Assembly (NCBI RefSeq): GCF_000197735.1
Contig: NC_014550.1
Coordinates: forward strand, 310,001 to 374,000
DNA: 64,000 bases
Source: Glutamicibacter arilaitensis Re117
Lineage (GTDB): Bacteria > Actinomycetota > Actinomycetes > Actinomycetales > Micrococcaceae
Direction: 5' to 3'
In this document: piece by piece, positions 1 through 64,000 of the stretch
Position numbering within the stretch: position 1 is the first letter of the stretch
Layout: each line of letters opens with the position of its first letter
Translations under genes and position numbers: made by a program
The notes under the pieces: generated by a model
Database searches by the model: none
Told to the model about the DNA's origin: nothing
What the model saw: only the letters and a program-made list of their open reading frames with translations

Positions 1-251
1 AGGGCGCCGGCCAGGCCCAGCGCCGCGCCGACCACCACGGCCAACAGCGTGCGCGGCACACGCAGTTCGCGCACCAGCAGGTGGTTGTTGTTTTCCGGGT
101 CAAAGGCGGTGACCGCCTGCCAGGTTTCGGCCAGGGAGATGTTCTTGGTCCCCAGCGCACAGGAGAGCAATCCCAGCAGCACCAGGATGGCCGAAGCCAC
201 CAGCCACGGGGAAACCCGTGACCGGTGGCCGGTGATCGTGCGTTGCAACAT
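1..251 (-). CDS. FecCD-type iron-siderophore ABC transporter permease (N-terminal fragment)
   Basis: The first about 83 codons of an integral membrane permease run off the left edge. The frame opens with a short basic N-terminus, then a hydrophobic helix (WLVASAILVLLGLLSCALG), a loop with the FecCD-typical RELRVPRTLLAVVVGAALG stretch, and the start of the next helix. That RxxRxPR sequence before a glycine-rich helix is characteristic of BtuC/FhuB/FepD permeases, which move ferric-siderophore across the cytoplasmic membrane. It begins 22 bp after the stop of the substrate-binding lipoprotein gene, so both probably share a transcript. The ATG at 251 was chosen because it is the first in frame after that stop. 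The missing C-terminal part prevents assigning a substrate. Confidence 0.85.
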   Translation of the reverse strand, partial: MLQRTITGHRSRVSPWLVASAILVLLGLLSCALGTKNISLAETWQAVTAFDPENNNHLLVRELRVPRTLLAVVVGAALGLAGA

Positions 252-273
252 GTGCCGTACGGTTATTTCTGCT

Positions 274-1296
274 CTACTTCGCTTCGTTCAGTCCCGGGAA
301 ATCGTTCTCGAAGTAATCCAGGATGCCGCTGGAGGAGTAGTAGTCCAGGCGGAAGGAGTTGGCCAGCGGGAAGACGTTGTCGTTCTTCACCGACGGCAGG
401 TTGGCCAGGGTGGCGTCGTCCTTGAAGGCCTTGGCGATTTCGTCGGTGGCGGAGATCAGGAACACGGCGTCGCCGGTGGCGGACTCGGCCAGGCCCTCGT
501 AGCTGGTGAACGCGAAGTCTTCGCGCACCTGGGTGGAGGTGTCGTACTCGGCCGGCGGCTCAACGATGTCAAAGCCCAGGGAGGAGATCAGCGCGGCGTG
601 CGGGCCGGTGGTCTTGCCCACCGGGGAGTCATCGCCCTGGTTGTAGGAGACGATCGAGGCGGTGGTCCCGGCCGGGATGGCCAGCTTCTGCTTGATGCTC
701 TCGGCACGCTGGTCGAATTCGTCGATCACGGCCGCGGCGTTGGCCTCGGTACCGGTGGCTTCACCGAGCTCCTCGGTCAGCTCCTTCCAGTCCTTGTCAC
801 CGTAGTTGACCACGTAGGTCGGGGCGATGTCCTGCAGCTGGGCCAGATTGTCGATTTCCGAGTCGGCACCGGAGGTGGAGACCACGATCAGGTCCGGATC
901 CTGGGCCACGACGGCTTCCAGGTCGAAGTTGCCCAGCTGGTAGATCGGCTCCAGGTCGCGCTCCACGGCCACGTCGGCCCACTGGGTGAACCAGCCGTTC
1001 TCATCGCTCTGCGGGCTGATCGCCGCGGTGGCCGAACCCACGAGCGGGGCATCCAGGGCCAACAGCGAACCGGTGGTGGACACCGTGGTGGACACGATGC
1101 GCTCGGGCTTGGCCGGGATTTCAACCTCGTTGCCGGCGTCGTCGGTGACGGTGCGCGGCCAGGTGCCGGTCTCCGCCTCGGCGCTGCTGCCGTCGGTGGT
1201 GGTTTCGGCGGTGCTGTAGGATGCGCAGGCGCCAAGAGACAGGGTCAGGGCCGCCGCAGCGGCGGCGGATGCGAACTTGAAGACGTGTGAATGCAC
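274..1296 (-). CDS. Ferric-siderophore ABC transporter substrate-binding lipoprotein (FepB/FecB type)
   Basis: A 340-residue extracytoplasmic binding protein that would capture ferric-siderophore and deliver it to the FecCD permease encoded next. The N-terminus has a hydrophobic segment ending in a lipobox LGAC (Cys24). The mature part starts TVTDDAGNEVEIPAKPERIV, the usual opening of the periplasmic-binding TroA/FepB fold, and continues with a DLEAVVAQDPDLIVVS segment typical of the first lobe. I chose the GTG at 1296 because a strong Shine-Dalgarno (GAGGAG) lies just upstream and it places the signal peptide at the very N-terminus; a longer frame to 1347 adds 17 residues without export logic. 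An IdeR-like box lies about 80 bp upstream, so iron repression is likely. Enterobactin-type substrate is a family guess. Confidence 0.88.
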   Translation of the reverse strand: MHSHVFKFASAAAAAALTLSLGACASYSTAETTTDGSSAEAETGTWPRTVTDDAGNEVEIPAKPERIVSTTVSTTGSLLALDAPLVGSATAAISPQSDENGWFTQWADVAVERDLEPIYQLGNFDLEAVVAQDPDLIVVSTSGADSEIDNLAQLQDIAPTYVVNYGDKDWKELTEELGEATGTEANAAAVIDEFDQRAESIKQKLAIPAGTTASIVSYNQGDDSPVGKTTGPHAALISSLGFDIVEPPAEYDTSTQVREDFAFTSYEGLAESATGDAVFLISATDEIAKAFKDDATLANLPSVKNDNVFPLANSFRLDYYSSSGILDYFENDFPGLNEAK

Positions 1297-1375
1297 TGGG
1301 GCTGCTCCTCGGAGGGTGATCGCGCAGGGCGCGGTAGGGGTATCCAATAGATGACAGTCTTCGAGCCTAGCCGGG

Positions 1376-1394
1376 TTAATTTAGGCTCACCTTG
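1376..1394 (-). promoter_or_regulatory. Putative DtxR/IdeR iron box
   Basis: The 19-bp sequence TTAATTTAGGCTCACCTTG matches the DtxR/IdeR consensus TTAGGTTAGGCTAACCTAA at 14 of 19 positions by my hand alignment, including the central TTAGGCT core and the ACCT half. It lies about 80 bp upstream of the siderophore-binding lipoprotein start, inside the only intergenic space available for its promoter. Iron-loaded IdeR would repress here. No binding data; motif inference only. Confidence 0.6.
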
Positions 1395-1492
1395 TCCAGC
1401 CCGACCCGGTTTCGGTGATTTTCCCCGAGAACATCACGGTTTTTCGAGGTTCGTGACCCGGGCGGCGACCCAGCGCGTCTGTCGTAAAATGA

Positions 1493-2878
1493 TTAGAAAA
1501 TGTCCGTTGGTAGCACGTGGGTGGCGGTCTTCGGGCGGTAGCCGCGCAGTTTCTGATAGGCGCGGGCGAAGTTTCCCGGCTCGGTAAACCCCAGCTGGGC
1601 CGCGACGAACGGGACAGCGAAACCCGAGTTTAACAGGGCATCGGCATGCTGGAAACGATGAGCCTGACGCCAGGGCCGCAACCCCAGCCCGGTCTCGGCC
1701 AGCCAGCGACGCTGCAACTGGCGCAGGCTGAACCCGTGCCGTGCGGCCAACTCCGCGGCGCGCACCTTGCCCCGCACATCCGTGGTCAGTTCCCCGGCGA
1801 TGCGGCGCAACACCGGATCGCGCGGATAGCGCAGCCCCGGGAAGTTCGGGACATGCTCCAACAGGCGCAGGGTGTTCACCCGGTCAAAGTGCACGGGGCG
1901 TAGCAGCGTGATGTGGGAGATCGCCCGGTGCAGCATGGTCTGAAAATAGTCCGCCGGCAGCTGACAGGGCATCCGGTGCGCCGGGTCGGCAGGCAGCGAA
2001 CCGGCGGGCAACGGCAACGGTATCAGCAAGGACCCCTGTTCGATCTCCACACGCAGCGACTGTCCGGCCGGCACCAGCAGAAACTGTCCGGCCTGCAGGG
2101 CCTGGGTGGACTCGGCGGCGGTATGATCCCCCGGGGACAGGCGGTGCACGCTGGCCCGCCCGCGCAAGGCCCAGAGCACCAGATCATCGCGGGTCAGGTG
2201 CATCCACCGGGTGGTGAACGCGGGAACCTGCTGGGTGCGCAGCGGCAGGGCGCGGTCCAGCCCGCCCAGCTGTGCCTGCTGTCGCCACTGCCGAAAACCC
2301 AACCCGGTGTCGGTGCGAAAAGCCCGGCGCAACGTCCGCTCGGAGACGGATAGCTGGGCCGCGAAGTCCTCCAGTCGCAGCTCACTACCCGGATCGGAGA
2401 GCAGCCGTGCGGCCACCTGACGGGCGGCCGGGTGCCGCGGCATGACCAGGGGCAGCGGCGGTGTCTCGGAACGTTTGTGCGCCGCGAAATGCGTGAGCAT
2501 CTCGACGATGCGCTTGCCGGGAACCTGCCCCGAATGCAGCGGGGAGAGCGTGAGCAGCATCAGGTGGAACATCCACTGCGCATGTGAGGGCGGCACATCG
2601 ATCAGCACCGGTTCGCTACCCAGCCCCCAGCCGCGCCGGGCGGTGACCATGATGGACAGGGCGAGCGACTCGGCATCGTGTTCCACCATGTGCGCCACGT
2701 AGGGCGGCACCCACAGCGCCTGCCCGGCACGCAGCTCGCGGACCTGGTCCTCCAGATGGATCCGCGCCGTCCCCGAACTGACCCACACCACAATGCTGTA
2801 GGTGAGATTGCACTTCCAATGCACCACCACCGGTTCGGGGCCCGGAATCCCGGGCGCCTGTAGCCGGCTACCGCTCAT
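1493..2878 (-). CDS. AraC-family transcriptional regulator with tandem (duplicated) architecture
   Basis: A 461-residue protein containing two AraC-like units in series. The first (about 15-215) has a cupin-like sensor, with the FHSGTARI/LRAGQALWVPPYVAHMVEH type of beta-rich segment, followed by one helix-turn-helix (LRLEDFAAQLSVSERTLRRAF, about 168-190). The second has another sensor segment (RASVHRLSPGD...LQAGQFLLVPAGQSL), then a complete two-HTH AraC domain at about 371-455 ending with VAAQLGFTEPGNFARAYQKLRGYRP. Usual AraC proteins are about 280-320 residues. It lies between the siderophore lipoprotein and the siderophore-interacting protein genes on the same strand, suggesting control of iron-siderophore uptake. 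I prefer the ATG at 2878 because upstream codons look non-coding; an in-frame ATG at 2965 is possible. Confidence 0.82.
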   Translation of the reverse strand: MSGSRLQAPGIPGPEPVVVHWKCNLTYSIVVWVSSGTARIHLEDQVRELRAGQALWVPPYVAHMVEHDAESLALSIMVTARRGWGLGSEPVLIDVPPSHAQWMFHLMLLTLSPLHSGQVPGKRIVEMLTHFAAHKRSETPPLPLVMPRHPAARQVAARLLSDPGSELRLEDFAAQLSVSERTLRRAFRTDTGLGFRQWRQQAQLGGLDRALPLRTQQVPAFTTRWMHLTRDDLVLWALRGRASVHRLSPGDHTAAESTQALQAGQFLLVPAGQSLRVEIEQGSLLIPLPLPAGSLPADPAHRMPCQLPADYFQTMLHRAISHITLLRPVHFDRVNTLRLLEHVPNFPGLRYPRDPVLRRIAGELTTDVRGKVRAAELAARHGFSLRQLQRRWLAETGLGLRPWRQAHRFQHADALLNSGFAVPFVAAQLGFTEPGNFARAYQKLRGYRPKTATHVLPTDIF

Positions 2879-3046
2879 GCCGCACCCCGGGGCTCGCAAC
2901 CTGAACCGATTGTTTTCCTGCTCTTGGGATCCGGCGCGCACGGGCACGCCACATGAACGAATCATACTGCTGCGTCATGGGCGTTTCCCTGTCGAATCCA
3001 ATGTTGCCGATGATGTGTAGCCCGCCGAACCGGGCCCGAACCTCGT

Positions 3047-4282
3047 TCAGCGCAGCAGGCGCCCTTCGCGCAGCGTCCAGTAGGACGAAATATGGCTGGC
3101 GCGTTTGTCCGTGTTCCAGCCAGAGCAGATGCGCCCGATGTTTTTGATGGTGGTGCGTTCGGCGTGGGCAATGACCCCCAGACCATGCCCGGGAACCTGC
3201 AGGGTCTGCATGGTGTAGGGCAGCGCATCGCTGCGCCCGGCCGGGGATCCGTCGCGTGAGAGCCAGCGCAATTCAACTCCTGCCGGATGTTTCACGTCAA
3301 ACATTGCGCCTTCATCGGCCACCTCCAGCAGTGCCACGCCCTCGGTGGTGTCCGGCAGGGCCTCAAGCACCTTGCTGATGGCCGGGATGCCGGCCTCGTC
3401 CGCGGCCAGCACGTAGTAGGGCGCGGTGAGGTTCACCGAATGCTTGCTGCGGGCCGGGGAGATGACCAGCGCCGCCCCCGGCTCCACCTGCCCGGCCCAG
3501 TGCCCGACCGTGCCCGGCTCGCCATGCACCACGAAGTCGATTGCCAGTTCGTCGACCACCGGGTCGACCCAGCGGATCGTGTAGGACTTGGAGCGCGGCA
3601 CCTGCTCGCGCGGCAGCCGCTGACGCAACGCCTTAATGTCATAGGGCGGCACCAGGCCCAGCGCGGGATCGGCGACGAACACCTTGACGTACTCATCCAA
3701 GGCCCCATTGGAACGGTATCCGTCCAAGTCCGGTGCGCTGGCCACGATCCTGACCAGCTGGTCACTGAGGCGTTGTACCCGGGTGATGGTCAGTACGTGC
3801 TGCGTCACCTTGCCACGTGGGGCCTCGTGATAGCTGATGGGTGGCCGGTACTCGGCCAGCGGCTCCTCATAGGTCTGAGCGTAGGGGAGAGCCGGTGGCG
3901 CTTCCTGCGCGGCGGGAGCCGGAACCGCGGTCGGAAAAGCGGTTGGAACTGCGGCCGGGGGAGCGAGCGGTGCGGTGGGGGCCGCTGGTTCGGCACCGGC
4001 GCCGTGAAAGGAGGTCCGCACGGTCTTGTCCAGAACCTTGCGGGCCGCGCTCAGCGCTGCCGCGGCGCCCGCGCGTTCGGCCGCGGCCAGCAGTTCCTCG
4101 GCCTGCGGCCCGGTGAGTGCGGAGCCCGTGCCGATGCTTTGATACAGCATGGCCTTGGCGACGTCATGTCCGGCCTTGGCCCCGGCCTTCTCCGCTTGCC
4201 GAATCACGTCCAGCGTGATGCCGTCGCGGGCCGAAACCGTCACCTGGGGTCCGTACTTGTTGTACTTGTGGTGCTTTGACAT
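3047..4282 (-). CDS. Siderophore-interacting protein (FAD ferric-siderophore reductase) with N-terminal extension
   Basis: A 411-residue protein. Residues about 155-411 form a complete SIP module: the FAD-binding half with the RSKSYTIRW motif (230-238), in the position of the family RxYT/S signature, and the C-terminal half with LAADEAGIPAISKVLEALP and the ending GWNTDKRASHISSYW. Such cytoplasmic flavoenzymes reduce ferric-siderophore and free the iron. The first about 150 residues are unusual: a basic start (MSKHHKYNKYGP), an alanine-rich helical part (20-90) and a Pro/Ala linker (98-135). SIP proteins are usually about 250-290 residues. The gene sits at the head of the minus-strand iron cluster. 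The long extension might be an independent domain; I do not recognise it. Confidence 0.85.
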   Translation of the reverse strand: MSKHHKYNKYGPQVTVSARDGITLDVIRQAEKAGAKAGHDVAKAMLYQSIGTGSALTGPQAEELLAAAERAGAAAALSAARKVLDKTVRTSFHGAGAEPAAPTAPLAPPAAVPTAFPTAVPAPAAQEAPPALPYAQTYEEPLAEYRPPISYHEAPRGKVTQHVLTITRVQRLSDQLVRIVASAPDLDGYRSNGALDEYVKVFVADPALGLVPPYDIKALRQRLPREQVPRSKSYTIRWVDPVVDELAIDFVVHGEPGTVGHWAGQVEPGAALVISPARSKHSVNLTAPYYVLAADEAGIPAISKVLEALPDTTEGVALLEVADEGAMFDVKHPAGVELRWLSRDGSPAGRSDALPYTMQTLQVPGHGLGVIAHAERTTIKNIGRICSGWNTDKRASHISSYWTLREGRLLR

Positions 4283-4484
4283 GCTGTGCCCCTTAGCGCA
4301 GGTCCGGACGTTGCTTCCTAAGCCTTAGTTTGCGCGACTTTCCCGGTCTTTACAAGACGGTTTGCCCGTGAGCGGAACGGGCAAATCTCACATCCATTCC
4401 GTCCGATTTTCGGTGTCTGCACCCCGGCCATTCGATAACCGACCTGTTCGACAAACCCCTGGTCGGCTCACTAAAATTGGCCGC

Positions 4485-4832
4485 ATGTCTGAAACCCTGC
4501 CGCCGTGCCCACAGTGCTCCAGCCCGTACACCTACGAACTTGACGCACTGTTGGTCTGCCCGGAGTGCGGCCACGAATGGAACGCCGAAACCGAGTCGGC
4601 CGAGCCGACCGAGCAGGTCATCAAGGATGCAGTTGGCAACGTCCTGCAGGACGGTGACACCGTCAGCATCACCAAGACCCTGAAGGTCAAGGGGGCGCAG
4701 GGCGCGCTGAAGGCTGGCACCAAGGTCCGCAACATCCGTCTGGTGGCCGGCAACGGTGACCACGACATCGCGGCCAAGGTTGACGGTTTCGGCCAGATGG
4801 AACTGAAGTCCTCGATCGTGAAGAAGATCTAG
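4485..4832 (+). CDS. PhnA/YjdM-family zinc-ribbon protein
   Basis: A 115-residue protein of the PhnA (alkylphosphonate operon name, function uncertain) family. The N-terminus carries a CPQC...CPECGHEW zinc ribbon (about residues 8-31). The C-terminal half is the conserved PhnA domain: VIKDAVGNVLQDGDTVSITKTLKVKG, LKAGTKVRNIRLV and IAAKVDGFGQMELKSSIVKK. The ATG at 4485 gives the normal family N-terminus. A TAAAAT hexamer ends 7 bp before it and I see no ribosome-binding site, so the mRNA may be leaderless. It is a single gene with no phosphonate genes nearby, so phosphonate metabolism should not be inferred from the name. Confidence 0.9.
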   Translation: MSETLPPCPQCSSPYTYELDALLVCPECGHEWNAETESAEPTEQVIKDAVGNVLQDGDTVSITKTLKVKGAQGALKAGTKVRNIRLVAGNGDHDIAAKVDGFGQMELKSSIVKKI

Positions 4833-4987
4833 CGAGGGCTTCTTACCCGCACCCACGGTGCACCCGCGGCCCCCGCCGCGCAACCGTGACGTGCCTGAAT
4901 CGCAACGCTCCCGTGCTGTGACACGGCGGAGGGCAAACCTAAGGTTAAGAGCACCACGCCCGAGGAATCTCTGAAAGGAGAATCATC

Positions 4988-5602
4988 ATGTGGTCTCATC
5001 GGTTTGCCCGCCGGGGAATCCCGGCGCTCCTCAGCTTTTGCCTGGTGCTGAGCTCTTGCAGCGGTGGCACCGGCTCGGATCCGTCGGCCTCGCAGTTGCC
5101 GACGGCGAACGACATGACCTCCCCGGCCACCTCCACCCCGGCTACCTCGTCGCCGGCCACGACGGATACGCCCACCGGCACCAGCCCTTCCCAGCAGACG
5201 GCCGCGTTGACGCTGTTTTATGTCGCCGTCGGGGACGACGGGGTTGCCGGTCCCGAAATTGGCTGCGGTGACTCCATCATCGCCACCTACACCGGGGAGA
5301 AGACCTTCTCCGATCAGCTCGCAGCCGCGATGACGAGTCTGCTGGCCGACAAGCAGGACACCCACGGCGAATCCGGGCTGCGCAATGCGCTGTCCGCCTC
5401 GGACCTGACGTACGTGTCGGCGCAGGTTGCCGATGACACGGTCACCGTGGACCTGTCCGGCCTGGTCGTCTCCGGCGGGGTGTGCGATGACCCGCGCATT
5501 GTCGAGCAACTCAAATACACGGCCATGACGGCCGCCGGCACCGGTCGGGCGGAAATCAGGGTCAACGGAGTTGAGCTCGATGAGGTGTTGAGCCAGAAAT
5601 AA
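4988..5602 (+). CDS. GerMN-like lipoprotein
   Basis: A 204-residue exported lipoprotein: a hydrophobic leader with lipobox LSSC (Cys23), then a Thr/Ser/Pro-rich linker (about 25-68), then a domain starting AALTLFYVAVGDDG. This contains an ALAAAMTSLLAD-like helix and the strand VTVDLSGLVVSGG, a pattern matching the GerMN (sporulation/germination and cell-wall) domain. In actinobacteria such domains occur in cell-envelope lipoproteins; exact role unknown. It has a good ribosome-binding site (AAAGGAGAATCATC before ATG). A perfect hairpin follows directly after the stop and is shared with the convergent purL. The GerMN assignment is by sequence pattern only. Confidence 0.75.
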   Translation: MWSHRFARRGIPALLSFCLVLSSCSGGTGSDPSASQLPTANDMTSPATSTPATSSPATTDTPTGTSPSQQTAALTLFYVAVGDDGVAGPEIGCGDSIIATYTGEKTFSDQLAAAMTSLLADKQDTHGESGLRNALSASDLTYVSAQVADDTVTVDLSGLVVSGGVCDDPRIVEQLKYTAMTAAGTGRAEIRVNGVELDEVLSQK

Positions 5603-5605
5603 GTA

Positions 5606-5645
5606 CGGCGGCCCGCCTCCCCGGCAAGGGGGAGGCGGGCCGCCG
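5606..5645. terminator. Bidirectional terminator-like hairpin between GerMN lipoprotein and purL
   Basis: A 17-bp perfect GC-rich inverted repeat (5606-5622 and 5629-5645) with a short loop lies between the stop codons of two convergent genes. It has no strong T-run on either side, so efficiency is uncertain, but position and stem strength fit a shared transcription terminator. Confidence 0.75.
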
Positions 5646-5663
5646 CATGGTAGCCGTGTGGGC

Positions 5664-7979
5664 TTAGCCGAAGTACTTGGCCATGGTGCCCTCATGGGCC
5701 TGACGCAGTTCGTCCACCGTGGCGGTGAACTCGCCCTGGATCTCCAGGGCGTTGGACTGTGCATCAACGATGCCCAGACGGGCCACGGTCACGCCGCGGG
5801 CGCCGGTCATGTCGTTGAAGCGCACCTCTTCGCTGCGCGGCACGGCGACCAAGGCGCGGGCCTGGGACTCGGAGAACAGGGCCGTGAACGAGTCGATGCC
5901 GTCACGCTCCTTGATCTCATTCAGGGCCACCCGGGCACCGACACCGTAACGTAGCACCATCTCCGCCAGGGCCGCGGCCAGGCCGCCCTCGGACAGATCG
6001 TGTGCGGCGTCGATCATGCCATCGCGGCTGGCGTTGATCAAGATGGCGCCCAGTTCCTTCTCGGCAGCCAGGTCAACCTTTGGCGGGGTGCCGCCCAGGT
6101 GTCCGCGCAAGTTGGCGAACTCCGAACCGTCCAGCTCATCTTCGGTGGTACCGATCAGGTAGATGGCCTGACCATCGGCCTCGGCGCGCCACCCCGACGG
6201 GGTGCGGCGAGCCACATCGTCGAACTTGCCCAGGGTCGCCACCACCGGGGTCGGGTGGATGGCCTTGTTGCCGGTCTGGTTGTACAGCGAGACGTTGCCG
6301 CCGGTGACCGGAACACCAAGCTCCATGCAGGCATCGGACAGGCCGCGGATACCCTCGGCCAGCTGCCACATGACATCCGGATCCTCTGGGGAACCGTAGT
6401 TCAGGCAGTCCGAAACAGCCGCAGGGATCGCGCCGGAGGTGGCGACGTTGCGGTAGGATTCGGCCAGTGCCAGCTGGGCGCCGACGTATGGGTCCAGGTA
6501 GGTGTAGCGGCCGTTGGCATCGGTAGCGATGGCAACGCCCAGGCCGGTGGACTCGTCGATGCGGACCACGCCGGCATCATCCGGGGCGGCCAGCGCGGTG
6601 TTGCCGCCGACGTAGCGGTCGTACTGGTTGGTGATCCAGGACTTGTCGCACATGTTCGGGCTGGCAATCAGCTCCAAGGTGGCTGCTTTCAGCTCGTCGC
6701 CGGTCGCAGGCAGGTTCTTGCCGGCTTCCGAGGACTTGAAGGTGTCAGCCTGCAGCGCATCCTGCCATTGCGGGCGGGCGTACGGGCGGTCGTAGACCGG
6801 GCCGTCGTGGGCGACGGTCTTCGGATCCACGTCCACGATGACTTCGCCATCCCAGGTGATGATCAGGCGGTCGGTATCGGTGACCTCGCCCAGCCAGGAA
6901 TACTCCACGTTCCACTTGGCCATGACAGCCTCGAACGCTTCAATGTTCTCCGGGGTGACTACGGCCATCATGCGTTCCTGGGACTCCGACATCAGGATTT
7001 CGCCCGGGGTCAGGGTGGAATCGCGCAGCAGCACGTTGGTCAGCTCTACCTGCATGCCGCCTTCGCCGTTGGAAGCCAGTTCGCTGGTTGCGCAGGAGAT
7101 GCCTGCAGCGCCCAGATCCTGGATGCCCTCGACCAGCGAAGCCTTGAACAGCTCCAGGCAGCACTCGATGAGCACCTTCTCGGCGAACGGGTCGCCCACC
7201 TGCACCGCAGGGCGCTTGGAAGGCTTGGTGTCATCGAAGGACTCGCTGGCCAGCACCGACGCGCCGCCGATGCCATCGCCACCGGTGCGCGCACCGAAGA
7301 GCACTACCTTGTTGCCCACACCCGAGGCGTTGGCCAGGCGCAGATCCTCGTGGCGCAGTGCGCCCACGGCCAGTGCGTTGACCAGCGGGTTGCCCTGGTA
7401 GATCGGGTCGAAGACGGTTTCGCCGCCGATGTTCGGCAGGCCCAGCGAGTTGCCGTAGCCGCCGATGCCCGAGACCACGCCGTGCACGACGCGCTGCGAG
7501 TCCTCGTGGTCGATCGCGCCGAAACGCAGCGGATCCATCACGGCGATCGGGCGGGCGCCCATGGAGATGATGTCGCGCACGATGCCGCCGATGCCGGTGG
7601 CCGCACCCTGGTACGGCTCGACGTAGGAAGGCGAGTTGTGGGACTCGATCTTGAAGGTCACGGCCCAGCCGTCGCCCAGGTCGGTGACACCGGCGTTTTC
7701 GCCCATGCCGACCATCAGGTCCTTCTTCATTTCCGGGGTGACCTTCTGGCCGAACTGGCGCAGGTGGTTCTTGGTGGACTTGTACGAGCAGTGCTCGGAC
7801 CACATGACCGAGTACATGGCCAATTCAGCGGCGGTCGGACGACGGCCCAGGATCTTGACGATCTCGGCGAACTCGTTGTCCTTCAGGCCCAGCTCTGCCC
7901 ATGGCAGTTCTACATCCGGGGTGCCCGCTGCGTTATCGACGGTGTCGATATTGAATTCCTTAGTGGCTTCCTGGCTCAC
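5664..7979 (-). CDS. purL: Phosphoribosylformylglycinamidine synthase subunit PurL
   Basis: A 771-residue synthetase subunit of the three-part FGAM synthase: ATP-dependent conversion of FGAR to FGAM in purine biosynthesis, using ammonia supplied by PurQ. The length is that of the small-type PurL used together with PurS and PurQ, not the 1300-residue fused enzyme. Visible signatures are the [12 protein letters not shown] motif near residue 60, the [19 protein letters not shown] stretch, the GGDGIGGAS segment and the C-terminal PurM-like [10 protein letters not shown]. The start overlaps the purQ stop by four bases (ATGA-type coupling). It is the last gene of purS-purQ-purL and ends at a shared hairpin terminator. 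Confidence 0.98.
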
Positions 7980-8728
7980 TTTTTGCCTCCAACAAGGTGG
8001 GTCAGAACGCTGGTGAAGAATGCCAGCCCGTCGGTGCCGCGGTGATCCGGGCCGAAGCCGGCCTCAATGGCGTGCTCCGGGTGCGGCATCAGGCCGACAA
8101 CGTTGCCGGCCTTGTTGCTCACGCCGGCGATCGAGCGGCGCGAGCCGTTCGGGTTCCAGCCCACGTAGGAGAACGCGATGCGGTTTTCAGCTTCGAGCTC
8201 GTCCAGGACCTTCTCGTCGGCCACGTACTGGCCATCCTGGTTCTTCAGCACGATGGTGATTTCCTGGCCTGCTTCGAAGCCGTTGGTCCATGCGGTCTGG
8301 TTGTTCTCCACGCGCAGCAGCTGGTCGCGGCAGATGAACTTCAGGTGGTCGTTCTTGATCATCGATCCGGGCAGCAGGTGCGACTCGGTGAGGATCTGGA
8401 AACCGTTGCAGATGCCCAGCACGGGCAGCTTGGCATCGGAGTTCGCGGCATCTGCGATCTTCGCCATCATCGGTGCGAAGCGGGAGATCGCGCCGGCGCG
8501 CAGGTAATCGCCGTAGGAGAAGCCGCCGGGGATCACCACGGCGTCGACATCCTGCAGGTCGGTGTCGGCGTGCCACAGGGACACCGCTTCGGCACCGGCT
8601 GCGCGCACGGCGCGAGCGGCGTCGCGGTCATCGAGGGTGCCCGGGAAGGTCACCACGCCGATGCGCGCTCCGGAAAGTTCAGTGCTTGGCGTTGAATAGT
8701 CGCCAATCAGGGGAAGTTCGGTGCTCAT
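7976..8728 (-). CDS. purQ: Phosphoribosylformylglycinamidine synthase glutaminase subunit PurQ
   Basis: A 250-residue class-I glutamine amidotransferase that hydrolyses glutamine and channels ammonia to PurL. The N-terminus ([20 protein letters not shown]) and [13 protein letters not shown] are typical. The nucleophile is the Cys in [11 protein letters not shown] and the His/Glu pair is in MPHPEHAIE near the C-terminus, so the catalytic triad is intact. It is translationally coupled on both sides: its start overlaps the purS stop at 8728 and its stop overlaps the purL start. A roughly 20-residue N-terminal lead before the amidotransferase fold is longer than in many homologues. Confidence 0.98.
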
Positions 8729-8979
8729 TAGTCTTCGACTACCTCGACGTTGACGACATCTTCGATCACCGGGTTGGAAAGCAGGGTTTCTGCTGCCTCG
8801 CGCGCCTGGGCGAGGATTTCTTCGGTCACCTCGCCGTCCACGAACAGTTCAAAGCGCTTGCCCTGGCGGACAGCTTCGAAGGAGGTGAAGCCTAGGCGGG
8901 GAAGAGCTCCCGCGATGGCCTTGCCCTGAGGGTCAAGGATTTCTGGCTTGAGCATGACATCTACAACGATGCGGGGCAT
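8728..8979 (-). CDS. purS: Phosphoribosylformylglycinamidine synthase subunit PurS
   Basis: An 83-residue small subunit that bridges PurL and PurQ in the FGAM synthase complex. The sequence has the PurS pattern: [38 protein letters not shown] and a C-terminal [10 protein letters not shown]. It is the first gene of the operon; an AGGAGATATG-type ribosome-binding site lies upstream. Together with purQ and purL it forms a minimal, tightly packed operon; the rest of the purine pathway is outside the window. Confidence 0.97.
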
Positions 8980-9200
8980 CCGGCATATCTCCTGTTGGCG
9001 AGGTTAAGTTAAATGCCACACGGAGATGCCGTCTCACACCAGGGGGGATTTGGCGCTCCGCGAGCTTGCCTTCATAGTCTACCCGTGAATGTGATGCGGA
9101 AAACGTGCCTGTGCGCGATAGCACCGATATCCCGTGCTTTAAGTCATGTGATCTTAGGCTCATGGGGCACGGGTTCGTCCTTGGCGCGTATGCTGAAACT

Positions 9201-9611
9201 GTGAAAAACACTAGTCAAACGATCTGCGCCTGCCGTGTTTTGGAAACCGGGGAGCTTTCCTACGAGAACTGCTGCAAGCCGTTTCATGACGGAAGAAAAG
9301 ATGGTTCCCTGCTGCCATCCAGTGCAGAGGAGTTGATGCGCTCGCGCTACAGCGCTTTCGTGCTGGGATTGGCCGGGTATTTGCTGGCGACCTGGCATGA
9401 GAGCACGCGGCCTAAAGAACTGGAATTGGATCCGCAAATGCGCTGGACCGGGTTGGAAATCATTTCTACCCGCGCCGGCGGTGCGGCTGCTTCACGCGGA
9501 GTGGTGGAATTTGCTGCGCACTACCTCGATGGCCGCATTGACGCGCAACAGCACGAGGTCAGCACGTTCGTGAAGCAAGACGGCGCCTGGTACTACCTCG
9601 ACGCACTTTAA
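9201..9611 (+). CDS. YchJ-family (UPF0225) SEC-C/NTF2-like protein
   Basis: A 136-residue YchJ-family protein. The N-terminus has a CxC...CC cysteine set (ICACRVLETG...YENCCKPF) like a SEC-C zinc motif, then the family hallmark AEELMRSRYSAFVLGLAGYLLATWHESTRP, followed by an NTF2-like half (VVEFAAHYLDGR). Function is not established in the family. I chose the GTG at 9201 because TATGCT ends six bases before it and there is no ribosome-binding site, the layout expected of a leaderless mRNA. An upstream in-frame ATG at 9162 would add 13 residues. It stands alone, convergent with the ankyrin lipoprotein. Confidence 0.85.
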   Translation: MKNTSQTICACRVLETGELSYENCCKPFHDGRKDGSLLPSSAEELMRSRYSAFVLGLAGYLLATWHESTRPKELELDPQMRWTGLEIISTRAGGAAASRGVVEFAAHYLDGRIDAQQHEVSTFVKQDGAWYYLDAL

Positions 9612-9615
9612 GCGA

Positions 9616-10608
9616 TTATCGCTTGCTGGCGGCCTGCAGCATGGTCAGCATCTGTTTCTGCTGGCGTTCGCGGGCGAGCTTGAACGCATCGGAGCCGGAA
9701 TGGTCCTTCAGATTCGGGTTGGCCCCGTTGGTGATCAGCAATCGAGCAATGGTGATGGCATTGTTGGTGCCCTGGCCCAGAACGATGGTTTCGTGCAGGG
9801 CAGTCCATCCCAAGTCGTTGACGTAATCCACGGGAATATCGGTGCGCAGCAGGTGGCGTACTGCCTGAACCTGGCCATTCTCGCTCGCAACCGTCAGTGC
9901 GGTGCCGCCCATGCGGTTCACCGCGGTAATGTCCGCCCCGCCGTCAATGAAAAGCTTCAAGGTTGCCACCTGGCCATTGGCGCTCGCCCGCAGGAATGCC
10001 GACTCGTAGAAGTCATCCTTCACATCTGGATCAGCACCCGCTTCGAAAAGCTCCTTGGCGATTGCAGGATTCTTCTTGATGACCGCACGCATCAGCGCGG
10101 TGCGGCCGGACTCGTCTTTCGCGCTGAGATCGGCACCGTTTTTGATGGCAGCCTTGACGCCCTTTGGCTTGCCGGCATTCACCGCAGCGAAGAGCTGTGC
10201 GGTGGCCTTGGACATGGGAGCCGCTGAGCTGGGCAGCGCCTTGAGGGAAGCACCGGTTTTAGCGCCGGTGGCGAGAGGCGAAAGCGAGGTTTCAGAGCTT
10301 TTCGGCGTTTCAGCAACGCTGGAGGTTTTAGCAGCTGTACTGCTGGGCGCCTTGGTTGGAGCGATGGTGCTGGGCTGGGAAGAAGCAGATTGCTGACCGC
10401 GGGAGCTGGCTGGCGAATTGCCGAGGCTGGGGGTGGCCTTCGGCGGTGAGATGCTGGACGAAGTGGCAGGAACCGGATCGGATACAGCTTCTTGGGCTTG
10501 GGGCGAGGACGGCGCGCAACCAGTGCAGGCGCCGATCGCTGCAGCGAGGGGAAGCGCAATCAATGCAATGCCGCGGCGTTGCGCGGATAGCCCGGAATGT
10601 AGTGCCAT
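9616..10608 (-). CDS. Ankyrin-repeat lipoprotein
   Basis: A 330-residue exported protein. The N-terminus has a signal peptide with a candidate lipobox around IGAC/TGC (Cys near 28-31), followed by a Ser/Pro/Thr-rich low-complexity linker to about residue 130. The rest is a run of about five ankyrin repeats, recognisable by GADLSAKDESGRTALMRAV, GADPDVKDDFYESAFLRAS, GADITAVNRMGGTALTVAS and GWTALHETIVL. Ankyrin arrays mediate protein contacts, here presumably outside the membrane. AAAGGA three to four bases before the ATG supports the start. No partner gene is adjacent. Role unknown. Confidence 0.85.
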   Translation of the reverse strand: MALHSGLSAQRRGIALIALPLAAAIGACTGCAPSSPQAQEAVSDPVPATSSSISPPKATPSLGNSPASSRGQQSASSQPSTIAPTKAPSSTAAKTSSVAETPKSSETSLSPLATGAKTGASLKALPSSAAPMSKATAQLFAAVNAGKPKGVKAAIKNGADLSAKDESGRTALMRAVIKKNPAIAKELFEAGADPDVKDDFYESAFLRASANGQVATLKLFIDGGADITAVNRMGGTALTVASENGQVQAVRHLLRTDIPVDYVNDLGWTALHETIVLGQGTNNAITIARLLITNGANPNLKDHSGSDAFKLARERQQKQMLTMLQAASKR

Positions 10609-10785
10609 CTGTCCTTTCGCGGTTCAACTAACCATTCCCAGAATGGGGTCAGCCGTTCGGGGTTTTGCTCTATAAGATTTGATCACTCGTGAGCCTATCG
10701 GCCAAAGCTGAAAATTTGCGGTCAATAGGCAGCGAGTGTCCTCGGTGCTGGGTTCCAGTGGATCTTCGCTAAAATCATAAGTACC

Positions 10786-11916
10786 ATGGAATGCCTTTAC
10801 TTTTCTGCCTCCCGCTGCCGCTCATGCACCCTGATGACGGTGCCCTATGCCCAGCAACTGCAATCAAAGGTCGAGGATTGCAAGCGACTGCTCGCAGATT
10901 TTCCGGACCTGGAATTTCTTCCCGCCCAAGCCAGCAGCGAACAAGGCTTCCGCAATAAGGCCAAAATGGTCATTTCCGGAACCACCGACAAGCCGACCAT
11001 CGGCATCTTGGATGCGGAGGGCCGCGGCATCGATCTGCGCAACTGCGGTGTGGTTGCAGACCAGCTGCGTGCCGTGTTCCCGCTCATTGAGCGATTCATC
11101 CATGAGCTCAAGCTCATTCCCTACGACGTTCCCAAGCGCAAGGGCGAACTCAAGCATGTGATTCTCACCGTTTCGGACACCGGCTCGGTGATGGTCCGCT
11201 GGGTGCTGCGCACCAAAAAGCACTTTGTTGCACTGCGCGATTCACTGCCGCAGTTCCTTGAACAGCTTCCACGCCACAGCGTGGTGTCGGTGAACTTCCT
11301 GCCAGAGCACAAGGCGGTGCTTGAAGGCGAGGAAGAAATAATCCTTACCCGCCGCACGACTTTGGAATTCGGTTTGAACGGCGTACCGATGCATTTGCGT
11401 CCGCAGGGATTTTTCCAAACCAATAGCGAGGTCGCGGCGGCCCTGTACCGGCAAGCCCGCCAATGGATCAATGATGCCAACCCGGAAAGCGTGTGGGACC
11501 TGTACAGCGGGGTGGGTGGTTTCGCATTGCATTGCGCAGCCGAGGACCGCACCGTGTACGGCATCGAAACCAGTACAGAAGCTGTAGAAGCGGCAGAGAC
11601 CAGCGCTAAAGCCATGGAACTTGATGACATTCACTTCAAAGCCCAGGATGCAACAGAATTTGCACTGGGTGCCGGTTGGGCACCAGAAGCAGTCATCGTG
11701 AATCCTCCACGCCGTGGAATCACGGCCGACTTGTCCACGTGGCTCAACGGTTCCGATGTCCAGCAGATCATCTACTCCAGCTGCAACGCCAAGTCCCTTG
11801 CCCGGGATCTGGAACGTCTTGAGAACTACACTCCGACGCTGGCCCGGGTGATGGACATGTTCCCGCAGACCAACCACTACGAGGTCATCGTGAAGCTGGA
11901 ACGCAAGGCCGCCTAG
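10786..11916 (+). CDS. rlmC: 23S rRNA (uracil-5-)-methyltransferase RlmC/RumB
   Basis: A 376-residue SAM-dependent enzyme predicted to make 5-methyluridine at position 747 of 23S rRNA. Length and the N-terminus (MECLYFSASRCRSC, with Cys3, Cys11 and Cys14 plus the later RNCGVV Cys) match RumB and its [4Fe-4S] cluster, and there is no TRAM domain as in RumA. The SAM-binding segment is VWDLYSGVGGFALHCA, followed by VNPPRRGI and the catalytic Cys in YSSCNAKSLARDL. A TAAAAT hexamer ends ten bases before the ATG, suggesting a very short leader. The end overlaps the convergent antiporter gene by four bases. Confidence 0.93.
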   Translation: MECLYFSASRCRSCTLMTVPYAQQLQSKVEDCKRLLADFPDLEFLPAQASSEQGFRNKAKMVISGTTDKPTIGILDAEGRGIDLRNCGVVADQLRAVFPLIERFIHELKLIPYDVPKRKGELKHVILTVSDTGSVMVRWVLRTKKHFVALRDSLPQFLEQLPRHSVVSVNFLPEHKAVLEGEEEIILTRRTTLEFGLNGVPMHLRPQGFFQTNSEVAAALYRQARQWINDANPESVWDLYSGVGGFALHCAAEDRTVYGIETSTEAVEAAETSAKAMELDDIHFKAQDATEFALGAGWAPEAVIVNPPRRGITADLSTWLNGSDVQQIIYSSCNAKSLARDLERLENYTPTLARVMDMFPQTNHYEVIVKLERKAA

Positions 11917-13490
11917 CGGTCCAAGGTCGCGGTGCGCCGGTCAAGGCGTCCGACGATCTCGTCCACCAAATGCGGATCGACGTTCGGTTCGCGACGGGCC
12001 TTGAGAAGCTCGTCGCGAGCTGCTTCCAAGGCGATGGCCTGGATGGAATCAGCCTTGGCGATGACGGCGCGAACCTGGGTGTACTTCTCATCGGAAATAG
12101 CATCGTGCGGATCCGGGTCCTTGGCCAAGATGGTGTGAAGCGAATTCATTCTGCGGCGCACTGCCTGCTGGTAGTTTTCGGGAAGTTCTTGCAGGTCAAG
12201 ATTCTTTTTTAATGCTGAGAGCGCAACAGCTTCAGCACGCCGTGCCAAATTCCGCTTGGCACGCTTGGTGTCTTGCTCGTTATTGCGCAATTTCAGCACG
12301 CGCATCAAGGAGGGCAAGGTCAGGCCTGGCACTACCAAGGTGCACAGCAAGACCGTGCAAGCTGCCGCAACGATGAAGTTGCGCCCTTCGATGGGCGAGC
12401 CGTCGGCTGTGACCTTAGGCAACGCCAAAGCCAGAGCCAAGGTAGCCAACCCGCGCATGCCGCACCACGTAAGCACCAAGGCATCCTTACGTGCAGGAAT
12501 TTTCGGGTTCTTCCGATTGGGCAGGTAGTAAGTGCCCAGCATCCACAATGCGCGTACAGCGATGACCACAAAACAGATGGCAGCGATGCCTGGAATGAAG
12601 CCAATCAGGTTTCTGCCTTCTTCCTGGATGACCTGGTTCATTTCGATGCCCATCAACCCGAAGGCCAAACCCGTTGCGAGCAGTTCCAGCACTTCCCAGA
12701 AGGATTGGCGGGTCAGCCGTTCGGCAGAGTCCTGGGGACGGTCGCGCCTTACCATTTCCAATGCTGTCACCACTACAGCAATCACACCGGAAGTATGCAA
12801 CTCTTCAGCGATCACGTAGACCGCATACGGGGCTACCAAGGTGGCGGCGCAACGCGCAGCCAAGTTAGGTACGAAACGGTTCAGGGCACCAATAGCCCAT
12901 CCCATTGCCAGACCGAGCGCTACAGCTCCGGCAGCTCCGATGAGGAATTGTGGAATGATTTCCAGTCCAACCTGGGTCTTGTCCACGGTTGCCTGTACTG
13001 CAAGCTGGAAGAGCACGATTGCCATGGCATCGTTGAAAAGGCCTTCCGTTTCCAGCAACGAGGTTAAACGCCGCGGCATCTTGACCTTCGTAGCGATCGC
13101 ATCCACGGCAACCGGGTCAGGTGGAGCAACGACTGCGCCAAGAGCCAGAGCCAGTGGAATTGAAGCAATCGGGGAGAACGCCAACGCCGTCGCAGCGACA
13201 GTGCCTGCAGTCACCACAATGAGCACTACTGCCAAGCGAATCAGTGCTTTCCAACGGAAGCGGAACACCGACCAGCTGCTTCGCTGAGCTGTAGCGAAAA
13301 GCAACGGAGGCAAGAAGATCGGCAAGATCAGATCAGGCTCGATATGCATTTTGGGCATGAATGGCAAGAAGCCCGCCAGCGTCGCAAAGATCAGCATGAG
13401 GATCGGATAGGGCAGCTTGATCCGTTCTCCGATGCCGACAATCAGAATGGTGGCGAAAAGTAGCGCGATAACCAGCAGGAAAAACTCCAT
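11913..13490 (-). CDS. Na+/H+ antiporter, CPA1 (NhaP/NHE) type
   Basis: A 525-residue polytopic membrane protein exchanging cytoplasmic Na+ (or K+) for H+. About 12 hydrophobic segments fill residues 1-390. The family core is present: LPPLLFATA after the second helices, GAVVAPPDPVAVDAIA, and ETEGLFNDAMAIVLFQLAV with the acidic ion-binding residue in the FNDA motif. A cytoplasmic, charged C-terminal tail of about 130 residues (from about 395) follows and may regulate activity. I use the ATG at 13490, the first natural codon; a TTG at 13496 gives two more residues. A TAGAAT hexamer lies nine bases upstream. Single gene. Confidence 0.92.
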   Translation of the reverse strand: MEFFLLVIALLFATILIVGIGERIKLPYPILMLIFATLAGFLPFMPKMHIEPDLILPIFLPPLLFATAQRSSWSVFRFRWKALIRLAVVLIVVTAGTVAATALAFSPIASIPLALALGAVVAPPDPVAVDAIATKVKMPRRLTSLLETEGLFNDAMAIVLFQLAVQATVDKTQVGLEIIPQFLIGAAGAVALGLAMGWAIGALNRFVPNLAARCAATLVAPYAVYVIAEELHTSGVIAVVVTALEMVRRDRPQDSAERLTRQSFWEVLELLATGLAFGLMGIEMNQVIQEEGRNLIGFIPGIAAICFVVIAVRALWMLGTYYLPNRKNPKIPARKDALVLTWCGMRGLATLALALALPKVTADGSPIEGRNFIVAAACTVLLCTLVVPGLTLPSLMRVLKLRNNEQDTKRAKRNLARRAEAVALSALKKNLDLQELPENYQQAVRRRMNSLHTILAKDPDPHDAISDEKYTQVRAVIAKADSIQAIALEAARDELLKARREPNVDPHLVDEIVGRLDRRTATLDR

Positions 13491-13537
13491 AGTCAAACTA
13501 TTCTAATTTCTTCGCGCGTATTTTCGCATCTATTGCC

Positions 13538-13969
13538 TCATGAATTTACGGATCCAAGCAGAAACGAGGCGCTTTCCCAACGCTCAATGGCGCAACCATT
13601 GTGCCGAGAAAAATTGGCATTCACCGGATCGCCATGCAAAGTTCCCTCGATTTCCGCCCGTTGCGGACCCCCATAAATTTCCGTACAGGCTTGCTGGGGA
13701 TCAATTTCTTCAGTAGTCACGCTGGGATCAAGTGCCAATTGCAAGCAAGCTTTGGAAGCATCGGGCAAGGTACTGGCATCAGTGGATTGCTCGCCATCGC
13801 ATTCCAATAAATACTGCTGCGAAATTTCGCTGCCATCAGCGCGAATGGTGATGTCCAAGCGGGTTTGCGATCCAACCGTGGTGCTCGTGGAGCAAGAAGC
13901 CAAGCACAAGCCCAGGGAGCTGGCCCCGATACAGGCCAAAACCAGACGAAAACTCCGAGTAGTACCCAT
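13538..13969 (-). CDS. Subtilisin-inhibitor-like (SSI) lipoprotein
   Basis: A 143-residue lipoprotein with lipobox LASC (Cys26). The mature domain has the SSI layout: LLECDGEQ (Cys57), a DASKAC segment (Cys75), QQACTEIYGGP (Cys95) and the ending NGCAIERWESASFLLG (Cys126). These are the four cysteines expected for the two disulfides of Streptomyces subtilisin inhibitor. The region after Cys95, which holds the reactive bond in SSI, reads CTEIYGGP; the P1-equivalent residue would be Glu rather than Met or Lys. Membrane anchoring is a departure from free SSI proteins, though SSI-like lipoproteins occur in actinobacteria. Protease target, if any, is unknown. Confidence 0.72.
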   Translation of the reverse strand: MGTTRSFRLVLACIGASSLGLCLASCSTSTTVGSQTRLDITIRADGSEISQQYLLECDGEQSTDASTLPDASKACLQLALDPSVTTEEIDPQQACTEIYGGPQRAEIEGTLHGDPVNANFSRHNGCAIERWESASFLLGSVNS

Positions 13970-14002
13970 GGCTCCATCGTGGCCTCGACCCGGTGGTCAG
14001 GT

Positions 14003-14911
14003 CTAGTCTTCTCGGGGGATTGGGAGGCTATTGGCAATTTCCAGTAGCGACAAGCGCAATGAATCGGCACGTGCGGCAAACTCTTTTTGCATTCGCACGT
14101 ACGTAGCCTTGCCCTCGGGGGTTTCAATGCGAATCGGATCATGACCCCAATCGGCCAAGTCATAGGGGGAAGCTTGCATATCCATGGTGCGGATATCCCA
14201 TGCGAGTTCGAAGCAGTCCATGACTAATTCACTGGGTACCGCCGGAGACAGCTTGTAAGCCCATTTATACAGATCCATATTGGCGTGCAAGCAAGCAGGC
14301 TGCTCGAGATCGCGCTGGGTTTCCCGGGTTGGTTGCACTTCATTCAGGTCGATGGCCTGGGGAGTGTAGAAGCGGAAAGCATCAAAGTGGGTGCACCTGA
14401 TCTTATGCGTTTCAACTACTTCGTCGGTGCCTTGCGCCCCCAGGCGCAAGGGCAGATATTCATGGCGGATGCCGTTGGCTTCTGACTTGTAGGCCATGGC
14501 CCACTCGTGAAGCCCGAAGCAGGAGAAATTGCCTGGGCGTTGCGCGGTGCCGGCCAGGATGATGCGAGCGAATTCAATAGCCCGAGCCCGGGCCTGGCCG
14601 AAAGCTTGTGCATCAAATTCGTATCCGGGACCGCTGGATGTCTGGACGCTGCGATAGAACTTCCAAGTTCCACGCTCCCGAGCCTCGTGGCCAACTAGTA
14701 CCACGGCCATCCCCGGATGCCAGCGGTAGAGCTGTCCCGGTTTTTGCGTGTAGTAGGTGAAAAGGAAGTCCTCGATAGGGTGCTTCTTGCCCTTCATGCG
14801 CCGATCCACGAATGGCTCGCCAAAGGCCCTCGCGCGCGTTTCATGCTCAACAGCACGAGGCGTCCACTGCGAGGGGTCCAAAATGGTGGCGGTTAGGGGC
14901 ATACTTCTCAT
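14003..14911 (-). CDS. Conserved actinobacterial protein, often named 3-methyladenine DNA glycosylase
   Basis: A 302-residue cytoplasmic protein. The N-terminal segment (TRARAFGEPFVDRRMKGKKHPIEDFLFTYY..KPGQLYRWHPG) and the later CFGLHEWAMAY and LPLRLG segments match a conserved actinobacterial family that databases usually label 3-methyladenine DNA glycosylase. I see no helix-hairpin-helix motif or catalytic Asp of classical glycosylases, so the repair function is unproven. Cys/His residues (CFGLHEW, THKIRCTHFDAFRF, LEQPACLHANMD) recur and could bind metal. Start uncertain between 14911 and an ATG nine bases later. It stands divergent from the DinB gene with a 69-bp space. Confidence 0.7.
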   Translation of the reverse strand: MRSMPLTATILDPSQWTPRAVEHETRARAFGEPFVDRRMKGKKHPIEDFLFTYYTQKPGQLYRWHPGMAVVLVGHEARERGTWKFYRSVQTSSGPGYEFDAQAFGQARARAIEFARIILAGTAQRPGNFSCFGLHEWAMAYKSEANGIRHEYLPLRLGAQGTDEVVETHKIRCTHFDAFRFYTPQAIDLNEVQPTRETQRDLEQPACLHANMDLYKWAYKLSPAVPSELVMDCFELAWDIRTMDMQASPYDLADWGHDPIRIETPEGKATYVRMQKEFAARADSLRLSLLEIANSLPIPRED

Positions 14912-14980
14912 TATTCAATTCATGGGCCGGTGAAACCAGTTTGGTACGCCAACTCACACTTCTTGCGATGGAGCTAAGCG

Positions 14981-15538
14981 ATGGAAAATCTACCACTGTG
15001 GGAACCGCCAATGAGCGGTACGGAAGCGCAGCACCTGTTTGGAATGCTCGACAGGCTGCGCACCACCTTCCGGTACAAGGCAGACAAGCTGGACATCGGC
15101 CAGCTGGCAACCAAGCTGCCCAGCAGCCAGCTGAGCCTAGGTGGATTGCTACAGCACCTGGCTCTTGTTGAAGATGAGAAATTCACCTATTTCATCGCGC
15201 GGCAGCGCCCCGAGGTACTCCTCGCGCTCACTGCCGACGGGCGTGAGCATTTCGACGTGGATTTGAACGACGACCCGGAAATCCTTTATCAGCGCTACGA
15301 CGAGGCTGTGGCCAAGAGCCGGAAAATCCAGCAATCACTCATCGAGGAAGGGGCTCTGGATACGGACTCGGGGTTGGAGTTCGACGGCAAGCATGTGTCG
15401 GTTCGCAGAATCATCTGCGACCTGGTCGAAGAGTACGGCCGGCATGCAGGGCATGCAGATCTCTTGCGCGAGGCAGTTGACGGGCGAGTGGGCGAAGATG
15501 CGCCGTTGGACTATCTTCCCGCGTGGTATCGGGAGTAG
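14981..15538 (+). CDS. DinB-family (DUF664) protein
   Basis: A 185-residue four-helix DinB/DUF664-type protein. Conserved patterns are LRTTFRYKADKLDIGQLATKLP..LSLGGLLQHLALVEDEKF and the C-terminal DLVEEYGRHAGHADLLREAVDG. These supply the metal-binding histidines of the fold (LLQHL and RHAGHADL). In actinobacteria related proteins include mycothiol-dependent enzymes and unannotated detoxification proteins; the specific reaction cannot be read here. GGAG seven bases before the ATG at 14981 supports the start. Single gene. Confidence 0.85.
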   Translation: MENLPLWEPPMSGTEAQHLFGMLDRLRTTFRYKADKLDIGQLATKLPSSQLSLGGLLQHLALVEDEKFTYFIARQRPEVLLALTADGREHFDVDLNDDPEILYQRYDEAVAKSRKIQQSLIEEGALDTDSGLEFDGKHVSVRRIICDLVEEYGRHAGHADLLREAVDGRVGEDAPLDYLPAWYRE

Positions 15539-15683
15539 GGCCTGGACTGCATAAATTCCCTTCTGCCGAGGCAGTTTCCAGGAGCCTGAAATCTTGGTGG
15601 GTAATGAGCCGGCGCCAGCGCGATTTATGGATGAAGCCTGAAAGCTGCGGGGCAAAGCTAGCCCCTGCGAATACTATGGGGCC

Positions 15684-17033
15684 ATGACGCTCAACCGCTC
15701 CAGCCAGCTACCCGCATCTGCACCTGTCGTCTTCGACTGGTTCTCCCGACCTGGTGCCATTCAGCGGCTCTTGCCGCCGTGGCTTCCGCTGAAAGTCATG
15801 GAGGAAGCGACCTCGCTGAAGGATGGAACAGCCGTTTTGGGTCTTCCCGGCGGATTGCTGTGGAATGCCAAGCACCAGCCCGAAGGTTTCTCGGAGAACC
15901 GCAGCTTCGTCGACCAGCTCGAACCCGAAGGGCTGCGCGGCATTCCTGCGCGCGTGGTGCGGTGGCGGCACGAGCATTACTTCGAGCCCGCTGGCCCGGA
16001 GTCCACCACCGTGCGCGACTGCATCGAGTCGAATATGCCCGGCCGGCAGATCGAATCCATGCTCGCCTACCGGCATCGCCAGTTGGCGAACGACTTTGCC
16101 GCCCACAACCGTGCGGCGCAGTCCGGGCTGGAACCGCTGGTGATCGCCGTAACCGGTTCAAGCGGACTGGTCGGCCAGGCCTTATGCGCCTTCTTGTCCA
16201 CCGGAGGGCACCAGGTCATTAAGCTCGTGCGGCACGCGCCGCACACGGCAAGCGAACGGCGCTGGGATCCCGCAGATCCCGACAAAGACCTGCTGGAGGG
16301 GTGCGATGCAGTCATCCACTTGGCTGGGGCCAGCATCTTCGGACGGTTCAGCCAGGCCCATCGCCACGCGATTGAGTCCAGTAGGATCGAGCCCACCCGC
16401 TCCCTCGCCCTTCTCGCGGCACGTTCAGGTGTCCGCACCTTCATCAGTTCCTCGGCCATCGGGTTCTATGGCGCCTCAGCCGGACCGGACCCGCTGGATG
16501 AGTCCGATTCCGCGCCGGCCAGCAACCAGGACTTCCTCTCTGGCGTCGTGCAGCGCTGGGAGCAAGCCGCCCGGGAAGGCAGCGGTTCAATGCGCCGGGT
16601 GCAGATCCGTACCGGTGTCGTGCTGAGCCCCAAGGGCGGCATGCTCGCTGTTCTGCGCCCGATATTCACCGCAGGCCTGGGTGGGCCTTTGGGCGGGGGA
16701 CAGCAGATGCTTTCGTGGATCGGGCTTGATGACCTGCTGGACATCTACCATCGCGCGCTATGGGATTCGCAATTGGCTGGCCCTGTCAATGCGGTTGCAC
16801 CGCAGCCGGTCAGCAACGCCGAATTCACCCGTGCCTTGGCCCGCGCAGTGCGGCGCCCCGCAGTAATTCCAGTTCCCGATGCGGCCCCGAAATTGGTGCT
16901 TGGCGCCCAAGGCTCCCAACTGCTGGCCATGGCCGACCAGCGGATCGTCCCGCGCAAGTTGCTCGATGGCGGCCACCAATTCCGAAATGAGCGGATTGAG
17001 CTCGCGTTAGCTCATAGCCTTGGCGCCAGCTAG
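15684..17033 (+). CDS. TIGR01777-family NAD(P)-dependent epimerase with N-terminal SRPBCC domain
   Basis: A 449-residue fusion. Residues about 1-145 form an SRPBCC (START-like) domain of the cyclase/dehydrase kind (ASAPVVFDWFSRPGAIQRLLPPW). From about 150 an SDR-type Rossmann fold follows, with IAVTGSSGLVGQALCAFL, HLAGASI, a SSSAIGFYG active-site segment and the C-terminal domain of the SDR39U/YfcH family. Substrate unknown; fusions of this type are common in actinobacteria. TACTAT ends six bases before the ATG with no ribosome-binding site, so the mRNA is probably leaderless. A hairpin follows at 17036-17067. Confidence 0.9.
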   Translation: MTLNRSSQLPASAPVVFDWFSRPGAIQRLLPPWLPLKVMEEATSLKDGTAVLGLPGGLLWNAKHQPEGFSENRSFVDQLEPEGLRGIPARVVRWRHEHYFEPAGPESTTVRDCIESNMPGRQIESMLAYRHRQLANDFAAHNRAAQSGLEPLVIAVTGSSGLVGQALCAFLSTGGHQVIKLVRHAPHTASERRWDPADPDKDLLEGCDAVIHLAGASIFGRFSQAHRHAIESSRIEPTRSLALLAARSGVRTFISSSAIGFYGASAGPDPLDESDSAPASNQDFLSGVVQRWEQAAREGSGSMRRVQIRTGVVLSPKGGMLAVLRPIFTAGLGGPLGGGQQMLSWIGLDDLLDIYHRALWDSQLAGPVNAVAPQPVSNAEFTRALARAVRRPAVIPVPDAAPKLVLGAQGSQLLAMADQRIVPRKLLDGGHQFRNERIELALAHSLGAS

Positions 17034-17035
17034 CT

Positions 17036-17067
17036 GCTGGAGCCCCGCCATGCTGCGGGGATTCCAG
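17036..17067 (+). terminator. Putative terminator after the TIGR01777 gene
   Basis: A GC-rich stem formed by the CTGGAGCCCCGC arm and the GCGGGGATTCCAG arm with a six-base loop, three bases after the stop codon. No T-run is visible, so it may be weak or rho-dependent. Confidence 0.5.
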
Positions 17068-17254
17068 CGCGGGACTGCTGCACGGGAACCGGGCGCGAGC
17101 ACCCGGGTGCCGGCGCGTTGGAGATAAGCTGGCAGGGGGATTATCATTAGCCTGGCTAGATAATAGCTAATCTAGGTAAATGTTGCATCTGCCGGCTCTG
17201 GGAGGAATTTGCCCATGCTGGCATTTGTTCCAGGAGAAAGTGTGGAAGATCCCG

Positions 17255-18385
17255 ATGGGAAACATGTCGGTAGCCCCGTTTGATGCAATCTTGCTTATGT
17301 CCTTTGGCGGACCGGAGAAGCCAGCTGATGTCCTTCCTTTCCTGCAGAACGTTACCCGGGGACGAGGGATTCCCGTTGAGCGTCTCGAAGAGGTGGGCGA
17401 GCACTACTACATGTTCGGCGGAAAGTCCCCGATCAACGAGCAAAACCAGGCCTTGGTGCGGGCCTTGCGCGATGAATTCGCGGCCCGCGGTATCGATACG
17501 CCGTTGCTCTGGGGCAACCGGAATTGGCAACCGTATCTCGCTGAGGTAGTTGGTAACCATGCGCGCATGCACGGCTCGCGCAGGTTCCTGGCCATTGACA
17601 CTTCGGCATACTCCTCGTATTCCTCCTGCCGGCAATACCGGGAGGATTTTGCAGGTGCCGTGGCCGCACTGGAAGAACAAGGCATCGAGGTGGTGATCGA
17701 TAAAGTGCGCCAGTACTATAACCACCCGGGATTCGCCCAGGCACAGCTGGATTGCCTCCGGAGAGGGCTGGGTGAGTTCAAGCAGCTTGTCGGCGGTCTG
17801 GACCGCAGTCGCCATAAGATCCTATTCGTAACTCATTCGATTCCGACTTCGATGCAGAAATCATCGGAGAAGTTCACCGTTGGCTACCAGGGACAGCATG
17901 AAGAGCTCATGAAGTGGCTTAGCGCGGAATTAGATGGAGAAGAGCAACTAGACGCCGAGCTGGTGTTCTGCTCCCGTTCCGGATCTGCGCACACTCCTTG
18001 GCTGGAACCGGATATCAATGACCGCATGCGCGAGCTTTCGGATTCCGGAACCGAAGCGGTACTGGTAGTCCCGATCGGCTTCGTCTCTGATCACATGGAG
18101 GTGAAATTCGATTTGGACACCGAAGCTGCACAGACGGCGCGTGAGTTGGGGATGGGGTTTCTCCGTGCCGACAGCGTCGGCATTTCGCCGTCCTTTGTCA
18201 GCGGCTTGGTCGATCTGGTTGTGGAACGGGCAGCTCAAGTGCGTGCAGAGGAGCCGGAGCAGAGAACCATTTCCGGCAGCAAAGCGCTGGGCCCGGGCAG
18301 TGGTGCCTGCTCGCTGAATTGCTGCGAAGGCGCCAGGAGTAAAAATACGGTTCCGAACTGGAACGTCGACAAGCCGGCAAGCTAG
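17255..18385 (+). CDS. hemH: Ferrochelatase (coproporphyrin III ferrochelatase type)
   Basis: A 376-residue enzyme inserting Fe2+ into a porphyrin; in actinobacteria the substrate is coproporphyrin III (coproporphyrin-dependent route). The N-terminus DAILLMSFGGPEKPADVLPFL, the YYNHPGFAQAQ helix and FVTHSIPTSM with the conserved His are intact. Four cysteines fit the actinobacterial [2Fe-2S] cluster: the Cys of SSYSSCRQYRED plus the C-terminal GACSLNCCEG set. A C-terminal tail of about 30 residues follows. I chose the ATG at 17255 because GGAAGA lies five bases upstream; a GTG at 17240 with AGGAG three bases before it is the alternative. Upstream sequence around 17140-17165 is AT-rich with imperfect TAG/CTA repeats and may hold its promoter. 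Confidence 0.92.
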   Translation: MGNMSVAPFDAILLMSFGGPEKPADVLPFLQNVTRGRGIPVERLEEVGEHYYMFGGKSPINEQNQALVRALRDEFAARGIDTPLLWGNRNWQPYLAEVVGNHARMHGSRRFLAIDTSAYSSYSSCRQYREDFAGAVAALEEQGIEVVIDKVRQYYNHPGFAQAQLDCLRRGLGEFKQLVGGLDRSRHKILFVTHSIPTSMQKSSEKFTVGYQGQHEELMKWLSAELDGEEQLDAELVFCSRSGSAHTPWLEPDINDRMRELSDSGTEAVLVVPIGFVSDHMEVKFDLDTEAAQTARELGMGFLRADSVGISPSFVSGLVDLVVERAAQVRAEEPEQRTISGSKALGPGSGACSLNCCEGARSKNTVPNWNVDKPAS

Positions 18386-18864
18386 GCCGGCAGTTGCTGG
18401 CTGGCCATCGCCGACTGCTGGCGAGCCCCCGGAACTGCAACGGTAGCCGCTGGGCACCGGAATCCGGGTGATGGTGCCGCGGGCTGCGGAACGGCGGGCA
18501 TTCCGGAGCCTTGATGATTGATTTCTTCTGGATCGAGCCTGGCGTCGCTGTCTTTGTGCGGTCCGCGAACCCTTGGGCGCCTGAGCAAGAAGCCAGCTAG
18601 GTGCTCTCAGCGTCAAAGGGAGGCGGGCCGGAACGCGCTGGCAGTGGCGATGCACGAGGCGGCGTGGGCTTTCTCGAAGTGGCAGAATCCACGAGAAGCC
18701 GAGCTGGCTGATCGGATGCCGGACGCGGGGTTTCCGGTGAGCCTCCATCAGTATCCAACTCAAGGTGCCGGGCCCAGCTTAAACACCGGACTCCGCGCTA
18801 CCCGAATCGAGAAATCCGGGTGGCGCGGAGCCAGGCTGACGACGGACCATCGGTCCTAGGGGCG
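18386..18864. other. 479-bp intergenic region with a 14-bp hairpin
   Basis: No convincing gene between ferrochelatase and the citrate transporter. Open frames here have no recognisable product and no ribosome-binding site. One structure stands out: the 14-bp stem at 18791-18804/18817-18830. A smaller GGACC-ATC-GGTCC hairpin follows at about 18844-18857. The sequence is GC-rich and could be a decayed gene, but I cannot identify the ancestor. Confidence 0.5.
18791..18830 (-). terminator. Terminator-like hairpin downstream of citMHS
   Basis: A 14-bp inverted repeat with one G-U pair (arms 18791-18804 and 18817-18830) lies 35 bp past the citrate transporter stop codon. It is not followed by a clear T-run. 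Probably ends the minus-strand transcript, possibly also the ferrochelatase transcript. Confidence 0.5.
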
Positions 18865-20289
18865 TTAGCCCATGTGGATGACACCGAGGAGCATGCCTGA
18901 AGCAAGCATGACCAAGGAGACCACCAACGCACGCCACAGCACCTTCTTGTGGTGATCGCCCAAGTCCACACGAGAGAGCGACACCAGCAACAAGATGGCC
19001 GGAACGAGCGGAGACTGCATGTGCACCGGCTGTCCGGTGATGGAGGCGCGCGCCATATCCACCGCTGGAACACCGAAGTGCGCGCCGGCTTCGGCGAGAA
19101 CTGGCAAGACACCGAAATAGAAGGCATCGTTGCTCATGAGGAAGGTGGCCGGGATGGAGATCAGCCCGGTGAGCACCGCCATGTACGGGCCCATGGAGGT
19201 CGGGATGACATCCACAAGCCACTGGCTCATCGCATCGACCATGCCGGTGCCGGAAAGTACGCCGGTCAAAACCGCTGCACCGAGCACCATGGAGACCACG
19301 GCGATGATTTCGCTGGAATGCGCGGCAATCATCTTCACCTGGTCGGAGACCTTGGGGAAGTTGACGACCAAGGCGATCGCCGTGCCGACCATGAACAGGT
19401 AGGACAGCGGCATGACATCGACCACCAGCAGCACCATGATGGCGACAGTCAACGCAAGGTTGAAGTAGAAAGTTTTGGGACGCAGGGTCTCGCGATCCGG
19501 ATCCAGCACGGTGCCGTCCATGGTGGAGAACTCGGTGCCATCGCCCTTGCGGGCTACGGATTCCAGAACTGCCAGGTTGCCCCCGGCAGGGGAGGTGCCG
19601 CCCGGAGCCTTGCCTCCGGTTGGGGCGGCTACGTTGCCGCCGCCGAGCTCGGTGCCCCAGATTTCCGGACGCTCGCGCTGCAGGCGACGGCGCTCGGAAA
19701 CACCCATCTGCCATGCGAATAGGGCAATGACGACGAGGGCAATACCCAGCGAAGGCAGCATCGGCACGAAAATTTCCGAAGCGTCCACACCCAGTGCCGC
19801 GGCGGCGCGGGCCGTTGGGCCGCCCCAGGGAACGATGTTCAGAGTGCCGTTGGTGAGGCCGGCGACACAGGTCAGGACCACTGGGCTCATGCCCAGGCGC
19901 TGGTAGATCGGCAGCATGGCGGCGGTGACCACGATGAAGGTGGTGGAACCATCGCCATCCAGGGAGATGACCGCGGTGAGCAGCGAGGTGCCCATGACGA
20001 CCTTGGCCGGGTCGTTGCCAACCAGTTTCTGGATGCCGGAGACCAGGCGGTCGAACAGGCCGACATCGATCATGATGCCGAAGTACATGATCGCGAACAT
20101 CAGCAGGGCCGCGGTGCCGGACATGTCCTTGACTGCGTCTATGACCATATCGCCCAGGCCGAATCCGGCACCGGCGAACAAGCCGAAGATGGTCGGTACC
20201 AGAATCAATGCCAGCAGGGGCGTCATGCGCTTTGTCATGATCAGCACCATGAAGGTGGCGACCATGAGGAATCCGAGTGCAACAAGCAT
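18865..20289 (-). CDS. CitMHS-family divalent-metal-citrate:H+ symporter
   Basis: A 474-residue polytopic membrane transporter importing citrate complexed with Mg2+ or Ca2+. It begins with MLVALGFLMVATFMVLIMTKRMTPLLALILVP, contains LDGDGSTTFIVVTAAMLPIYQRLG and NIVPWGGPTARAAAALG, both family signatures, and ends with a hydrophobic helix. A glycine-rich cytoplasmic loop sits near residues 205-245. The start at 20289 is set by a GGAGG eight bases before the ATG; upstream codons (to 20376) lack transporter character. It is divergent from the CitA/CitB-type two-component genes, the usual arrangement for citrate-induced uptake. Confidence 0.92.
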   Translation of the reverse strand: MLVALGFLMVATFMVLIMTKRMTPLLALILVPTIFGLFAGAGFGLGDMVIDAVKDMSGTAALLMFAIMYFGIMIDVGLFDRLVSGIQKLVGNDPAKVVMGTSLLTAVISLDGDGSTTFIVVTAAMLPIYQRLGMSPVVLTCVAGLTNGTLNIVPWGGPTARAAAALGVDASEIFVPMLPSLGIALVVIALFAWQMGVSERRRLQRERPEIWGTELGGGNVAAPTGGKAPGGTSPAGGNLAVLESVARKGDGTEFSTMDGTVLDPDRETLRPKTFYFNLALTVAIMVLLVVDVMPLSYLFMVGTAIALVVNFPKVSDQVKMIAAHSSEIIAVVSMVLGAAVLTGVLSGTGMVDAMSQWLVDVIPTSMGPYMAVLTGLISIPATFLMSNDAFYFGVLPVLAEAGAHFGVPAVDMARASITGQPVHMQSPLVPAILLLVSLSRVDLGDHHKKVLWRALVVSLVMLASGMLLGVIHMG

Positions 20290-20418
20290 TGACCCGACCT
20301 CCATTTCAGTGTGAGTGAGTCCTTTGGCCCCGCAAGCCGGGCGAGGCACTAATCCAAGGTACGTGGCGGTGCTCACGTTGCGCGTCTTGTGCTTATTGTT
20401 GAACGGTTAAGTTCTTTG

Positions 20419-20460
20419 CCATCTTTTTGCTCATTAAACTCACGAGTGCGGAAAAGATGG
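20419..20460. promoter_or_regulatory. Inverted repeat in the citMHS/kinase divergent promoter
   Basis: CCATCTTTT (20419-20427) and AAAAGATGG (20452-20460) form a perfect 9-bp inverted repeat separated by 24 bp in the intergenic space between the divergent transporter and sensor-kinase genes. It ends just before the TATGCT hexamer ahead of the kinase. It could be a response-regulator operator; no direct evidence. Confidence 0.4.
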
Positions 20461-20476
20461 GTTTATGCTGGGTGGC

Positions 20477-22172
20477 ATGTTCCGTTCTGGCGCCGGTACC
20501 CGGCATTTCGCCTCCCGCATCATGCGACTGCAATTCCTGGTCGTAGGTGTCTTGATTGTCCTGGTTACCGCAGGAACGCTTTTCGCCAGCTATGACCGGG
20601 TGTATTCGAAAGCGGAAGACACTTCGCTGACCATCGCCCGCACCGTGGCGGTACTGCCGGAAGTCGTTGAGCAGGTTTCACGCTATGCCCAGCAGGACAA
20701 GCTGGATCCGCAAGCGCTCGCCGAGGGGGGAGCTGCAACGTCTCGCTGACGCTGTCATCGGGCAGGAGCAAGCCTATTTCGTGGTGATTACCGAAGACCG
20801 CGGACTGCGCTTGAGCCATCCGAACCCGGAAGAACTGGGCAAGATGGTATCCACCGACCCGGTCGCCTTGGAAGGTATCGAAGCGGTCTCGCGGGAACAC
20901 GGAACTCTTGGGGAATCAGTCCGCGCCAAGGTCCCGATCTACAGCAACGCGGGCGCCGTTGTCGGTGAAGTTTCCGTGGGCGTGACCACTGACTCCTTGA
21001 CCGGGGCACTGCTTGGATCCTTCGCCTGGATCGTATTGTTCGCGGCGCTCTCCGCGGCCCTGGCGGTGTTCGCCGGACGAGTGACCGTACGCCGCTTGAA
21101 ACGCCAGACATTAGGACTGGAACCGAACGAAATCGCCCAGCTAGTCAGGGATCAGCAGGCAGTGCTCTACGGCGTCACCGAAGGGGTCATGGGCATTGGC
21201 GCAGACAAGCGGATTACCGTGCGCAACAAGGCCGCCAGGCAGTTGCTGGGGCTGCCGCACCGCACCGAATTGGAAGACGTGGTGGGCCGCCACTTCGAAT
21301 CCGCTGGCTTGGATCACCGGCTGGTCAAGGCGATCAAGGAATGCGACCCGGCACCTGTCCGTTTCAGTGCAAATGGCCACTCGCTCATTGCCCGCGTGAC
21401 CAAGGTCGACCGTGATGGGGTGGATCTCGGGCTGGTCGTGCTGCTGCATGATGTCACCACCTTGGAAGCGCTGGGTACCAAGCTCGACGCGGTCCAGGAC
21501 ATGGCCGACGCGCTGCGCGCGCAACGCCATGAATTCGCCAACCGCATGCATGCGGTCCTCGGGCTGATCAACCTGGGCAAGATTGAACAGGCTGAAGACT
21601 ACCTGCGCGAGGTGACGGAAGCCGGGCCGAAGATCGCCCAGGTTCCAGGGCTGGAGGCCATCCATGACGCTTACCTCGCGGCATTCATTTCGGCGAAAGC
21701 GGTGCGCGCCCACGAGCAGGGCATCGAGCTGCGGGTGTCTGGGCAGTCCATGCTTTTCGGCCATATTGCCTCGGCGCACGATGCCCAGGATGCCACTGCA
21801 GTTCTGGGCAATCTACTGGATAACGCCTTCACCGCGGCTCTTCGCACGGATGCAGAACCCTGGGTGGAAATAGACTTGCTGTCCGAGGGGAACACCTTGC
21901 ACATTGCCGTGGCAGATTCAGGACCTGGCATCACCACTGACGAGGATATCTTCGCGCGGGACGTCAGTACCGGATCCCACCTGGGCAATGAGCATGGACA
22001 AGGCGTAGGGCTGCCGCTGATCAAACGGCTGGCCCAAGCCCGCAGCGGGGATGTCTGGATCGCTGACCGCGGCTCGGGCGGAGCCGGGGCAGTTATTGCA
22101 GCCAGGCTTCCCGCCGTGCTGGTAGAGCCAGCCATTTCAGAGAACGACCACAGTGAAGGAGCGCAACTTTGA
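20477..22172 (+). pseudogene. CitA/DcuS-type sensor histidine kinase, frame broken in a G-run
   Basis: A citrate/dicarboxylate sensor kinase, but the reading frame changes at the six-G run 20725-20730. Upstream codons end ...DPQALAEGG and then leave frame; removing one G gives ...ALAEGELQRLADAVIGQ, continuous with the rest (564 residues). Domains: helix 1 (LQFLVVGVLIVLVTAGTLFAS), an extracytoplasmic sCache domain, helix 2 (SFAWIVLFAALSAALAVFAG), a PAS domain, the RHEFANRMHAVLGLI phosphoacceptor region, and ATPase boxes GNLLDNAFTAAL, DSGPGI and GQGVGLPLIKRL. All catalytic parts are intact apart from the shift, so a sequencing error, recent mutation or phase-variable G-tract are all possible. 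TATGCT seven bases before the ATG at 20477 suggests a leaderless mRNA. Confidence 0.88.
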
Positions 22173-22840
22173 ACGAGAACAGCAGCGGAAACTATCGGGT
22201 GCTGATCGTTGACGACGACTTCCGGGTCGGTGAACTGCATGCGGACATGGTCAATGCCATCCCCGGGTTCCATGCTTTGGAACCTGTGCAGGATCCGCGC
22301 GTGATCCCCAAACTGGTGCAGAGCTTGAAACCCGATTTGGTCCTGCTGGACCTCTACCTGCCGCATGTGAGTGGAATCGAGCTTCTCAGAGAACTCGATG
22401 TCGATGCGATCATGATCTCCGCGGCGATCGAACCGAAGAACATCGATAAGGCGCTGCGCTCAGGCGCGCTGGCCTTCATCATCAAGCCTTTCGACGCCAA
22501 GACCTTGGCTTCCAAGCTCAAAGGCTGGGCGCGCTACCGCCGCCAATTGGCAGGGACCGGGGAATTCAACCAGCAGGGCGTAGACAGGTTGTACCGGTCG
22601 CTCCAAGGTGGAGAGGAAACCAATGCGTCAGTGGGTGCCGCCCCGACCGAACAAGCAGTGCTTTCATGCGTGAAAGAATCTGCCGAACCGATGAGCGTTG
22701 CCGAAGTTGCAGAAGCCGTCGGTGTTGCCCGTGCGACAGCACAACGCTATTTGGCAGCACTCGTGGCCAACGAATCCTTGGAGCTGCAGCTTGGATACGG
22801 AACCCGCGGCCGACCTGAGCATCGGTACGTGGCGAGTTAG
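22169..22840 (+). CDS. CitB/DcuR-type response regulator
   Basis: A 223-residue response regulator paired with the kinase immediately upstream. Receiver domain: VLIVDDDFRV acidic pocket and the phospho-accepting Asp61 in VLLDLYLP, then SGAL..IIKPF with the conserved Lys. The C-terminal output is the CitB-type HTH (MSVAEVAEAVGVARATAQRYLAALV) rather than LuxR or OmpR. The start is TTG at 22169, whose bases overlap the kinase TGA; GAAGGAG lies seven bases upstream. Together with the divergent transporter it forms a citrate-sensing and uptake module. If the kinase really is frameshifted, this regulator may lack its cognate input. Confidence 0.92.
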   Translation: MNENSSGNYRVLIVDDDFRVGELHADMVNAIPGFHALEPVQDPRVIPKLVQSLKPDLVLLDLYLPHVSGIELLRELDVDAIMISAAIEPKNIDKALRSGALAFIIKPFDAKTLASKLKGWARYRRQLAGTGEFNQQGVDRLYRSLQGGEETNASVGAAPTEQAVLSCVKESAEPMSVAEVAEAVGVARATAQRYLAALVANESLELQLGYGTRGRPEHRYVAS

Positions 22841-22852
22841 CGCGATGGCATC

Positions 22853-23608
22853 CTACGTGGCGTCCCAGACCCCGCGGTAGAACGCGATTTTCCGTTCATC
22901 CGGTTCGGTGCAGTAGCCGGCGTAGACGTACTGTTCGAAACCAGGCCCGTAGTTCCACTCGGTGCTCCACGCGGCAATTGCCAGATCTGCCCAGCGGTCT
23001 GCGAGTCCCAGCTTGCCCATATCCACATGCGCGCTCAAAGCATGGTCGTCGGTGATGATCGTGTTTGGCAAGCACGCATCGCCATGGCACACCACAAGAT
23101 CCAGTTCCGGGGCCTCGGCGAGCAATTCAGCCCGCTGCCCAGCTGGAAGGTGATGAATACGGGATTCCAGGTCCCAGTCGAAAGGGCATGCTCCAACGGG
23201 CAAAGCATCGTGCATTTGCCGCAGTCCCTGGCCGACAGCGCGGGCTGAGCGTGCAGGGTCGCTTTTGCCCAGGCTGCTGGCTGCACTGTGCCCGTGCAAT
23301 GCAGCGGTGACGAGCAGCTGGCCGTCAGCGTGGTCCTCGCAGGAGAGTACTTCCGGGACCCGAATGAATTCTCCTGCCCAGCTCATGCGCTGGGCTTCAG
23401 CCGTCAGATCGCACTCTTCTTCGGGAGGGCATCCCGGCGACCACTTGGCGAAGCGCGTCCGCTCGCCATTTCCGATGCGGTAAGTGACTCCGCCAAGAGC
23501 GTTCTGCCATATACCCTCGATTTCTTCAGGACCAGCTGCAGCGCGCACCGCCGGGGGAATAGGATGATCCGCCGGTGGCGGGCCGGAAATCACTCGTGTT
23601 GAACCCAT
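22853..23608 (-). CDS. Aminoglycoside 3'-phosphotransferase-like kinase (APH family)
   Basis: A 251-residue small-molecule kinase of the APH(3') group. The catalytic loop VVCHGDACLPNTII (HGDxxxxN, residues 175-182) and the metal-binding DxG in HVDMGKLGLADRWADLAIA (Asp196, Gly198) are intact. The N-lobe has TYRIGNG and a FAKWSP lysine. The C-terminal ERKIAFYRGVWD resembles the usual APH(3') ending but stops slightly early. Such genes phosphorylate aminoglycosides such as kanamycin; a chromosomal relative in a soil or cheese actinobacterium could be intrinsic, or use another substrate. No mobile element flanks it. It is convergent with the citB-type gene, 12 bp apart. Confidence 0.85.
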   Translation of the reverse strand: MGSTRVISGPPPADHPIPPAVRAAAGPEEIEGIWQNALGGVTYRIGNGERTRFAKWSPGCPPEEECDLTAEAQRMSWAGEFIRVPEVLSCEDHADGQLLVTAALHGHSAASSLGKSDPARSARAVGQGLRQMHDALPVGACPFDWDLESRIHHLPAGQRAELLAEAPELDLVVCHGDACLPNTIITDDHALSAHVDMGKLGLADRWADLAIAAWSTEWNYGPGFEQYVYAGYCTEPDERKIAFYRGVWDAT

Positions 23609-23731
23609 TTTCCAAGTCTGCCAGCATTCGGCGTTTCGGTGGCGGGCTGGATGAATCCAAAGCGGCTTGAAAATTCACGCAGGTGTGCTCGCTCGTTCAT
23701 AGCCATTGGATTGCCGTTGCCAACGACACGC

Positions 23732-25339
23732 ATGACTAGTATTTCGCGTCGCAAATTGCTCACCGGTACGCTCGGTGCAAGCGCCCTAACCCTGGTCGGG
23801 CCGACTGGAGCAGCGCTGGCATCCAGCAGCCCCCGTCTAGTGCGTTCCCGACTTGGCCTGACCAGCGGGTTTTCCATGGGTGATGTCTCCACCAGCAATG
23901 CCGTGTTCTGGGCCCGCAGCTCCGGCGAGGGCCGCTTGCGTGCTCAACTGCGCGCGGTAGACGAAACTGGAAATATCATCCGGGGCCGCGGATCATTCGC
24001 CAAGACTTTGCGCGGCGCCTACGCCCGCGAGACCACCGACTTCACTGCAAAGATCAATGCCCAGCATCTGCCTGCCGGGACGCGCTTCGCCGTCAGTATC
24101 GGCTTCGAAGACGAAAACGGAACCCTGGGCGAGATGCAGAACGGCTGGTTCAGCACCGCACCTGCACTGACCGGTCGCCGCAATCAAGATGCCTCCCGGG
24201 CCCAGAGCTTTGTCTGGTCCGGCGATACGGCTGGCCAGGGCTGGGGCATCAATGAAGAAATCGGCAGAATGCGCGCCTACGCGGCCATGCATGCGACAAA
24301 GCCGGATTTCTTCGTGCACAGCGGCGACACGATATATGCCGACGGCCCGATTGCCGGGGAGGTCATGGAACCTGACGGCCAGATTTGGCGCAACCTGGTC
24401 ACCGAAGAAGTCTCCAAGGTGGCCGAAACCCTGGACGAGTACCGCGGCCGGCACCGCTACAACCTGATGGACCACAACGTGCGGGCCATGTATGCCGAAG
24501 TTCCGGTGATTGCCCAGTGGGATGACCACGAAACCCACAACAACTGGTGGCCAGGCGAGGTTATCCAAGATGAGCGCTACACCGTGCGCGATATCAACAC
24601 ATTGGCTGCTCGCGGCCGCCAGGCCTGGCAGGAATACCAGCCGATCGCCGACCCGCGCGCCATGAACGGCGGCACCGGATTCGAGGCTGCCCGCATCTAC
24701 CGCAAAATCTCCCGAGGCCCGGTACTGGACCTCTTCGCGCTGGACATGCGCAGCTACAAGTCGGAGAACACCGCCGGAATGGAAGAGAAGGCCACCGCGA
24801 TCCTCGGCGAGGAACAGCTGAACTGGCTGGTGGACGGGCTGGCCAAGTCCAAGGCCACCTGGAAGGTCATCCTCAACGATCTGCCGCTGGGCATCATTGT
24901 TCCCGATGGCAAGGCCCAGGAATCCATTTCCAATGCAGACCACGGCGCACCACTAGGCCGCGAACTGGAACTGGCGCGATTGCTCAAGGCCATCAAGGAT
25001 CGCGGCATCAAGAATGTGGTCTTCCTGACTGCCGACGTGCACTACTGCGCGGCCCACCACTATTCGCCAGAGCGCGCCGCCTTCCGCGAGTTCAACGAGT
25101 TCTGGGAATTCGTGGCCGGCCCGGTCAACGCCGGTTCCTTCGGGCCAAATGAAATGGATGGCACCTTCGGCCCGAAGGTCGAGTTCTCCAAGGCCGGTAC
25201 CACCAACCAGTCGCCTCGCGATGGCAAGGGGCAGTTCTTCGGCCATGTTGATTTGGACGAGCAGGATCTGTTCACCGTGACTTTGCGCAACGGGCTGGGC
25301 GAAACCGTCTACACCAAGACGCTGGAACCTGCCAAGTAG
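23732..25339 (+). CDS. phoD: Tat-exported PhoD-type alkaline phosphatase
   Basis: A 535-residue secreted phosphodiesterase/alkaline phosphatase. The N-terminus is a twin-arginine signal (SISRRKLLTGTLGASALTLVG, Ala-X-Ala cleavage near residue 30), followed by a PhoD N-terminal beta domain (SGFSMGDVSTSNAVFWAR). The metallophosphoesterase core starts about residue 150: FVWSGDTAGQG, VHSGDTIYADGP, QWDDHETHNNW, and VFLTADVHYCAAHHY supply the Ca/Fe-binding residues. The ATG at 23732 gives the Tat signal its proper start; an upstream frame to 23639 adds 31 unlikely residues. The gene releases phosphate from organic esters and is probably phosphate-regulated, though I see no clear Pho box. Confidence 0.93.
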   Translation: MTSISRRKLLTGTLGASALTLVGPTGAALASSSPRLVRSRLGLTSGFSMGDVSTSNAVFWARSSGEGRLRAQLRAVDETGNIIRGRGSFAKTLRGAYARETTDFTAKINAQHLPAGTRFAVSIGFEDENGTLGEMQNGWFSTAPALTGRRNQDASRAQSFVWSGDTAGQGWGINEEIGRMRAYAAMHATKPDFFVHSGDTIYADGPIAGEVMEPDGQIWRNLVTEEVSKVAETLDEYRGRHRYNLMDHNVRAMYAEVPVIAQWDDHETHNNWWPGEVIQDERYTVRDINTLAARGRQAWQEYQPIADPRAMNGGTGFEAARIYRKISRGPVLDLFALDMRSYKSENTAGMEEKATAILGEEQLNWLVDGLAKSKATWKVILNDLPLGIIVPDGKAQESISNADHGAPLGRELELARLLKAIKDRGIKNVVFLTADVHYCAAHHYSPERAAFREFNEFWEFVAGPVNAGSFGPNEMDGTFGPKVEFSKAGTTNQSPRDGKGQFFGHVDLDEQDLFTVTLRNGLGETVYTKTLEPAK

Positions 25340-25347
25340 CTGATTAA

Positions 25348-25393
25348 GCGAAGAACGCCTGCGGAACTGAAAAATTCCGCAGGCGTTCTTCGC
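25348..25393. terminator. Strong bidirectional terminator between phoD and lysC
   Basis: A 19-bp perfect inverted repeat (25348-25366 and 25375-25393) with an A-rich 8-base loop lies between convergent stop codons. The stem is among the strongest in the window. Serves phoD on the plus strand and lysC on the minus strand. Confidence 0.85.
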
Positions 25394-25409
25394 TATGTCT
25401 TGCTGCCGG

Positions 25410-26696
25410 CTAGCGGCCGGTGCCGCCGTAGACGGTGGCTTCCACATCGGTATCCAGATCAAACGCGGTGTGGATGGCGCGCACTGCGTCGTTGAGCTTG
25501 TCAGCGTCGGTGACCACGGAGATGCGGATCTCGGAAGTGGAAATCATGTCCACGTTAACGCCTGCGCGGTGCAGCGCTTCGAAGAAGGTGAAGGACACCC
25601 CTGGGTTCGAGCGCATGCCAGCGCCGATCAGCGAGAGCTTGCCAACCTCGTCGTTATGCTCGATATCCTCGAAGCCAATTTCCGGCTTGGCGGTGTTCAG
25701 CGCTTCAAGCACATGCTTGGTTTCGGTCATCGGCAGCGTGAAGGAGATGTCGGTGGCACCCGAACCGCGGGTCGAGATGTTCTGCACGATCATGTCGATG
25801 TTGGCCTGCGCCGCGGCGATGACACCGAAGATCTGTGCTGCCTTGCCCGGGATATCAGGCACGCCAATGATGGTGACTTTGGCTTCGGAGTGGTCGTGGG
25901 CGACACCTGAGATGATTGGCTGTTCCAAGGGTTCTCCCTCTTGAATTTTGATTTTGTCTTCGGGATCCGGGAGCACCCAGGTGCCCTCGTTGGTGCTGAA
26001 TGAAGAGCGCACATGCAGTGGCACGCCGAAACGGCGGGCGTATTCCACACAACGCAGATGCAAGATCTTTGAGCCACTGGCGGCCATTTCCAGCATTTCT
26101 TCGCTGGTGATCGTCTCGATCTTTTTGGCCGAGTGCACTACGCGCGGATCAGCGGTGTAGATGCCGTCCACGTCGGTGTAGATTTCGCAGACATCGGCGC
26201 CTAGGGCTGCGGCCAGCGCCACTGCGGTGGTGTCAGAGCCGCCACGACCCATGGTGGTGATGTTTTTGGATTCCTTGCTCATGCCCTGGAAACCGGCGAC
26301 GATCGCGATGAAGCCGCGGTCGATGGCACGGCGTACCCGCTGCGGCGAGACCTCCATGATGCGTGCCTTGCCATGGGTGGAATCGGTGATCAAACCGGCC
26401 TGCGAGCCGGTGAAAGAAGCAGCTTGCTCACCGAACTGGTTGATTGCCATCGCAAGCAACGACATCGAGATGCGTTCACCAGCGGAGAGCAGCATGTCCA
26501 TCTCGCGTGCTGGAGCTTCATCAGTGAGCTGGCCAGCCAGATCGAGCAGGTCATCGGTGGTATCGCCCATTGCCGAAACAACGACGACGACGTCATGGCC
26601 CTTGGATTTAGTATCAATAATTCGACGCGCTACACGCTTGATGCCTTCGGCATCTGAAACGGAAGAACCGCCAAATTTTTGAACAATTAGGCCCAT
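25410..26696 (-). CDS. lysC: Aspartate kinase
   Basis: A 428-residue aspartokinase phosphorylating aspartate, the first step to lysine, threonine and methionine. The kinase domain begins VQKFGGSSVSDAEGIKRVA and has the FxGxxxx-type GRGGSDTTAVALAAALG segment. Two ACT regulatory domains follow (from about residue 265; VTIIGVPDIPGKAAQIFGVIAAA and SLIGAGMRSNPGVSFTFFEALHRAGVNVDMISTS), the sites of lysine/threonine feedback. I chose the ATG at 26696, nine bases after GGTGGAG, over GTG at 26702. In actinobacteria lysC often has an internal start giving a beta subunit and is followed by asd; asd is not downstream here. Confidence 0.95.
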   Translation of the reverse strand: MGLIVQKFGGSSVSDAEGIKRVARRIIDTKSKGHDVVVVVSAMGDTTDDLLDLAGQLTDEAPAREMDMLLSAGERISMSLLAMAINQFGEQAASFTGSQAGLITDSTHGKARIMEVSPQRVRRAIDRGFIAIVAGFQGMSKESKNITTMGRGGSDTTAVALAAALGADVCEIYTDVDGIYTADPRVVHSAKKIETITSEEMLEMAASGSKILHLRCVEYARRFGVPLHVRSSFSTNEGTWVLPDPEDKIKIQEGEPLEQPIISGVAHDHSEAKVTIIGVPDIPGKAAQIFGVIAAAQANIDMIVQNISTRGSGATDISFTLPMTETKHVLEALNTAKPEIGFEDIEHNDEVGKLSLIGAGMRSNPGVSFTFFEALHRAGVNVDMISTSEIRISVVTDADKLNDAVRAIHTAFDLDTDVEATVYGGTGR

Positions 26697-26877
26697 GGGC
26701 ACTCACTCCACCTGTTGAAAGCTGTGCCTCGCCGCCGGTGGTTTTTTAAAGAACTTGGGCGCGAGACATCTACCAGATAAATATTGTGACAGCTACGGGG
26801 CGACATGTCCTAGTTGGGGCGGTAACCATTGGTCATATTGCCTAGGAACCTCAGTGCGAGTTGTTGAAAAACACTGG

Positions 26878-27429
26878 CTATCCCTTGAATTCAGCCAAAA
26901 TTTGTCGCCAAAAGCTCTTCCACTCAGACACCTGCTCAGGTGTTTCAGCCTTAGTGATGTTTATGGCTACCGAGGATTTTTCACCCTTGAGCCCAATGTC
27001 TACCTGTGCCTTGGTGCCATCGCTGAAATCAGCTCGCCAATAGCGCCATCGCTCTGAGCCGCTGGTGCGTGCAGGTTCGGAAAGTTTATGGCCGTTGAAC
27101 TCGTTGCGCCCTTGGACGCAGACGACCCAGCGTTCCAATGCCGTATCCAGATCAGCATCGATGGTGCTGCTTACCGAACCTTGGAAGGTGCCGTCTTGGG
27201 CTTGGCCGGGTAGGCGTCTGCTGATTTGCTGCTCATAGGCCACAGCCACGGATTGAGCCCACCAGCCTGGATTATCGACAGCTGGGGGAATGTGGGTGAA
27301 AGCCAGTTCGGCTATTTGCTTATGCGTAAGTTTGTCGGCTCCGCCGGCGCGCAGTTTGGAGCACCACTGGTCCCACTCGATGCCGGTGGCTTTGGCGATG
27401 GCTGCGAGGTTGCTGCTTTTGATTGCCAT
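26878..27429 (-). CDS. DUF4287-domain protein
   Basis: A 183-residue conserved protein. Residues about 10-75 (AKATGIEWDQWCSKLRAGGADKLTHKQIAELAFTHI....GWWAQSVAVAYEQ) match the DUF4287 pattern; the C-terminal part (WRYWRADFSDGTKAQVDIGLKG) resembles an SRPBCC/AHSA1-like fold. No catalytic motif is visible; the usual database function is unknown. TAGACT ends six bases before the ATG with no Shine-Dalgarno, so it probably has its own leaderless promoter despite lying only 20 bp downstream of the small gene 27450-27659, which shares a related domain. Confidence 0.7.
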   Translation of the reverse strand: MAIKSSNLAAIAKATGIEWDQWCSKLRAGGADKLTHKQIAELAFTHIPPAVDNPGWWAQSVAVAYEQQISRRLPGQAQDGTFQGSVSSTIDADLDTALERWVVCVQGRNEFNGHKLSEPARTSGSERWRYWRADFSDGTKAQVDIGLKGEKSSVAINITKAETPEQVSEWKSFWRQILAEFKG

Positions 27430-27449
27430 GAGGACAGTCTAGGACGGGT

Positions 27450-27659
27450 TTAGAACTGCCGGTACTCCGAAGCGATGCGCCGGGCCCAGAGGAGCCTGCC
27501 GCATTCTTGCTGGTCCTGCATCAGCGGAAGCAGCATCTGAACCCGTTCGTTCTGCTTCATGCCGCGCAGGCCGGCGGCATCCATGATGCCTGCCCATTCC
27601 TCCATGCTTGACCCAGTGTGGTTTTCGATTTTCTCGGCTCTGCTCAGTGATTCGCTCAT
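27450..27659 (-). CDS. Small DUF4287-like protein
   Basis: A 69-residue protein. Its central part, ENHTGSSMEEWAGIMDAAGLRGMKQNERVQML, has the same layout as the first half of the neighbouring DUF4287 protein (TG-x-WxxW-x-x-x-L/M..AAG), followed by CGRLLWARRIASEYRQF. TAGGTT ends seven bases before the ATG at 27659, so it may be leaderless. A longer in-frame extension to 27773 has no support. Function unknown; the pair of related small proteins may have arisen by duplication. Confidence 0.6.
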   Translation of the reverse strand: MSESLSRAEKIENHTGSSMEEWAGIMDAAGLRGMKQNERVQMLLPLMQDQQECGRLLWARRIASEYRQF

Positions 27660-27795
27660 GTGCCAAAACCTAGCAAGCTCCAACGACAAGTTGGCCACGG
27701 CTGCCGCCGCCTGGCGCCGAGGAATGGGCCTTGAATGGGGGAAGAGTCTTGAAGCCGTGGAATGCCCGTTCAAGCAAAGGCGATTAAATGCCCCC

Positions 27796-27830
27796 GGCCG
27801 GTTTTCTCGGTGATTCCGAGAAGACCGGCC
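27796..27830 (-). terminator. Terminator of the marR-efflux operon
   Basis: GGCCGGTTTTCTCGG (27796-27810) pairs with CCGAGAAGACCGGCC (27816-27830) across a five-base loop, with one G-U pair. It lies 16 bp past the marR stop codon on the minus strand and ends the MFS-marR transcript. Confidence 0.75.
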
Positions 27831-27845
27831 AGGGTTTGGAACGCT

Positions 27846-28322
27846 CTAGAGGGACTTGATTTCCAAATTCAATCGGCTCAGAAGATCGATGAGTGCCGAC
27901 AGATCCTCATTGTCCCAGTTGGTCATGCGCGAGCGGAGCTCTGTCCGCCACCCTTGGAAGCATTCATGCCACCTTTCTACCGCAAGCTCGGTAGGCAGGA
28001 GGTGGAAGACCCTGCGGTCTTCCGGATCGACTTCACGCTTGACCAGTGCCAGCTGTTCCAGCTTGGTGATCATGCGCGATAGCGCAGCTTTGTCGACCAG
28101 CAAGTGTTCGCAGATTTCAGACTGGGTGATGCGTTGGCTCCGCAGAATCATGCCCAGCACGGGCAGGTAGCCCGGGGTGAGCCGGCTGTCGAGCCGAGTG
28201 GCCAATTCCCGTTTGGCACGCGCTGTCAGCGCGATCAGTGAAAACAATTCCTGTTCGGCTGACGCGTAGAGATCGGGACGTTCCGCAGTCGGGGCGTCTT
28301 CGGCTTTGCTTGAAACCTGCAC
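27846..28322 (-). CDS. MarR-family transcriptional regulator
   Basis: A 158-residue winged-helix regulator. The recognition part is RITQSEICEHLLVDKAALSRMITKLEQLALVKREVDPEDRRVFHL, with the MarR DxR wing motif (DPEDRR). It starts with GTG at 28322, five bases after TAGGAG, and follows the efflux gene by only 8 bp in the same operon. Two matching palindromes upstream of the efflux gene are the likely operator, so it probably represses its own operon until an inducing compound binds. The operon order is efflux first, regulator second. Confidence 0.93.
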   Translation of the reverse strand: MQVSSKAEDAPTAERPDLYASAEQELFSLIALTARAKRELATRLDSRLTPGYLPVLGMILRSQRITQSEICEHLLVDKAALSRMITKLEQLALVKREVDPEDRRVFHLLPTELAVERWHECFQGWRTELRSRMTNWDNEDLSALIDLLSRLNLEIKSL

Positions 28323-28330
28323 CGGATCTC

Positions 28331-29953
28331 CTAGCTGCCAGCTGGCGATTCTGGCTTGGTTCCGCCCTGGTCCTCAGCGGCGAGATCCTGCATGCGTTCG
28401 GTTGCGGTCTGGGTCTTCAGCGACTGGTTGGGGATCAGGCAAACAGCGATGACGACGATCAGGGACAGCGGTGCGGCAAGGGTGAACAGCGAAGGCACTG
28501 CATCACCGTAGATGGATTCGAAAATCACTCGGACTGGTTCTGGCATCGTGGCTACCGAAGGCAGGGTGCCCGATCCCAACGCCGCAGTCAGCTCCTTGGC
28601 TTGGTCTCCTATGGTCGCCAAGGCGGCGGCTAGGTCAGACTGGCGATCGGCGATCATGTTCGGCACGGTGGCTGCCAGCACGGCGCCCAAGCCAGCGGTA
28701 CCCGCAGTACCGCCCAAGGTGCGGAAGAAGTTGACAGCTGACGAAGCAACACCCAGTTCCTTGACGTGGACCGAGTTCTGCACCACCAGCACCATATTTT
28801 GCATGACCAGGCCCATCCCGGCACCGAGGATGAACATGTAGGTGGCTACCAGCGCGTAGTTGGTGTCGTAGTGGATGGTTCCCAACAGGAACAGCCCGAT
28901 TACGATCAGCACCGAACCGGTAACTACCAGCGCCTTCCACTTGCCGGTGCGCGAGATCATCGCACCGCCGATGGTGGAAATGACCAGCAGGCCGCCCATC
29001 AATGGGAAAGTCATCAGGCCGGCCATGGTGGCCGAGGCCCCGCGTGCCATGATCATGTACTGGCTGAGGAACACCGAGGTGCCGAACATCGAAACGCCAA
29101 CGGCCAGCGAAGCGATGACCGCGTAGGTGAAGGTGCGGTTCTTGAACAGGCCCAGGCTGAGCAGCGGCTCAGAAGACTTGGCTTCCACTACAACGAACAG
29201 CGCCAGCATGACTACAGCACCGGAAATCATCAGGTAGCTGGTCATCGATGCCCATTCGAACTGCGAGCCGCCCAGAGACATCCAGATCAGCAGCAGCGAG
29301 ACACCTGCGGAAAGCAGGAGAATGCCCCAGTAGTCGATCTTGACCTTGCGCTTGGGGATGGCTGGCAGGTGCAGCGTGCGCTGGATCAAGATGACCGCAG
29401 CGACGGCGAAAGGCAGGGCAATGAAGAAGTTCCAGCGCCAGTTGATGGCGTCGGTGACGAAGCCGCCGATCAACGGGCCGCCTACGGTGCCGACGGCCAT
29501 GACTGCGCCGAACAGGCCCATGTACTTGCCGCGTTCGCGAGGGGAGAGGAAGTCGGCCATGACGATCTGGGCCAAGGCGCCCACGCCGCCGCCGGCCAGG
29601 CCCTGGATAACGCGCATGGCGATCAGGAAGCTGGTGTTCTGCGAGAAGCCTGCTGCGGCCGAGGCGAGGACGAAGATGCCCAGCGCAATCTGCAAGAGCA
29701 GCTTGCGGTTGCCCAGGTCGGCGAGCTTGCCCCAGATCGGGGTGGAAATGGTGGTTGCCAGCAGGGTGGCTGTGACAACCCAGGTGAAAGCGGTCTGGCT
29801 GCCGTTGAGATCGGAAACGATCACAGGCAGCGAGCTGGAAACTACGGTGCTGGCCAAGATGGAGACGAACATGCCCATCAAAATGCCCGTGAGGGCAGTG
29901 AGGATTTCGCGGTGGGTCATCTTGGGCTTGGCGACCGGTGCGGTTGCGGTCAT
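28331..29953 (-). CDS. DHA2-family (EmrB/QacA) MFS multidrug efflux transporter
   Basis: A 540-residue proton-coupled drug exporter with 14 predicted membrane segments. Family hallmarks are LNGSQTAFTWVVTATLLATTISTPIWGKLADLGNRK (helix 2-3 loop) and GGGVGALAQIVMADFLSPRERGKYMG, in the position of motif C with an RGK segment. The last 60 residues are a cytoplasmic tail rich in charged residues. GGAG five bases before the ATG supports the start. It lies first in an operon with marR, behind the two-palindrome operator; drug export under MarR control is the natural reading. Confidence 0.93.
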   Translation of the reverse strand: MTATAPVAKPKMTHREILTALTGILMGMFVSILASTVVSSSLPVIVSDLNGSQTAFTWVVTATLLATTISTPIWGKLADLGNRKLLLQIALGIFVLASAAAGFSQNTSFLIAMRVIQGLAGGGVGALAQIVMADFLSPRERGKYMGLFGAVMAVGTVGGPLIGGFVTDAINWRWNFFIALPFAVAAVILIQRTLHLPAIPKRKVKIDYWGILLLSAGVSLLLIWMSLGGSQFEWASMTSYLMISGAVVMLALFVVVEAKSSEPLLSLGLFKNRTFTYAVIASLAVGVSMFGTSVFLSQYMIMARGASATMAGLMTFPLMGGLLVISTIGGAMISRTGKWKALVVTGSVLIVIGLFLLGTIHYDTNYALVATYMFILGAGMGLVMQNMVLVVQNSVHVKELGVASSAVNFFRTLGGTAGTAGLGAVLAATVPNMIADRQSDLAAALATIGDQAKELTAALGSGTLPSVATMPEPVRVIFESIYGDAVPSLFTLAAPLSLIVVIAVCLIPNQSLKTQTATERMQDLAAEDQGGTKPESPAGS

Positions 29954-29993
29954 GGAAGCTCCAAAAATAGGGTCAGGAATTAAGGCCTGAATG

Positions 29994-30039
29994 GTTGATT
30001 GATGTCAACTATACGGCGATAGTTGATGATTATCAACTA
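29994..30039 (-). promoter_or_regulatory. Twin MarR-type operator upstream of the efflux operon
   Basis: Two copies of GTTGA-N6-TCAAC occur at 29994-30009 and 30022-30037; centres are 28 bp apart. The second is extended to the perfect TAGTTGAT-GATT-ATCAACTA (30020-30039). They lie 40-85 bp upstream of the efflux start codon. Same spacing and arms suggest one regulator, most simply the MarR protein of the operon. Confidence 0.7.
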
Positions 30040-30065
30040 AGCGTGCTTTATGGCACATCCCGACG

Positions 30066-30122
30066 CCAGCAAGGAAAAACGCTCTGCGCCCAGGCCGATA
30101 AATCAGCAGGGCGCAGAGCGTT
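30066..30122 (-). terminator. Terminator of the gluQ-dnaX-recR line
   Basis: AACGCTCTGCGCCC (30078-30091) and GGGCGCAGAGCGTT (30109-30122) form a 14-bp perfect stem with a 17-base loop, 15 bp past the recR stop. Reading the minus strand the stem is followed by GTTTTTCCTT, the T-rich tail of an intrinsic terminator. Confidence 0.8.
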
Positions 30123-30136
30123 GAAACGCAATAAAA

Positions 30137-30949
30137 TTATTGGCTGCGGCGGTTATCCATCTCGGGAACCACAGGATGCGAAGAAGCCTCACACCCGGTG
30201 CCGGAATCAACCGGCTTGCCGCCAACGTGCAGCAGGCGTGGCTCGGGAAGCTGGGCCTTGGGCTTCTGTGCAGGATCTTCGGATTCTTCCTGCTCATCCT
30301 TCTCCGTGGCCTCCTGCTTTTCGGCCTTGAGCCGGGCCGGCCCCGGAGCGGTGCGGCCAGCGGCGCGGCGTCCTTCGAAGGCACGAGCCAAAGTCACCTC
30401 ATCGGCGTACTCCAAGTCGCCGCCAACCGGCAGGCCAGAAGCCAAGCGGGTGATGTGAATACCCAGGGGAGCCAGAGCACGCACCAGGTACACGGCGGTG
30501 GCTTCGCCCTCAAGGTTAGGGTCAGTGGCTAGGATCAATTCGGTGATCGAATCATCGGCCAAGCGCGTAACCAGTTCGCGGATGTGAAGCTGTTCCGGAC
30601 CGATGCCCGCTAGTGGATTGATGGAGCCGCCCAGCACGTGGTACTTGCCGGAGAACGCGCGGGTGCGTTCAATGGCCAGCACGTCCTTGGACTCTTCGAC
30701 GATGCAGATCTTGGTTCCATCGCGACGCTCATCGCGGCAGATGGCGCAGATTTCCTGCTCCGAGATGTTGAAGCAGATCTCGCAGAACTTCACCTTTTCC
30801 TTGACCAGCTGGATCGAGGCGGCCAGCCGGGTCATGTCCTCGGCATCGGCATCAAGAATGTGGAAAGCAATGCGCTGAGCCGATTTCGGGCCGATGCCAG
30901 GCAAGCGACCGAGCTCGTCGATCAGTTCCTGTACAGCACCTTCGTACAC
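30137..30949 (-). CDS. recR: Recombination mediator RecR with C-terminal extension
   Basis: A 270-residue RecR, which with RecF/RecO loads RecA at gaps. Residues 1-198 are a standard RecR: helix-hairpin-helix ([24 protein letters not shown]), the four-cysteine zinc finger ([18 protein letters not shown]), a Toprim domain ([27 protein letters not shown]) and the Walker-like ending ([23 protein letters not shown]). Then comes a 70-residue charged, Glu/Lys/Pro-rich tail with no domain I recognise; RecR is usually about 200 residues. Start is GTG at 30949 with AGG seven bases upstream. It follows dnaX by 90 bp, the conserved dnaX-recR order (the ybaB gene usually between them is absent). Confidence 0.95.
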
Positions 30950-31039
30950 GTGCGCCTACTTTCTACCTTGCTTTAATACCGTGAAATTGTTCCTTGGTAC
31001 ACCCTAGTGTCTCACTGCGACAGTTGGCCGTGGTGCCGG

Positions 31040-34000
31040 CTACAAGCTTCGCTTGATCTCCACTACATTCCCGTTAACGTCGCGTTGCTCGATAACCATT
31101 CCGCCGAGCAAGCGTTCTACCGCAGGAACGCCGATCAGTGCCGAGTCCTCGACCTCGATGTCATCGTCGCTCGGGACGAATTCCTCGGGTTCCTGCACGG
31201 GAGCGGGAGCTGGCCTCGAAGCCTGTCCGCCCCAACCGGTAGCCGCTTGGGCAGGCGCTGGCGCACTGGGTGCGTTCTTCGCCTGATCCATCAGCTGCTG
31301 GTAGCGGCTCATCCGTCCCAATGGGGCCGGAGCCGATGCGGGTTCCGCCTCAGCCTGCGGCGCACCCCAGCTCGGAGCCGATTCCGGAGTCGCTGGCTGC
31401 TGCACCGGGGCACCAGGCTCTTGACGGGGCTGTTCCTGAGGGCGTGGCGCAGCAGGACGCTCAGGCATCGGTGCTGCGGCGGCAGAAGCCACCTCCGGCG
31501 AAGCCGGGGCCGAGGATGCCTGCGTCTCAGGTGCAGGAGCCGCCAGATTCTCGAAAGAGCCGGTGGTGCTTCCAGGGTGCAGCGGTGTCGACGACACCGG
31601 ACGCTCGATATTCGGCATGCCGCCTTCAGCTTGGCGTGCCGTCATGCCAGCGGTCATCCGAGGCTTGGGAGCTACCGGAGGTCCACCGAAATTCCGTGGC
31701 GCGCCAGTTGCTGGAGCGGGGGCCACCGGGGAGGGCGGCGCAGCAGCAGCTGGTGCCGCAGCCTGTGGCTGTGGTTGCGCCGGAGGTGCTGGCGGAGCGC
31801 TGCCAGCGGGCTGGAAGTACGGGTCATCCGGGTATGGAGACTCGTCAAAGTAGGGCTCATCGGCAGGAGGCGGAACATCCTCGTAAGCGCTGGCGTACCC
31901 GTCATGGGCGCGTGGCGCAGGAGCCACCGGTGCCGAGCTAGGCGCGGCAACCGCCGGACGCTGCTGTGGTGCCGGAGCAGCGGCCTGGGCCCTTGCCGCG
32001 GCGCGCGCAGCAGCCCCAGCAGAACTTACAGCTTTGGTGAACTTAGTTGGTGCTGGAATTGGCGCCGGGATTGGCCGGCGCTCACCTTTTGGGGAACCAC
32101 CACCGTTGGGGTTGGAACCACCTTCGGTGAGGACCACTTCCAGTGGCGAACCATGGACCTGGGAGAGGACCCCGGTCAAGGTACTCATCAAATCCGGCCG
32201 GTTGCGCAGATTCACGATGGGCCCGGTGTTGCTGAACGCCAAGGTCAAGGTGCGGCCATCGAAGCCTGCCACGGAGCCGTAAGTGGCAACCATGGAATGC
32301 AGGACGCGGGAGTTGCCCTGCAGCTGCTGCAGAATCATCGGCCAGGCCTGCTGGAACTTTGCTACCGGTGAGCCGGAACCCTGTGGTGCTTGCTGATGGT
32401 CTTGCGGCATTCCGTTTGGAGCAGCCTGCTGCGGTGCGTGCTGCTGTGGCTGGCCTTGCTGACGCTGCGCTTGTTCTTGTGCGGCGCGTTGCTGTGCTTC
32501 GCGCTCAGCCTGTTCATGCTGGGCTTGTTCACGCTGGGCTTGCTCTTGTGCGGCGCGTTGCTGTGCTTCGCGCTCAGCCTGTTCATGCTGGGCTTGCTCT
32601 TGTGCGGCGCGTTGCTGTGCTTCGCGCTCAGCTTGCGCACGCTGGGCATGCTCCTGCTGAGCATCTACGCCAGGTTGGCTGGCATTCTCAGCTGGCTGTG
32701 GCTGTGCGCCAGCTGGTGCTGGTGCTTGTGGTCCACGGTTGGCAGCGGCACGTCGCGCAAATTCGGCCATGGCAGGATTCTGCTTCACATCATCGATGGA
32801 AACACCGGTGCCGAAGGACAGATCCTCGCCGCTGGAAGGGTCAGGAACCAAGCTGAATGGGGCTACGCCTTCTGGACGAGCTGCCGGAGTGCTAGGGCCA
32901 GGCTGGACCTCGGTGGTTACCGGATGGACATCACCCTTAGGACCCCAAGTTGCGCCCCAGTCGGCAGCTTCGCCGGTGTTCAGCGAAGCTGCGGCTCCTG
33001 GATCCAGCGGAGCATTTGGATCACCATCCTCAGCCTGCTGCGGCTGTGCCGAGGCAGCAGGCTGAGCTGAACGCACTGGTTGCGCGGCAGTTGCCGAAGA
33101 CGAGTTCTCCTCAGATTGCTCAGGGTGCTGGTTTTGAACGGGGGTTGCTTGCGCTGCAGGCTGTTGAGCCTGGGAAGACTGTTGCTGAGGCTGGGCCTGC
33201 TCTGGCTGCACCTGGGCGGGCTGCTCTTGAGCAGCTGGCGCGCCCTGGGATTCAGCCGGGGCTCCACCTAGGCGGGACTTGGCTGCAGCCAAGGCCTCGC
33301 GTACTGCGGCAGCTCCCTGACGCGCGGCAGCTGGGTTAGGAGCTGCGTTGATTGCGCCAGGAGCACCCGAAGCCTCGTCTTCATCAAGAGCTGGAAGCGC
33401 GCCGCCGGTCATCGCGTGGCGTTCCAAGCGATCCAACCGCGCTGCAAAGGAGCTGTCCGAGTTCTGCGAACCTGGCAGCATCAAACGCGCGGCCAGCAAT
33501 TCCAGATGAAGTCGCGGCGAAGTTGCGCCGGTCATTTCGCTCAGTGCCTTGTTGGTGACATCTGCCCAGCGCGATAGTTCGCCGGCCCCAACCAAACCTG
33601 CTTGCAAGCGCAGGGCTTCGAGCTGGTCTTCAGGCACGCCGCGCAAGATCTTCTCCAAGCCTTCTGGCATGGCCTTGGCGATGATCAAATCACGGAAGCG
33701 TTCCAAAACGTCTTCCACGAAGCGCCGTGGATCCAAACCGGTCTGGATGATCCGGTCAATGGCGCCGAACAATCCCGCACCATCGGATTCATGCAGTGAC
33801 AAGGTGACTTCATCGAGCAGCGTGGAGTGCGTGTATCCCAGCAGCGCAATGGCTGTTTCGTAGTCGAGATTCCCGTCCCGGGCGCCTGCGATGAGCTGAT
33901 CGAGCACCGAGAGCGTGTCTCGGACCGAGCCGCCGCCAGCACGGATGACTAGCGGCAATACGCCTTCGGCTACCTGGACGTTCTCGCGCTCGCAGAGCAA

Positions 34001-34567
34001 CTGCAGATATGCCAGCAGAGCTTCGGGCGGAACCAAACGGAATGGGTAATGATGGGTGCGCGAACGGATGGTGCCAATGACCTTTTCCGGTTCAGTAGTC
34101 GCAAAGATGAACTTGATGTGCGCAGGCGGCTCTTCAACAATCTTCAGCAGGGCGTTGAAGCCGGCAGCGGTGACCATATGAGCCTCATCGATGATGAAGA
34201 TCTTGTAGCGGTCACGGGTAGGAGCGAAGGTTGCGCGCTCACGCAGATCGCGGGCATCATCCACGCCACCGTGGCTGGCCGCGTCAATCTCGATGACATC
34301 CAATGAACCAGGGCCGCCATTGGCCAAGTCCACACAGCTAGCGCAGGTACCGCAAGGAACCGGGGTAGGACCTTGCTCGCAATTCAAGCAACGGGCCAAA
34401 ATGCGGGCAGACGTCGTCTTGCCGCAACCGCGCGGGCCGGAGAACAAGTATGCGTGGTTTACACGGTTCTTCTCCAACGCCGTCATTAAGGGCGCAGTAA
34501 CGTGCTCCTGTCCGATGACGTCGCCGAACGTATCGGGACGATATCTGCGATATAGCGCTGTACTCAC
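31040..34567 (-). CDS. dnaX: DNA polymerase III gamma/tau subunit
   Basis: A 1175-residue clamp-loader subunit. Residues 1-240 form the AAA+ ATPase with Walker A (GPRGCGKTTSA), a C4 zinc module (CARCLNCEQGPTPVPCGTCASC region), IDEAHMVT and the TTEPEKVIGTIRSR sensor. The gamma C-terminal collar follows to about 370. The tau part is very long and of low complexity: alanine, glutamine and proline-rich, with a tandem Glu/Gln/Arg/Ala repeat. A folded segment near 780-860 (WPMILQQLQGNSRVLHSMVATYGSVAGFDGRTLTLAF) is the tau C-terminal domain. GTG start at 34567, 9 bp after gluQ. Actinobacterial DnaX often exceeds 1000 residues, but this one is long. The segment to 31040 keeps the frame. Confidence 0.95.
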   Translation of the reverse strand: MSTALYRRYRPDTFGDVIGQEHVTAPLMTALEKNRVNHAYLFSGPRGCGKTTSARILARCLNCEQGPTPVPCGTCASCVDLANGGPGSLDVIEIDAASHGGVDDARDLRERATFAPTRDRYKIFIIDEAHMVTAAGFNALLKIVEEPPAHIKFIFATTEPEKVIGTIRSRTHHYPFRLVPPEALLAYLQLLCERENVQVAEGVLPLVIRAGGGSVRDTLSVLDQLIAGARDGNLDYETAIALLGYTHSTLLDEVTLSLHESDGAGLFGAIDRIIQTGLDPRRFVEDVLERFRDLIIAKAMPEGLEKILRGVPEDQLEALRLQAGLVGAGELSRWADVTNKALSEMTGATSPRLHLELLAARLMLPGSQNSDSSFAARLDRLERHAMTGGALPALDEDEASGAPGAINAAPNPAAARQGAAAVREALAAAKSRLGGAPAESQGAPAAQEQPAQVQPEQAQPQQQSSQAQQPAAQATPVQNQHPEQSEENSSSATAAQPVRSAQPAASAQPQQAEDGDPNAPLDPGAAASLNTGEAADWGATWGPKGDVHPVTTEVQPGPSTPAARPEGVAPFSLVPDPSSGEDLSFGTGVSIDDVKQNPAMAEFARRAAANRGPQAPAPAGAQPQPAENASQPGVDAQQEHAQRAQAEREAQQRAAQEQAQHEQAEREAQQRAAQEQAQREQAQHEQAEREAQQRAAQEQAQRQQGQPQQHAPQQAAPNGMPQDHQQAPQGSGSPVAKFQQAWPMILQQLQGNSRVLHSMVATYGSVAGFDGRTLTLAFSNTGPIVNLRNRPDLMSTLTGVLSQVHGSPLEVVLTEGGSNPNGGGSPKGERRPIPAPIPAPTKFTKAVSSAGAAARAAARAQAAAPAPQQRPAVAAPSSAPVAPAPRAHDGYASAYEDVPPPADEPYFDESPYPDDPYFQPAGSAPPAPPAQPQPQAAAPAAAAPPSPVAPAPATGAPRNFGGPPVAPKPRMTAGMTARQAEGGMPNIERPVSSTPLHPGSTTGSFENLAAPAPETQASSAPASPEVASAAAAPMPERPAAPRPQEQPRQEPGAPVQQPATPESAPSWGAPQAEAEPASAPAPLGRMSRYQQLMDQAKNAPSAPAPAQAATGWGGQASRPAPAPVQEPEEFVPSDDDIEVEDSALIGVPAVERLLGGMVIEQRDVNGNVVEIKRSL
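32460..32660 (-). repeat. Tandem repeat inside dnaX (Q/E/A/R-rich)
   Basis: A near-identical DNA unit (CTGTGCTTCGCGCTCAGC and neighbours) repeats about three times, with a further degenerate copy. On the coding strand it gives EREAQQRAAQEQAQ-type units (EQAEREAQQRAAQEQAQHEQ...). Repeat units keep the reading frame, so unit number can vary between strains without breaking dnaX. Confidence 0.75.
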
Positions 34568-34576
34568 ACCGGTTCC

Positions 34577-35497
34577 CTATCGGTTGCGTGATGCCGGAGG
34601 CATCAGCTGTTGGACAATATTCTCTGGATCGACGATCCACGGTTCACGTGGCAGAGCCGCCGGATCGAAAGCTTGTAGAGCTGCCTGCAAACTTGTGCTG
34701 GGCAAGCCCAATGACTCTAGCAAAATCGTCACAACGTTGGCTGGAAGCAGGCCTTGTTCGGTGATCTCTTCGAGTGTTACCGCGCCGTCGCGTTTAGCTA
34801 ATCGCTGGCCCTTGGAATTCAGCGCCAGCGGCACATGTGCGTAGACCGGGACCTCGTAGTCCAAAAGTGTCGCCAAGTAAGCTTGCCGTGGCGCCGAGGA
34901 GAGCAAATCATCACCACGCACCACCTGGTCGATGCCTGAGAATGCGTCATCCACGACTACAGCAAGGTTGTAGGCAGGAGCGCCGTCGTTGCGAATCAGG
35001 ACAAAATCATCAACCGCACCGGTGTAGTCGCCGAACAGTTCGTCATGAACAGAAAATTCGTTCACTTGCGAACGCAGGCGCAAGGCCGCAGGACGATTCT
35101 TAGCTTTGGCTTCGCGTTCGCTGGGACTCAGCTCACGGCAGGTTCCCGGGTAGGCTCCGGGGGCTGCATGTGGAGCGCTTCCGGCCTCGGCAATGTCTTT
35201 GCGCGAACAGAAGCATTCATAGACCAAGCCGCGATCCTTGAGCCGTTCAACGGCCTCAAGGTAAACAGGAAGGCGGTCGGACTGTCGGAGCATCTCGCCA
35301 TCGAAGTCCAAACCCAAAGATGCCAATTCATTGATCTGAGTGGTCTCGGCGCCTGAACGTACGCGATCCAAGTCTTCAATGCGCAGCAAGAAATCACGGT
35401 CAGTGGAACGGGCGAAAAGCCAGGCAAGGATGGCCGTGCGCAAATTGCCAAGGTGGAGTGGCCCAGAAGGGCTAGGGGCGAAACGGCCAGCGCCCAC
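34577..35497 (-). CDS. gluQ: Glutamyl-Q tRNA(Asp) synthetase
   Basis: A 306-residue truncated glutamyl-tRNA synthetase paralogue that attaches glutamate to queuosine in tRNA(Asp) QUC. It has the HIGH-equivalent in APSPSGPLHLGNLRTA, the zinc-binding CxC..C set (YECFCSR...GTCREL) and a KMSKS-like RLAKRDGA; it lacks the anticodon-binding domain of GltX, which explains the length. I chose GTG at 35497 with GGAG five bases upstream; a longer frame to 35557 would run into the SRP RNA gene. It lies between the SRP RNA and dnaX on the same strand. Confidence 0.9.
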   Translation of the reverse strand: MGAGRFAPSPSGPLHLGNLRTAILAWLFARSTDRDFLLRIEDLDRVRSGAETTQINELASLGLDFDGEMLRQSDRLPVYLEAVERLKDRGLVYECFCSRKDIAEAGSAPHAAPGAYPGTCRELSPSEREAKAKNRPAALRLRSQVNEFSVHDELFGDYTGAVDDFVLIRNDGAPAYNLAVVVDDAFSGIDQVVRGDDLLSSAPRQAYLATLLDYEVPVYAHVPLALNSKGQRLAKRDGAVTLEEITEQGLLPANVVTILLESLGLPSTSLQAALQAFDPAALPREPWIVDPENIVQQLMPPASRNR

Positions 35498-35529
35498 GTG
35501 GACTCCATTCGGCTTGCGTAAAAGTAAAA

Positions 35530-35617
35530 GACCCCTCATGCACCTGCCAGAGCCCATCTACCCTTGCTACCTTCCGGTCCTGGGGGAGTTCAACAGGATG
35601 ACACCACACGAGGGGTC
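35530..35617 (-). ncRNA. ffs: Signal recognition particle RNA (small bacterial, 4.5S type)
   Basis: On the minus strand the sequence contains the SRP domain IV core CCAGGACCGGAAGGTAGCA followed by AGGGTAG, the universally conserved GGAAG tetraloop/AGCA region. Outer arms GACCCCTCGTG and GCATGAGGGGTC pair (35607-35617 with 35530-35541, one G-U pair), closing the hairpin. A T-rich tail (CTTTTACTTTTAC) follows, consistent with termination. It binds Ffh to target membrane proteins. Exact ends are estimated from the closing helix; neighbours downstream are gluQ and dnaX. Confidence 0.93.
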
Positions 35618-35727
35618 ACCAAAAATACTACCTGAGGTAGGCGCTTGGATAAAAATCGGCAGGCGTGCGCTTGCTCTCAACTGGCTGACCTCGGATCAAG
35701 AATGTTGCTCGCGCAGGAGTTTCGTGC

Positions 35728-37260
35728 TCAGCCCGTTTCCCTTTCTGGCGGTTCAACCCAGCCCAGCACGCGTCGAACCCTGTCGTCGAGTTGGGCAGTT
35801 GGCAGCATGGGCGTCTGTTCCTTTTCGAAATCAAAGTTCTGGACGGTGGTGACGCTGCCGGGGAGCTCAACGCACATCACGCCATTGGGGGAACGCCAAT
35901 TAACGGACCCATCGGGAAGGTAGGTGGCCTGCCAGCCCATCACGTGCTTGAACATCTGGTGGCGCTTGCACAGCAAATGCGTATTGCTCCGCGTGGTGTG
36001 CCCGCCGTTGCCCCAAGCATCGATATGGTCGATCTCCGAAGTCTCTGCAGGACGATTGCACCCCGGGAAACGGCAGACAACATCTCGATGGCGCAACAGA
36101 TCGCGAAGAGCTTTAGAGGGGCGGTACTTTTCGCGACCGACGTCTATGGCTGCCCCTGACCAAGGGTCGGTGAGCACCTTGATGAATGACGGGGCGTCTT
36201 TAGCAATCAACAGAGCGGTGCCCATTGGAATTGGCCCATAGCCTTCCAGATCAGCCAACGCTCGTTTTGGATCAGCCAGCATTTCCAATGCGGGAATCGT
36301 GACGGCAACGCGTGCTTTCAACGCAGTACCTTCGGTAGCTGGCCAGCCATCAAGCAGCGCGTCGCAAATGATGTCCAGCCGACGTTGCTGTTCGGTCCGC
36401 TCATCGGCCGAATCGAGATTGCGCACTGCATGCCAATTGACCGTGTTGATGATGCTTAGCGCTTTCTCTACCGGCATGTAGAGCTGGATGACGCTCATTC
36501 CGTTAGCTTCATGCCAGTAGGTGACCTTTCGATCCTCCGCGCCCTTCTTGTGCCGTTCCTCGATCGGCTTTGGATGGAGTCTTTCACGCATCTTCCGGGC
36601 ACGTTGGATAATCGCGGAGTCGGTGGCATGCCGGGCTATTGGCAACAGCGTATGCTGCAGCAGCTTCACGTCCTCAGGTGCAAGATCCTGGCAGTGCTTG
36701 ACGATTTCCTGCGCGGATTTGGTGGTTATCTCACCGATGCTCAGTGCCTCCAAAGTCTCTGCGCAAAGGTGACGCAGTCCCTCGGCGAAGAACAGCTTGT
36801 CCTGTGCCTTCTTCTCCGTGGTGCGCATTGCAGCAGCCACCTCGGCAACGAAACATGACCGGATCAATGACTCGTCTGATCGATTCACGCCGTAGTAGTA
36901 AGCGGATTGGCCTTCATCGCTTTCCTCGGGTTCCCCCAGCAGAGACTCTTGGGTTCCTTGGCTCACTGCATCGGCGACAGCGTACTCGTAGCTGTCAGCC
37001 AGCACAGCTGCCTCGGCCGCATCCAGCATGCTGCGCAACCGTGCGATCGCTTTCAGCCTGTCCAGCCCCTGGGCCGAACTGGTCACCGGGGATTGTTCGT
37101 AGAGCCTGGTTGCAGTGGCTGCGATTTGGGTGAAGAGATTATCCTTATCGAGATTCGCGGCCCAGAGGCCATCGACTCCGGGGATGTTCCTTGTCCCCGG
37201 AGGACTAATTGGCAGGCGGCGAGGATCATCGCTGCTGTGAAATACCTCTCTTTTGCTCAT
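35728..37260 (-). CDS. DUF222/HNH endonuclease-domain protein (13E12-like)
   Basis: A 510-residue protein. The N-terminal two thirds contain the DUF222 domain (EVAAAMRTTEKKAQDKLFFAEGLRHL, PKPIEERHKKGAEDRKVTYWHEANGMSVIQLYMPVEKA). The C-terminus has an HNH nuclease domain: FRD-type lead RDVVCRFPGCNRPAETSEIDHIDAWGNGG.T..SNTHLLCKRHQMFKHV, with the zinc cysteines and the His-Asp-His active residues intact. Such proteins (13E12 family) are numerous in actinobacteria, sometimes with mobile-element links; biological role is unclear. ATG at 37260 (GAGGTATTTCACAG before it). Single gene between SRP RNA and a tRNA. Confidence 0.88.
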   Translation of the reverse strand: MSKREVFHSSDDPRRLPISPPGTRNIPGVDGLWAANLDKDNLFTQIAATATRLYEQSPVTSSAQGLDRLKAIARLRSMLDAAEAAVLADSYEYAVADAVSQGTQESLLGEPEESDEGQSAYYYGVNRSDESLIRSCFVAEVAAAMRTTEKKAQDKLFFAEGLRHLCAETLEALSIGEITTKSAQEIVKHCQDLAPEDVKLLQHTLLPIARHATDSAIIQRARKMRERLHPKPIEERHKKGAEDRKVTYWHEANGMSVIQLYMPVEKALSIINTVNWHAVRNLDSADERTEQQRRLDIICDALLDGWPATEGTALKARVAVTIPALEMLADPKRALADLEGYGPIPMGTALLIAKDAPSFIKVLTDPWSGAAIDVGREKYRPSKALRDLLRHRDVVCRFPGCNRPAETSEIDHIDAWGNGGHTTRSNTHLLCKRHQMFKHVMGWQATYLPDGSVNWRSPNGVMCVELPGSVTTVQNFDFEKEQTPMLPTAQLDDRVRRVLGWVEPPERETG

Positions 37261-37448
37261 GTTTATAGTATTGATTCGTCCGGCTGGCCGAGTTTGAAGA
37301 AAAATACGAGCTGGTGAAAAGCGTCAAAATCACCGAATTTCAGGGGATGTGCGCCTTGGTGGCGCCTAGGGAAACGGCAAGGTAACGCCCGATTCGTGAT
37401 TGAGCGAGAATTTAGATATGCTGGATCCTGCTCCACGGAGCAAACTGA

Positions 37449-37536
37449 GGAGGATTCGCCTAGCGGCCTATGGCGCACGCCTGGAACGCGTGTTGGGTTA
37501 ACGCCCTCAGGGGTTCAAATCCCCTATCCTCCGCCA
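37449..37536 (+). tRNA. tRNA-Ser(GGA)
   Basis: Acceptor GGAGGAT pairs with ATCCTCC; discriminator G and encoded CCA follow (37533-37536). The anticodon arm is CACGC-CTGGAAC-GCGTG with anticodon GGA at 37483-37485, reading UCC. The long variable arm (TTGGGTTAACGCCCTC region) and the TTCAAATC T-loop fit a class II serine tRNA. Confidence 0.97.
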
Positions 37537-37540
37537 ATGA

Positions 37541-37589
37541 TAATGTCCCGGCTCGTCGTGAAAACGACGGACCGGGACATTATTTTTTT
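37541..37589 (+). terminator. Intrinsic terminator after tRNA-Ser
   Basis: TAATGTCCCGG (37541-37551) and CCGGGACATTA (37572-37582) form the outer stem with an inner CGTCG/CGACG stem, followed by seven Ts at 37583-37589. A textbook rho-independent terminator for the tRNA transcript. Confidence 0.92.
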
Positions 37590-37667
37590 GCTCCCGCCCA
37601 AGTGCTGGCCGAATCTGGCGAGTAGTATCCATGGCAACTGTTCTGCAATTTTCAAGAAGGTATGGCC

Positions 37668-38033
37668 ATGGCGAGTGTATTGGGCGAAATCTGCCTCGAT
37701 TGCAACAATCCGATGCTCTTGGCGCGGTTTTGGTGCGAAGCGCTGAATTATGAAGTGCTGATGGAAGAAGCTGGACTAGTCAGCATCGGGCCCAAATTCC
37801 AAGGTGATGGGGGACTGTCACTGACCTTCGCGCAGGTGCCTGAAACCAAAAGCATCAAGAATCGCCTCCATTTGGATCTGCGTCCGCACAGCACCGCTCA
37901 GGCCGATGAAGCCGACCGGCTGCTGTCTCTGGGCGCGAGCTATGCCGATGTGGGGCAGCACGAAGACGAGGGCTGGATCGTGATGGCTGATCCTGAAGGC
38001 AATGAATTCTGCGTCCTAGCCGCGAACGACTGA
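37668..38033 (+). CDS. VOC-family (glyoxalase-like) protein
   Basis: A 121-residue vicinal-oxygen-chelate protein of the actinobacterial glyoxalase-like group. Conserved segments are GEICLDCNNPMLLARFWCEALNYEV, RLHLDLRP and the ending MADPEGNEFCVL, the last supplying the conserved Glu of the VOC metal or substrate site. Which substrate it handles cannot be told. The second ATG (37668), seven bases after AAGAAGG, is preferred to that at 37662. Located directly behind the tRNA terminator as a single gene, ending at a hairpin shared with the IPNS-like gene. Confidence 0.85.
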   Translation: MASVLGEICLDCNNPMLLARFWCEALNYEVLMEEAGLVSIGPKFQGDGGLSLTFAQVPETKSIKNRLHLDLRPHSTAQADEADRLLSLGASYADVGQHEDEGWIVMADPEGNEFCVLAAND

Positions 38034-38060
38034 AGCGCTGCGGGTTAAAAGACCGGTCGC

Positions 38061-38089
38061 GTCGAACCGGCATTTTCTGCCGGCTCGAC
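38061..38089. terminator. Hairpin between the VOC gene and the IPNS-like oxygenase
   Basis: GTCGAACCGGCA (38061-38072) pairs with TGCCGGCTCGAC (38078-38089) across a T-rich loop, with one mismatch. It lies between convergent stop codons and likely terminates both. Confidence 0.65.
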
Positions 38090-38139
38090 GCCACGAATCT
38101 TGATGGTGCTAGCTCCTGATCCCTGCAGGAGCAGAACAT

Positions 38140-39180
38140 CTAAGCGCTTTTGCGGTTCTTTGCCAGTTCCGGATAGTGGATGGCCGCGGTCTGCGGATGC
38201 GCACGCAACCAGCCCTTGAGCACATTCGCGCCGTAGGAAGCCAGCATCGGATTCTCCGGATCATCGGAGACACCGCGAGCTTCGGCCGCCAAGTCGGCTG
38301 GCAGTTCGACCTTGTCGATTACTGCATCCAGACGAGGGGAGTAGAAGAACGGTACCGAGTACCGGTCAACACCAGCTGGTGGTGCAATCACGCGGTGGAT
38401 GGTGGCCATCAGGTAGCCGTTGGTGGCGACTTCGAGCATCTCGCCCAGGTTCACTACCAAGGCCCCTGGAGTAGGTGGCACCTCGATCCACTCTTCCTGG
38501 CCGTAGGGCTGCACCTGCAGCCCGCCGACCTGGTCCTGCAGCAACAGGGTGACGAAGCCGTAGTCGGCGTGCAGGCCAACGCCCTGGTTACCCGATTCTG
38601 GAACGACATCGCCGGAAACGTAATGCACCAGCTTGCCCATCCATGATGGTGTGTTGGCGAATGGCTCATCGAAGTGATCCTCCGGCAAGCCCAGCCCCAC
38701 AGCGATGGCCGACAGCAGTTCGTGGCCGGTCTTGTTCATCAGCTCGGCCCACGCCATGGCGCGCTGTTCCAGCTGAGGGAAGTCCTCGGGGAACTGATTG
38801 GGGCCCTGCAGGTTCAAGTACGGCTTGTCCTTCGGGACAACCGCCAGGGTCTCGCGTTGTGGTCCGTAGTCGATCTGCTCGCGGGCATCGGCACGGCCTC
38901 GGGTGATTTCAGTGCCCATGCGGGTGTAGCCGCGGAACTGGGCGCTATTGCGGTTGTCGAGCTTGATCTTCTGCTCAACTGGCTTGCTGAAGAATTCTGC
39001 AATCGTGTCCAGCAGTTCCTGATCCTGTCCAAGCTGGGAGCTGTAGCCCACGATCTGGAAGAAGCCGACGCGGTGCGCAGCGTCGCGAAGCGCGGCAACG
39101 AATTCCTCGTTGAACGAGCCGTCAGCGTTGCGCGAGGTAGAAATATCGAGCAGTGGGATCTTGGTGACTACGTTATTCAT
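38140..39180 (-). CDS. Isopenicillin-N-synthase-like 2-oxoglutarate/Fe(II) oxygenase
   Basis: A 346-residue non-haem iron oxygenase. The DIOX_N part (VVTKIPLLDISTS... VGFFQIVGY) is followed by the 2OG-FeII core: GLHADYGFVTLLLQDQVGGLQV supplies the first His and Asp of the facial triad, and MATIHRVIAPPAGVDRYSVPFFYSP the second His and the RxS 2-oxoglutarate site. Related actinobacterial proteins are annotated isopenicillin N synthase family, but no beta-lactam genes are nearby, so the reaction is unknown. ATG at 39180 is preferred; a GTG at 39195 adds five residues. A nested inverted repeat with GTTAC/GTAAC arms lies upstream. Confidence 0.85.
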   Translation of the reverse strand: MNNVVTKIPLLDISTSRNADGSFNEEFVAALRDAAHRVGFFQIVGYSSQLGQDQELLDTIAEFFSKPVEQKIKLDNRNSAQFRGYTRMGTEITRGRADAREQIDYGPQRETLAVVPKDKPYLNLQGPNQFPEDFPQLEQRAMAWAELMNKTGHELLSAIAVGLGLPEDHFDEPFANTPSWMGKLVHYVSGDVVPESGNQGVGLHADYGFVTLLLQDQVGGLQVQPYGQEEWIEVPPTPGALVVNLGEMLEVATNGYLMATIHRVIAPPAGVDRYSVPFFYSPRLDAVIDKVELPADLAAEARGVSDDPENPMLASYGANVLKGWLRAHPQTAAIHYPELAKNRKSA

Positions 39181-39205
39181 AAACCTAGAGTGCACCTTGT
39201 GACGC

Positions 39206-39263
39206 GATTGTTACTAGCTAAAGTTACGCCCCGTTCCCCCAAGTTTCCCTTGGCGTAACAATC
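39206..39263. promoter_or_regulatory. Nested inverted repeats (GTTAC/GTAAC) upstream of the oxygenase
   Basis: GATTGTTAC (39206-39214) is the complement of GTAACAATC (39255-39263), and inside this GTTACGCC (39223-39230) is the complement of GGCGTAAC (39252-39259). The right arm can pair with either left arm, so two mutually exclusive hairpins or multiple protein-binding half-sites are possible. The GTTAC halves vaguely recall GlnR-type sites but spacing does not match. Confidence 0.4.
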
Positions 39264-39455
39264 CTTGCTTTTTCGCGTTCTTCGTTTGAAAATACGCAAC
39301 CGAGATGTAGCATCTGCCCGAATGTCCAGTGGTGGAGAATATTGCCGCTGGCACCAATCCGAAGCCGGAGGCGAAATTCACCGGCGTTGCAACTGAAATT
39401 GCTGTTTGATCTGTATTTCTGGGAGAAGCGGAGAGTTTATCCGTATGCTTGAATA

Positions 39456-39758
39456 GTGATCTTTCGAGCCGTAGGCGATGGCCGCCCCTATCCTGACCAT
39501 GGCTATTCCTCGACCCGTGATTGGAGCGAGCTGCCTCCTCAGCAGGTGAAGCTAGCGGATCTTGTCACCACCAAATCCACTCTGGATCTTGAAACATTGC
39601 TCTCAGAGGATTCCACTTTCTACGGTGACTTGTTTCCGCATGTCGTGCGCTATCGGGACGTCCTGTACCTGGAAGACGGAATGCACCGTGCGTTGCGTTC
39701 GGCGCTTCATCATCGCTCAGTAATACATGCACGCATATTGGATCTGGACGCTAGTTAG
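39456..39758 (+). CDS. Conserved small actinobacterial protein
   Basis: A 100-residue protein: MIFRAVGDGRPYPDHG, then LPPQQVKLADLVTTKSTLDLETLL, and EDSTFYGDLFPHVVRYRDVLYLEDGMHRALRSAL. The last segment recalls ParB/HTH-type DNA-binding or ParB-like catalytic motifs (DGxHR) but I cannot assign function. Similar proteins sit next to LytR_C-domain genes in related genomes, as here. TATGCT ends six bases before the GTG start and no ribosome-binding site is seen, so it is probably leaderless. Not identified beyond conservation. Confidence 0.75.
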   Translation: MIFRAVGDGRPYPDHGYSSTRDWSELPPQQVKLADLVTTKSTLDLETLLSEDSTFYGDLFPHVVRYRDVLYLEDGMHRALRSALHHRSVIHARILDLDAS

Positions 39759-39839
39759 ATAAGCTAGCGCCACGAGGACGACGATGAGGTTGCCTTCGGG
39801 CCAGTGGCTGCCGAAGACTGACCAGAGCAAGGTGGAATG

Positions 39840-40460
39840 ATGCGTGATCGCGAAGACCCGGGGCAGTGGCACGGGGCGCATATTGTTGACGAGCAGGAAC
39901 TGAGCTTCAGCTCGGATGGCCAGGCTAAGAAGCGTGCTCGCAAACGCCAGAACATTGTTTTCACCGTGATGGCCCTGCTGGTCATCGCAGTATTGACCGG
40001 AGCGGTCCTCGTTTTCAATGGAACCTTGAAGCTCGGCGGCGAGCCCACTGCTGCCCAAAGCCCGACTCCCAGTGAAACAAAAATCGAAAACGCCAAGTGC
40101 CCGGCGGTCAATTTCAAATATCAGAAACCTGGAGATGTTGAAATACGGGTCCTGAACACGACCGACATTTCAGGACTGGCCAGCGATACCGCGAAAGCAC
40201 TGGAAGAGCGCGGCTTCAAGATTTTCTCGCTGACTTCCGGTTGGAAATCGCTTGCCGGTACCACCGGGGCGGTCATTGCCGGACCTGATGGCTATGCTCA
40301 GGCATTCACCGTGCAGCGCCAGGTCCCCGGCACCGTCTTCATCTATGACGAGAAGAAGTGGGGAAGCCGAGTGGACCTGGCACTGGGCGAGAAGTACGAA
40401 GGCTTGGAAAAGGAACGCAAGCTCGATACTTCAGACGGCAAGTTGGTTTGCGCCAAGTAG
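39840..40460 (+). CDS. LytR C-terminal-domain membrane protein
   Basis: A 206-residue membrane protein: about 35 basic cytoplasmic residues (QAKKRARKRQ), one transmembrane helix (NIVFTVMALLVIAVLTGAVLVF), a Ser/Thr/Pro linker and an extracytoplasmic LytR_C domain (VEIRVLNTTDISGLASDTAKALEERGFKI). LytR_C domains occur in cell-envelope proteins that act with LytR-CpsA-Psr wall teichoic/arabinogalactan ligases. I use the ATG at 39840 because the GGTGG upstream is better spaced than for the ATG at 39837. Its start lies 81 bp after the preceding gene, and it runs into the convergent FrnE-like gene with a 4-bp gap. Confidence 0.85.
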   Translation: MRDREDPGQWHGAHIVDEQELSFSSDGQAKKRARKRQNIVFTVMALLVIAVLTGAVLVFNGTLKLGGEPTAAQSPTPSETKIENAKCPAVNFKYQKPGDVEIRVLNTTDISGLASDTAKALEERGFKIFSLTSGWKSLAGTTGAVIAGPDGYAQAFTVQRQVPGTVFIYDEKKWGSRVDLALGEKYEGLEKERKLDTSDGKLVCAK

Positions 40461-40464
40461 CCGG

Positions 40465-41154
40465 TTAGGCGCCTTGCACGTTTCCTGAATGCACTTGCGT
40501 GAGCGCATTTGCGAACACCTCGGCAGGCTGCGCGCCGGAGATGCCGTACTTTCCGTCAATGATGAAGAACGGTACTCCGCTGATGCCCAGTTCTCGTGCC
40601 TGAGCGATATCCGCGTTGACTTCCTCGGCGTAGGCGCCGGAAGCCAGATTCGTGCGCAGCTCATCGGTATCCAGTCCTAGCTGGCCAGCGAGCTGGAGCA
40701 AGGTTTCTTCATCTCCGGTGTTCAGGCCCTTTTCGAAATGCGCAGAAAGCAGTGCTTCCTTCATTTCGTTCCCGGCACCATGCTGCTTGGCGTATTCCAA
40801 GACGCGCAGTGCGGTGAAAGAGTTCGCGACCTTCAGATTCTCGAAGTCGTAGTTCAAGCCTTCGCCGGCAGCCTGGGCGGTGACATGATCAAGCATTTGC
40901 ATGACCTGTTCCTGTCCCAACCCCTTCATCTTGGAAAGGTATTCGGCCTCGCTGCCGTCGTAGTTATCGGGCAGGCTCGGGTCCAGCTGGTATGAATGCC
41001 AGTAGACATCCACGTTCTGCGAGTACTCGAAAGACTCGACACCCTTTTCGAAGCGGCGCTTGCCGATGAAGCACCACGGGCAGGCAATGTCAGAGAAGAT
41101 GTCAACGCGGATTCGCTTGTCCTGCGCGGATGGGGCAGCTGTATTTTCGCTCAT
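40465..41154 (-). CDS. FrnE/DsbA-like thioredoxin-fold oxidoreductase
   Basis: A 229-residue cytoplasmic DsbA-family protein of the FrnE type. It has VDIFSDIACPWCFIGKRRFE with a CPWC active site, the helical insertion WHSYQLDPSLPDNYDGSEAEYLS, and the cis-Pro loop ISGVPFFIIDGKYGISGAQP. No signal peptide, so it works in the cytosol; FrnE proteins are linked to polyketide tailoring or redox stress, but here only thiol-disulfide chemistry can be claimed. The ATG at 41154 is chosen because upstream frame residues are non-conserved. Single gene. Confidence 0.9.
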   Translation of the reverse strand: MSENTAAPSAQDKRIRVDIFSDIACPWCFIGKRRFEKGVESFEYSQNVDVYWHSYQLDPSLPDNYDGSEAEYLSKMKGLGQEQVMQMLDHVTAQAAGEGLNYDFENLKVANSFTALRVLEYAKQHGAGNEMKEALLSAHFEKGLNTGDEETLLQLAGQLGLDTDELRTNLASGAYAEEVNADIAQARELGISGVPFFIIDGKYGISGAQPAEVFANALTQVHSGNVQGA

Positions 41155-41219
41155 GCTGGGATAACAACTTTTGCTCCCCTTGCATTCCGCATTCTCGGCT
41201 ACCCGGTTCGAGGCGGATA

Positions 41220-41999
41220 ATGGAAGTGGCCTTGCAGGGCACTGCTGGTGTTGATGATCGAGAGAAAGCGGTACAGGTGGCAAAGAACCTTCGGTGGCGT
41301 GGAATCCTCTTCGCCGGGACGATTACGGCAATGGCGGGCTTCGTCGACGGCGTCGGGTTCGTCCACTTCGGCGGGTACTTCCTGTCCTTCATGTCCGGTA
41401 ACTCCACCCGTTCCTCTGCGGCGCTGATGACTGGAGACTTCGCCGGATGGGGCATGGCGATGTCCCTGGTGGGTTGCTTTGTTGGCGGCGTAATCCTGGC
41501 AACCTTGATTACCTACCCACTGAAAAAGATGCGCCGCCCGGTGGCCATGTACTTCAGCGCGATGCTGCTGCTTGCCGCAGCCATCTCGGGATACTTCCTG
41601 CCGCAGCTGACGGCTTTGCTGCTGGCCGCCGCCATGGGCGTAGTCAACGTTTCCTATTCGCGTTCGGGCGAGGTGTCTTTGGGCCTGACTTATATGACCG
41701 GCACGCTGGTCAAGCTGGGGCAAGCACTGGGCGGGGCCATCATCGGTCTGGCTACAGGATCGGATCGCGGCGTCTACCGGCTGCTGTGGACGCGCTACGC
41801 CTTGCTGTGGCTGATGATCACCCTCGGGTCCTTGGGTGGAGTGCTGGCCTACTTGCGCTTGGGACTGGGCAGCTTGTGGATCGTCGCGGCCGGCATGCTC
41901 ATCTGGGCCAGCCTGGCCATGATCCAAGAGCTACGCACGCCGGATGATCCGGACGAACCTTCGGGGCCGCGTGCCGGTACCTTGACCGAGATCAGCTAA
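41220..41999 (+). CDS. DUF1275 (YoaK-like) membrane protein
   Basis: A 259-residue integral membrane protein of the DUF1275/YoaK family with about six helices. The family N-terminus is visible: AMAGFVDGVGFVHFGGYFLSFMSGNSTRSSAALMTG, with GxVD and SGN motifs, then SYSRSGEVSLGLTYMTGTLVKLGQAL. Transport function is suspected but unknown. The ATG at 41220 has GAGG six bases upstream; the alternative longer frame is unlikely. An intrinsic terminator follows at 42013-42053. Confidence 0.88.
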   Translation: MEVALQGTAGVDDREKAVQVAKNLRWRGILFAGTITAMAGFVDGVGFVHFGGYFLSFMSGNSTRSSAALMTGDFAGWGMAMSLVGCFVGGVILATLITYPLKKMRRPVAMYFSAMLLLAAAISGYFLPQLTALLLAAAMGVVNVSYSRSGEVSLGLTYMTGTLVKLGQALGGAIIGLATGSDRGVYRLLWTRYALLWLMITLGSLGGVLAYLRLGLGSLWIVAAGMLIWASLAMIQELRTPDDPDEPSGPRAGTLTEIS

Positions 42000-42012
42000 A
42001 TGAACATAAAAG

Positions 42013-42053
42013 TATGCCTGGCTTAGCTTTATGCGAAGCCAGGCATATTTTAT
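42013..42053 (+). terminator. Intrinsic terminator after the DUF1275 gene
   Basis: TATGCCTGGCTT (42013-42024) pairs with AAGCCAGGCATA (42036-42047), followed by TTTTATT. Clear rho-independent form; may also serve the convergent amino-acid permease. Confidence 0.85.
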
Positions 42054-42063
42054 TCGTGGGCGA

Positions 42064-43470
42064 TCAGCCCAGCAGCGAGTCGCTGTCATGCTTGACCGGT
42101 GCAGCTGGACGAACCAGCAGCTTGAAGAGCAGGGCGAGCAGCACCAGCCATGCGATGCCGGTGTACAGGGCTACGCGCGTGGCTGGGCTCAGTGCCAGCA
42201 GCACTACAACGAAGACCATGAAGACCAACGCGATCCATGCGGCCACGGTGCCACCTGGCACAGCGTATTCCCGGGCGACTGCCGGTCCGCGGCCCGCCGC
42301 GGCTTCCTTGCGGCGCATCGCCAGGTACGAGGTCAGAATCATGATCCAGACCCATACGGTAGCGAAGGTGGCAATAGACGCGATGATGGTGAACAGCGCC
42401 TCTGGCAACAGGGCGTTGAGCACCACGTCCACCAGCAGCACGACGGCCATGATGACGACAGTCATCCAAGGCACGCCATTGCGCGAGATGCGTCCGAAGG
42501 ATTTCGGCGCGTGGCCAATTTCAGACATTGCGTAAAGCATGCGTCCAGCACCGAAGGTGTCCGCGTTGATCGCGGAAACAGCTGCGGTAATGACCACGGC
42601 ATTGAGCACGTGGGCAGCGGCAGGGATCCCCAAGCCGTCGAAGATCTGCACGAATGGCGAGGCCGAACCGTCGATCTGGCGCCAGTCGAAGAGCATCATG
42701 ACTACGGCCAGCGAAGCTACGTAGAAGAGCAGGATGCGCCATGGCACGGTATTGATGGCCGCCGGTACCGCCTTGGCGGGATCAGCGGCTTCACCAGCGG
42801 TGATGCCGATGGTTTCAATGCCGCCGAAGGCGAACATCACCACAGCGAACGACAGCAGCAGGCCAACGAAGCCGTTAGGGAACAGCGTGCCGGCACTCAT
42901 CAGGGTAGCCAGACCGGTAGCCGTCTCGGTATCGGGTGCGTTGAATCCGAAAATGATCAGGGCGGCGCCGCCAATGATCATGGCGATAATCGCGGTCACC
43001 TTGATGGCGGCCAGCCAGAATTCGGTTTCACCGAAGACCTTGACCTTCATCAGGTTGATCGAGGCGATCAGCAAGACGACGGCCAGAACCCAGATCCATT
43101 GTGCGACCTGAGGGAACCAGAAGCCCATGTAGATGCCGAAGGCGGTGACATCTGCGATGGCAACGATCGCCATTTCAAAGGCGAAGGTCCAACCGGTGAC
43201 AAAGCCGGCGAAGCGACCCAGGTACCGCGAAGCGTAGTGAGCGAAGGATCCGGAAACCGGATGCTTGACAGCCATCTCGCCCATGGCGCGCATCACGATG
43301 AAGACGGCAGCGCCGCCGATGATGTATGCGAAGAGAACGGCAGGGCCGGCAGCCTGGATAGCGGAGGAGGAACCGTAGAAAAGGCCCGTTCCGATAGCTG
43401 AGCCGAGAGCCATGAAGCGGATGTGGCGGGCGGTCAGCCCGCGGGCGAGAGACGCCTTTATTTCGTTCAC
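42064..43470 (-). CDS. APC-superfamily amino-acid permease (AAT/proline-specific type)
   Basis: A 468-residue 12-helix permease of the AAT family. Opening segment [65 protein letters not shown] is characteristic of GabP/ProY/AnsP transporters; [19 protein letters not shown] is the helix-6 family motif. Likely substrates are proline, GABA or related amino acids; exact one unresolved. GTG start at 43470 with only a weak ribosome-binding site. A CACTATAGTG palindrome lies in the divergent space to the phosphatase gene. Confidence 0.92.
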
Positions 43471-43576
43471 GATAGTAAAGCTCGGATCTTAGATGGGGTG
43501 CGTTGGGTTGGGATGCCCCGCATCTCGGGCAGGGCACAGCCGTGAAGAATCTTATGTGCTTTAGGGTTTTAAGATG

Positions 43577-43586
43577 CACTATAGTG
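43577..43586. promoter_or_regulatory. CACTATAGTG palindrome in divergent promoter
   Basis: A perfect 10-bp palindrome about 107 bp upstream of the permease start and 71 bp upstream of the phosphatase start. It could be an operator or include a -10 element (TATAGT). Short, so possibly chance. Confidence 0.3.
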
Positions 43587-43656
43587 TCACAGATCTATGG
43601 TGAGCTTGGCCACCAGCTTGTATCTTCCGCATTGGTTCCGGTGGGACAATGGCCGT

Positions 43657-44223
43657 ATGAAACTTGGATTCGTCCGCCACGGACAGACACAATGGAACCT
43701 CGAAGGCCGACTGCAGGGCTCCAGCGATATTCCGTTGAATGACACCGGCAGGTCCCAGGCCCGCGAAGCTGTGGGCGTACTCGATGGCGGCCAGTGGGAT
43801 GCGATCGTTTCCTCGCCACTATCGCGTGCCCGCGAGACGGCACAGATCATCGCCGAAGGGCTGGGCCTTGAACTGGGCCCGAGCTATGACCTGCTCATCG
43901 AGCGCGACTACGCGCAGGGCGAGGGCATGGTGGAAACCGAAGCGCTGGCCCTGTGGCCAGATAAGCACGGCGGCGGAATCGAACCGCTGGAATCCGTGGT
44001 CGACCGCGGGCTGCGCGCCATGGCACAGATTGCGTCCGACTACCCGGGCAAGAACGTTGCGGTGATCTGCCATGGCACCATCATCCGCTACACGCTCTCG
44101 CATTTCGCCGGCTACAAGCTGGACACCATCCGCAATGGCTCGGTGGCCATAATCGGCAATGAAACCGGCAAATGGCAGCTCGAATTGGTCAACGACCAGG
44201 TGCCTGAACAACTCGCGCGCTAA
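43657..44223 (+). CDS. Histidine-phosphatase (phosphoglycerate-mutase-like) protein
   Basis: A 188-residue histidine-phosphatase. The catalytic RHG is in MKLGFVRHGQTQWNLEGRLQGSSDIPL; the second Arg is in SSPLSRARETAQIIAEGLGL; the second His is in VAVICHGTIIRYTLSHFAGY; the acidic acid-base Glu is in LIERDYAQGEGM. Substrate may be a phosphosugar, nucleotide or 2-phosphoglycolate-like compound; this clade includes several. The ATG at 43657 gives the family N-terminus directly. It is divergent from the permease and convergent with the lipase-like gene at a 6-bp gap. Confidence 0.92.
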   Translation: MKLGFVRHGQTQWNLEGRLQGSSDIPLNDTGRSQAREAVGVLDGGQWDAIVSSPLSRARETAQIIAEGLGLELGPSYDLLIERDYAQGEGMVETEALALWPDKHGGGIEPLESVVDRGLRAMAQIASDYPGKNVAVICHGTIIRYTLSHFAGYKLDTIRNGSVAIIGNETGKWQLELVNDQVPEQLAR

Positions 44224-44229
44224 GCAGCA

Positions 44230-45294
44230 TTAGCTGCTTGCGGGCACGATCCGGCGCACACTGGAAGCCAGCTGCGAATCGCGCTGCCTGTTCTTGACCA
44301 CCGCAAGCCAGGAGCCCAAGGCCATATAGGCCTTGGAACGGATCTTCGGCGAGGAGAGGAACACATCGTGCAGCGCGCCGGGAAGGCGCACCAGATGCAA
44401 TTCCCGGCCCAAGTCGATGCTCCGCTGGGCCACGGCCTGGACATTCAATGCCACATCGGCACGGGTGGCGGAATCGTTCCAGCGCGGCAGCAAATAGTCT
44501 TCTGCCGAGAGCATCACCAGGGTAGGCATCTGCAAGTCCAGCCCCTTCTTCACCTTGGCCTGCGCATTGAAGACCGCGGAAATGAACCCGGCGGTGAGCT
44601 TGAAGCCGTTGACCGGACGCCAACCCAGATCGTAATCCCACTCGCCGGAAAACTGGCTGGAGACCGTACGGGTATAGAACCCGGGATCCACGCTGGGCAA
44701 GAAGCGGTGCGGGTTGCGGGTGCTGGCCACCTGCATGATCCGGGCCAAGGCCGTGCGCCCGATTTCGCTGGCCTGGAATTCCAGCCAAGGGCTGTTCAAT
44801 GCCAGCGCATCAACTTTCTGCGGGTCGGCTGCCGCGTACAGCGAAGCGCTCAACCCTCCGGTGGAATGGGCGAGCAGGACAAAGCGGGTGCCCGGGTGCG
44901 CGCTGGAAATGATGCGGTGGGCCGCGTCGAATTCCTCGAAGTACTCCTCCAGATCGGTGGTGAACCCGGGGCTGCTGAGCTCGGCGATTCCGGTTGCCCG
45001 GTCCACCGGCAGGTTCCGACCGTAGTGGCGCAGGTCCAGGGCGTAGAAATCGGCTCCGGCATCGGTGAGGAATTCAGCGAGCTCTTTTTGGAAGAAGTAG
45101 TCCGACCAGCCATGCACGTAGAGCACCGCGATGCCGCGCAAAGGCGGTGGCAGGCGCAGCGATTTGCGTGCGCGGTGCCGGATCAGCGTCGCGGTGGACC
45201 CGTCGGACATCGGCAGCGGACGCTGCGAGAACTGCTCGCCGAGCAGGTCGGGCTGCCAAAGATCTTCGGCCGGGTTCTTGAACTGGAAGGCCAT
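44230..45294 (-). CDS. Alpha/beta hydrolase (serine aminopeptidase/lysophospholipase type)
   Basis: A 354-residue alpha/beta-hydrolase of the Hydrolase_4 (lysophospholipase) type. It has LYVHGWSDYFFQKELAEFLTDAGADFYALDLRHYGRN as oxyanion and strand region, the nucleophile Ser in FVLLAHSTGGLSASLY (AHSTGG) and a C-terminal His in LPGALHDVFLSSP. Probable monoacylglycerol/lysophospholipid-type esterase; substrate not determined. A TACCCT hexamer six bases before the ATG at 45294 suggests a leaderless start just after the aceB terminator. Confidence 0.87.
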   Translation of the reverse strand: MAFQFKNPAEDLWQPDLLGEQFSQRPLPMSDGSTATLIRHRARKSLRLPPPLRGIAVLYVHGWSDYFFQKELAEFLTDAGADFYALDLRHYGRNLPVDRATGIAELSSPGFTTDLEEYFEEFDAAHRIISSAHPGTRFVLLAHSTGGLSASLYAAADPQKVDALALNSPWLEFQASEIGRTALARIMQVASTRNPHRFLPSVDPGFYTRTVSSQFSGEWDYDLGWRPVNGFKLTAGFISAVFNAQAKVKKGLDLQMPTLVMLSAEDYLLPRWNDSATRADVALNVQAVAQRSIDLGRELHLVRLPGALHDVFLSSPKIRSKAYMALGSWLAVVKNRQRDSQLASSVRRIVPASS

Positions 45295-45317
45295 GACTAT
45301 AGGGTATCCATTTCCGG

Positions 45318-45374
45318 GCACAAAAAACGGCATCCTCCAGTTGGAATGGTTGCCAACTGGCGAATGCCGTTTCT
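45318..45374 (-). terminator. Terminator after aceB
   Basis: Nested arms AAACGGCAT/ATGCCGTTT (45325-45333, 45364-45372) and CCAGTTGG/CCAACTGG. On the minus strand the stem is followed by TTTTTTG, typical of an intrinsic terminator. It ends the aceA-aceB transcript. Confidence 0.8.
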
Positions 45375-45425
45375 CGTGGCCGGCGTTCAGGGACGACTGT
45401 TTTCTGCCGGCCGGGTCTTTACCAC

Positions 45426-47063
45426 CTAGCCTGCCATTTCCAAGGTGCGTGCCGGCGCATCCAGGTAGCGCAGGTAGGCGTTCTTGGTCAGGAAGGTCGG
45501 GAAGTCATCGCGCAGTGCGCACGCTTCGAAGATCTCCACGGCTTCCTCGAAGCGATCGCCTTCGAAACGCTCCAGGTTATCCATGGTCTCTTCGGTCAGC
45601 TCCTGCACCCAGCGGCGGGTGATGATCTCGCCCTCATCGGTGATGGCCGACTGGTGGATCCACTGCCACAGCTGCGAACGGGAGATCTCAGCGGTAGCAG
45701 CATCTTCCATCAGGTTGCGCAGCGCCACAGCTCCATTGCCGCGCAGCCAGGACTCGATGTAACGGATGCCGATGTCGATATTGTCGCGGATGCCGCGTTC
45801 GGTGATCTTGCCGGTGACGCTTTCAACGTTCAGCAGGGCCGGGCCGGACACCTGAACATCTTCACGGGTGCGCTGCAGCTGGTTCGGGTTCTCGCCGAGC
45901 ACTTCGTCGTAGACCTCGCGGGCCACCGAAACCAGGTCCGGGTGGGCCACCCATGAACCGTCGAACCCGTCAGCGGCTTCGCGGGCCTTGTCCTCGCGGA
46001 CCTTGCCGAAGGCAATCTCGTTGATCGAAGCGTCCTTCCGGTTGGGAACGAAAGCGCTCATGCCGCCGATGGCCGATGCGCCGCGTCGGTGGCAAGCCCG
46101 CACCAGCTGCTCGGTGTAAGCCCGCATGAACGGAGCGGTCATGGTCACGGTGTCGCGATCCGGGAAGACGAATCGCGGGCCGCGGGAACGGAAGTTCTTG
46201 ATGATCGAGAAGATGTAGTCCCAGCGACCTGCATTCAAGCCCGAGGAGTGCTCGCGCAGCTCGTACAGGATCTCTTCCATCTCGAAAGCAGCGGTGATGG
46301 TCTCGATCAGCACGGTCGCGCGAATGGTTCCGCGTTCGATATCCAGCAGGTCCTGGGCCATGTTGAAGACCTCGTTCCACAGCCGTGCTTCCAGGTGGTT
46401 CTCCAGCTTCGGCAGGTAGTAGTACGGACCGCGGCCGGCTGCCAGCAGGCGCTTGGCGTTGTGGAAGAAGTGCAGTCCGAAGTCCACCAGTGCCCCGGAC
46501 ATCGGGGTGCCGGCTACCAGCAGGTGCTTCTCTGGCAGGTGCCAGCCGCGGGGACGGACCACGATGGTAGGAAGCTCGGTCAGCTCGTAGCTGTTCAGCT
46601 TGTATTCGCGGCCATCGGGTGCGGTGAAGTCCAGTTCCTTGTCCAGGATGCGGATCAGGTTCACCTGGTTCTTGATGACGTTCTGCCAGGACGGCGAGGA
46701 AGCATCCTCCATGTCAGCCAGCCACACCTTGGCGCCGGAGTTCAGCGCGTTGATCGCCATCTTGCGTTCGATCGGACCGGTGATTTCCACGCGGCGATCT
46801 TCCAGCCCCGGAGCGATCGGAGCGACCTGCCATGAATCATCTTCGCGAATTGCCCGGGTCTCGTCCAAGAACTTCGGATCGCGTCCATTGGCAATGCGGG
46901 CCCGGTTGACCTGGCGGCGCTGCATCAATTCGGCGCGGCGCGGTTCAAACGCGGTGTGCAGAGCCGAAAGGAAGTCCAGGGCTTCGCTGGTCAGGATTTG
47001 CTCCTGGTAGCGAACGGGGGTAGCGGTAATGGTGATGTTGTTCAGGGTGATTGGGGAGTTCAT
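45426..47063 (-). CDS. aceB: Malate synthase (class A type)
   Basis: A 545-residue enzyme joining glyoxylate and acetyl-CoA to malate, the second step of the glyoxylate shunt. Segments GAKVWLADMEDASSPSWQNVIKNQVNL, LPKLENHLEARLWNEVF, RGTIRATVLIETITAAFEMEEILYELREHSSGLNAGRWDYIFSIIK and MTAPFMRAYTEQLVRACHRRG are family hallmarks, with Arg and Glu/Asp residues of the active site. Length fits malate synthase A (about 530-550). ATG 47063 lies seven bases after AAGGA. It follows aceA by 80 bp containing a GC-rich hairpin (47096-47127), which may lower aceB expression. Confidence 0.96.
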   Translation of the reverse strand: MNSPITLNNITITATPVRYQEQILTSEALDFLSALHTAFEPRRAELMQRRQVNRARIANGRDPKFLDETRAIREDDSWQVAPIAPGLEDRRVEITGPIERKMAINALNSGAKVWLADMEDASSPSWQNVIKNQVNLIRILDKELDFTAPDGREYKLNSYELTELPTIVVRPRGWHLPEKHLLVAGTPMSGALVDFGLHFFHNAKRLLAAGRGPYYYLPKLENHLEARLWNEVFNMAQDLLDIERGTIRATVLIETITAAFEMEEILYELREHSSGLNAGRWDYIFSIIKNFRSRGPRFVFPDRDTVTMTAPFMRAYTEQLVRACHRRGASAIGGMSAFVPNRKDASINEIAFGKVREDKAREAADGFDGSWVAHPDLVSVAREVYDEVLGENPNQLQRTREDVQVSGPALLNVESVTGKITERGIRDNIDIGIRYIESWLRGNGAVALRNLMEDAATAEISRSQLWQWIHQSAITDEGEIITRRWVQELTEETMDNLERFEGDRFEEAVEIFEACALRDDFPTFLTKNAYLRYLDAPARTLEMAG

Positions 47064-47095
47064 GGCAGCGTCCTTAAAAACTTGAAAGTGGTGTT

Positions 47096-47127
47096 GGTGC
47101 CAGCCAGCGCCGTTGCCGGCTGGCACC
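47096..47127 (-). other. Intercistronic hairpin between aceA and aceB
   Basis: GGTGCCAGCC (47096-47105) and GGCTGGCACC (47118-47127) form a perfect 10-bp stem with a 12-base loop within the 80-bp gap. With no T-run on the minus-strand side, attenuation or mRNA processing is as likely as termination. Confidence 0.6.
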
Positions 47128-47143
47128 ATCGACCCGTCAGGGT

Positions 47144-48457
47144 CTAATGGAATTGGCCTTCTTCGGTGGATCCCACCAAAGCCAGGGTGGAGGCGTTCGG
47201 GTTCAACGCCGTGGAGATTGCGTCGAAGTAGCCGGTGCCGACTTCGCGCTGGTGCTTTGTGGCGGTGTAGCCGGCAGCTTCGGACGCGAATTCGCGTTCC
47301 TGCAATTCGACGTAGGCGCTCATGCCGTCCTTCGCGTAGCCCTGGGCCAGATCGAACATCGAGTGGTTCAATGCGTGGAAGCCGGCCAGGGTGATGAACT
47401 GGAAGCTGAAGCCCATGGCGCCCAGTTCGCGTTGGAACTTGGCGATGGTGGCATCATCCAAGTGCTTCTTCCAGTTGAACGATGGCGAGCAGTTGTAGGA
47501 GAGCATCTGGTCAGGGAAGTCCTTCTTGACCGCTTCGGCGAACTTGCGGGCCAGTTCCAGGTCCGGGGTGCCGGTTTCCATCCAGATCAGATCCGAATAC
47601 GGGGCGTAGGCCTTTGCGCGGGCGATGCATGGCTCGATGCCGTTGCGGACCTTGTAGAAGCCTTCGGGGGTGCGCTCGCCGGTGATGAACTGCTGATCTC
47701 GTTCATCGACATCCGAGGTGATCAGGGTGGCTGCCTCGGCGTCGGTGCGGGCGATGACCACCGAAGGGGTGCCTGCCACGTCGGCGGCCAGGCGGGCCGC
47801 GTTCAGGGTGCGGATGTGCTGCTGGGTCGGAATCAGCACCTTGCCACCGAGGTGGCCGCACTTCTTCTCGCTGGCCAGCTGGTCTTCCCAGTGGACACCC
47901 GAAGCGCCGGCGGTGATCATGGACTTCATCAGCTCGTACGCGTTCAGCGGGCCGCCGAAGCCGGCTTCTGCGTCAGCGACGATGGGGACCATCCAGTCCT
48001 CGACGCTGTGGATGCCTTCGGAGAACTCGATCTGGTCGGCACGCTGCAGTGCGTTGTTGATGCGGCGCACGACCTGCGGAACCGAGTTGGCCGGGTAGAG
48101 CGACTGATCCGGGTAGGTCTGGCCTGAGAGGTTGGCATCTGCTGCAACCTGCCAGCCTGAAAGGTAGATGGCTCGCAGTCCGGCCTTGACCTGCTGGACT
48201 GCCTGGTTGCCGGTCAGGGCGCCCAGTGCGTTGGTGTAGCCGCCGGTCGGGGTTTCCTCGGTGAGCTGCTTCCACAGCTTCTCGGATCCGCGCTTGGCCA
48301 GGGTGTGCTCTTCCTGGACCCGGCCCTGCAGCTTCACGACGTCGGCAGCAGTGTAATCGCGAGTTACGCTGTTCCAGCGAGGGTTGTTTTCCCAGTCGGT
48401 CTCGATGGCTGCGATGCGGTTGTCGATCGAGGTTTCGTTGGTGTTCTCGGTAGTCAT
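47144..48457 (-). CDS. aceA: Isocitrate lyase
   Basis: A 437-residue isocitrate lyase splitting isocitrate to glyoxylate and succinate, allowing growth on acetate and fatty acids. It has the catalytic KKCGHLGGK motif (mobile-loop Cys), [20 protein letters not shown], the [11 protein letters not shown] metal region and [18 protein letters not shown] at 48457 lies eight bases after GAAGGAG. Upstream are two direct repeats resembling RamB half-sites. aceB follows on the same strand, so both shunt enzymes are one unit; the candidate RamB regulator is 2 kb away. Confidence 0.98.
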
Positions 48458-48580
48458 TGCCTTGGCTCCTTCGCACAAGCTGCGGGTTCATGCTGATCGG
48501 TTGGTGATCTTGTGAACTTCTTCGTGACAACTACTTTTCCGCAGGTGCAAGGGGTTCAACAGAGTTTTCAAGGATTAAGA

Positions 48581-48619
48581 TTTGCACTTCTTCGCAGAAG
48601 CGGAAATTTTGCACTTCTT
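48581..48619 (-). promoter_or_regulatory. Twin direct repeat, candidate RamB sites
   Basis: TTTGCACTTCTT occurs twice with a 27-bp period. Read from the aceA strand it is AAGAAGTGCAAA, sharing the TGCAAA half and A-rich flank of the RamB motif known from Corynebacterium glutamicum aceA/aceB. It lies 124-162 bp upstream of aceA. Binding is inferred from motif and context. Confidence 0.5.
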
Positions 48620-48725
48620 GCGGCAAAAGTGAGTCAAAGCATCGAAAAACGTTGAAATTAGCCGAAATCCCTGAGAAGAAGAATGAAACTTACCAGTCTT
48701 GTCGCCGGGGTGAGCAAGGAATATG

Positions 48726-48760
48726 GCCATTCAGGGATTCTGTGATAATCCCTGAATGGC
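48726..48760 (+). other. Perfect 14-bp hairpin in aceA-hutD intergenic region
   Basis: GCCATTCAGGGATT (48726-48739) and AATCCCTGAATGGC (48747-48760) are exact complements with a seven-base loop. The plus strand after it is partly T-rich (GGTTGGCTTTTCTTGG). It may terminate an unseen transcript or fold within an untranslated RNA; no gene directly precedes it. Confidence 0.6.
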
Positions 48761-48983
48761 TAGTGGGTTGGCTTTTCTTGGAGGAAGTCAAGTCCGCATG
48801 CGCCATTTGTGCCGGTATGGACCCAGTGGAAAACGTGAAGTTTCCGAGTCTGGGGGATTAGCGGGCGGTGCCAGGCGGATGTGAAAATCCGTTGCGGCCA
48901 ATGGCTGATGGTGTTCATTGGAGCTGATTTTGGGCGCGAAGATTTACGGATCTTGCGAAATCAGCTGATTGAGCTGCGACGGG

Positions 48984-49586
48984 CTAGGGGAGGTCGAAAG
49001 AAACCACGGCCATGAAGCCGCGGCCTGTGATGCGGGGGTCGTCGGCGTCGGAACCAACGACGGTGTCGCGCAGATTCAGCGACTGCTCATTCTCGCCGAG
49101 TAAGAGCTTGGCGGAGCCTTGGACCAATACGCCTAGCTGTCCATCAAAGAGATGCTGTTCGCGCTTTTTGGACAGCTCGACAATGCGAACGGTGGGCCGT
49201 ACCTGCTGTGGAGTGGCAGCTACGTGCACGATGAGCAGTTCCTCGGTGGGCTGGCTCGCCTCGACAGGATTTGCGGTTTCAAATTTCAGCGGACGCAGAG
49301 GTTCCAAACCGTGCTGCTGCCCGTCGACATCCAGCTGCACGAAGTCACCGGCGATCAGGGTGAAGACTTGGGCCGAAGGTGCCGGAGTGAAACTTGCGGC
49401 CTTCTCGATGGAGCGAATTGAAAGCTGCCAGGTGGCTTCGCGGGGTTCGCTAGGCTGCAACGTACCATCTTGCGCGAGAACGCCGCTGGCAATGAGCCGG
49501 ACCTGTCCCAGCTCCCACTGCTTCTTGGTGCTCTGCGCCAATTCGAAAATGGAACCTGGTGCAAAAGATGCCTGTGCTTCGCTCAT
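48984..49586 (-). CDS. hutD: HutD-family protein
   Basis: A 200-residue HutD-family cupin-like protein. The region ATWQLSIRSIEKAASFTPAPSAQVFTLIAGDFVQLDVDGQQHGLEPLRPLKFETANPVEAS matches the HutD/Ves conserved core. HutD accompanies histidine utilization in many bacteria, but no other hut genes are in the window. TAGACT ends six bases before the ATG and overlaps the stop codon of the upstream kinase-like gene, suggesting an internal leaderless promoter. Gap to that gene is 9 bp, so read-through transcription is also possible. Confidence 0.78.
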   Translation of the reverse strand: MSEAQASFAPGSIFELAQSTKKQWELGQVRLIASGVLAQDGTLQPSEPREATWQLSIRSIEKAASFTPAPSAQVFTLIAGDFVQLDVDGQQHGLEPLRPLKFETANPVEASQPTEELLIVHVAATPQQVRPTVRIVELSKKREQHLFDGQLGVLVQGSAKLLLGENEQSLNLRDTVVGSDADDPRITGRGFMAVVSFDLP

Positions 49587-49595
49587 AGTAAGAGT

Positions 49596-50216
49596 CTACT
49601 TGCCGATGACCAGGCGAAGTTGTTCCACTAGCAGGGAGGTGGACAGGGAGGCATCGAGGATTATCCAGCCGTGCAGTTGCGCCAGGCGAAGGTATTCATC
49701 TCGGCTTTCGCTGAGATACTCCAGAGTTTCGTGGTCCTTGCCCCGAGAAACGATTCGCTCATAGGCAAGGTGCGGATCAATATCTAGAAGGATAATTCGC
49801 GCGCACTCGGTACTTTTGGCCGCCAACCAGGGCAGGAGTAGTCCCGATGGATGGCCGCGCAAGCGCCGAAGCACCAATTGGCAGTACAGGTGCCGGTCCA
49901 TCACGCTGAGCCCGCCAGAGTGGGCAGCGGAAACCATGTTGCGTGCAACGTTGAAGCCACGGATGGAAGTTTCGAAAAAATCTTGGGTGAAAGTCGGGAA
50001 CGTGATTCCCGATCTGCGGCAAAATTTGGTAAGCCAGCTGCGGGCGGCGGCATTGGCAAGCCTTCGCGCGCGAATGCGTTCGTTGAGCAGTTGCCGTGTC
50101 AGGGCTTCGATGAGGGTACTTTTGCCTGCACCATCTGGGCCGAGGATTACCAAAGTCTGGGGTGGATCGTGGCCATGGCTTGTGGCCGGTAGCGGGCGGG
50201 TGGAAATTGCGTGCAT
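49596..50216 (-). CDS. Thymidylate-kinase-like P-loop protein
   Basis: A 206-residue P-loop nucleotide kinase. The Walker A segment is TLVILGPDGAGKSTLIEALT; a DRH motif near residue 108 (VMDRHLYCQLVLRRL) and RIILLDIDPHLAYERIVSRG fit the thymidylate-kinase fold. Normal tmk genes are in other operons, and similarity looks loose, so a substrate other than dTMP is possible. GAAGGAG precedes the ATG at 50216. It lies upstream of hutD and is divergent from ramB with about 210 bp of shared upstream region. Confidence 0.75.
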   Translation of the reverse strand: MHAISTRPLPATSHGHDPPQTLVILGPDGAGKSTLIEALTRQLLNERIRARRLANAAARSWLTKFCRRSGITFPTFTQDFFETSIRGFNVARNMVSAAHSGGLSVMDRHLYCQLVLRRLRGHPSGLLLPWLAAKSTECARIILLDIDPHLAYERIVSRGKDHETLEYLSESRDEYLRLAQLHGWIILDASLSTSLLVEQLRLVIGK

Positions 50217-50425
50217 GGTGCTCCTTCTTTAAGGTCGTTGTCCTTTCAACGTATGGGTTGCGGTGAAGATTCCGCTCGGTCGCTGTGCGTTTGATGGGAG
50301 AAGCGCAGCGAGAGAACAGCGAAGAATCGGAATTATTTGACTCTGAAGCTTTGAAAAACGGCGGACTGGCTGATTTGAAGATGAAGATCTAGAAATTTTC
50401 CTGATTCTTGGCGTAGCCTTGTCGT

Positions 50426-51916
50426 GTGACTGCAACCACATGGAATCGCTCAGTGAATTTTTCCGGCAACGGCGCTGGCAGCGAGGATACAGAACTTGAT
50501 GCCATTGCTCTGGGGCGGAGAATCCGTTTTCTGCGCAAGAGCAAGCAACTGACCTTGGATGATGTCTCGACGCTGGTTGATACCGCGCCGAGCCAGCTGT
50601 CGTTGATCGAAAATGGCAAGCGCGAACCAAAGCTATCGCTGCTCAAGTCCTTGGCCGGGGCCTTGGGCGTGGGAGTCGATGACCTGCTGGGCACTGAACC
50701 GCCTTCGCGTCGCGCCGCTTTGGAAATTGAGCTGGAACGCGCCCAACGCGGTCCGCTGTACGAGTCCTTGGGGTTGCCTACCGTTCGTGTGGGAACACGG
50801 TTGCCGATGGACGTTCTGGAATCCTTGGTGGGACTTCAGCATGAATTGGAACGCCGCCTCAATGAGCAGGCCGCTACCCCTGAGGAAGCACGTCGGGCCA
50901 ACACAGCGTTGCGCCATGAGATGCGCCAACGCAACAACTACTACAAGGACATTGAGCAGGAAGCCACCAAGGTCCTCACGGCTGTTGGCCACGATTCGGG
51001 ACCGCTCTCGCATCACCGTGCAGCGGACATCGCCGAGCATCTGGGGTTCAGCCTGCGCTTCGTGGGGAATCTTCCGCATTCCACGCGTTCGGTCACTGAT
51101 CAGAAGAACAAGCGCATCTATCTCACGCAGGCGAACCGCTCGGAACACGACCCGCGATCAGTGTTATTGCAGGCGCTGGGGCATCATGTGCTGGGGCATA
51201 AGACCCCAACCGATTATTTTGATTTCCTCTCGCAGCGAGTGGCGACGAACTACTTCGCCGCGGCGTTGATGATGCCCGAAAAATCTACCGTGGAATACCT
51301 GCAGCGCGCCAAGAACAACCGTGAACTGGCCGTCGAGGATTTGCGCGATGCATTCGCTGTGTCCTATGAATCGGCGGCTCACCGGTTCACCAATCTAGCC
51401 ACCGAGCATTTGGGAATGACTTGCCACTTCCAGAAGGTCCATGAATCAGGCATCTTGCACAAGGCCTATGAGAACGATCGGGTGAACTTTCCTGCCGACC
51501 ATACCGGTGCCATTGAGGGCCAGAGCATCTGCCGGTATTGGACCAGCCGTGTCGTCTTCGAGCAGATGGATAAGTTCCGCTCCTTCGAGCAGTACACCGA
51601 TACCGTTAACGGGACCTTCTGGTGCACGGCGCGTACCGAACGCCATTCCTCGGGGCTGTATTCATTGTCCATCGGGGTGCCCTTCGAACACGTGAAGTGG
51701 TTCCGCGGGCGCGACACCAAGGAGCGTTGCCAGTCCACCTGCCCAGATGAGAATTGCTGCCGCCGTCCACCGGCTGACCTGTCCAACCAGTGGTTTGGTA
51801 ATGCGTGGCCAGCTATGCGCGCCAATACCCACCTGTTGGCGGCCATGCCAACTGGTGCGTTCCCTGGCGTTGACGAAACCGAGGTCTACCGCTTCTTGCA
51901 AAAGCAGATGGGCTAG
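50426..51916 (+). CDS. ramB: RamB-type transcriptional regulator (XRE HTH plus ImmA/IrrE-like and C-terminal cysteine domain)
   Basis: A 496-residue regulator with the RamB layout: an N-terminal XRE helix-turn-helix (RIRFLRKSKQLTLDDVSTLVDTAPSQLSLIENGKREPKLSLLKSLAGALG), a middle ImmA/IrrE-like region (QALGHHVLGHKTPTDYFDFLSQRVATNYFAAALMMPE), and a C-terminal short-chain fatty-acyl regulator domain with clustered cysteines (CQSTCPDENCCRR). RamB represses acetate and glyoxylate genes in corynebacteria and mycobacteria. Here aceA-aceB sit 2 kb away on the other strand. GTG start at 50426 with TAGCCT six bases upstream suggests a leaderless mRNA. An ATG-less start and strong match make the start reasonably secure. 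Confidence 0.88.
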   Translation: MTATTWNRSVNFSGNGAGSEDTELDAIALGRRIRFLRKSKQLTLDDVSTLVDTAPSQLSLIENGKREPKLSLLKSLAGALGVGVDDLLGTEPPSRRAALEIELERAQRGPLYESLGLPTVRVGTRLPMDVLESLVGLQHELERRLNEQAATPEEARRANTALRHEMRQRNNYYKDIEQEATKVLTAVGHDSGPLSHHRAADIAEHLGFSLRFVGNLPHSTRSVTDQKNKRIYLTQANRSEHDPRSVLLQALGHHVLGHKTPTDYFDFLSQRVATNYFAAALMMPEKSTVEYLQRAKNNRELAVEDLRDAFAVSYESAAHRFTNLATEHLGMTCHFQKVHESGILHKAYENDRVNFPADHTGAIEGQSICRYWTSRVVFEQMDKFRSFEQYTDTVNGTFWCTARTERHSSGLYSLSIGVPFEHVKWFRGRDTKERCQSTCPDENCCRRPPADLSNQWFGNAWPAMRANTHLLAAMPTGAFPGVDETEVYRFLQKQMG

Positions 51917-51926
51917 AGCCGCAGAG

Positions 51927-52589
51927 CTAGTCGGTGTGCTTGGCAATAAAGGCGGTAGCCGCATCAGCCAGCCACGCGCCATCCTGGGCAGCGCTGCGTC
52001 CTGAGCGGGCCACCTTGAATGAGTGGTTGCCGCCTTCAAACCAGGAAAGTTCGCTGTGCTGGTTCAGCTTGCTGGCAACTTCTTCCATCTTTTCGGGGGT
52101 GGCAAAAGGATCGCGGGTACCTTCCAGGAAGAGCATCGGCAGATCCAGTGGATACAGGTGCTCATCGCGCAGCTTCTCTTCCTTCTTAGGCGCATGCAAC
52201 GGGTAGCCCAAGAAGATCAGCCCTTGCGCGGGCATGCCCTCGGCAACGGCTAGCGAAGCCATGCGCCCGCCGAAGGATTTTCCTGCAGCGAAGATCGGCA
52301 GGCCTTCAGCCATGTTTTCTTCAACCCAGTCGCGGACTTGGCGCCACACGGCTATGGCTGTGGGCGCCTTGTCCGGGAACTTCTTTCCAGCATCCATATA
52401 CGGAAAATTAAAGCGCAGGACGCTGGCGTCGAGATTTGCCAGGGCCAGCGCAAAACCGGCCATGAATTCATGGTCCTTGCCGGCGCCCGAACCGTGGGCG
52501 AGCACCACTACGGCTTTCGCGTTTTCGGCGGGGTCCCAGAGGGCGCTGAGTTCCAGCTCTTCGAATGGAATGGAAAGTTCTTGGGTCAT
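51927..52589 (-). CDS. KANL3/Tex30-like alpha/beta hydrolase
   Basis: A 220-residue hydrolase of the KANL3/Tex30 (DUF) group. It has VVVLAHGSGAGKDHEFMAGFALAL with the oxyanion glycine-rich loop, the nucleophile Ser in FAAGKSFGGRMAS, the acidic residue near GTRDPF and a catalytic His in GGNHSFK. A soluble serine hydrolase of unknown substrate. Single gene convergent with ramB, 10 bp apart. Confidence 0.85.
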   Translation of the reverse strand: MTQELSIPFEELELSALWDPAENAKAVVVLAHGSGAGKDHEFMAGFALALANLDASVLRFNFPYMDAGKKFPDKAPTAIAVWRQVRDWVEENMAEGLPIFAAGKSFGGRMASLAVAEGMPAQGLIFLGYPLHAPKKEEKLRDEHLYPLDLPMLFLEGTRDPFATPEKMEEVASKLNQHSELSWFEGGNHSFKVARSGRSAAQDGAWLADAATAFIAKHTD

Positions 52590-52643
52590 GCTTTCCAGCC
52601 TAGGGGGCCGAAGGGCCGGGGGCTGCCCATGACAGGAGAAGTA

Positions 52644-53543
52644 CTACATTTCCCAGTCTTTGCGCAGTGCGACATCCACGTCTTCCCCGTCCCGGGCAAC
52701 GACCTTGAGCTTCTGGACTTTTTCGCCGGTTGCTGCCTTGCTGTTGATCTTGATCATCATGTTCGAGGAGACAAAGCTGGAGGCAGGCATATCGTAGGTC
52801 CCGTCCATCCAGGGGCCGTCGTCGATAGTGACCACCAGTTCCCCGAATGCCGGTGAATGGACCTTCGAGATGTAGGCGTGGGGGTCATCGGGTATGCAGC
52901 TGCGGTAGATCTCCAGCTTGGTGATCTCGGCGCCGCAGAATGATTCGTAGGTATCGTTCATGGCCGTAATCCACTGCGTGTATTTCTCATCCGCCCAGGC
53001 TTCGCGGTCCTTGGGATCAGCCCCGGTCCTGGCTCGGGAATAGGTTCCCGAATTCTTCCCATCCTCAGTGGAGAACGTCACCGATTCCAGCTCCGGGGAG
53101 GCTTCGCCCACGCTTTCAAACATGATTCGACCCATGAGGCGCAGCTCATCTTCACGGGTTTGGTGAGGCTCAGGTGATTGAACGCCGAACTCCATGCTGT
53201 TGTCCAAGTAGATGTTGAGGGCACCGGGCTCCGGCGATTCCCACGAAGTCATCAAGTTGTAGGGGTACAAGAATCCCTTGGTCGATTTGATGCCAGAGTT
53301 CTCTTTCCACATTTCAATCTTCGAATCGGCCCATGCTTGGCCGGAACTCGGCGAGGCAACAACCGGGGAGCTCTCCGGCGCGGCAGGGGTCGCAGCTTCT
53401 TCAGCCAGCGTGGAGGAGGCAGCTGCCGCACTCATGGATTTGGTGGGCGTCGGCGTGGATGGATTGTGCGAAGATCCGGCTGCGGAACAGCCGGCAAGGA
53501 ACACAATAAGTGCACAGATGGCAAGGACCGACCGAACGCGCAA
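52644..53543 (-). CDS. Uncharacterised lipoprotein
   Basis: A 299-residue lipoprotein: lipobox LAGC (Cys19) then a Ser/Thr/Pro-rich linker to about residue 65, then a globular C-terminal part (ESPEPGALNIYLDNSMEFG, FCGAEITKLEIYRSCIPDDPH, with two or three Cys) that I do not recognise. TTG start at 53543, five bases after AGGGAG. Two cysteines (near 205 and 215) might form a disulfide outside the membrane. No neighbour suggests a role. Confidence 0.75.
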   Translation of the reverse strand: MRVRSVLAICALIVFLAGCSAAGSSHNPSTPTPTKSMSAAAASSTLAEEAATPAAPESSPVVASPSSGQAWADSKIEMWKENSGIKSTKGFLYPYNLMTSWESPEPGALNIYLDNSMEFGVQSPEPHQTREDELRLMGRIMFESVGEASPELESVTFSTEDGKNSGTYSRARTGADPKDREAWADEKYTQWITAMNDTYESFCGAEITKLEIYRSCIPDDPHAYISKVHSPAFGELVVTIDDGPWMDGTYDMPASSFVSSNMMIKINSKAATGEKVQKLKVVARDGEDVDVALRKDWEM

Positions 53544-53602
53544 GAGAACTCCCTAACTTGTCATGAACGGCCAGTCTATACAGGTGAAGTGACGGTTTGG
53601 GG

Positions 53603-54022
53603 CTACTGCGCGAATCTGGCGAAGACCCGGATCACGCCATGCTCGAATTCTGCTCCTTCGGTCAGCCCCATCGACTCGTAGAAAGCCCGCTGCTGCGGCA
53701 TGTCATCGGTGATCAGCACCAGCTGGCGCACGTGCTGGAATTTTTGCAGCACGGCATCGAACAGGGCACGGCCGATCCCGCTGCGCTGTGCGGAGGGGCG
53801 GACCAAGATGTCCTGAACGTAGCAGATGGTTGCGTTATCAGAGATGACGCGGATCAGCCCAGCGAGCTGTTGCTGTTGGTCGTAGGCGTAAACGGCGAAG
53901 GTGGAGTTCGACAATGCCTGGATCAGCACTTCTGGATCATCGGTGTACGCGCTCCATCCAACGGAGTCATACAGCGAAAGGATCTGTTCTCCAGGCGGGA
54001 GCTTGGTGGTGGACAGTTCCAA
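53603..54022 (-). CDS. GNAT-family N-acetyltransferase
   Basis: A 139-residue GNAT acetyltransferase. The acetyl-CoA-binding core is ILVRPSAQRSGIGRALFDAVL (R/QxxGxG/A pattern), then VLITDDMPQQRAFYESMGL. Likely single-substrate detoxification or modification; substrate unknown. TTG at 54022, six bases after AAAGGA, is the probable start. It lies in a small run of minus-strand genes (GNAT, VOC, GNAT). Confidence 0.88.
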   Translation of the reverse strand: MELSTTKLPPGEQILSLYDSVGWSAYTDDPEVLIQALSNSTFAVYAYDQQQQLAGLIRVISDNATICYVQDILVRPSAQRSGIGRALFDAVLQKFQHVRQLVLITDDMPQQRAFYESMGLTEGAEFEHGVIRVFARFAQ

Positions 54023-54051
54023 ATGCGTTCCTTTTGCAAAACAAGTGAGGG

Positions 54052-54408
54052 CTATTGATCATGCGGGTCGGAAATGCAGAAGACAATACCGTAGGGATCG
54101 CGCAGCACGCTCCACCCGAAGTCTGGATCATCGCAGTGCTCTTCGAGCCGGGTGGCACCGGCCTTGACGAAGATCTCGACTTCCCGGGCACGATCGCTGG
54201 TGGCCGACAAATCCAGATGGACCCGATTCTTTCCTGCGGTCACTTCCGGCACCTTCTGGAAACCCAGCATCGCGCTGAATCCGGGAACGCGGATCATGGT
54301 GAACCCCGGGTACTGTCCCGCGTACTTTCCGCCCAGCACCGCGCGCCACCATGCGGCCGCGGATTGCTCGTCAACTGTATCGAGGGTAATCATGCCGATT
54401 TGAGCCAT
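54052..54408 (-). CDS. VOC-family (glyoxalase/bleomycin-resistance-like) protein
   Basis: A 118-residue VOC protein: MAQIGMITLDTVDEQSAAAWWRAVLGG, RVHLDLSATS and the Glu-bearing VLRDPYGIVFCI ending. Probably handles small electrophiles or metals; unassigned. ATG at 54408. Lies 29 bp upstream of the small GNAT gene, which could be co-transcribed. Confidence 0.85.
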   Translation of the reverse strand: MAQIGMITLDTVDEQSAAAWWRAVLGGKYAGQYPGFTMIRVPGFSAMLGFQKVPEVTAGKNRVHLDLSATSDRAREVEIFVKAGATRLEEHCDDPDFGWSVLRDPYGIVFCISDPHDQ

Positions 54409-54495
54409 GCACCAAAGCTACCGGGAGTTCTCAGGCTTAGCTAGAGGTCACCGGCAAAATGCGGCCGACAGGGATGGACGGATCACGAGGCGAAC

Positions 54496-55008
54496 CTAGG
54501 GAATCGGGAGGAAGCCGGCCTGTGCATAGAGGCGGTGGGCCGCGGGCGAGGTCCCCTCACCGACGCGCAGGCTCAGCGTACGCGCACCCTGCTCTTTGCA
54601 GGCGAGCATCGCAGCGGCGATCAACGACCGGCCCAGCTGATGGCCCTGGTGCGCAGGTGCGGTAAACAGATCGATGATGAACGGGCCGGAGAGCTGTTCC
54701 TCCCAGATTGATTCAGCAACCACCATGATTGCGCCTACCGCTTTCCCTTTTCGCACGGCCATGAATGATGCGTTTTCCAGGACCTTGCCGTATTCCTGGG
54801 TGAAAGTGGATGCCATTTCTTCGCGTGCCTCGGCACGTGAAGCTGCGGCCATACCGGGCGGATAAGCGGTGAAGTAGGCGTCCGCCAGATCCAGTGCGCG
54901 GGCAGGATCCAGCGGGAGAAGCTGGGCGTAGGAGCACTCGGGGGAGGAGATGGCAGTGTGCTGCAGGTGAGCCTGCAAAAGGTCTGAAGGCATGGCAATT
55001 CCGTTCAT
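54496..55008 (-). CDS. GNAT-family N-acetyltransferase
   Basis: A 170-residue GNAT enzyme. The core is IDLFTAPAHQGHQLGRSLIAAAMLACKEQGARTLSLRVGEGTSPAAHRLYAQAGFLPI, with the CoA-binding QGHQLG loop. Substrate unknown. Start uncertain: ATG at 55008 or 54993; the former has a GAAGAA-like sequence upstream. Neighbours are another GNAT and a VOC gene. Confidence 0.83.
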   Translation of the reverse strand: MNGIAMPSDLLQAHLQHTAISSPECSYAQLLPLDPARALDLADAYFTAYPPGMAAASRAEAREEMASTFTQEYGKVLENASFMAVRKGKAVGAIMVVAESIWEEQLSGPFIIDLFTAPAHQGHQLGRSLIAAAMLACKEQGARTLSLRVGEGTSPAAHRLYAQAGFLPIP

Positions 55009-55099
55009 GGTTCTTCGAAAAAGGGAAAGCAAGAAGCGCTATGAACGGAACATGGCAACAACCTACCATCGCGCTCGCCGGAGGCTCAATAGGTGCAAA

Positions 55100-55149
55100 A
55101 AACGGGCTTGCCCGGCCCGGACGGCAGTCCAAGCCGGGCAAGCCCGTTT
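55100..55149 (-). terminator. Terminator of the Clp ATPase gene
   Basis: A 17-bp perfect stem (55100-55116 and 55133-55149) with a 16-base loop lies 16 bp past the clp stop. On the minus strand it is followed by TTTTTTGCACC, a typical intrinsic terminator tail. Confidence 0.88.
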
Positions 55150-55164
55150 CCCAGTTCTTCTGGA

Positions 55165-57723
55165 TCAGTTGCCGAAGTAGCTCGGCACCTGCTCGCTGTG
55201 CGCAGGCGGAGTCGGCATTTCGGCCTTCTTCTGCACGCTCAGCTTGTTAGCGGCGTAGTCCACCAAAACGGTGTCGCCGGCAGCCAGCGAATCATCGATC
55301 AGCAGATCGGCGATGGCATCTTGCACCTTGCGCTGCACCAAACGGCGCAGCGGGCGGGCACCGAACTCGGGATCGTATCCTTCGCTGGCCAGGAACTGCA
55401 CGGCAGCGTCGCTGATTTCCAGCTGCAGTTCCTGATCATTCAACCGGGCCTCGGTTTCAGCGATGACCAATTTGACGATCTGGCTAATCTCGGACTGCGA
55501 GAGCTTGGAGAAGAGCAGTACCTCATCCAAACGGTTCAGGAACTCGGGACGCATGAACTCGCGTACCTTGCCCATGACCTTGGCGCGGACCTCGTGGGCC
55601 TCGCTGGTGGCGTTGGTGGAGGTGAAACCGAAGTTTCCGGCCTTATTCGCCAAATATTCGCCGCCGAGGTTGCTGGTCATCAGAATCAGCGTGTTGGAGA
55701 AGTCCACGGTGCGTCCGGCCGAGTCGGTCAACCGGCCGTCATCGAGTACCTGCAGCAGCACGTTGAAGACATCCGGGTGCGCCTTCTCGATTTCATCAAG
55801 CAGGATCACCGAGTACGGGTTGCGGCGAACCTTCTCGGTCAGCTGGCCGGGCTCATCGTGGCCGATGTATCCCGGAGGGGCACCGATCAGGCGTGCGACC
55901 GTGTGCTTTTCTCCGTATTCGCTCATGTCGACGCGAAGCAGCGAGTCGGCTGAACCGAACAGGTTGGTGGCCAGGGCCTTGGCCAGCTCGGTCTTGCCGA
56001 CACCGGTAGGACCCAGGAAGAGGAACGAGCCGATCGGGCGGCCGGCAGGGGACATGCCGGTGCGGTTGCGGCGTACCGCGCGGGCCACGGCAGACACCGC
56101 GTCCTTCTGGCCGATCACCGAGGCATGCAAGGACTCTTCCAGCGAAGCCAGCCGGGTCTTGTCATCTCCGGTGATCCGCGAGGTCGGGATGCCGGTGGAG
56201 CGGGAGATGACCTCGGAGATCTGGGCTTCATCCACCACGCGGGTGATTCCCGCGTCGCCGGCTTCCTCGGCGGCCGTGATCCGGGCAGTCAGCTCGGTGA
56301 TGTGGTCGCGCCAGGCGCTGGCATCCTCATAGCGTTCTTCCCCGATGGCCCGGGACTTCTCGCGTTCAGCATCCACCAGCTCCGCACGCAGGGACTGCAC
56401 GTCTTCGGTATCGCCAGCGGCAATCGAGCGCCGTGCACCAGCAATGTCGATCAGGTCGATCGCCTTGTCGGGCAGCTGACGGTCGGTGAGGTATCGGGCC
56501 GAGAGTGCCACCGCGGCCTTCAGAGCCGCAGGGGTGTACTGCACCTGGTGGTGGTCTTCGTAGGATTCACGCAGGCCTTCCAAGATGGCCAAGCTGACTT
56601 CCTCGGACGGTTCGGCAACGGTGACCTTGCCGAAGCGGCGGGCCAGAGCGCTGTCCTTCTCCACCTTGCGGAATTCATCCAGCGTGGTGGCGCCGATCAG
56701 GTGCAGCTCTCCACGAGCCAAGCGCGGCTTGAGGATGTTAGCGGCATCCATATTTCCGGATTCTCCGGAGCCGGCGCCAACCAGCAGGTGCATTTCGTCG
56801 ATGAACACCAGGACTTGGCCCTCTGCGTCTGCGATTTCCTCCAGCAGCCCGGTCAGGCGCTGTTCAAAGTCACCGCGGTAGCGCGTTCCGGCCAGCATGC
56901 CCGGGAGGTCGATGGAGATCAGGCGGGATCCGCGGATCTGTTCCGGGACCTGGTCATCCACGATGGCGCGGGCCAGGCCTTCGGCGATGGCTGTCTTGCC
57001 TACGCCGGCCTCGCCGATCAGTACCGGATTGTTCTTGGTGCGGCGGGCCAGGATTTCGACAACCTGGTCCAGCTCGTCGTCACGGCCGATGACCGGATCG
57101 ATCTGCCCATCAGCGGCAAGCGCGGTCAAATCAGTTCCGTAGCGTTCGAGCATGGAAACATCTGACTCCTCCGAGCCCTGTTCCTGCCCGCCATTTTGGG
57201 CCCGCTGAGCCTGCTCCATGGCAGCTTGCTGCAGGGACTGGCCGGTAATACCGTGTTGCGCGAGCAACTGGCTGACCGGCGACTCCGGGTTGAAGACAAA
57301 CGCAAGGAAGAGGTGATCCGGGTCGATATAGGTCGAGCCATAGTTTCGTGCCACTTGGTATGCGTCGAAGAGGCTGCGCTGGGCAGAAGAGGAAAGGCGG
57401 GTTGGCTTCTCTGCCTTTTCCTGGGACTTGGGCATGCGAGCGATGGCGTCTGCACCTAGAGCATCGATGTCCACGCCCATGGCACCGAGGTGTTCGCCGA
57501 TTGGTTCGGTGCGCAACAGTGCCATGAGTAGGTGCAGGGAATCAATCTCGTCATGGCCGTGCTCATGGGAGATTGCGGCCGCGGTGGCTACGGCTTCGTG
57601 GGTTCGAGCCGAAAGCAGGCGGGTAATGTCGATGGGACGTGCTGCCTGGGCCCGAGCAGAGAGGAACCGAGAGAGGAATTCCTCGAACGAGCCATCTGAC
57701 GGTGCGCCGAAAAATGCTGGCAA
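55165..57723 (-). CDS. ClpC-like HSP100 AAA+ ATPase
   Basis: An 852-residue Clp/HSP100 unfoldase. Two N-terminal Clp-N repeats, AAA-1 with Walker [11 protein letters not shown] and [14 protein letters not shown], a middle segment with a UVR-like motif ([14 protein letters not shown]), AAA-2 with [10 protein letters not shown] and a sensor-2 [10 protein letters not shown] ClpP-docking loop may be present: AGNFGFTST (FGF, where ClpC has VGF/LGF). So a ClpP partner is plausible, unlike ClpB. A HAIR-like box (57743-57763) lies 20 bp upstream of the start, indicating HspR heat-shock control. The start is TTG at 57723 with AAGGAGG five bases upstream; longer frames to 57768 ignore this site. Confidence 0.9.
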
Positions 57724-57742
57724 GTGAGCCTCCTTGTAGAAA

Positions 57743-57763
57743 CTTGAGCGGTCTATGCTCATG
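57743..57763 (-). promoter_or_regulatory. HAIR-like HspR operator upstream of clp
   Basis: CTTGAGC-N7-GCTCATG is close to the HspR consensus CTTGAGT-N7-ACTCAAG, with correct seven-base spacing. Position 20 bp upstream of the TTG start of an HSP100 gene is the expected context. Motif inference, not tested. Confidence 0.68.
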
Positions 57764-57852
57764 TTCAACGCATATGGCGCGCAATTATTCCCGCATCATG
57801 CGCGCTGAGGTGTGGAAGAGGCTGACTTCACAGGTGGGGTGGGATTCGATGG

Positions 57853-58527
57853 CTAGTCCCTTGGGATTTCAATAAGTCCCATGCGCGTAGCTGCGACCAG
57901 TGCTTGGACTCGGTCGCGAACATCCAGCTTTACGAAGATCTTCGCCATATGCGTTTTAACCGTTGTCTCTGAAATGGCCAACGTTTTGGAAATCTCCGGG
58001 TTATTAAGCCCCTTGGCTAGTAGCTTTAGAATCTCAAATTCACGATTAGTGATTCCCAAGTCGTATACGAGTTCCTGAATATCTCCAGAATTATCCCGAT
58101 ACGCTTCACGAACAGCAGAAACTAAATCGGAAGAGACTGACGGCGAAATGGCCGCGGTTCCCTGGTGGACGGCATGGATAGCACGAATAATTTCGTCTGG
58201 TTCAGAGTCCTTCACCAGATATCCACTGGCTCCCGCGGTTAATACCGGGACCAAATATTCATCAGAAGAAAAAGCAGTAATAGCAAGGACCGAAGGGCTG
58301 TCTTGTACGGATTTGATTATCTTGGTTGCACTAACTCCGTCCATGATTGGCATCTGTAAATCCATGAGAACAACGTCCACATGATTGTCCTTGCAATAGT
58401 CGACTGCGGCCTGGCCATTTTCTACAGAATTAACCATTGCAATTCCGTGAGCTGTTGCTAGGATTGTGCCCAACGCGTGCCGAATTAGAGGTTCATCATC
58501 GACAATAAGGACCTTTATTTTTTCCAT
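57853..58527 (-). CDS. NarL/LuxR-type response regulator
   Basis: A 224-residue response regulator. Receiver: VLIVDDEPLIR acidic pocket, phospho-accepting Asp56 in VVLMDLQMP, and conserved Lys in GYLVKDSEP. Output: LuxR-type HTH (TNREFEILKLLAKGLNNPEISKTLAISETTVKTHMAKIFVKLDVRDRVQALV). AAAGGA five bases before the ATG at 58527 supports the start. Codons in this stretch are visibly more A/T-rich than in neighbours, which could mean horizontal transfer. It is divergent from a secreted peptide gene and 320 bp from a HisKA_3 kinase that is the likely partner. Confidence 0.92.
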   Translation of the reverse strand: MEKIKVLIVDDEPLIRHALGTILATAHGIAMVNSVENGQAAVDYCKDNHVDVVLMDLQMPIMDGVSATKIIKSVQDSPSVLAITAFSSDEYLVPVLTAGASGYLVKDSEPDEIIRAIHAVHQGTAAISPSVSSDLVSAVREAYRDNSGDIQELVYDLGITNREFEILKLLAKGLNNPEISKTLAISETTVKTHMAKIFVKLDVRDRVQALVAATRMGLIEIPRD

Positions 58528-58613
58528 CTGATTCCTTTGTTTCGATGCCTTATAGGCCAACGATCGGCCCGCTCACCTGAAAGTATATAAGTTGATCTGA
58601 ACTGGGGTTTGTT

Positions 58614-58796
58614 ATGAAGGGTTTGAAAATGCTGGCAGTAGCCGCATTAGTACTGGCACCATTGACCGCTGTGGCAGCTCCAGCATCTGCTGCGACCTCA
58701 TCCGCTCAGAGCAGCGGCGCCGTGGCGACGCCGGCTGGTTTTGGATCTGCTTTCTCGGAATGGATCTGCAATCGCTATGGCGTCGGCTGCCCATAA
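58614..58796 (+). CDS. Small secreted two-cysteine peptide
   Basis: A 60-residue precursor. The first 26 residues are a classical Sec signal peptide (MKGLKMLAVAALVLAPLTAV, cut after ASA near 26). The mature part is about 34 residues: a Ser/Thr/Ala/Gly-rich stretch, then a C-terminal motif FSEWICNRYGVGCP with two cysteines (52 and 59) able to form a small ring. Nothing catalytic. GGGG six to seven bases before the ATG is a modest ribosome-binding site, and TATATA lies about 30 bp upstream. It lies between a divergent LuxR-type regulator and a same-strand kinase (48 bp away), so it may be a signalling peptide, bacteriocin-like product or kinase partner; identity unknown. Confidence 0.72.
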   Translation: MKGLKMLAVAALVLAPLTAVAAPASAATSSAQSSGAVATPAGFGSAFSEWICNRYGVGCP

Positions 58797-58843
58797 AGCA
58801 GTGTATTTGACTTGATCATCAGCGCCGGGGGATTATTCGGCAT

Positions 58844-60028
58844 ATGAATGGACGAGTGAATGGCACCCTGACCAAGCTCTTCGCTGGTCGGGGTGTCATT
58901 GTTTGGACCGGTATTACTGTTCTGGTTGCAGTCTCCAGTAGTGAGTTCGTGACCCTGTTGGAAGAAGGGTTCAGCGGTTCGTCCGACGTCTCGGTTCGAG
59001 GCGCGTTGCTGGGGTTGGGGCTCTGCGTGATCCTTGCGCTGGGCCTGCGATGGCCTGCAGTATCCATCGGATTGTTCGTGGCTGTTGCCTATTTCTTCCT
59101 CACCGATAGCTCCCTGTTTTTCTGGACTATCGTTTCGTTCATGATATTCTCGTCCCTGGCGGCGACGGCCAGGGCATTAAGTGTTAGGGCCTTGTTTCTG
59201 ACCTTGTCTGCAGCCTGGATGGTGCAATTCGGTATTCAGTCAGGAAAAGATGCGGTCTTGCTCGTGGCGCTTGCCCCATTGGCGGCAATGGCCTTTTTCC
59301 TCACGAGGAATATTTACTTGCTGCGCGAGAAGAATGCTGTTGCCGTGCATCAAATGCAAGCAGTCAGGGAGCAGACGCGCCTTGCGGTCGACCGGGAGCG
59401 CAAGAACATCGCACGGGACCTGCACGATATCGTCGCGCATGACATTACTGTTGTGGCCATGCAGTCGAAAGCTGCGAAATTCGCTAACGACGGCCAAAAG
59501 GCCCTTGAAGCCCTCGATGTCATCGCCAAGTTGAGTACCGAGACCTTGCATGACCTCCGCCTGATGCTCAATGTCCTTCGTGCTGACGGGACCATGGCGG
59601 ACTCCCTGACGCAGAATGTTGATAAACCAGCCGCCACGACTGTTTATGCACTGCAAGGGGCTGAACTGTTCGTCCAGCGTCTTAGAGATGCTAATTTCAA
59701 GGTGACCTCCGCCACGGACGAAAAAATTTCTGACTTGCCTCGTTCTGCGCAGACCGCGATTTATCGAGTCATGCAAGAAGGTACAACAAATGTGATAAAG
59801 CATGGTCTGACTGGTGGAACCTGCACCTTCAATCTCATAGTGAGCGGCTCGGAGGCAATTCTTGAAATTGCTAATCAGATGAGTAATTCAAGGAAGAAGT
59901 CCGGTGACCTTCCAAGTGGCGGCACGGGCCTGATTGGCATGGGCGACAGGATGAGTGCGTTTGGTGGAAAGTTTGCAACTAACGCCGAAGATGGGATTTG
60001 GAAGCTGCGGGCAAGCATCCCGCTCTAG
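58844..60028 (+). CDS. Membrane sensor histidine kinase (HisKA_3, NarL-partner type)
   Basis: A 394-residue kinase with four to six hydrophobic helices in residues 15-155, no large external domain, then HisKA_3 (ERKNIARDLHDIVAHDITVVAMQS, His194) and a HATPase_c domain: N-box RVMQEGTTNVIKHG, and GGTGLIGMGDR at 358-368. The usual DxGxG box is replaced by an IANQ segment, a variant seen in some actinobacterial kinases. The 48-bp gap after the peptide gene and the divergent regulator imply one signalling unit. With its membrane-embedded sensor it could detect the peptide or membrane stress; this is inference. Confidence 0.92.
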   Translation: MNGRVNGTLTKLFAGRGVIVWTGITVLVAVSSSEFVTLLEEGFSGSSDVSVRGALLGLGLCVILALGLRWPAVSIGLFVAVAYFFLTDSSLFFWTIVSFMIFSSLAATARALSVRALFLTLSAAWMVQFGIQSGKDAVLLVALAPLAAMAFFLTRNIYLLREKNAVAVHQMQAVREQTRLAVDRERKNIARDLHDIVAHDITVVAMQSKAAKFANDGQKALEALDVIAKLSTETLHDLRLMLNVLRADGTMADSLTQNVDKPAATTVYALQGAELFVQRLRDANFKVTSATDEKISDLPRSAQTAIYRVMQEGTTNVIKHGLTGGTCTFNLIVSGSEAILEIANQMSNSRKKSGDLPSGGTGLIGMGDRMSAFGGKFATNAEDGIWKLRASIPL

Positions 60029-60381
60029 CCCTTGCCCTCCTACTAAAGTATGATTTCGGATTTTCGCAGGACAGGATAAGTTAGACATGTATCGGTGAAG
60101 ACCGATCACCAAGGAAGGTACTTGGTGGTGTTTTGCGAGTGGCATCACGAAGGATCCCAAAGGTGATTAAAAGGTACGTTGCATTAGTGAGAACGGACTG
60201 ATCTTTCATCGGCGCTGTGCCCCCATCGCACGCCGTTGTCCGTCAGCAATGCAACGTACCTTTTATAACTTAACTTCCACTGACTCTACTGAGAGCTGTC
60301 TCGCGCCTGGGGTCGGAATGAGCTTGAATGGCGGGGCGTTGAGCCTAGAGAGAGAATTTCCCGTCTTGAAAGCGAGCGAGC
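60029..60381. other. 353-bp non-coding region rich in hairpins
   Basis: No gene is supported. Four stems follow each other: ATCGGT-GAAG-ACCGAT (60091-60106), CACCAAG-N7-CTTGGTG (60107-60127), TCAC/GTGA (60145-60148 with 60163-60166), and the large inverted repeat 60169-60264. Possible small RNA, 5' leader of the nitroreductase gene, or relic of a mobile unit. Confidence 0.6.
60169..60264. repeat. Long inverted repeat (17-bp arms) with inner stems
   Basis: AAAAGGTACGTTGCATT (60169-60185) is exactly complementary to AATGCAACGTACCTTTT (60248-60264). Inside, ACGGAC (60193-60198) matches GTCCGT (60238-60243), and CGGCG/CGCCG close an inner loop containing CCCCC. The folded form is one long imperfect hairpin of 96 nt. 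It could be a structured RNA, a terminator-like element or a MITE-like unit; no target duplication is obvious. Confidence 0.7.
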
Positions 60382-61002
60382 ATGAGCATCCAGGTAGAAA
60401 CCAATCACTATGAGTCGTTGACAATTCCTCAGGATGCTGCGGACCAGCTGTTCTTCGATGCTCGTAGTGCGAACTCATTCAGCGATGAACCGGTTTCTGA
60501 CGAAGTGCTCGATGCCATCTACGAAGCAACGAAGATGGGTCCGACGATGATGAATAACCAGCCGCTGCGCATCACCTGGATTAAGAGTGAGCAGGCGCGT
60601 CAGGCCATCGCAGGATCCATGGCCGGCCGCAACGCTGAGAAGGCTCTTTCGGCCCCGGCTCTGGCCGTTCTGTCTTTCGACACCGAATGGCATGAAGAGT
60701 TCGAGAATTTCTTCCCTCATGCACCGGAACGCAAGGAAATGTTCCAGGACCTCGCGATGCGCACCGCGGTTGGCAACAATAACGCGTGGCTACAGGCGGG
60801 GTACTTCATCATGGGTGTGCGTGCCGCCGGTCTGGCAGCTGGCCCGATGGGCGGCTTCGACAGCACCGTCGTTGACGCAGCGATTAATGCTGAGAACAAC
60901 CACAAATCATTCTTGATCGTGAATGTTGGCAAGCCAGGGGAGAACGCGTGGCATGATCGCCTGCCACGGCACGATGCATCTTTGGCCACACGCAGCGTCT
61001 AA
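60382..61002 (+). CDS. RutE-like nitroreductase (malonic semialdehyde reductase family)
   Basis: A 206-residue FMN nitroreductase-family protein of the RutE/HadB clade. Match points are LFFDARSANSFSDEPVSDEVLDAIYEATKMGPTMMNNQPLRI, LSAPALAVLSFDTEWHEEF, WLQAGYFIMGVRAAGLAAGPMGGFD and ending RLPRHD. RutE in E. coli reduces malonic semialdehyde in uracil catabolism; no other rut genes are here, so general aldehyde or nitro reduction is equally possible. Start ATG at 60382. It sits just after the hairpin-rich region, which may be its leader. Confidence 0.85.
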   Translation: MSIQVETNHYESLTIPQDAADQLFFDARSANSFSDEPVSDEVLDAIYEATKMGPTMMNNQPLRITWIKSEQARQAIAGSMAGRNAEKALSAPALAVLSFDTEWHEEFENFFPHAPERKEMFQDLAMRTAVGNNNAWLQAGYFIMGVRAAGLAAGPMGGFDSTVVDAAINAENNHKSFLIVNVGKPGENAWHDRLPRHDASLATRSV

Positions 61003-61011
61003 TCCATCAGC

Positions 61012-61064
61012 AAAAACGCCATGAGCGCGATAACTTTAATAGTTCTCGCGCTCATGGCGTTTTT
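61012..61064. terminator. Bidirectional terminator between rutE-like gene and 61071 gene
   Basis: AAAAACGCCATGAGCGCG (61012-61029) pairs with CGCGCTCATGGCGTTTTT (61047-61064). The arms give A- and T-tracts on the two ends, so it can act on both strands; it lies between convergent stop codons. Confidence 0.9.
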
Positions 61065-61070
61065 GAAGCG

Positions 61071-62276
61071 TTAAGCGTCGGCGTCGCTGTCTTGCTGGGA
61101 ATCGTTCAGGACGTGATCCGAAACCTTGGTCAGCGCACGCTCCAGCGAGGAGCGCAGTGCGACCGGGACGGTGATTTCTTCGTTGATCTCGACAAGGCCT
61201 TCGCGTTCAAAGACGCGTAGCAGCGATTCAACCTGAGGGACCACCTCTTCAAGACTGGCAATCAGGTGATGCTGTTCTGCAGGCAGATCATCCTCGCTAG
61301 GAACCTGCAGTGCAAACTCGGTACGTGGAGGAGTCGAAGATGCTGCATTGCTCAATACCCCGGCAACCATCTCGGCAATCTGTGCCTTGCCTGGCTTCTG
61401 AAGAGTATTAATCAGAATGTGCGAGTAGAGAACCTCCGCGATCAATTCCTTGACCAAGCGTGCTCCTTGGCCGCTGGAAGCCAGCAAGGCATCACTGAGC
61501 GACTCGGTTGGGGTCGCATTCGGTGCCTGGTAGCGCAGCATGGCCGTGCCAATCAGCGCATCCCAGTAAGCCGAGAGACGGGGGATATCTGCCAAGGAAG
61601 GAACGACCGTACCGTCTTCTGGCTCCCACTCAGACTCCTGTGGAACCTCCGCGGATTCATCTACCTTGACGAATAGTCCGAGTGCGCCGGCAGCGTCTTG
61701 CAACGTTGCGCCGGTCAGAACGCCAGCCGGGGTAGTTGGCTTTCCGTCGCCAACCCAGCTGATCAATTCGCGAGCGGCGAAAACGAATGGCATCGATTCC
61801 AAGATGCCATTGGCCTCTTCATCTTCGAGGTACGGCGCGACGATGGGTGAATCTCCGGCCATACGCGAGAGGAATTCGAAGGTCTGCTTGAAGTCATCTA
61901 CGCTGCCGCCGAAATTGGCGGTGGTCCCCAGGAAAGTCAAGTAATGCTTGAGGATCGCGGCGCTGGCTTCCGAAACCTCTTTACCCAGTGAAGTCAGGTG
62001 GCCAAGCTGTTCGCCCAAAATGCTGGGGTCCAAGGTTTTGACGTCAACGCTCTTGCGCAGCTGGGCATGTACCGTCAGCAAAGTAGTCAGTCCCTCAAGT
62101 GCTGCGCGGGTCTCGCTGGCTGCTTGTCCTTCTTCGTGGAAATGGCGGAAAAGCGAGGACTTGAAAGGCTGAAGAGCTTGGCGTACTTCGGATTCGAAGG
62201 GCACGTTACTGGCGCCTGAACGGCGGGCTGGGTGGCCCTGGGCTGGCTTCTTCTTGGCTGGTTTACGTGAGGCCAT
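61071..62276 (-). CDS. Uncharacterised 401-residue protein
   Basis: A 401-residue protein I cannot assign. The first 25 residues are basic and lysine/alanine-rich (MASRKPAKKKPAQGHPARRSG), then mostly alpha-helical, acidic sequence with no membrane helix or catalytic motif, ending DSQQDSDADA. The acidic tail and basic head would give a polar molecule. No known domain is visible to me. ATG at 62276 with an AAGGAA rather far upstream. It stands alone; neighbours are a reductase and an amino-acid dehydrogenase, without functional hints. Confidence 0.7.
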   Translation of the reverse strand: MASRKPAKKKPAQGHPARRSGASNVPFESEVRQALQPFKSSLFRHFHEEGQAASETRAALEGLTTLLTVHAQLRKSVDVKTLDPSILGEQLGHLTSLGKEVSEASAAILKHYLTFLGTTANFGGSVDDFKQTFEFLSRMAGDSPIVAPYLEDEEANGILESMPFVFAARELISWVGDGKPTTPAGVLTGATLQDAAGALGLFVKVDESAEVPQESEWEPEDGTVVPSLADIPRLSAYWDALIGTAMLRYQAPNATPTESLSDALLASSGQGARLVKELIAEVLYSHILINTLQKPGKAQIAEMVAGVLSNAASSTPPRTEFALQVPSEDDLPAEQHHLIASLEEVVPQVESLLRVFEREGLVEINEEITVPVALRSSLERALTKVSDHVLNDSQQDSDADA

Positions 62277-62599
62277 ATGAGTGAGGCAGTTCCTTAGAAA
62301 TGACTGATCGCTGGGTTTGGCAATTCGCTTCCTTCCAGTTTACGCAGGACGCGCATATCGGGTTGATAGCTTCCAAGAATAGTGACGCCACCTATGGGGA
62401 AAGTTCCCATGTATCTCAAAGTATCTGTTGGAAGTTCGGTGGGATTGGATATTTTCTGCAGAAAACACAAAAGTTCCGGTGGTGTGGTGACGCTCACCGT
62501 GGAATCATCAGAACGCGTTGATTTTCGACGCAGATCGCGCGACAGTGATCACATACGGGCTCGTGTGGAGAGGCCGTCAAAATGCTTGGAGGTTGGATT
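62277..62599. other. 323-bp intergenic region upstream of the DadA-like gene
   Basis: No supported gene. A 67-codon frame on the minus strand (62294-62497) has no recognisable similarity or ribosome-binding site. It presumably holds divergent promoters for the 61071 and DadA-like genes; no clear palindrome is seen. Confidence 0.5.
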
Positions 62600-63877
62600 G
62601 TGGCTGGAGTAACCGTGCCAGATCATGTCGTTGTTGTTGGTGCTGGCTTTGTTGGCTTGTCAACCGCTTGGTACCTGCAGGAAGCTGGTGTTAAAGTCAC
62701 CGTCGTGGACCGTGGTGGTGTAGCTGCCGGCTCTTCATGGGGCAATGCTGGCTGGCTGACGCCGGCATTGACTTTGCCTATCGCAGAGCCTGCAATTTTC
62801 AAGAACGGCCTGAAGATGATGCTCGACCCGGCATCTCCGCTCTACATCCCGTTGAAGGCGGATGCCAAGCTGCTGCGCTTCCTCATCGGCTTTGCTTGGC
62901 ACTCGACCCCGAGGAAATGGGAAGAAGCCATGCGCGTCTACTCCGAAATCGGAGCAACCGGGCTGGATGCTTTTGACGAAATTGCTCAGGCAACCACTGC
63001 AGGGCCGGGTGTGCAAGAGCTAACCAAGCCAGCAGATCCTTTCTTGACCGGCTTTACCTCCTTGAAGGATCGTGACGGGTTGCTGCACGAGTTCGAGATG
63101 ATTGAGAAGACCGGAGGCGAGGTCGACTACGAATTGCTCACCGGTGATGAACTGCGCGGCATTGAGCCGACCTTGTCCAACAAGGTTGCTGCCGGCGTAG
63201 CCATCAAGAACCAGCGCTACCTCAACCCACCAAAGTTCATGGAATCGCTGGCCGAATCCGTAGTCGCCCGCGGAGGTGACATCATCGGCAACTTCAACGT
63301 CACCGATGTGCGTGATAACGGAAAATCGGTAACCATCATCGGATCTGAAGGACGCTCGATCACTGCTGATCACGTCGTGCTGGCTACCGGCGCATGGATG
63401 ACCGACATGGCCAACAAGTTCGGTGTGAATGTCGTGGTCCAGGCGGGTCGCGGCTATTCGTTCACCGTTGAGCCTGAGGACATGCCAACGCACCCGATCT
63501 ACTTCCCGGCGCAGCGCGTAGCCTGCACCCCGCTGGGTGATCGCTTCCGCATCGCTGGCACCATGGAGTTCCGCGACGTCAACCACAAGCTGGAGCCCAA
63601 GCGTATTGAGGCCATCGTCGCCGCTGCGACCCCGGTCTACAAGGGCATCAACTGGGAAAACCGCAAGGAAGAGTGGGTTGGTGGACGGCCATGCACCGCC
63701 GATGGCATGCCACTGGTCGGCCAGACTGGCTCTGCGCGCGTCTCAGTCGGTGGCGGCCATGGCATGTGGGGCGTTGCGCTCGGTCCATTGACCGGCAAGA
63801 TCCTCGCTGCCCAGATCACCGGCCAGCAGGCCCCTTCCATTGCTCGGCACTTCAACCCGCTGCGTAAGGGTTTCTAG
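62600..63877 (+). CDS. DadA-like FAD-dependent D-amino-acid dehydrogenase
   Basis: A 425-residue flavoprotein oxidase/dehydrogenase. The dinucleotide fold is VVVVGAGFVGLSTAWYLQEAGVKVTVVDRG, followed by SSWGNAGWLTPALTLPIAEP as in DadA, and the C-terminal GGRPCTADGMPLVGQTG and SVGGGHGMWGVALGP. It would deaminate D-amino acids (or proline-like amines) and feed electrons to the respiratory chain. GTG at 62600, seven bases after GGAGG, is chosen over 62582. An intrinsic terminator-like hairpin follows. Substrate not proved. Confidence 0.87.
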   Translation: MAGVTVPDHVVVVGAGFVGLSTAWYLQEAGVKVTVVDRGGVAAGSSWGNAGWLTPALTLPIAEPAIFKNGLKMMLDPASPLYIPLKADAKLLRFLIGFAWHSTPRKWEEAMRVYSEIGATGLDAFDEIAQATTAGPGVQELTKPADPFLTGFTSLKDRDGLLHEFEMIEKTGGEVDYELLTGDELRGIEPTLSNKVAAGVAIKNQRYLNPPKFMESLAESVVARGGDIIGNFNVTDVRDNGKSVTIIGSEGRSITADHVVLATGAWMTDMANKFGVNVVVQAGRGYSFTVEPEDMPTHPIYFPAQRVACTPLGDRFRIAGTMEFRDVNHKLEPKRIEAIVAAATPVYKGINWENRKEEWVGGRPCTADGMPLVGQTGSARVSVGGGHGMWGVALGPLTGKILAAQITGQQAPSIARHFNPLRKGF

Positions 63878-63909
63878 GCGTTTCGGTCCACACCCGGAAC
63901 GAAAAAGAG

Positions 63910-63958
63910 AACCGGCTTGCGGTGCATCATTTCGATGCACCGCAAGCCGGTTTGTCTT
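63910..63958 (+). terminator. Terminator after the DadA-like gene
   Basis: AACCGGCTTGCGGTGCATC (63910-63928) and GATGCACCGCAAGCCGGTT (63934-63952) form a perfect 19-bp stem, followed by TGTCTTTT. Strong intrinsic-type terminator. Confidence 0.88.
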
Positions 63959-64000
63959 TTGGGGATTCAGGACCACAATTCGCACAAGCGCTTTCGCGCC

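Follow-up and report, generated by a model that had tools for sequence, protein, structure and literature searches.

A two-cysteine peptide gene between a DesK-type histidine kinase and a divergent NarL-type regulator in Glutamicibacter: a probable peptide-sensing two-component system in actinobacteria

Does a small peptide encoded between a membrane histidine kinase and a response regulator act as the signal for that pair, or is it a product made alongside them? This question is raised by a locus of Glutamicibacter arilaitensis Re117 (genome size 3.9 Mb), located in the 64,000-nucleotide stretch of DNA analysed here and referred to below as the window. For Firmicutes, two-component systems that sense peptide pheromones are textbook knowledge. 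Among the titles and abstract openings listed by searches of an open-access library, none describes a peptide-pheromone two-component system for actinobacteria. The available part of PMC4748050 names no peptide together with its kinase, and PMC8467076, on competence in Micrococcus luteus, reports other two-component genes and contains, in its available part, nothing that concerns the locus described here.

The locus comprises three genes. A peptide gene on the plus strand (58614-58796) encodes 60 amino acids with the C-terminal end WICNRYGVGCP. It is preceded by a divergent gene on the minus strand (57853-58527, counted from its ATG) for a NarL/LuxR-type response regulator of 224 amino acids with REC and GerE domains in Pfam, and followed on the plus strand by a gene (58844-60028) for a polytopic HisKA_3 histidine kinase of the DesK type, 394 amino acids long. 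Coordinates and Pfam agree with the original prediction of a 60-codon peptide gene between a divergent LuxR-type regulator and a HisKA_3 kinase; the close spacing that it described also holds, with measured intergenic gaps of 86 bp (regulator/peptide) and 47 bp (peptide/kinase) in place of 87 and 48 bp. The division of the product into a signal peptide and a 34-residue mature part stands as well: judged by eye and not with a predictor, N-terminal lysines are followed by a hydrophobic stretch and by ASA at residues 24-26, which suggests a Sec-type signal peptide of 26 codons (58614-58691), presumably cleaved after ASA to leave a mature peptide of 34 amino acids (58692-58796, stop codon included).

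A genome search found the peptide gene once in each of 18 Glutamicibacter genomes (18/18). In the alignment of these 18 sequences, residues A21, A22, P23, A24 and A26 of the signal peptide are invariant, and the mature part consists of a variable linker followed by the invariant residues P40, A41, G42, W50, C52, Y55 and C59; the cysteine spacing is C-X6-C, with 0 or 1 residue beyond the last cysteine. The codons are under purifying selection, with NG86 values of dN between 0.015 and 0.216 and of dS between 0.20 and 2.67 in the eight pairs tested. Since dN is below dS in all eight and the gene is present throughout the 18 genomes of the genus, the peptide is more than a chance open reading frame (ORF). 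Pfam at a threshold of 0.001 assigned it to no family, and the named homologues are labelled Glutamicibacter or Arthrobacter. A profile search of a large protein database (7990 candidates scored) yielded 26 proteins at E<=1e-17, with lengths of 55-89 residues, and another three at E>1. The gene is single-copy in its own genome at any useful score; six further regions (E 0.017-0.66), considered as possible paralogues, look like chance or signal-peptide matches and two contain stops, while one of the six was matched again at E 0.0085 in the family profile search.

In all 18 Glutamicibacter genomes the peptide gene has the divergent regulator gene on its upstream side and the kinase gene on its downstream side. 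When the peptide profile was searched in 395 genomes of the family, 66 had a match at E<=0.01, and in 35 of these the match extended to the second cysteine (33 at E<=1e-6, with G108 at 0.0037 and G197 at 0.0046). Every one of the 35 core-covering matches lies between the regulator and the kinase (18 + 12 + 5 contexts read); the other matches, outside the 35 whose context was read, mainly cover the signal-peptide part, often within long frames. Peptide homologues scattered without the pair, which the original prediction had named as its refutation, were looked for and are absent among these 35. The linkage thus holds from the peptide to the pair, and its converse fails in one subclade of Nesterenkonia described below.

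With domains above the Pfam cut-offs in both proteins, the pair is a two-component system of the HisKA_3 (HPK7)/NarL-LuxR type, and phosphotransfer from the kinase to the regulator would be expected from these sequences. The HisKA_3 domain scores 57.3 bits (cut-off 24); the ATPase part is uncalled by Pfam at 0.001, and the alignment shows conserved motifs resembling N- and G-boxes. A structure model built from 26 sequences (pLDDT 73.6, pTM 0.43) agrees with a kinase in which very short loops connect five or six membrane helices, followed by a long helix leading into the catalytic core. The hydropathy profile likewise gives five or six helices and no external domain, so that the absence of an external sensor domain, as originally proposed, agrees with both profile and model. 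Because the helices are joined by very short loops, a ligand would be expected to act in the membrane part or in the loops. The closest solved kinase both by sequence (1.2e-15) and by fold (3.3e-8) is DesK, a likeness seen for the catalytic part: the matching stretches cover profile positions 156-242 and 308-384 and do not include the membrane sensor. The sensor half of the kinase changes faster than its catalytic half (0.463 vs 0.295).

The regulator scores 100.8 bits for Response_reg and 64.1 bits for GerE, both above cut-off, and its best NCBIfam models, NarL and UvrY, remain under theirs. Its orthologues in the other 17 Glutamicibacter genomes are 63-91% identical. The gene is indeed A/T-rich, as the original prediction had it, with a G+C content of 0.465 against 0.599 for the window. 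The hint of transfer drawn from this composition did not survive comparison: in each of the 16 genus relatives for which it was measured, the gene has a G+C content of 0.47-0.58, always below 0.599, the value of the window, which served as the reference throughout. As the regulator is A/T-rich across these relatives and the gene order is kept in the genus, with the locus in 18/18 genomes, recent transfer into the strain is not implied, and we reject it.

Regulator and peptide gene are separated by a divergent promoter region (58528-58613, 86 bp by coordinates, aligned across 18 genomes) that contains a conserved block, GCTCACCTGAAAGTATATAAGTTG (58571-58594, plus strand), a candidate private promoter or regulator site. 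With three mismatches allowed, each of the 10/10 genomes of the genus searched has a single match to this block, located at the peptide promoter, and the reversed control has none in any of the ten. A shorter 15-mer (two mismatches allowed) occurs once in the own genome, and its reversed control twice. In nine genomes of another family, an 18-mer containing a palindrome has one mismatch-free occurrence per genome, again at the peptide promoter; with two to three mismatches there are 0-3 extra sites per genome, and the reversed control has two sites in all. Searches for a regulon with the Glutamicibacter block and with the 18-mer in the nine genomes found no targets.

Six proteins of the neighbourhood (55165-62273) were scanned with Pfam, the flanking ones being a Clp ATPase, a nitroreductase and a protein without a family (61071-62276); among these flanking proteins, no family of exporters, of modification enzymes or of known immunity was found. 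The best bacteriocin model for the peptide, lactococcin 972 (TIGR01653), scores 18.8 bits with a cut-off of 32.1. The original prediction had left the choice between a peptide-sensing and a bacteriocin-type cassette: the former is favoured by the 35/35 linkage, and a bacteriocin cluster is unsupported, no matching family having been found in the flanks scanned and the model score being below cut-off. Among the best 80 of 436 loci found in a kinase-profile scan of named genomes, the Clp ATPase stands on the regulator side in 13/13 loci of the Glutamicibacter type and was not found flanking the 10 of the Paeniglutamicibacter type; the nitroreductase stands on the kinase side in 8/13 (a fragment in one more) and 10/10, and the 61071-62276 gene accompanies 13/13 and 9/10. 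None of the three had a match in loci L069-L091, where the flanks covered 3 kb, some less. Since no neighbour accompanies the module throughout, its target genes probably lie elsewhere.

The same scan, in which the pattern was fixed beforehand and the best 80 of the 436 loci were read, extends the arrangement beyond the genus. An ORF with a cysteine pair before the kinase, together with a divergent regulator, is present in all 13 Glutamicibacter-type loci (L046-L058), in all 10 Paeniglutamicibacter-type loci (L059-L068), and in six loci of Nesterenkonia, one of Miniimonas and one of Ornithinimicrobium. In a further Nesterenkonia locus (L088), the cysteine-pair ORF bears a signal and the regulator lies upstream in the same direction. 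Outside the kinase clade delimited below, the fixed pattern gave two chance-looking ORFs (L112 and L115). The design of the peptide is kept by other peptides of the family-wide and wider searches, as in WVCRNLGALC, WTCRHFGIWC, WACKRLGLFC, FFCAAFPRSSSC and WTWLCQQLGVC. An order-wide search of 396 genomes adds loci in further families, with peptides such as ...RLFCERWGLFCG, ...DLNCFFFKRC, ...DLACQVLGDFFEKC, ...ALCDLIPELCPPHLR and ...TLCQLYPQLCGR, the last of which precedes a kinase match containing a stop (L137). The Micrococcaceae forms have a signal-like N terminus and an AxA-like site; in the peptides of Nesterenkonia, a hydrophobic stretch at the N terminus and no AxA site are seen by eye.

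Clade members of another family carry ORFs of about 12-30 residues without an evident signal sequence. In one genus of that family, the kinase is present in 14/149 genomes (E<=1e-50), with a divergent regulator in all 14. At nine of these loci (L183-L191), and at L141 from the order-wide search, a leaderless, cysteine-free ORF of 13-15 codons, such as MWYWLGQLIGIFK, MWDWLGRWLGIWK or MGIFYVFGKMIGIFR, follows a strong ribosome site. Cysteine-pair versions occur at L192, L193, L195 and L196 (for example MMTVWTWLCQQLGVCSN and MYTICQWLGLCV; the starts in L193 and L195 are uncertain), and at L194, with its divergent regulator and kinase, no peptide ORF is discernible by eye. These short leaderless ORFs are proposed from position, ribosome site and conservation; only one pair (L186/L190, 3 to 0) shows a clear excess of synonymous changes, amino acid changes prevailing in most of the others. 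Ten distinct loci of this family have short ORFs that contain no cysteine, so the cysteine loop is not universal.

In a kinase tree of 126 rows (a short search with SH-aLRT support only, four rows omitted and several long branches flagged), all 61 rows labelled with a peptide fall within one clade of 79 rows (SH-aLRT 99) and none of the 47 rows outside it bears such a label. These labels were assigned by hand from the readings of the loci, 50 for a cysteine pair and 11 for a cysteine-free leaderless ORF, the latter type having been sought by eye inside the clade only. Some loci occupy two rows (L077/L130, L138/L183, L060/L036 and L082/L129), and the clade counts are not independent, because four genus-level groups account for 61 of its 79 rows. 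The split was the same, 54 vs 44, in an earlier tree of 98 rows. The 375 bp surrounding each estimated start of a kinase gene were also scanned uniformly, leaving out 14 loci without a start-placing motif (including 5/9 kinases of the own genome), and a C-X4-8-C ORF was found before the kinase at 43/76 clade loci vs 2/44 outside, with 8.8% and 5.5%, respectively, in shuffles. Extending the kinase search to the class (394 genomes, E<=1e-55) gave matches in seven genomes; at the three loci from outside the order, L157-L159, no cysteine-pair ORF was found, and their kinases fall outside the clade. Thus, in the sample examined, cysteine-pair peptide genes of this design are confined to one kinase clade. 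The own genome encodes nine HisKA_3 kinases, and a signal-bearing cysteine-pair peptide accompanies only the one described here. At another of them, an unrelated-looking 52-residue ORF fits the loose pattern, and among the four own-genome kinases covered by the uniform scan one gave two chance-looking ORFs.

The pair can also exist alone. Twelve Nesterenkonia rows of the clade (11 distinct loci, forming one subclade) have the divergent pair and no convincing peptide, for which loss of the peptide is the simplest reading. The ORFs in their gaps were checked for leaderless peptides, and none was conserved by eye; one of these loci, L076, gave a chance-looking match in the C-X4-8-C scan. The kinases of this subclade start with ...GGFWSCR..LNKW, which resembles the peptide core; fusion of the peptide to the kinase was rejected and the resemblance ascribed to chance, because the cysteine is lost in L083 and L085 and similar FW segments precede the first helix in other kinases of the clade. 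Additional clade rows bearing no peptide label are L133, L136, L140, L155 and L090, in the last of which the peptide frame breaks off.

The peptide core and the kinase sensor show no significant co-evolution beyond their shared tree: the partial Mantel correlation is 0.16, and values as high were obtained in 395/5000 permutations. The linker (0.30; 57/5000) and the signal peptide (0.32; 160/5000) correlate with the sensor better than the core does, although neither is where contact would be expected, so the core is not indicated as the contact.

Taken together, we consider it probable that the three genes form a single peptide-sensing two-component system, one likely to be autoinducing. The coupling of the peptide to the pair, an inference in the original prediction, gains support from comparison across genomes. 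Sec would export the precursor, with cleavage following ASA, and outside the cell the C-terminal W-x-C-x2-Y-G-x2-C segment would probably be closed into a loop by a disulfide. The peptide would bind the membrane-embedded sensor of the neighbouring DesK-type kinase; the kinase would phosphorylate the divergent NarL-type regulator, and the regulator would act at the 86-bp divergent promoter, setting production of its own signal and of further targets. In this way a signal may pass between cells.

Small secreted peptides beside HisKA_3/LuxR pairs can also be products, and the peptide might be an output, a small antimicrobial or membrane-active molecule, while the two-component system answers another cue. 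The weak, below-cut-off lactococcin 972 match would fit such a role, as would leaderless relatives such as MWDWLGRWLGIWK, which are Trp-rich and by eye amphipathic-looking. We regard this as unlikely, given the flanks scanned, which are devoid of exporter, modification and known immunity families (the gene without a family at 61071-62276 keeps immunity conceivable), the single copy of the gene, its presence in every genome of the genus examined and its attachment to one kinase clade across families.

The two invariant cysteines, together with the likeness in sequence and fold to DesK, which senses membrane state, would also suit an accessory that works in the producing cell, setting kinase activity according to envelope, redox or membrane state through its thiols and carrying no intercellular signal; the hydrophobic N termini of the Nesterenkonia peptides, with no AxA site by eye, fit retention in the membrane. 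The signal-like N terminus and AxA-like site of the Micrococcaceae forms speak against such an accessory, and the cysteine-free ORFs at ten clade loci are contrary to a purely redox role, which makes this reading improbable too. Finally, the small ORF might have nothing to do with the pair and merely be located there: the co-evolution of core and sensor is not significant, one Nesterenkonia subclade does without the peptide, and the coupling itself is read from sequence. Against the 35/35 linkage, the single clade and the purifying selection, such a coincidence appears very improbable indeed.

In the reading as a peptide-sensing system, the locus would work like ComX/ComP/ComA or Agr but lacks defining features of each. 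ComQXPA is the competence pheromone system of Bacillus, in which the precursor has no Sec signal and the pheromone carries a prenylated tryptophan. It shares with our locus a peptide gene adjoining the genes for a LuxR/NarL regulator and a polytopic kinase of the HisKA_3 type, as well as a tryptophan near the peptide C terminus; unlike it, our locus has no isoprenyl transferase ComQ among the six proteins scanned, the peptide has a Sec-like signal (by eye) and paired cysteines, and the regulator gene is divergent, whereas that of ComQXPA lies downstream. In Agr, too, a short peptide contains cysteine and the polytopic kinase lacks an external domain, but Agr has one thiolactone cysteine and HPK10/LytTR proteins, whereas two cysteines, a HisKA_3 kinase and a GerE regulator are found here, and no AgrB-type protease is among the six proteins scanned. 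DesK-DesR is similar in the catalytic part of the kinase and in its NarL-type regulator, but DesK is a sensor of membrane state and is not known to be accompanied by a peptide gene. Lactococcin 972 is, like our peptide, small and secreted with a signal peptide, and the match to its model stays below cut-off. The ORFs without evident signal in the other family recall the leaderless short peptide pheromones of streptococci, which however act on cytoplasmic Rgg-type receptors, whereas the presumed partner here is a membrane kinase.

On a wider scale, we lean, by a modest degree, towards the view that one DesK-type kinase clade of the order carries its own ligand gene in the preceding slot, and that this slot has been repeatedly rebuilt with exchangeable ligands in several families: Sec-secreted Trp/Cys-loop peptides, signal-anchored cysteine peptides, and leaderless peptides, about 12-30 residues long, both cysteine-containing and cysteine-free. 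With a small, rapidly changing peptide gene kept at the same position by relatives in several families of the order, the locus has the appearance of a system for signalling between actinobacterial cells that has not been described before. If this is true, these actinobacteria would possess a peptide language whose code can be read, the combination of one receptor clade with different ligands would provide natural pairs for tests of specificity, and peptides of this kind would be a likely input for HisKA_3/LuxR pairs that lack assigned signals.

The intergenic space between the kinase gene of the module and the neighboring nitroreductase gene in the window harbors a 23-nt inverted repeat, the arms of which, at 60168-60190 (TAAAAGGTACGTTGC...) and 60243-60265 (...GCAACGTACCTTTTA), are separated by 52 nt. 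This repeat is possibly an operator pair or an RNA hairpin serving the nitroreductase gene; it had no match in Rfam, and a whole-genome search allowing 2 mismatches detected no other copy of its 17-mer. Counterpart repeats, with both arms altered in sequence, are present in 6 of the 8 relatives' loci examined. In the same set, the equivalent repeat is missing from the Glutamicibacter-type locus L047, along with the nitroreductase match, and from the Paeniglutamicibacter-type locus L060, which retains the nitroreductase but carries a different repeat.

The module was also found at L172 (G136:C1:318000-330000), in a genome that may be that of Micrococcus luteus NCTC 2665, in which case the module is carried by a laboratory strain amenable to experiments. 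In Ornithinimicrobium sp. INDO-MA30-4 (L090, 2156-2503), the peptide frame diverges, short of its end, from the very similar peptide of L091, as if by a frameshift or a sequencing error. P0002, a close homologue of the window peptide, is labelled “methionine-rich copper-binding protein CopC” in one source, which looks like a misannotation because a Pfam scan of the window peptide gave no family supporting this name.

The promoters of L183-L191, where a putative leaderless, cysteine-free peptide gene precedes the kinase, share TGAAGAATCGATTCGAGA, containing the perfect palindrome GAATCGATTC, directly before the tiny ORF. This sequence occurs as a single zero-mismatch copy per genome (9/9 genomes) and is a candidate site for the regulator.
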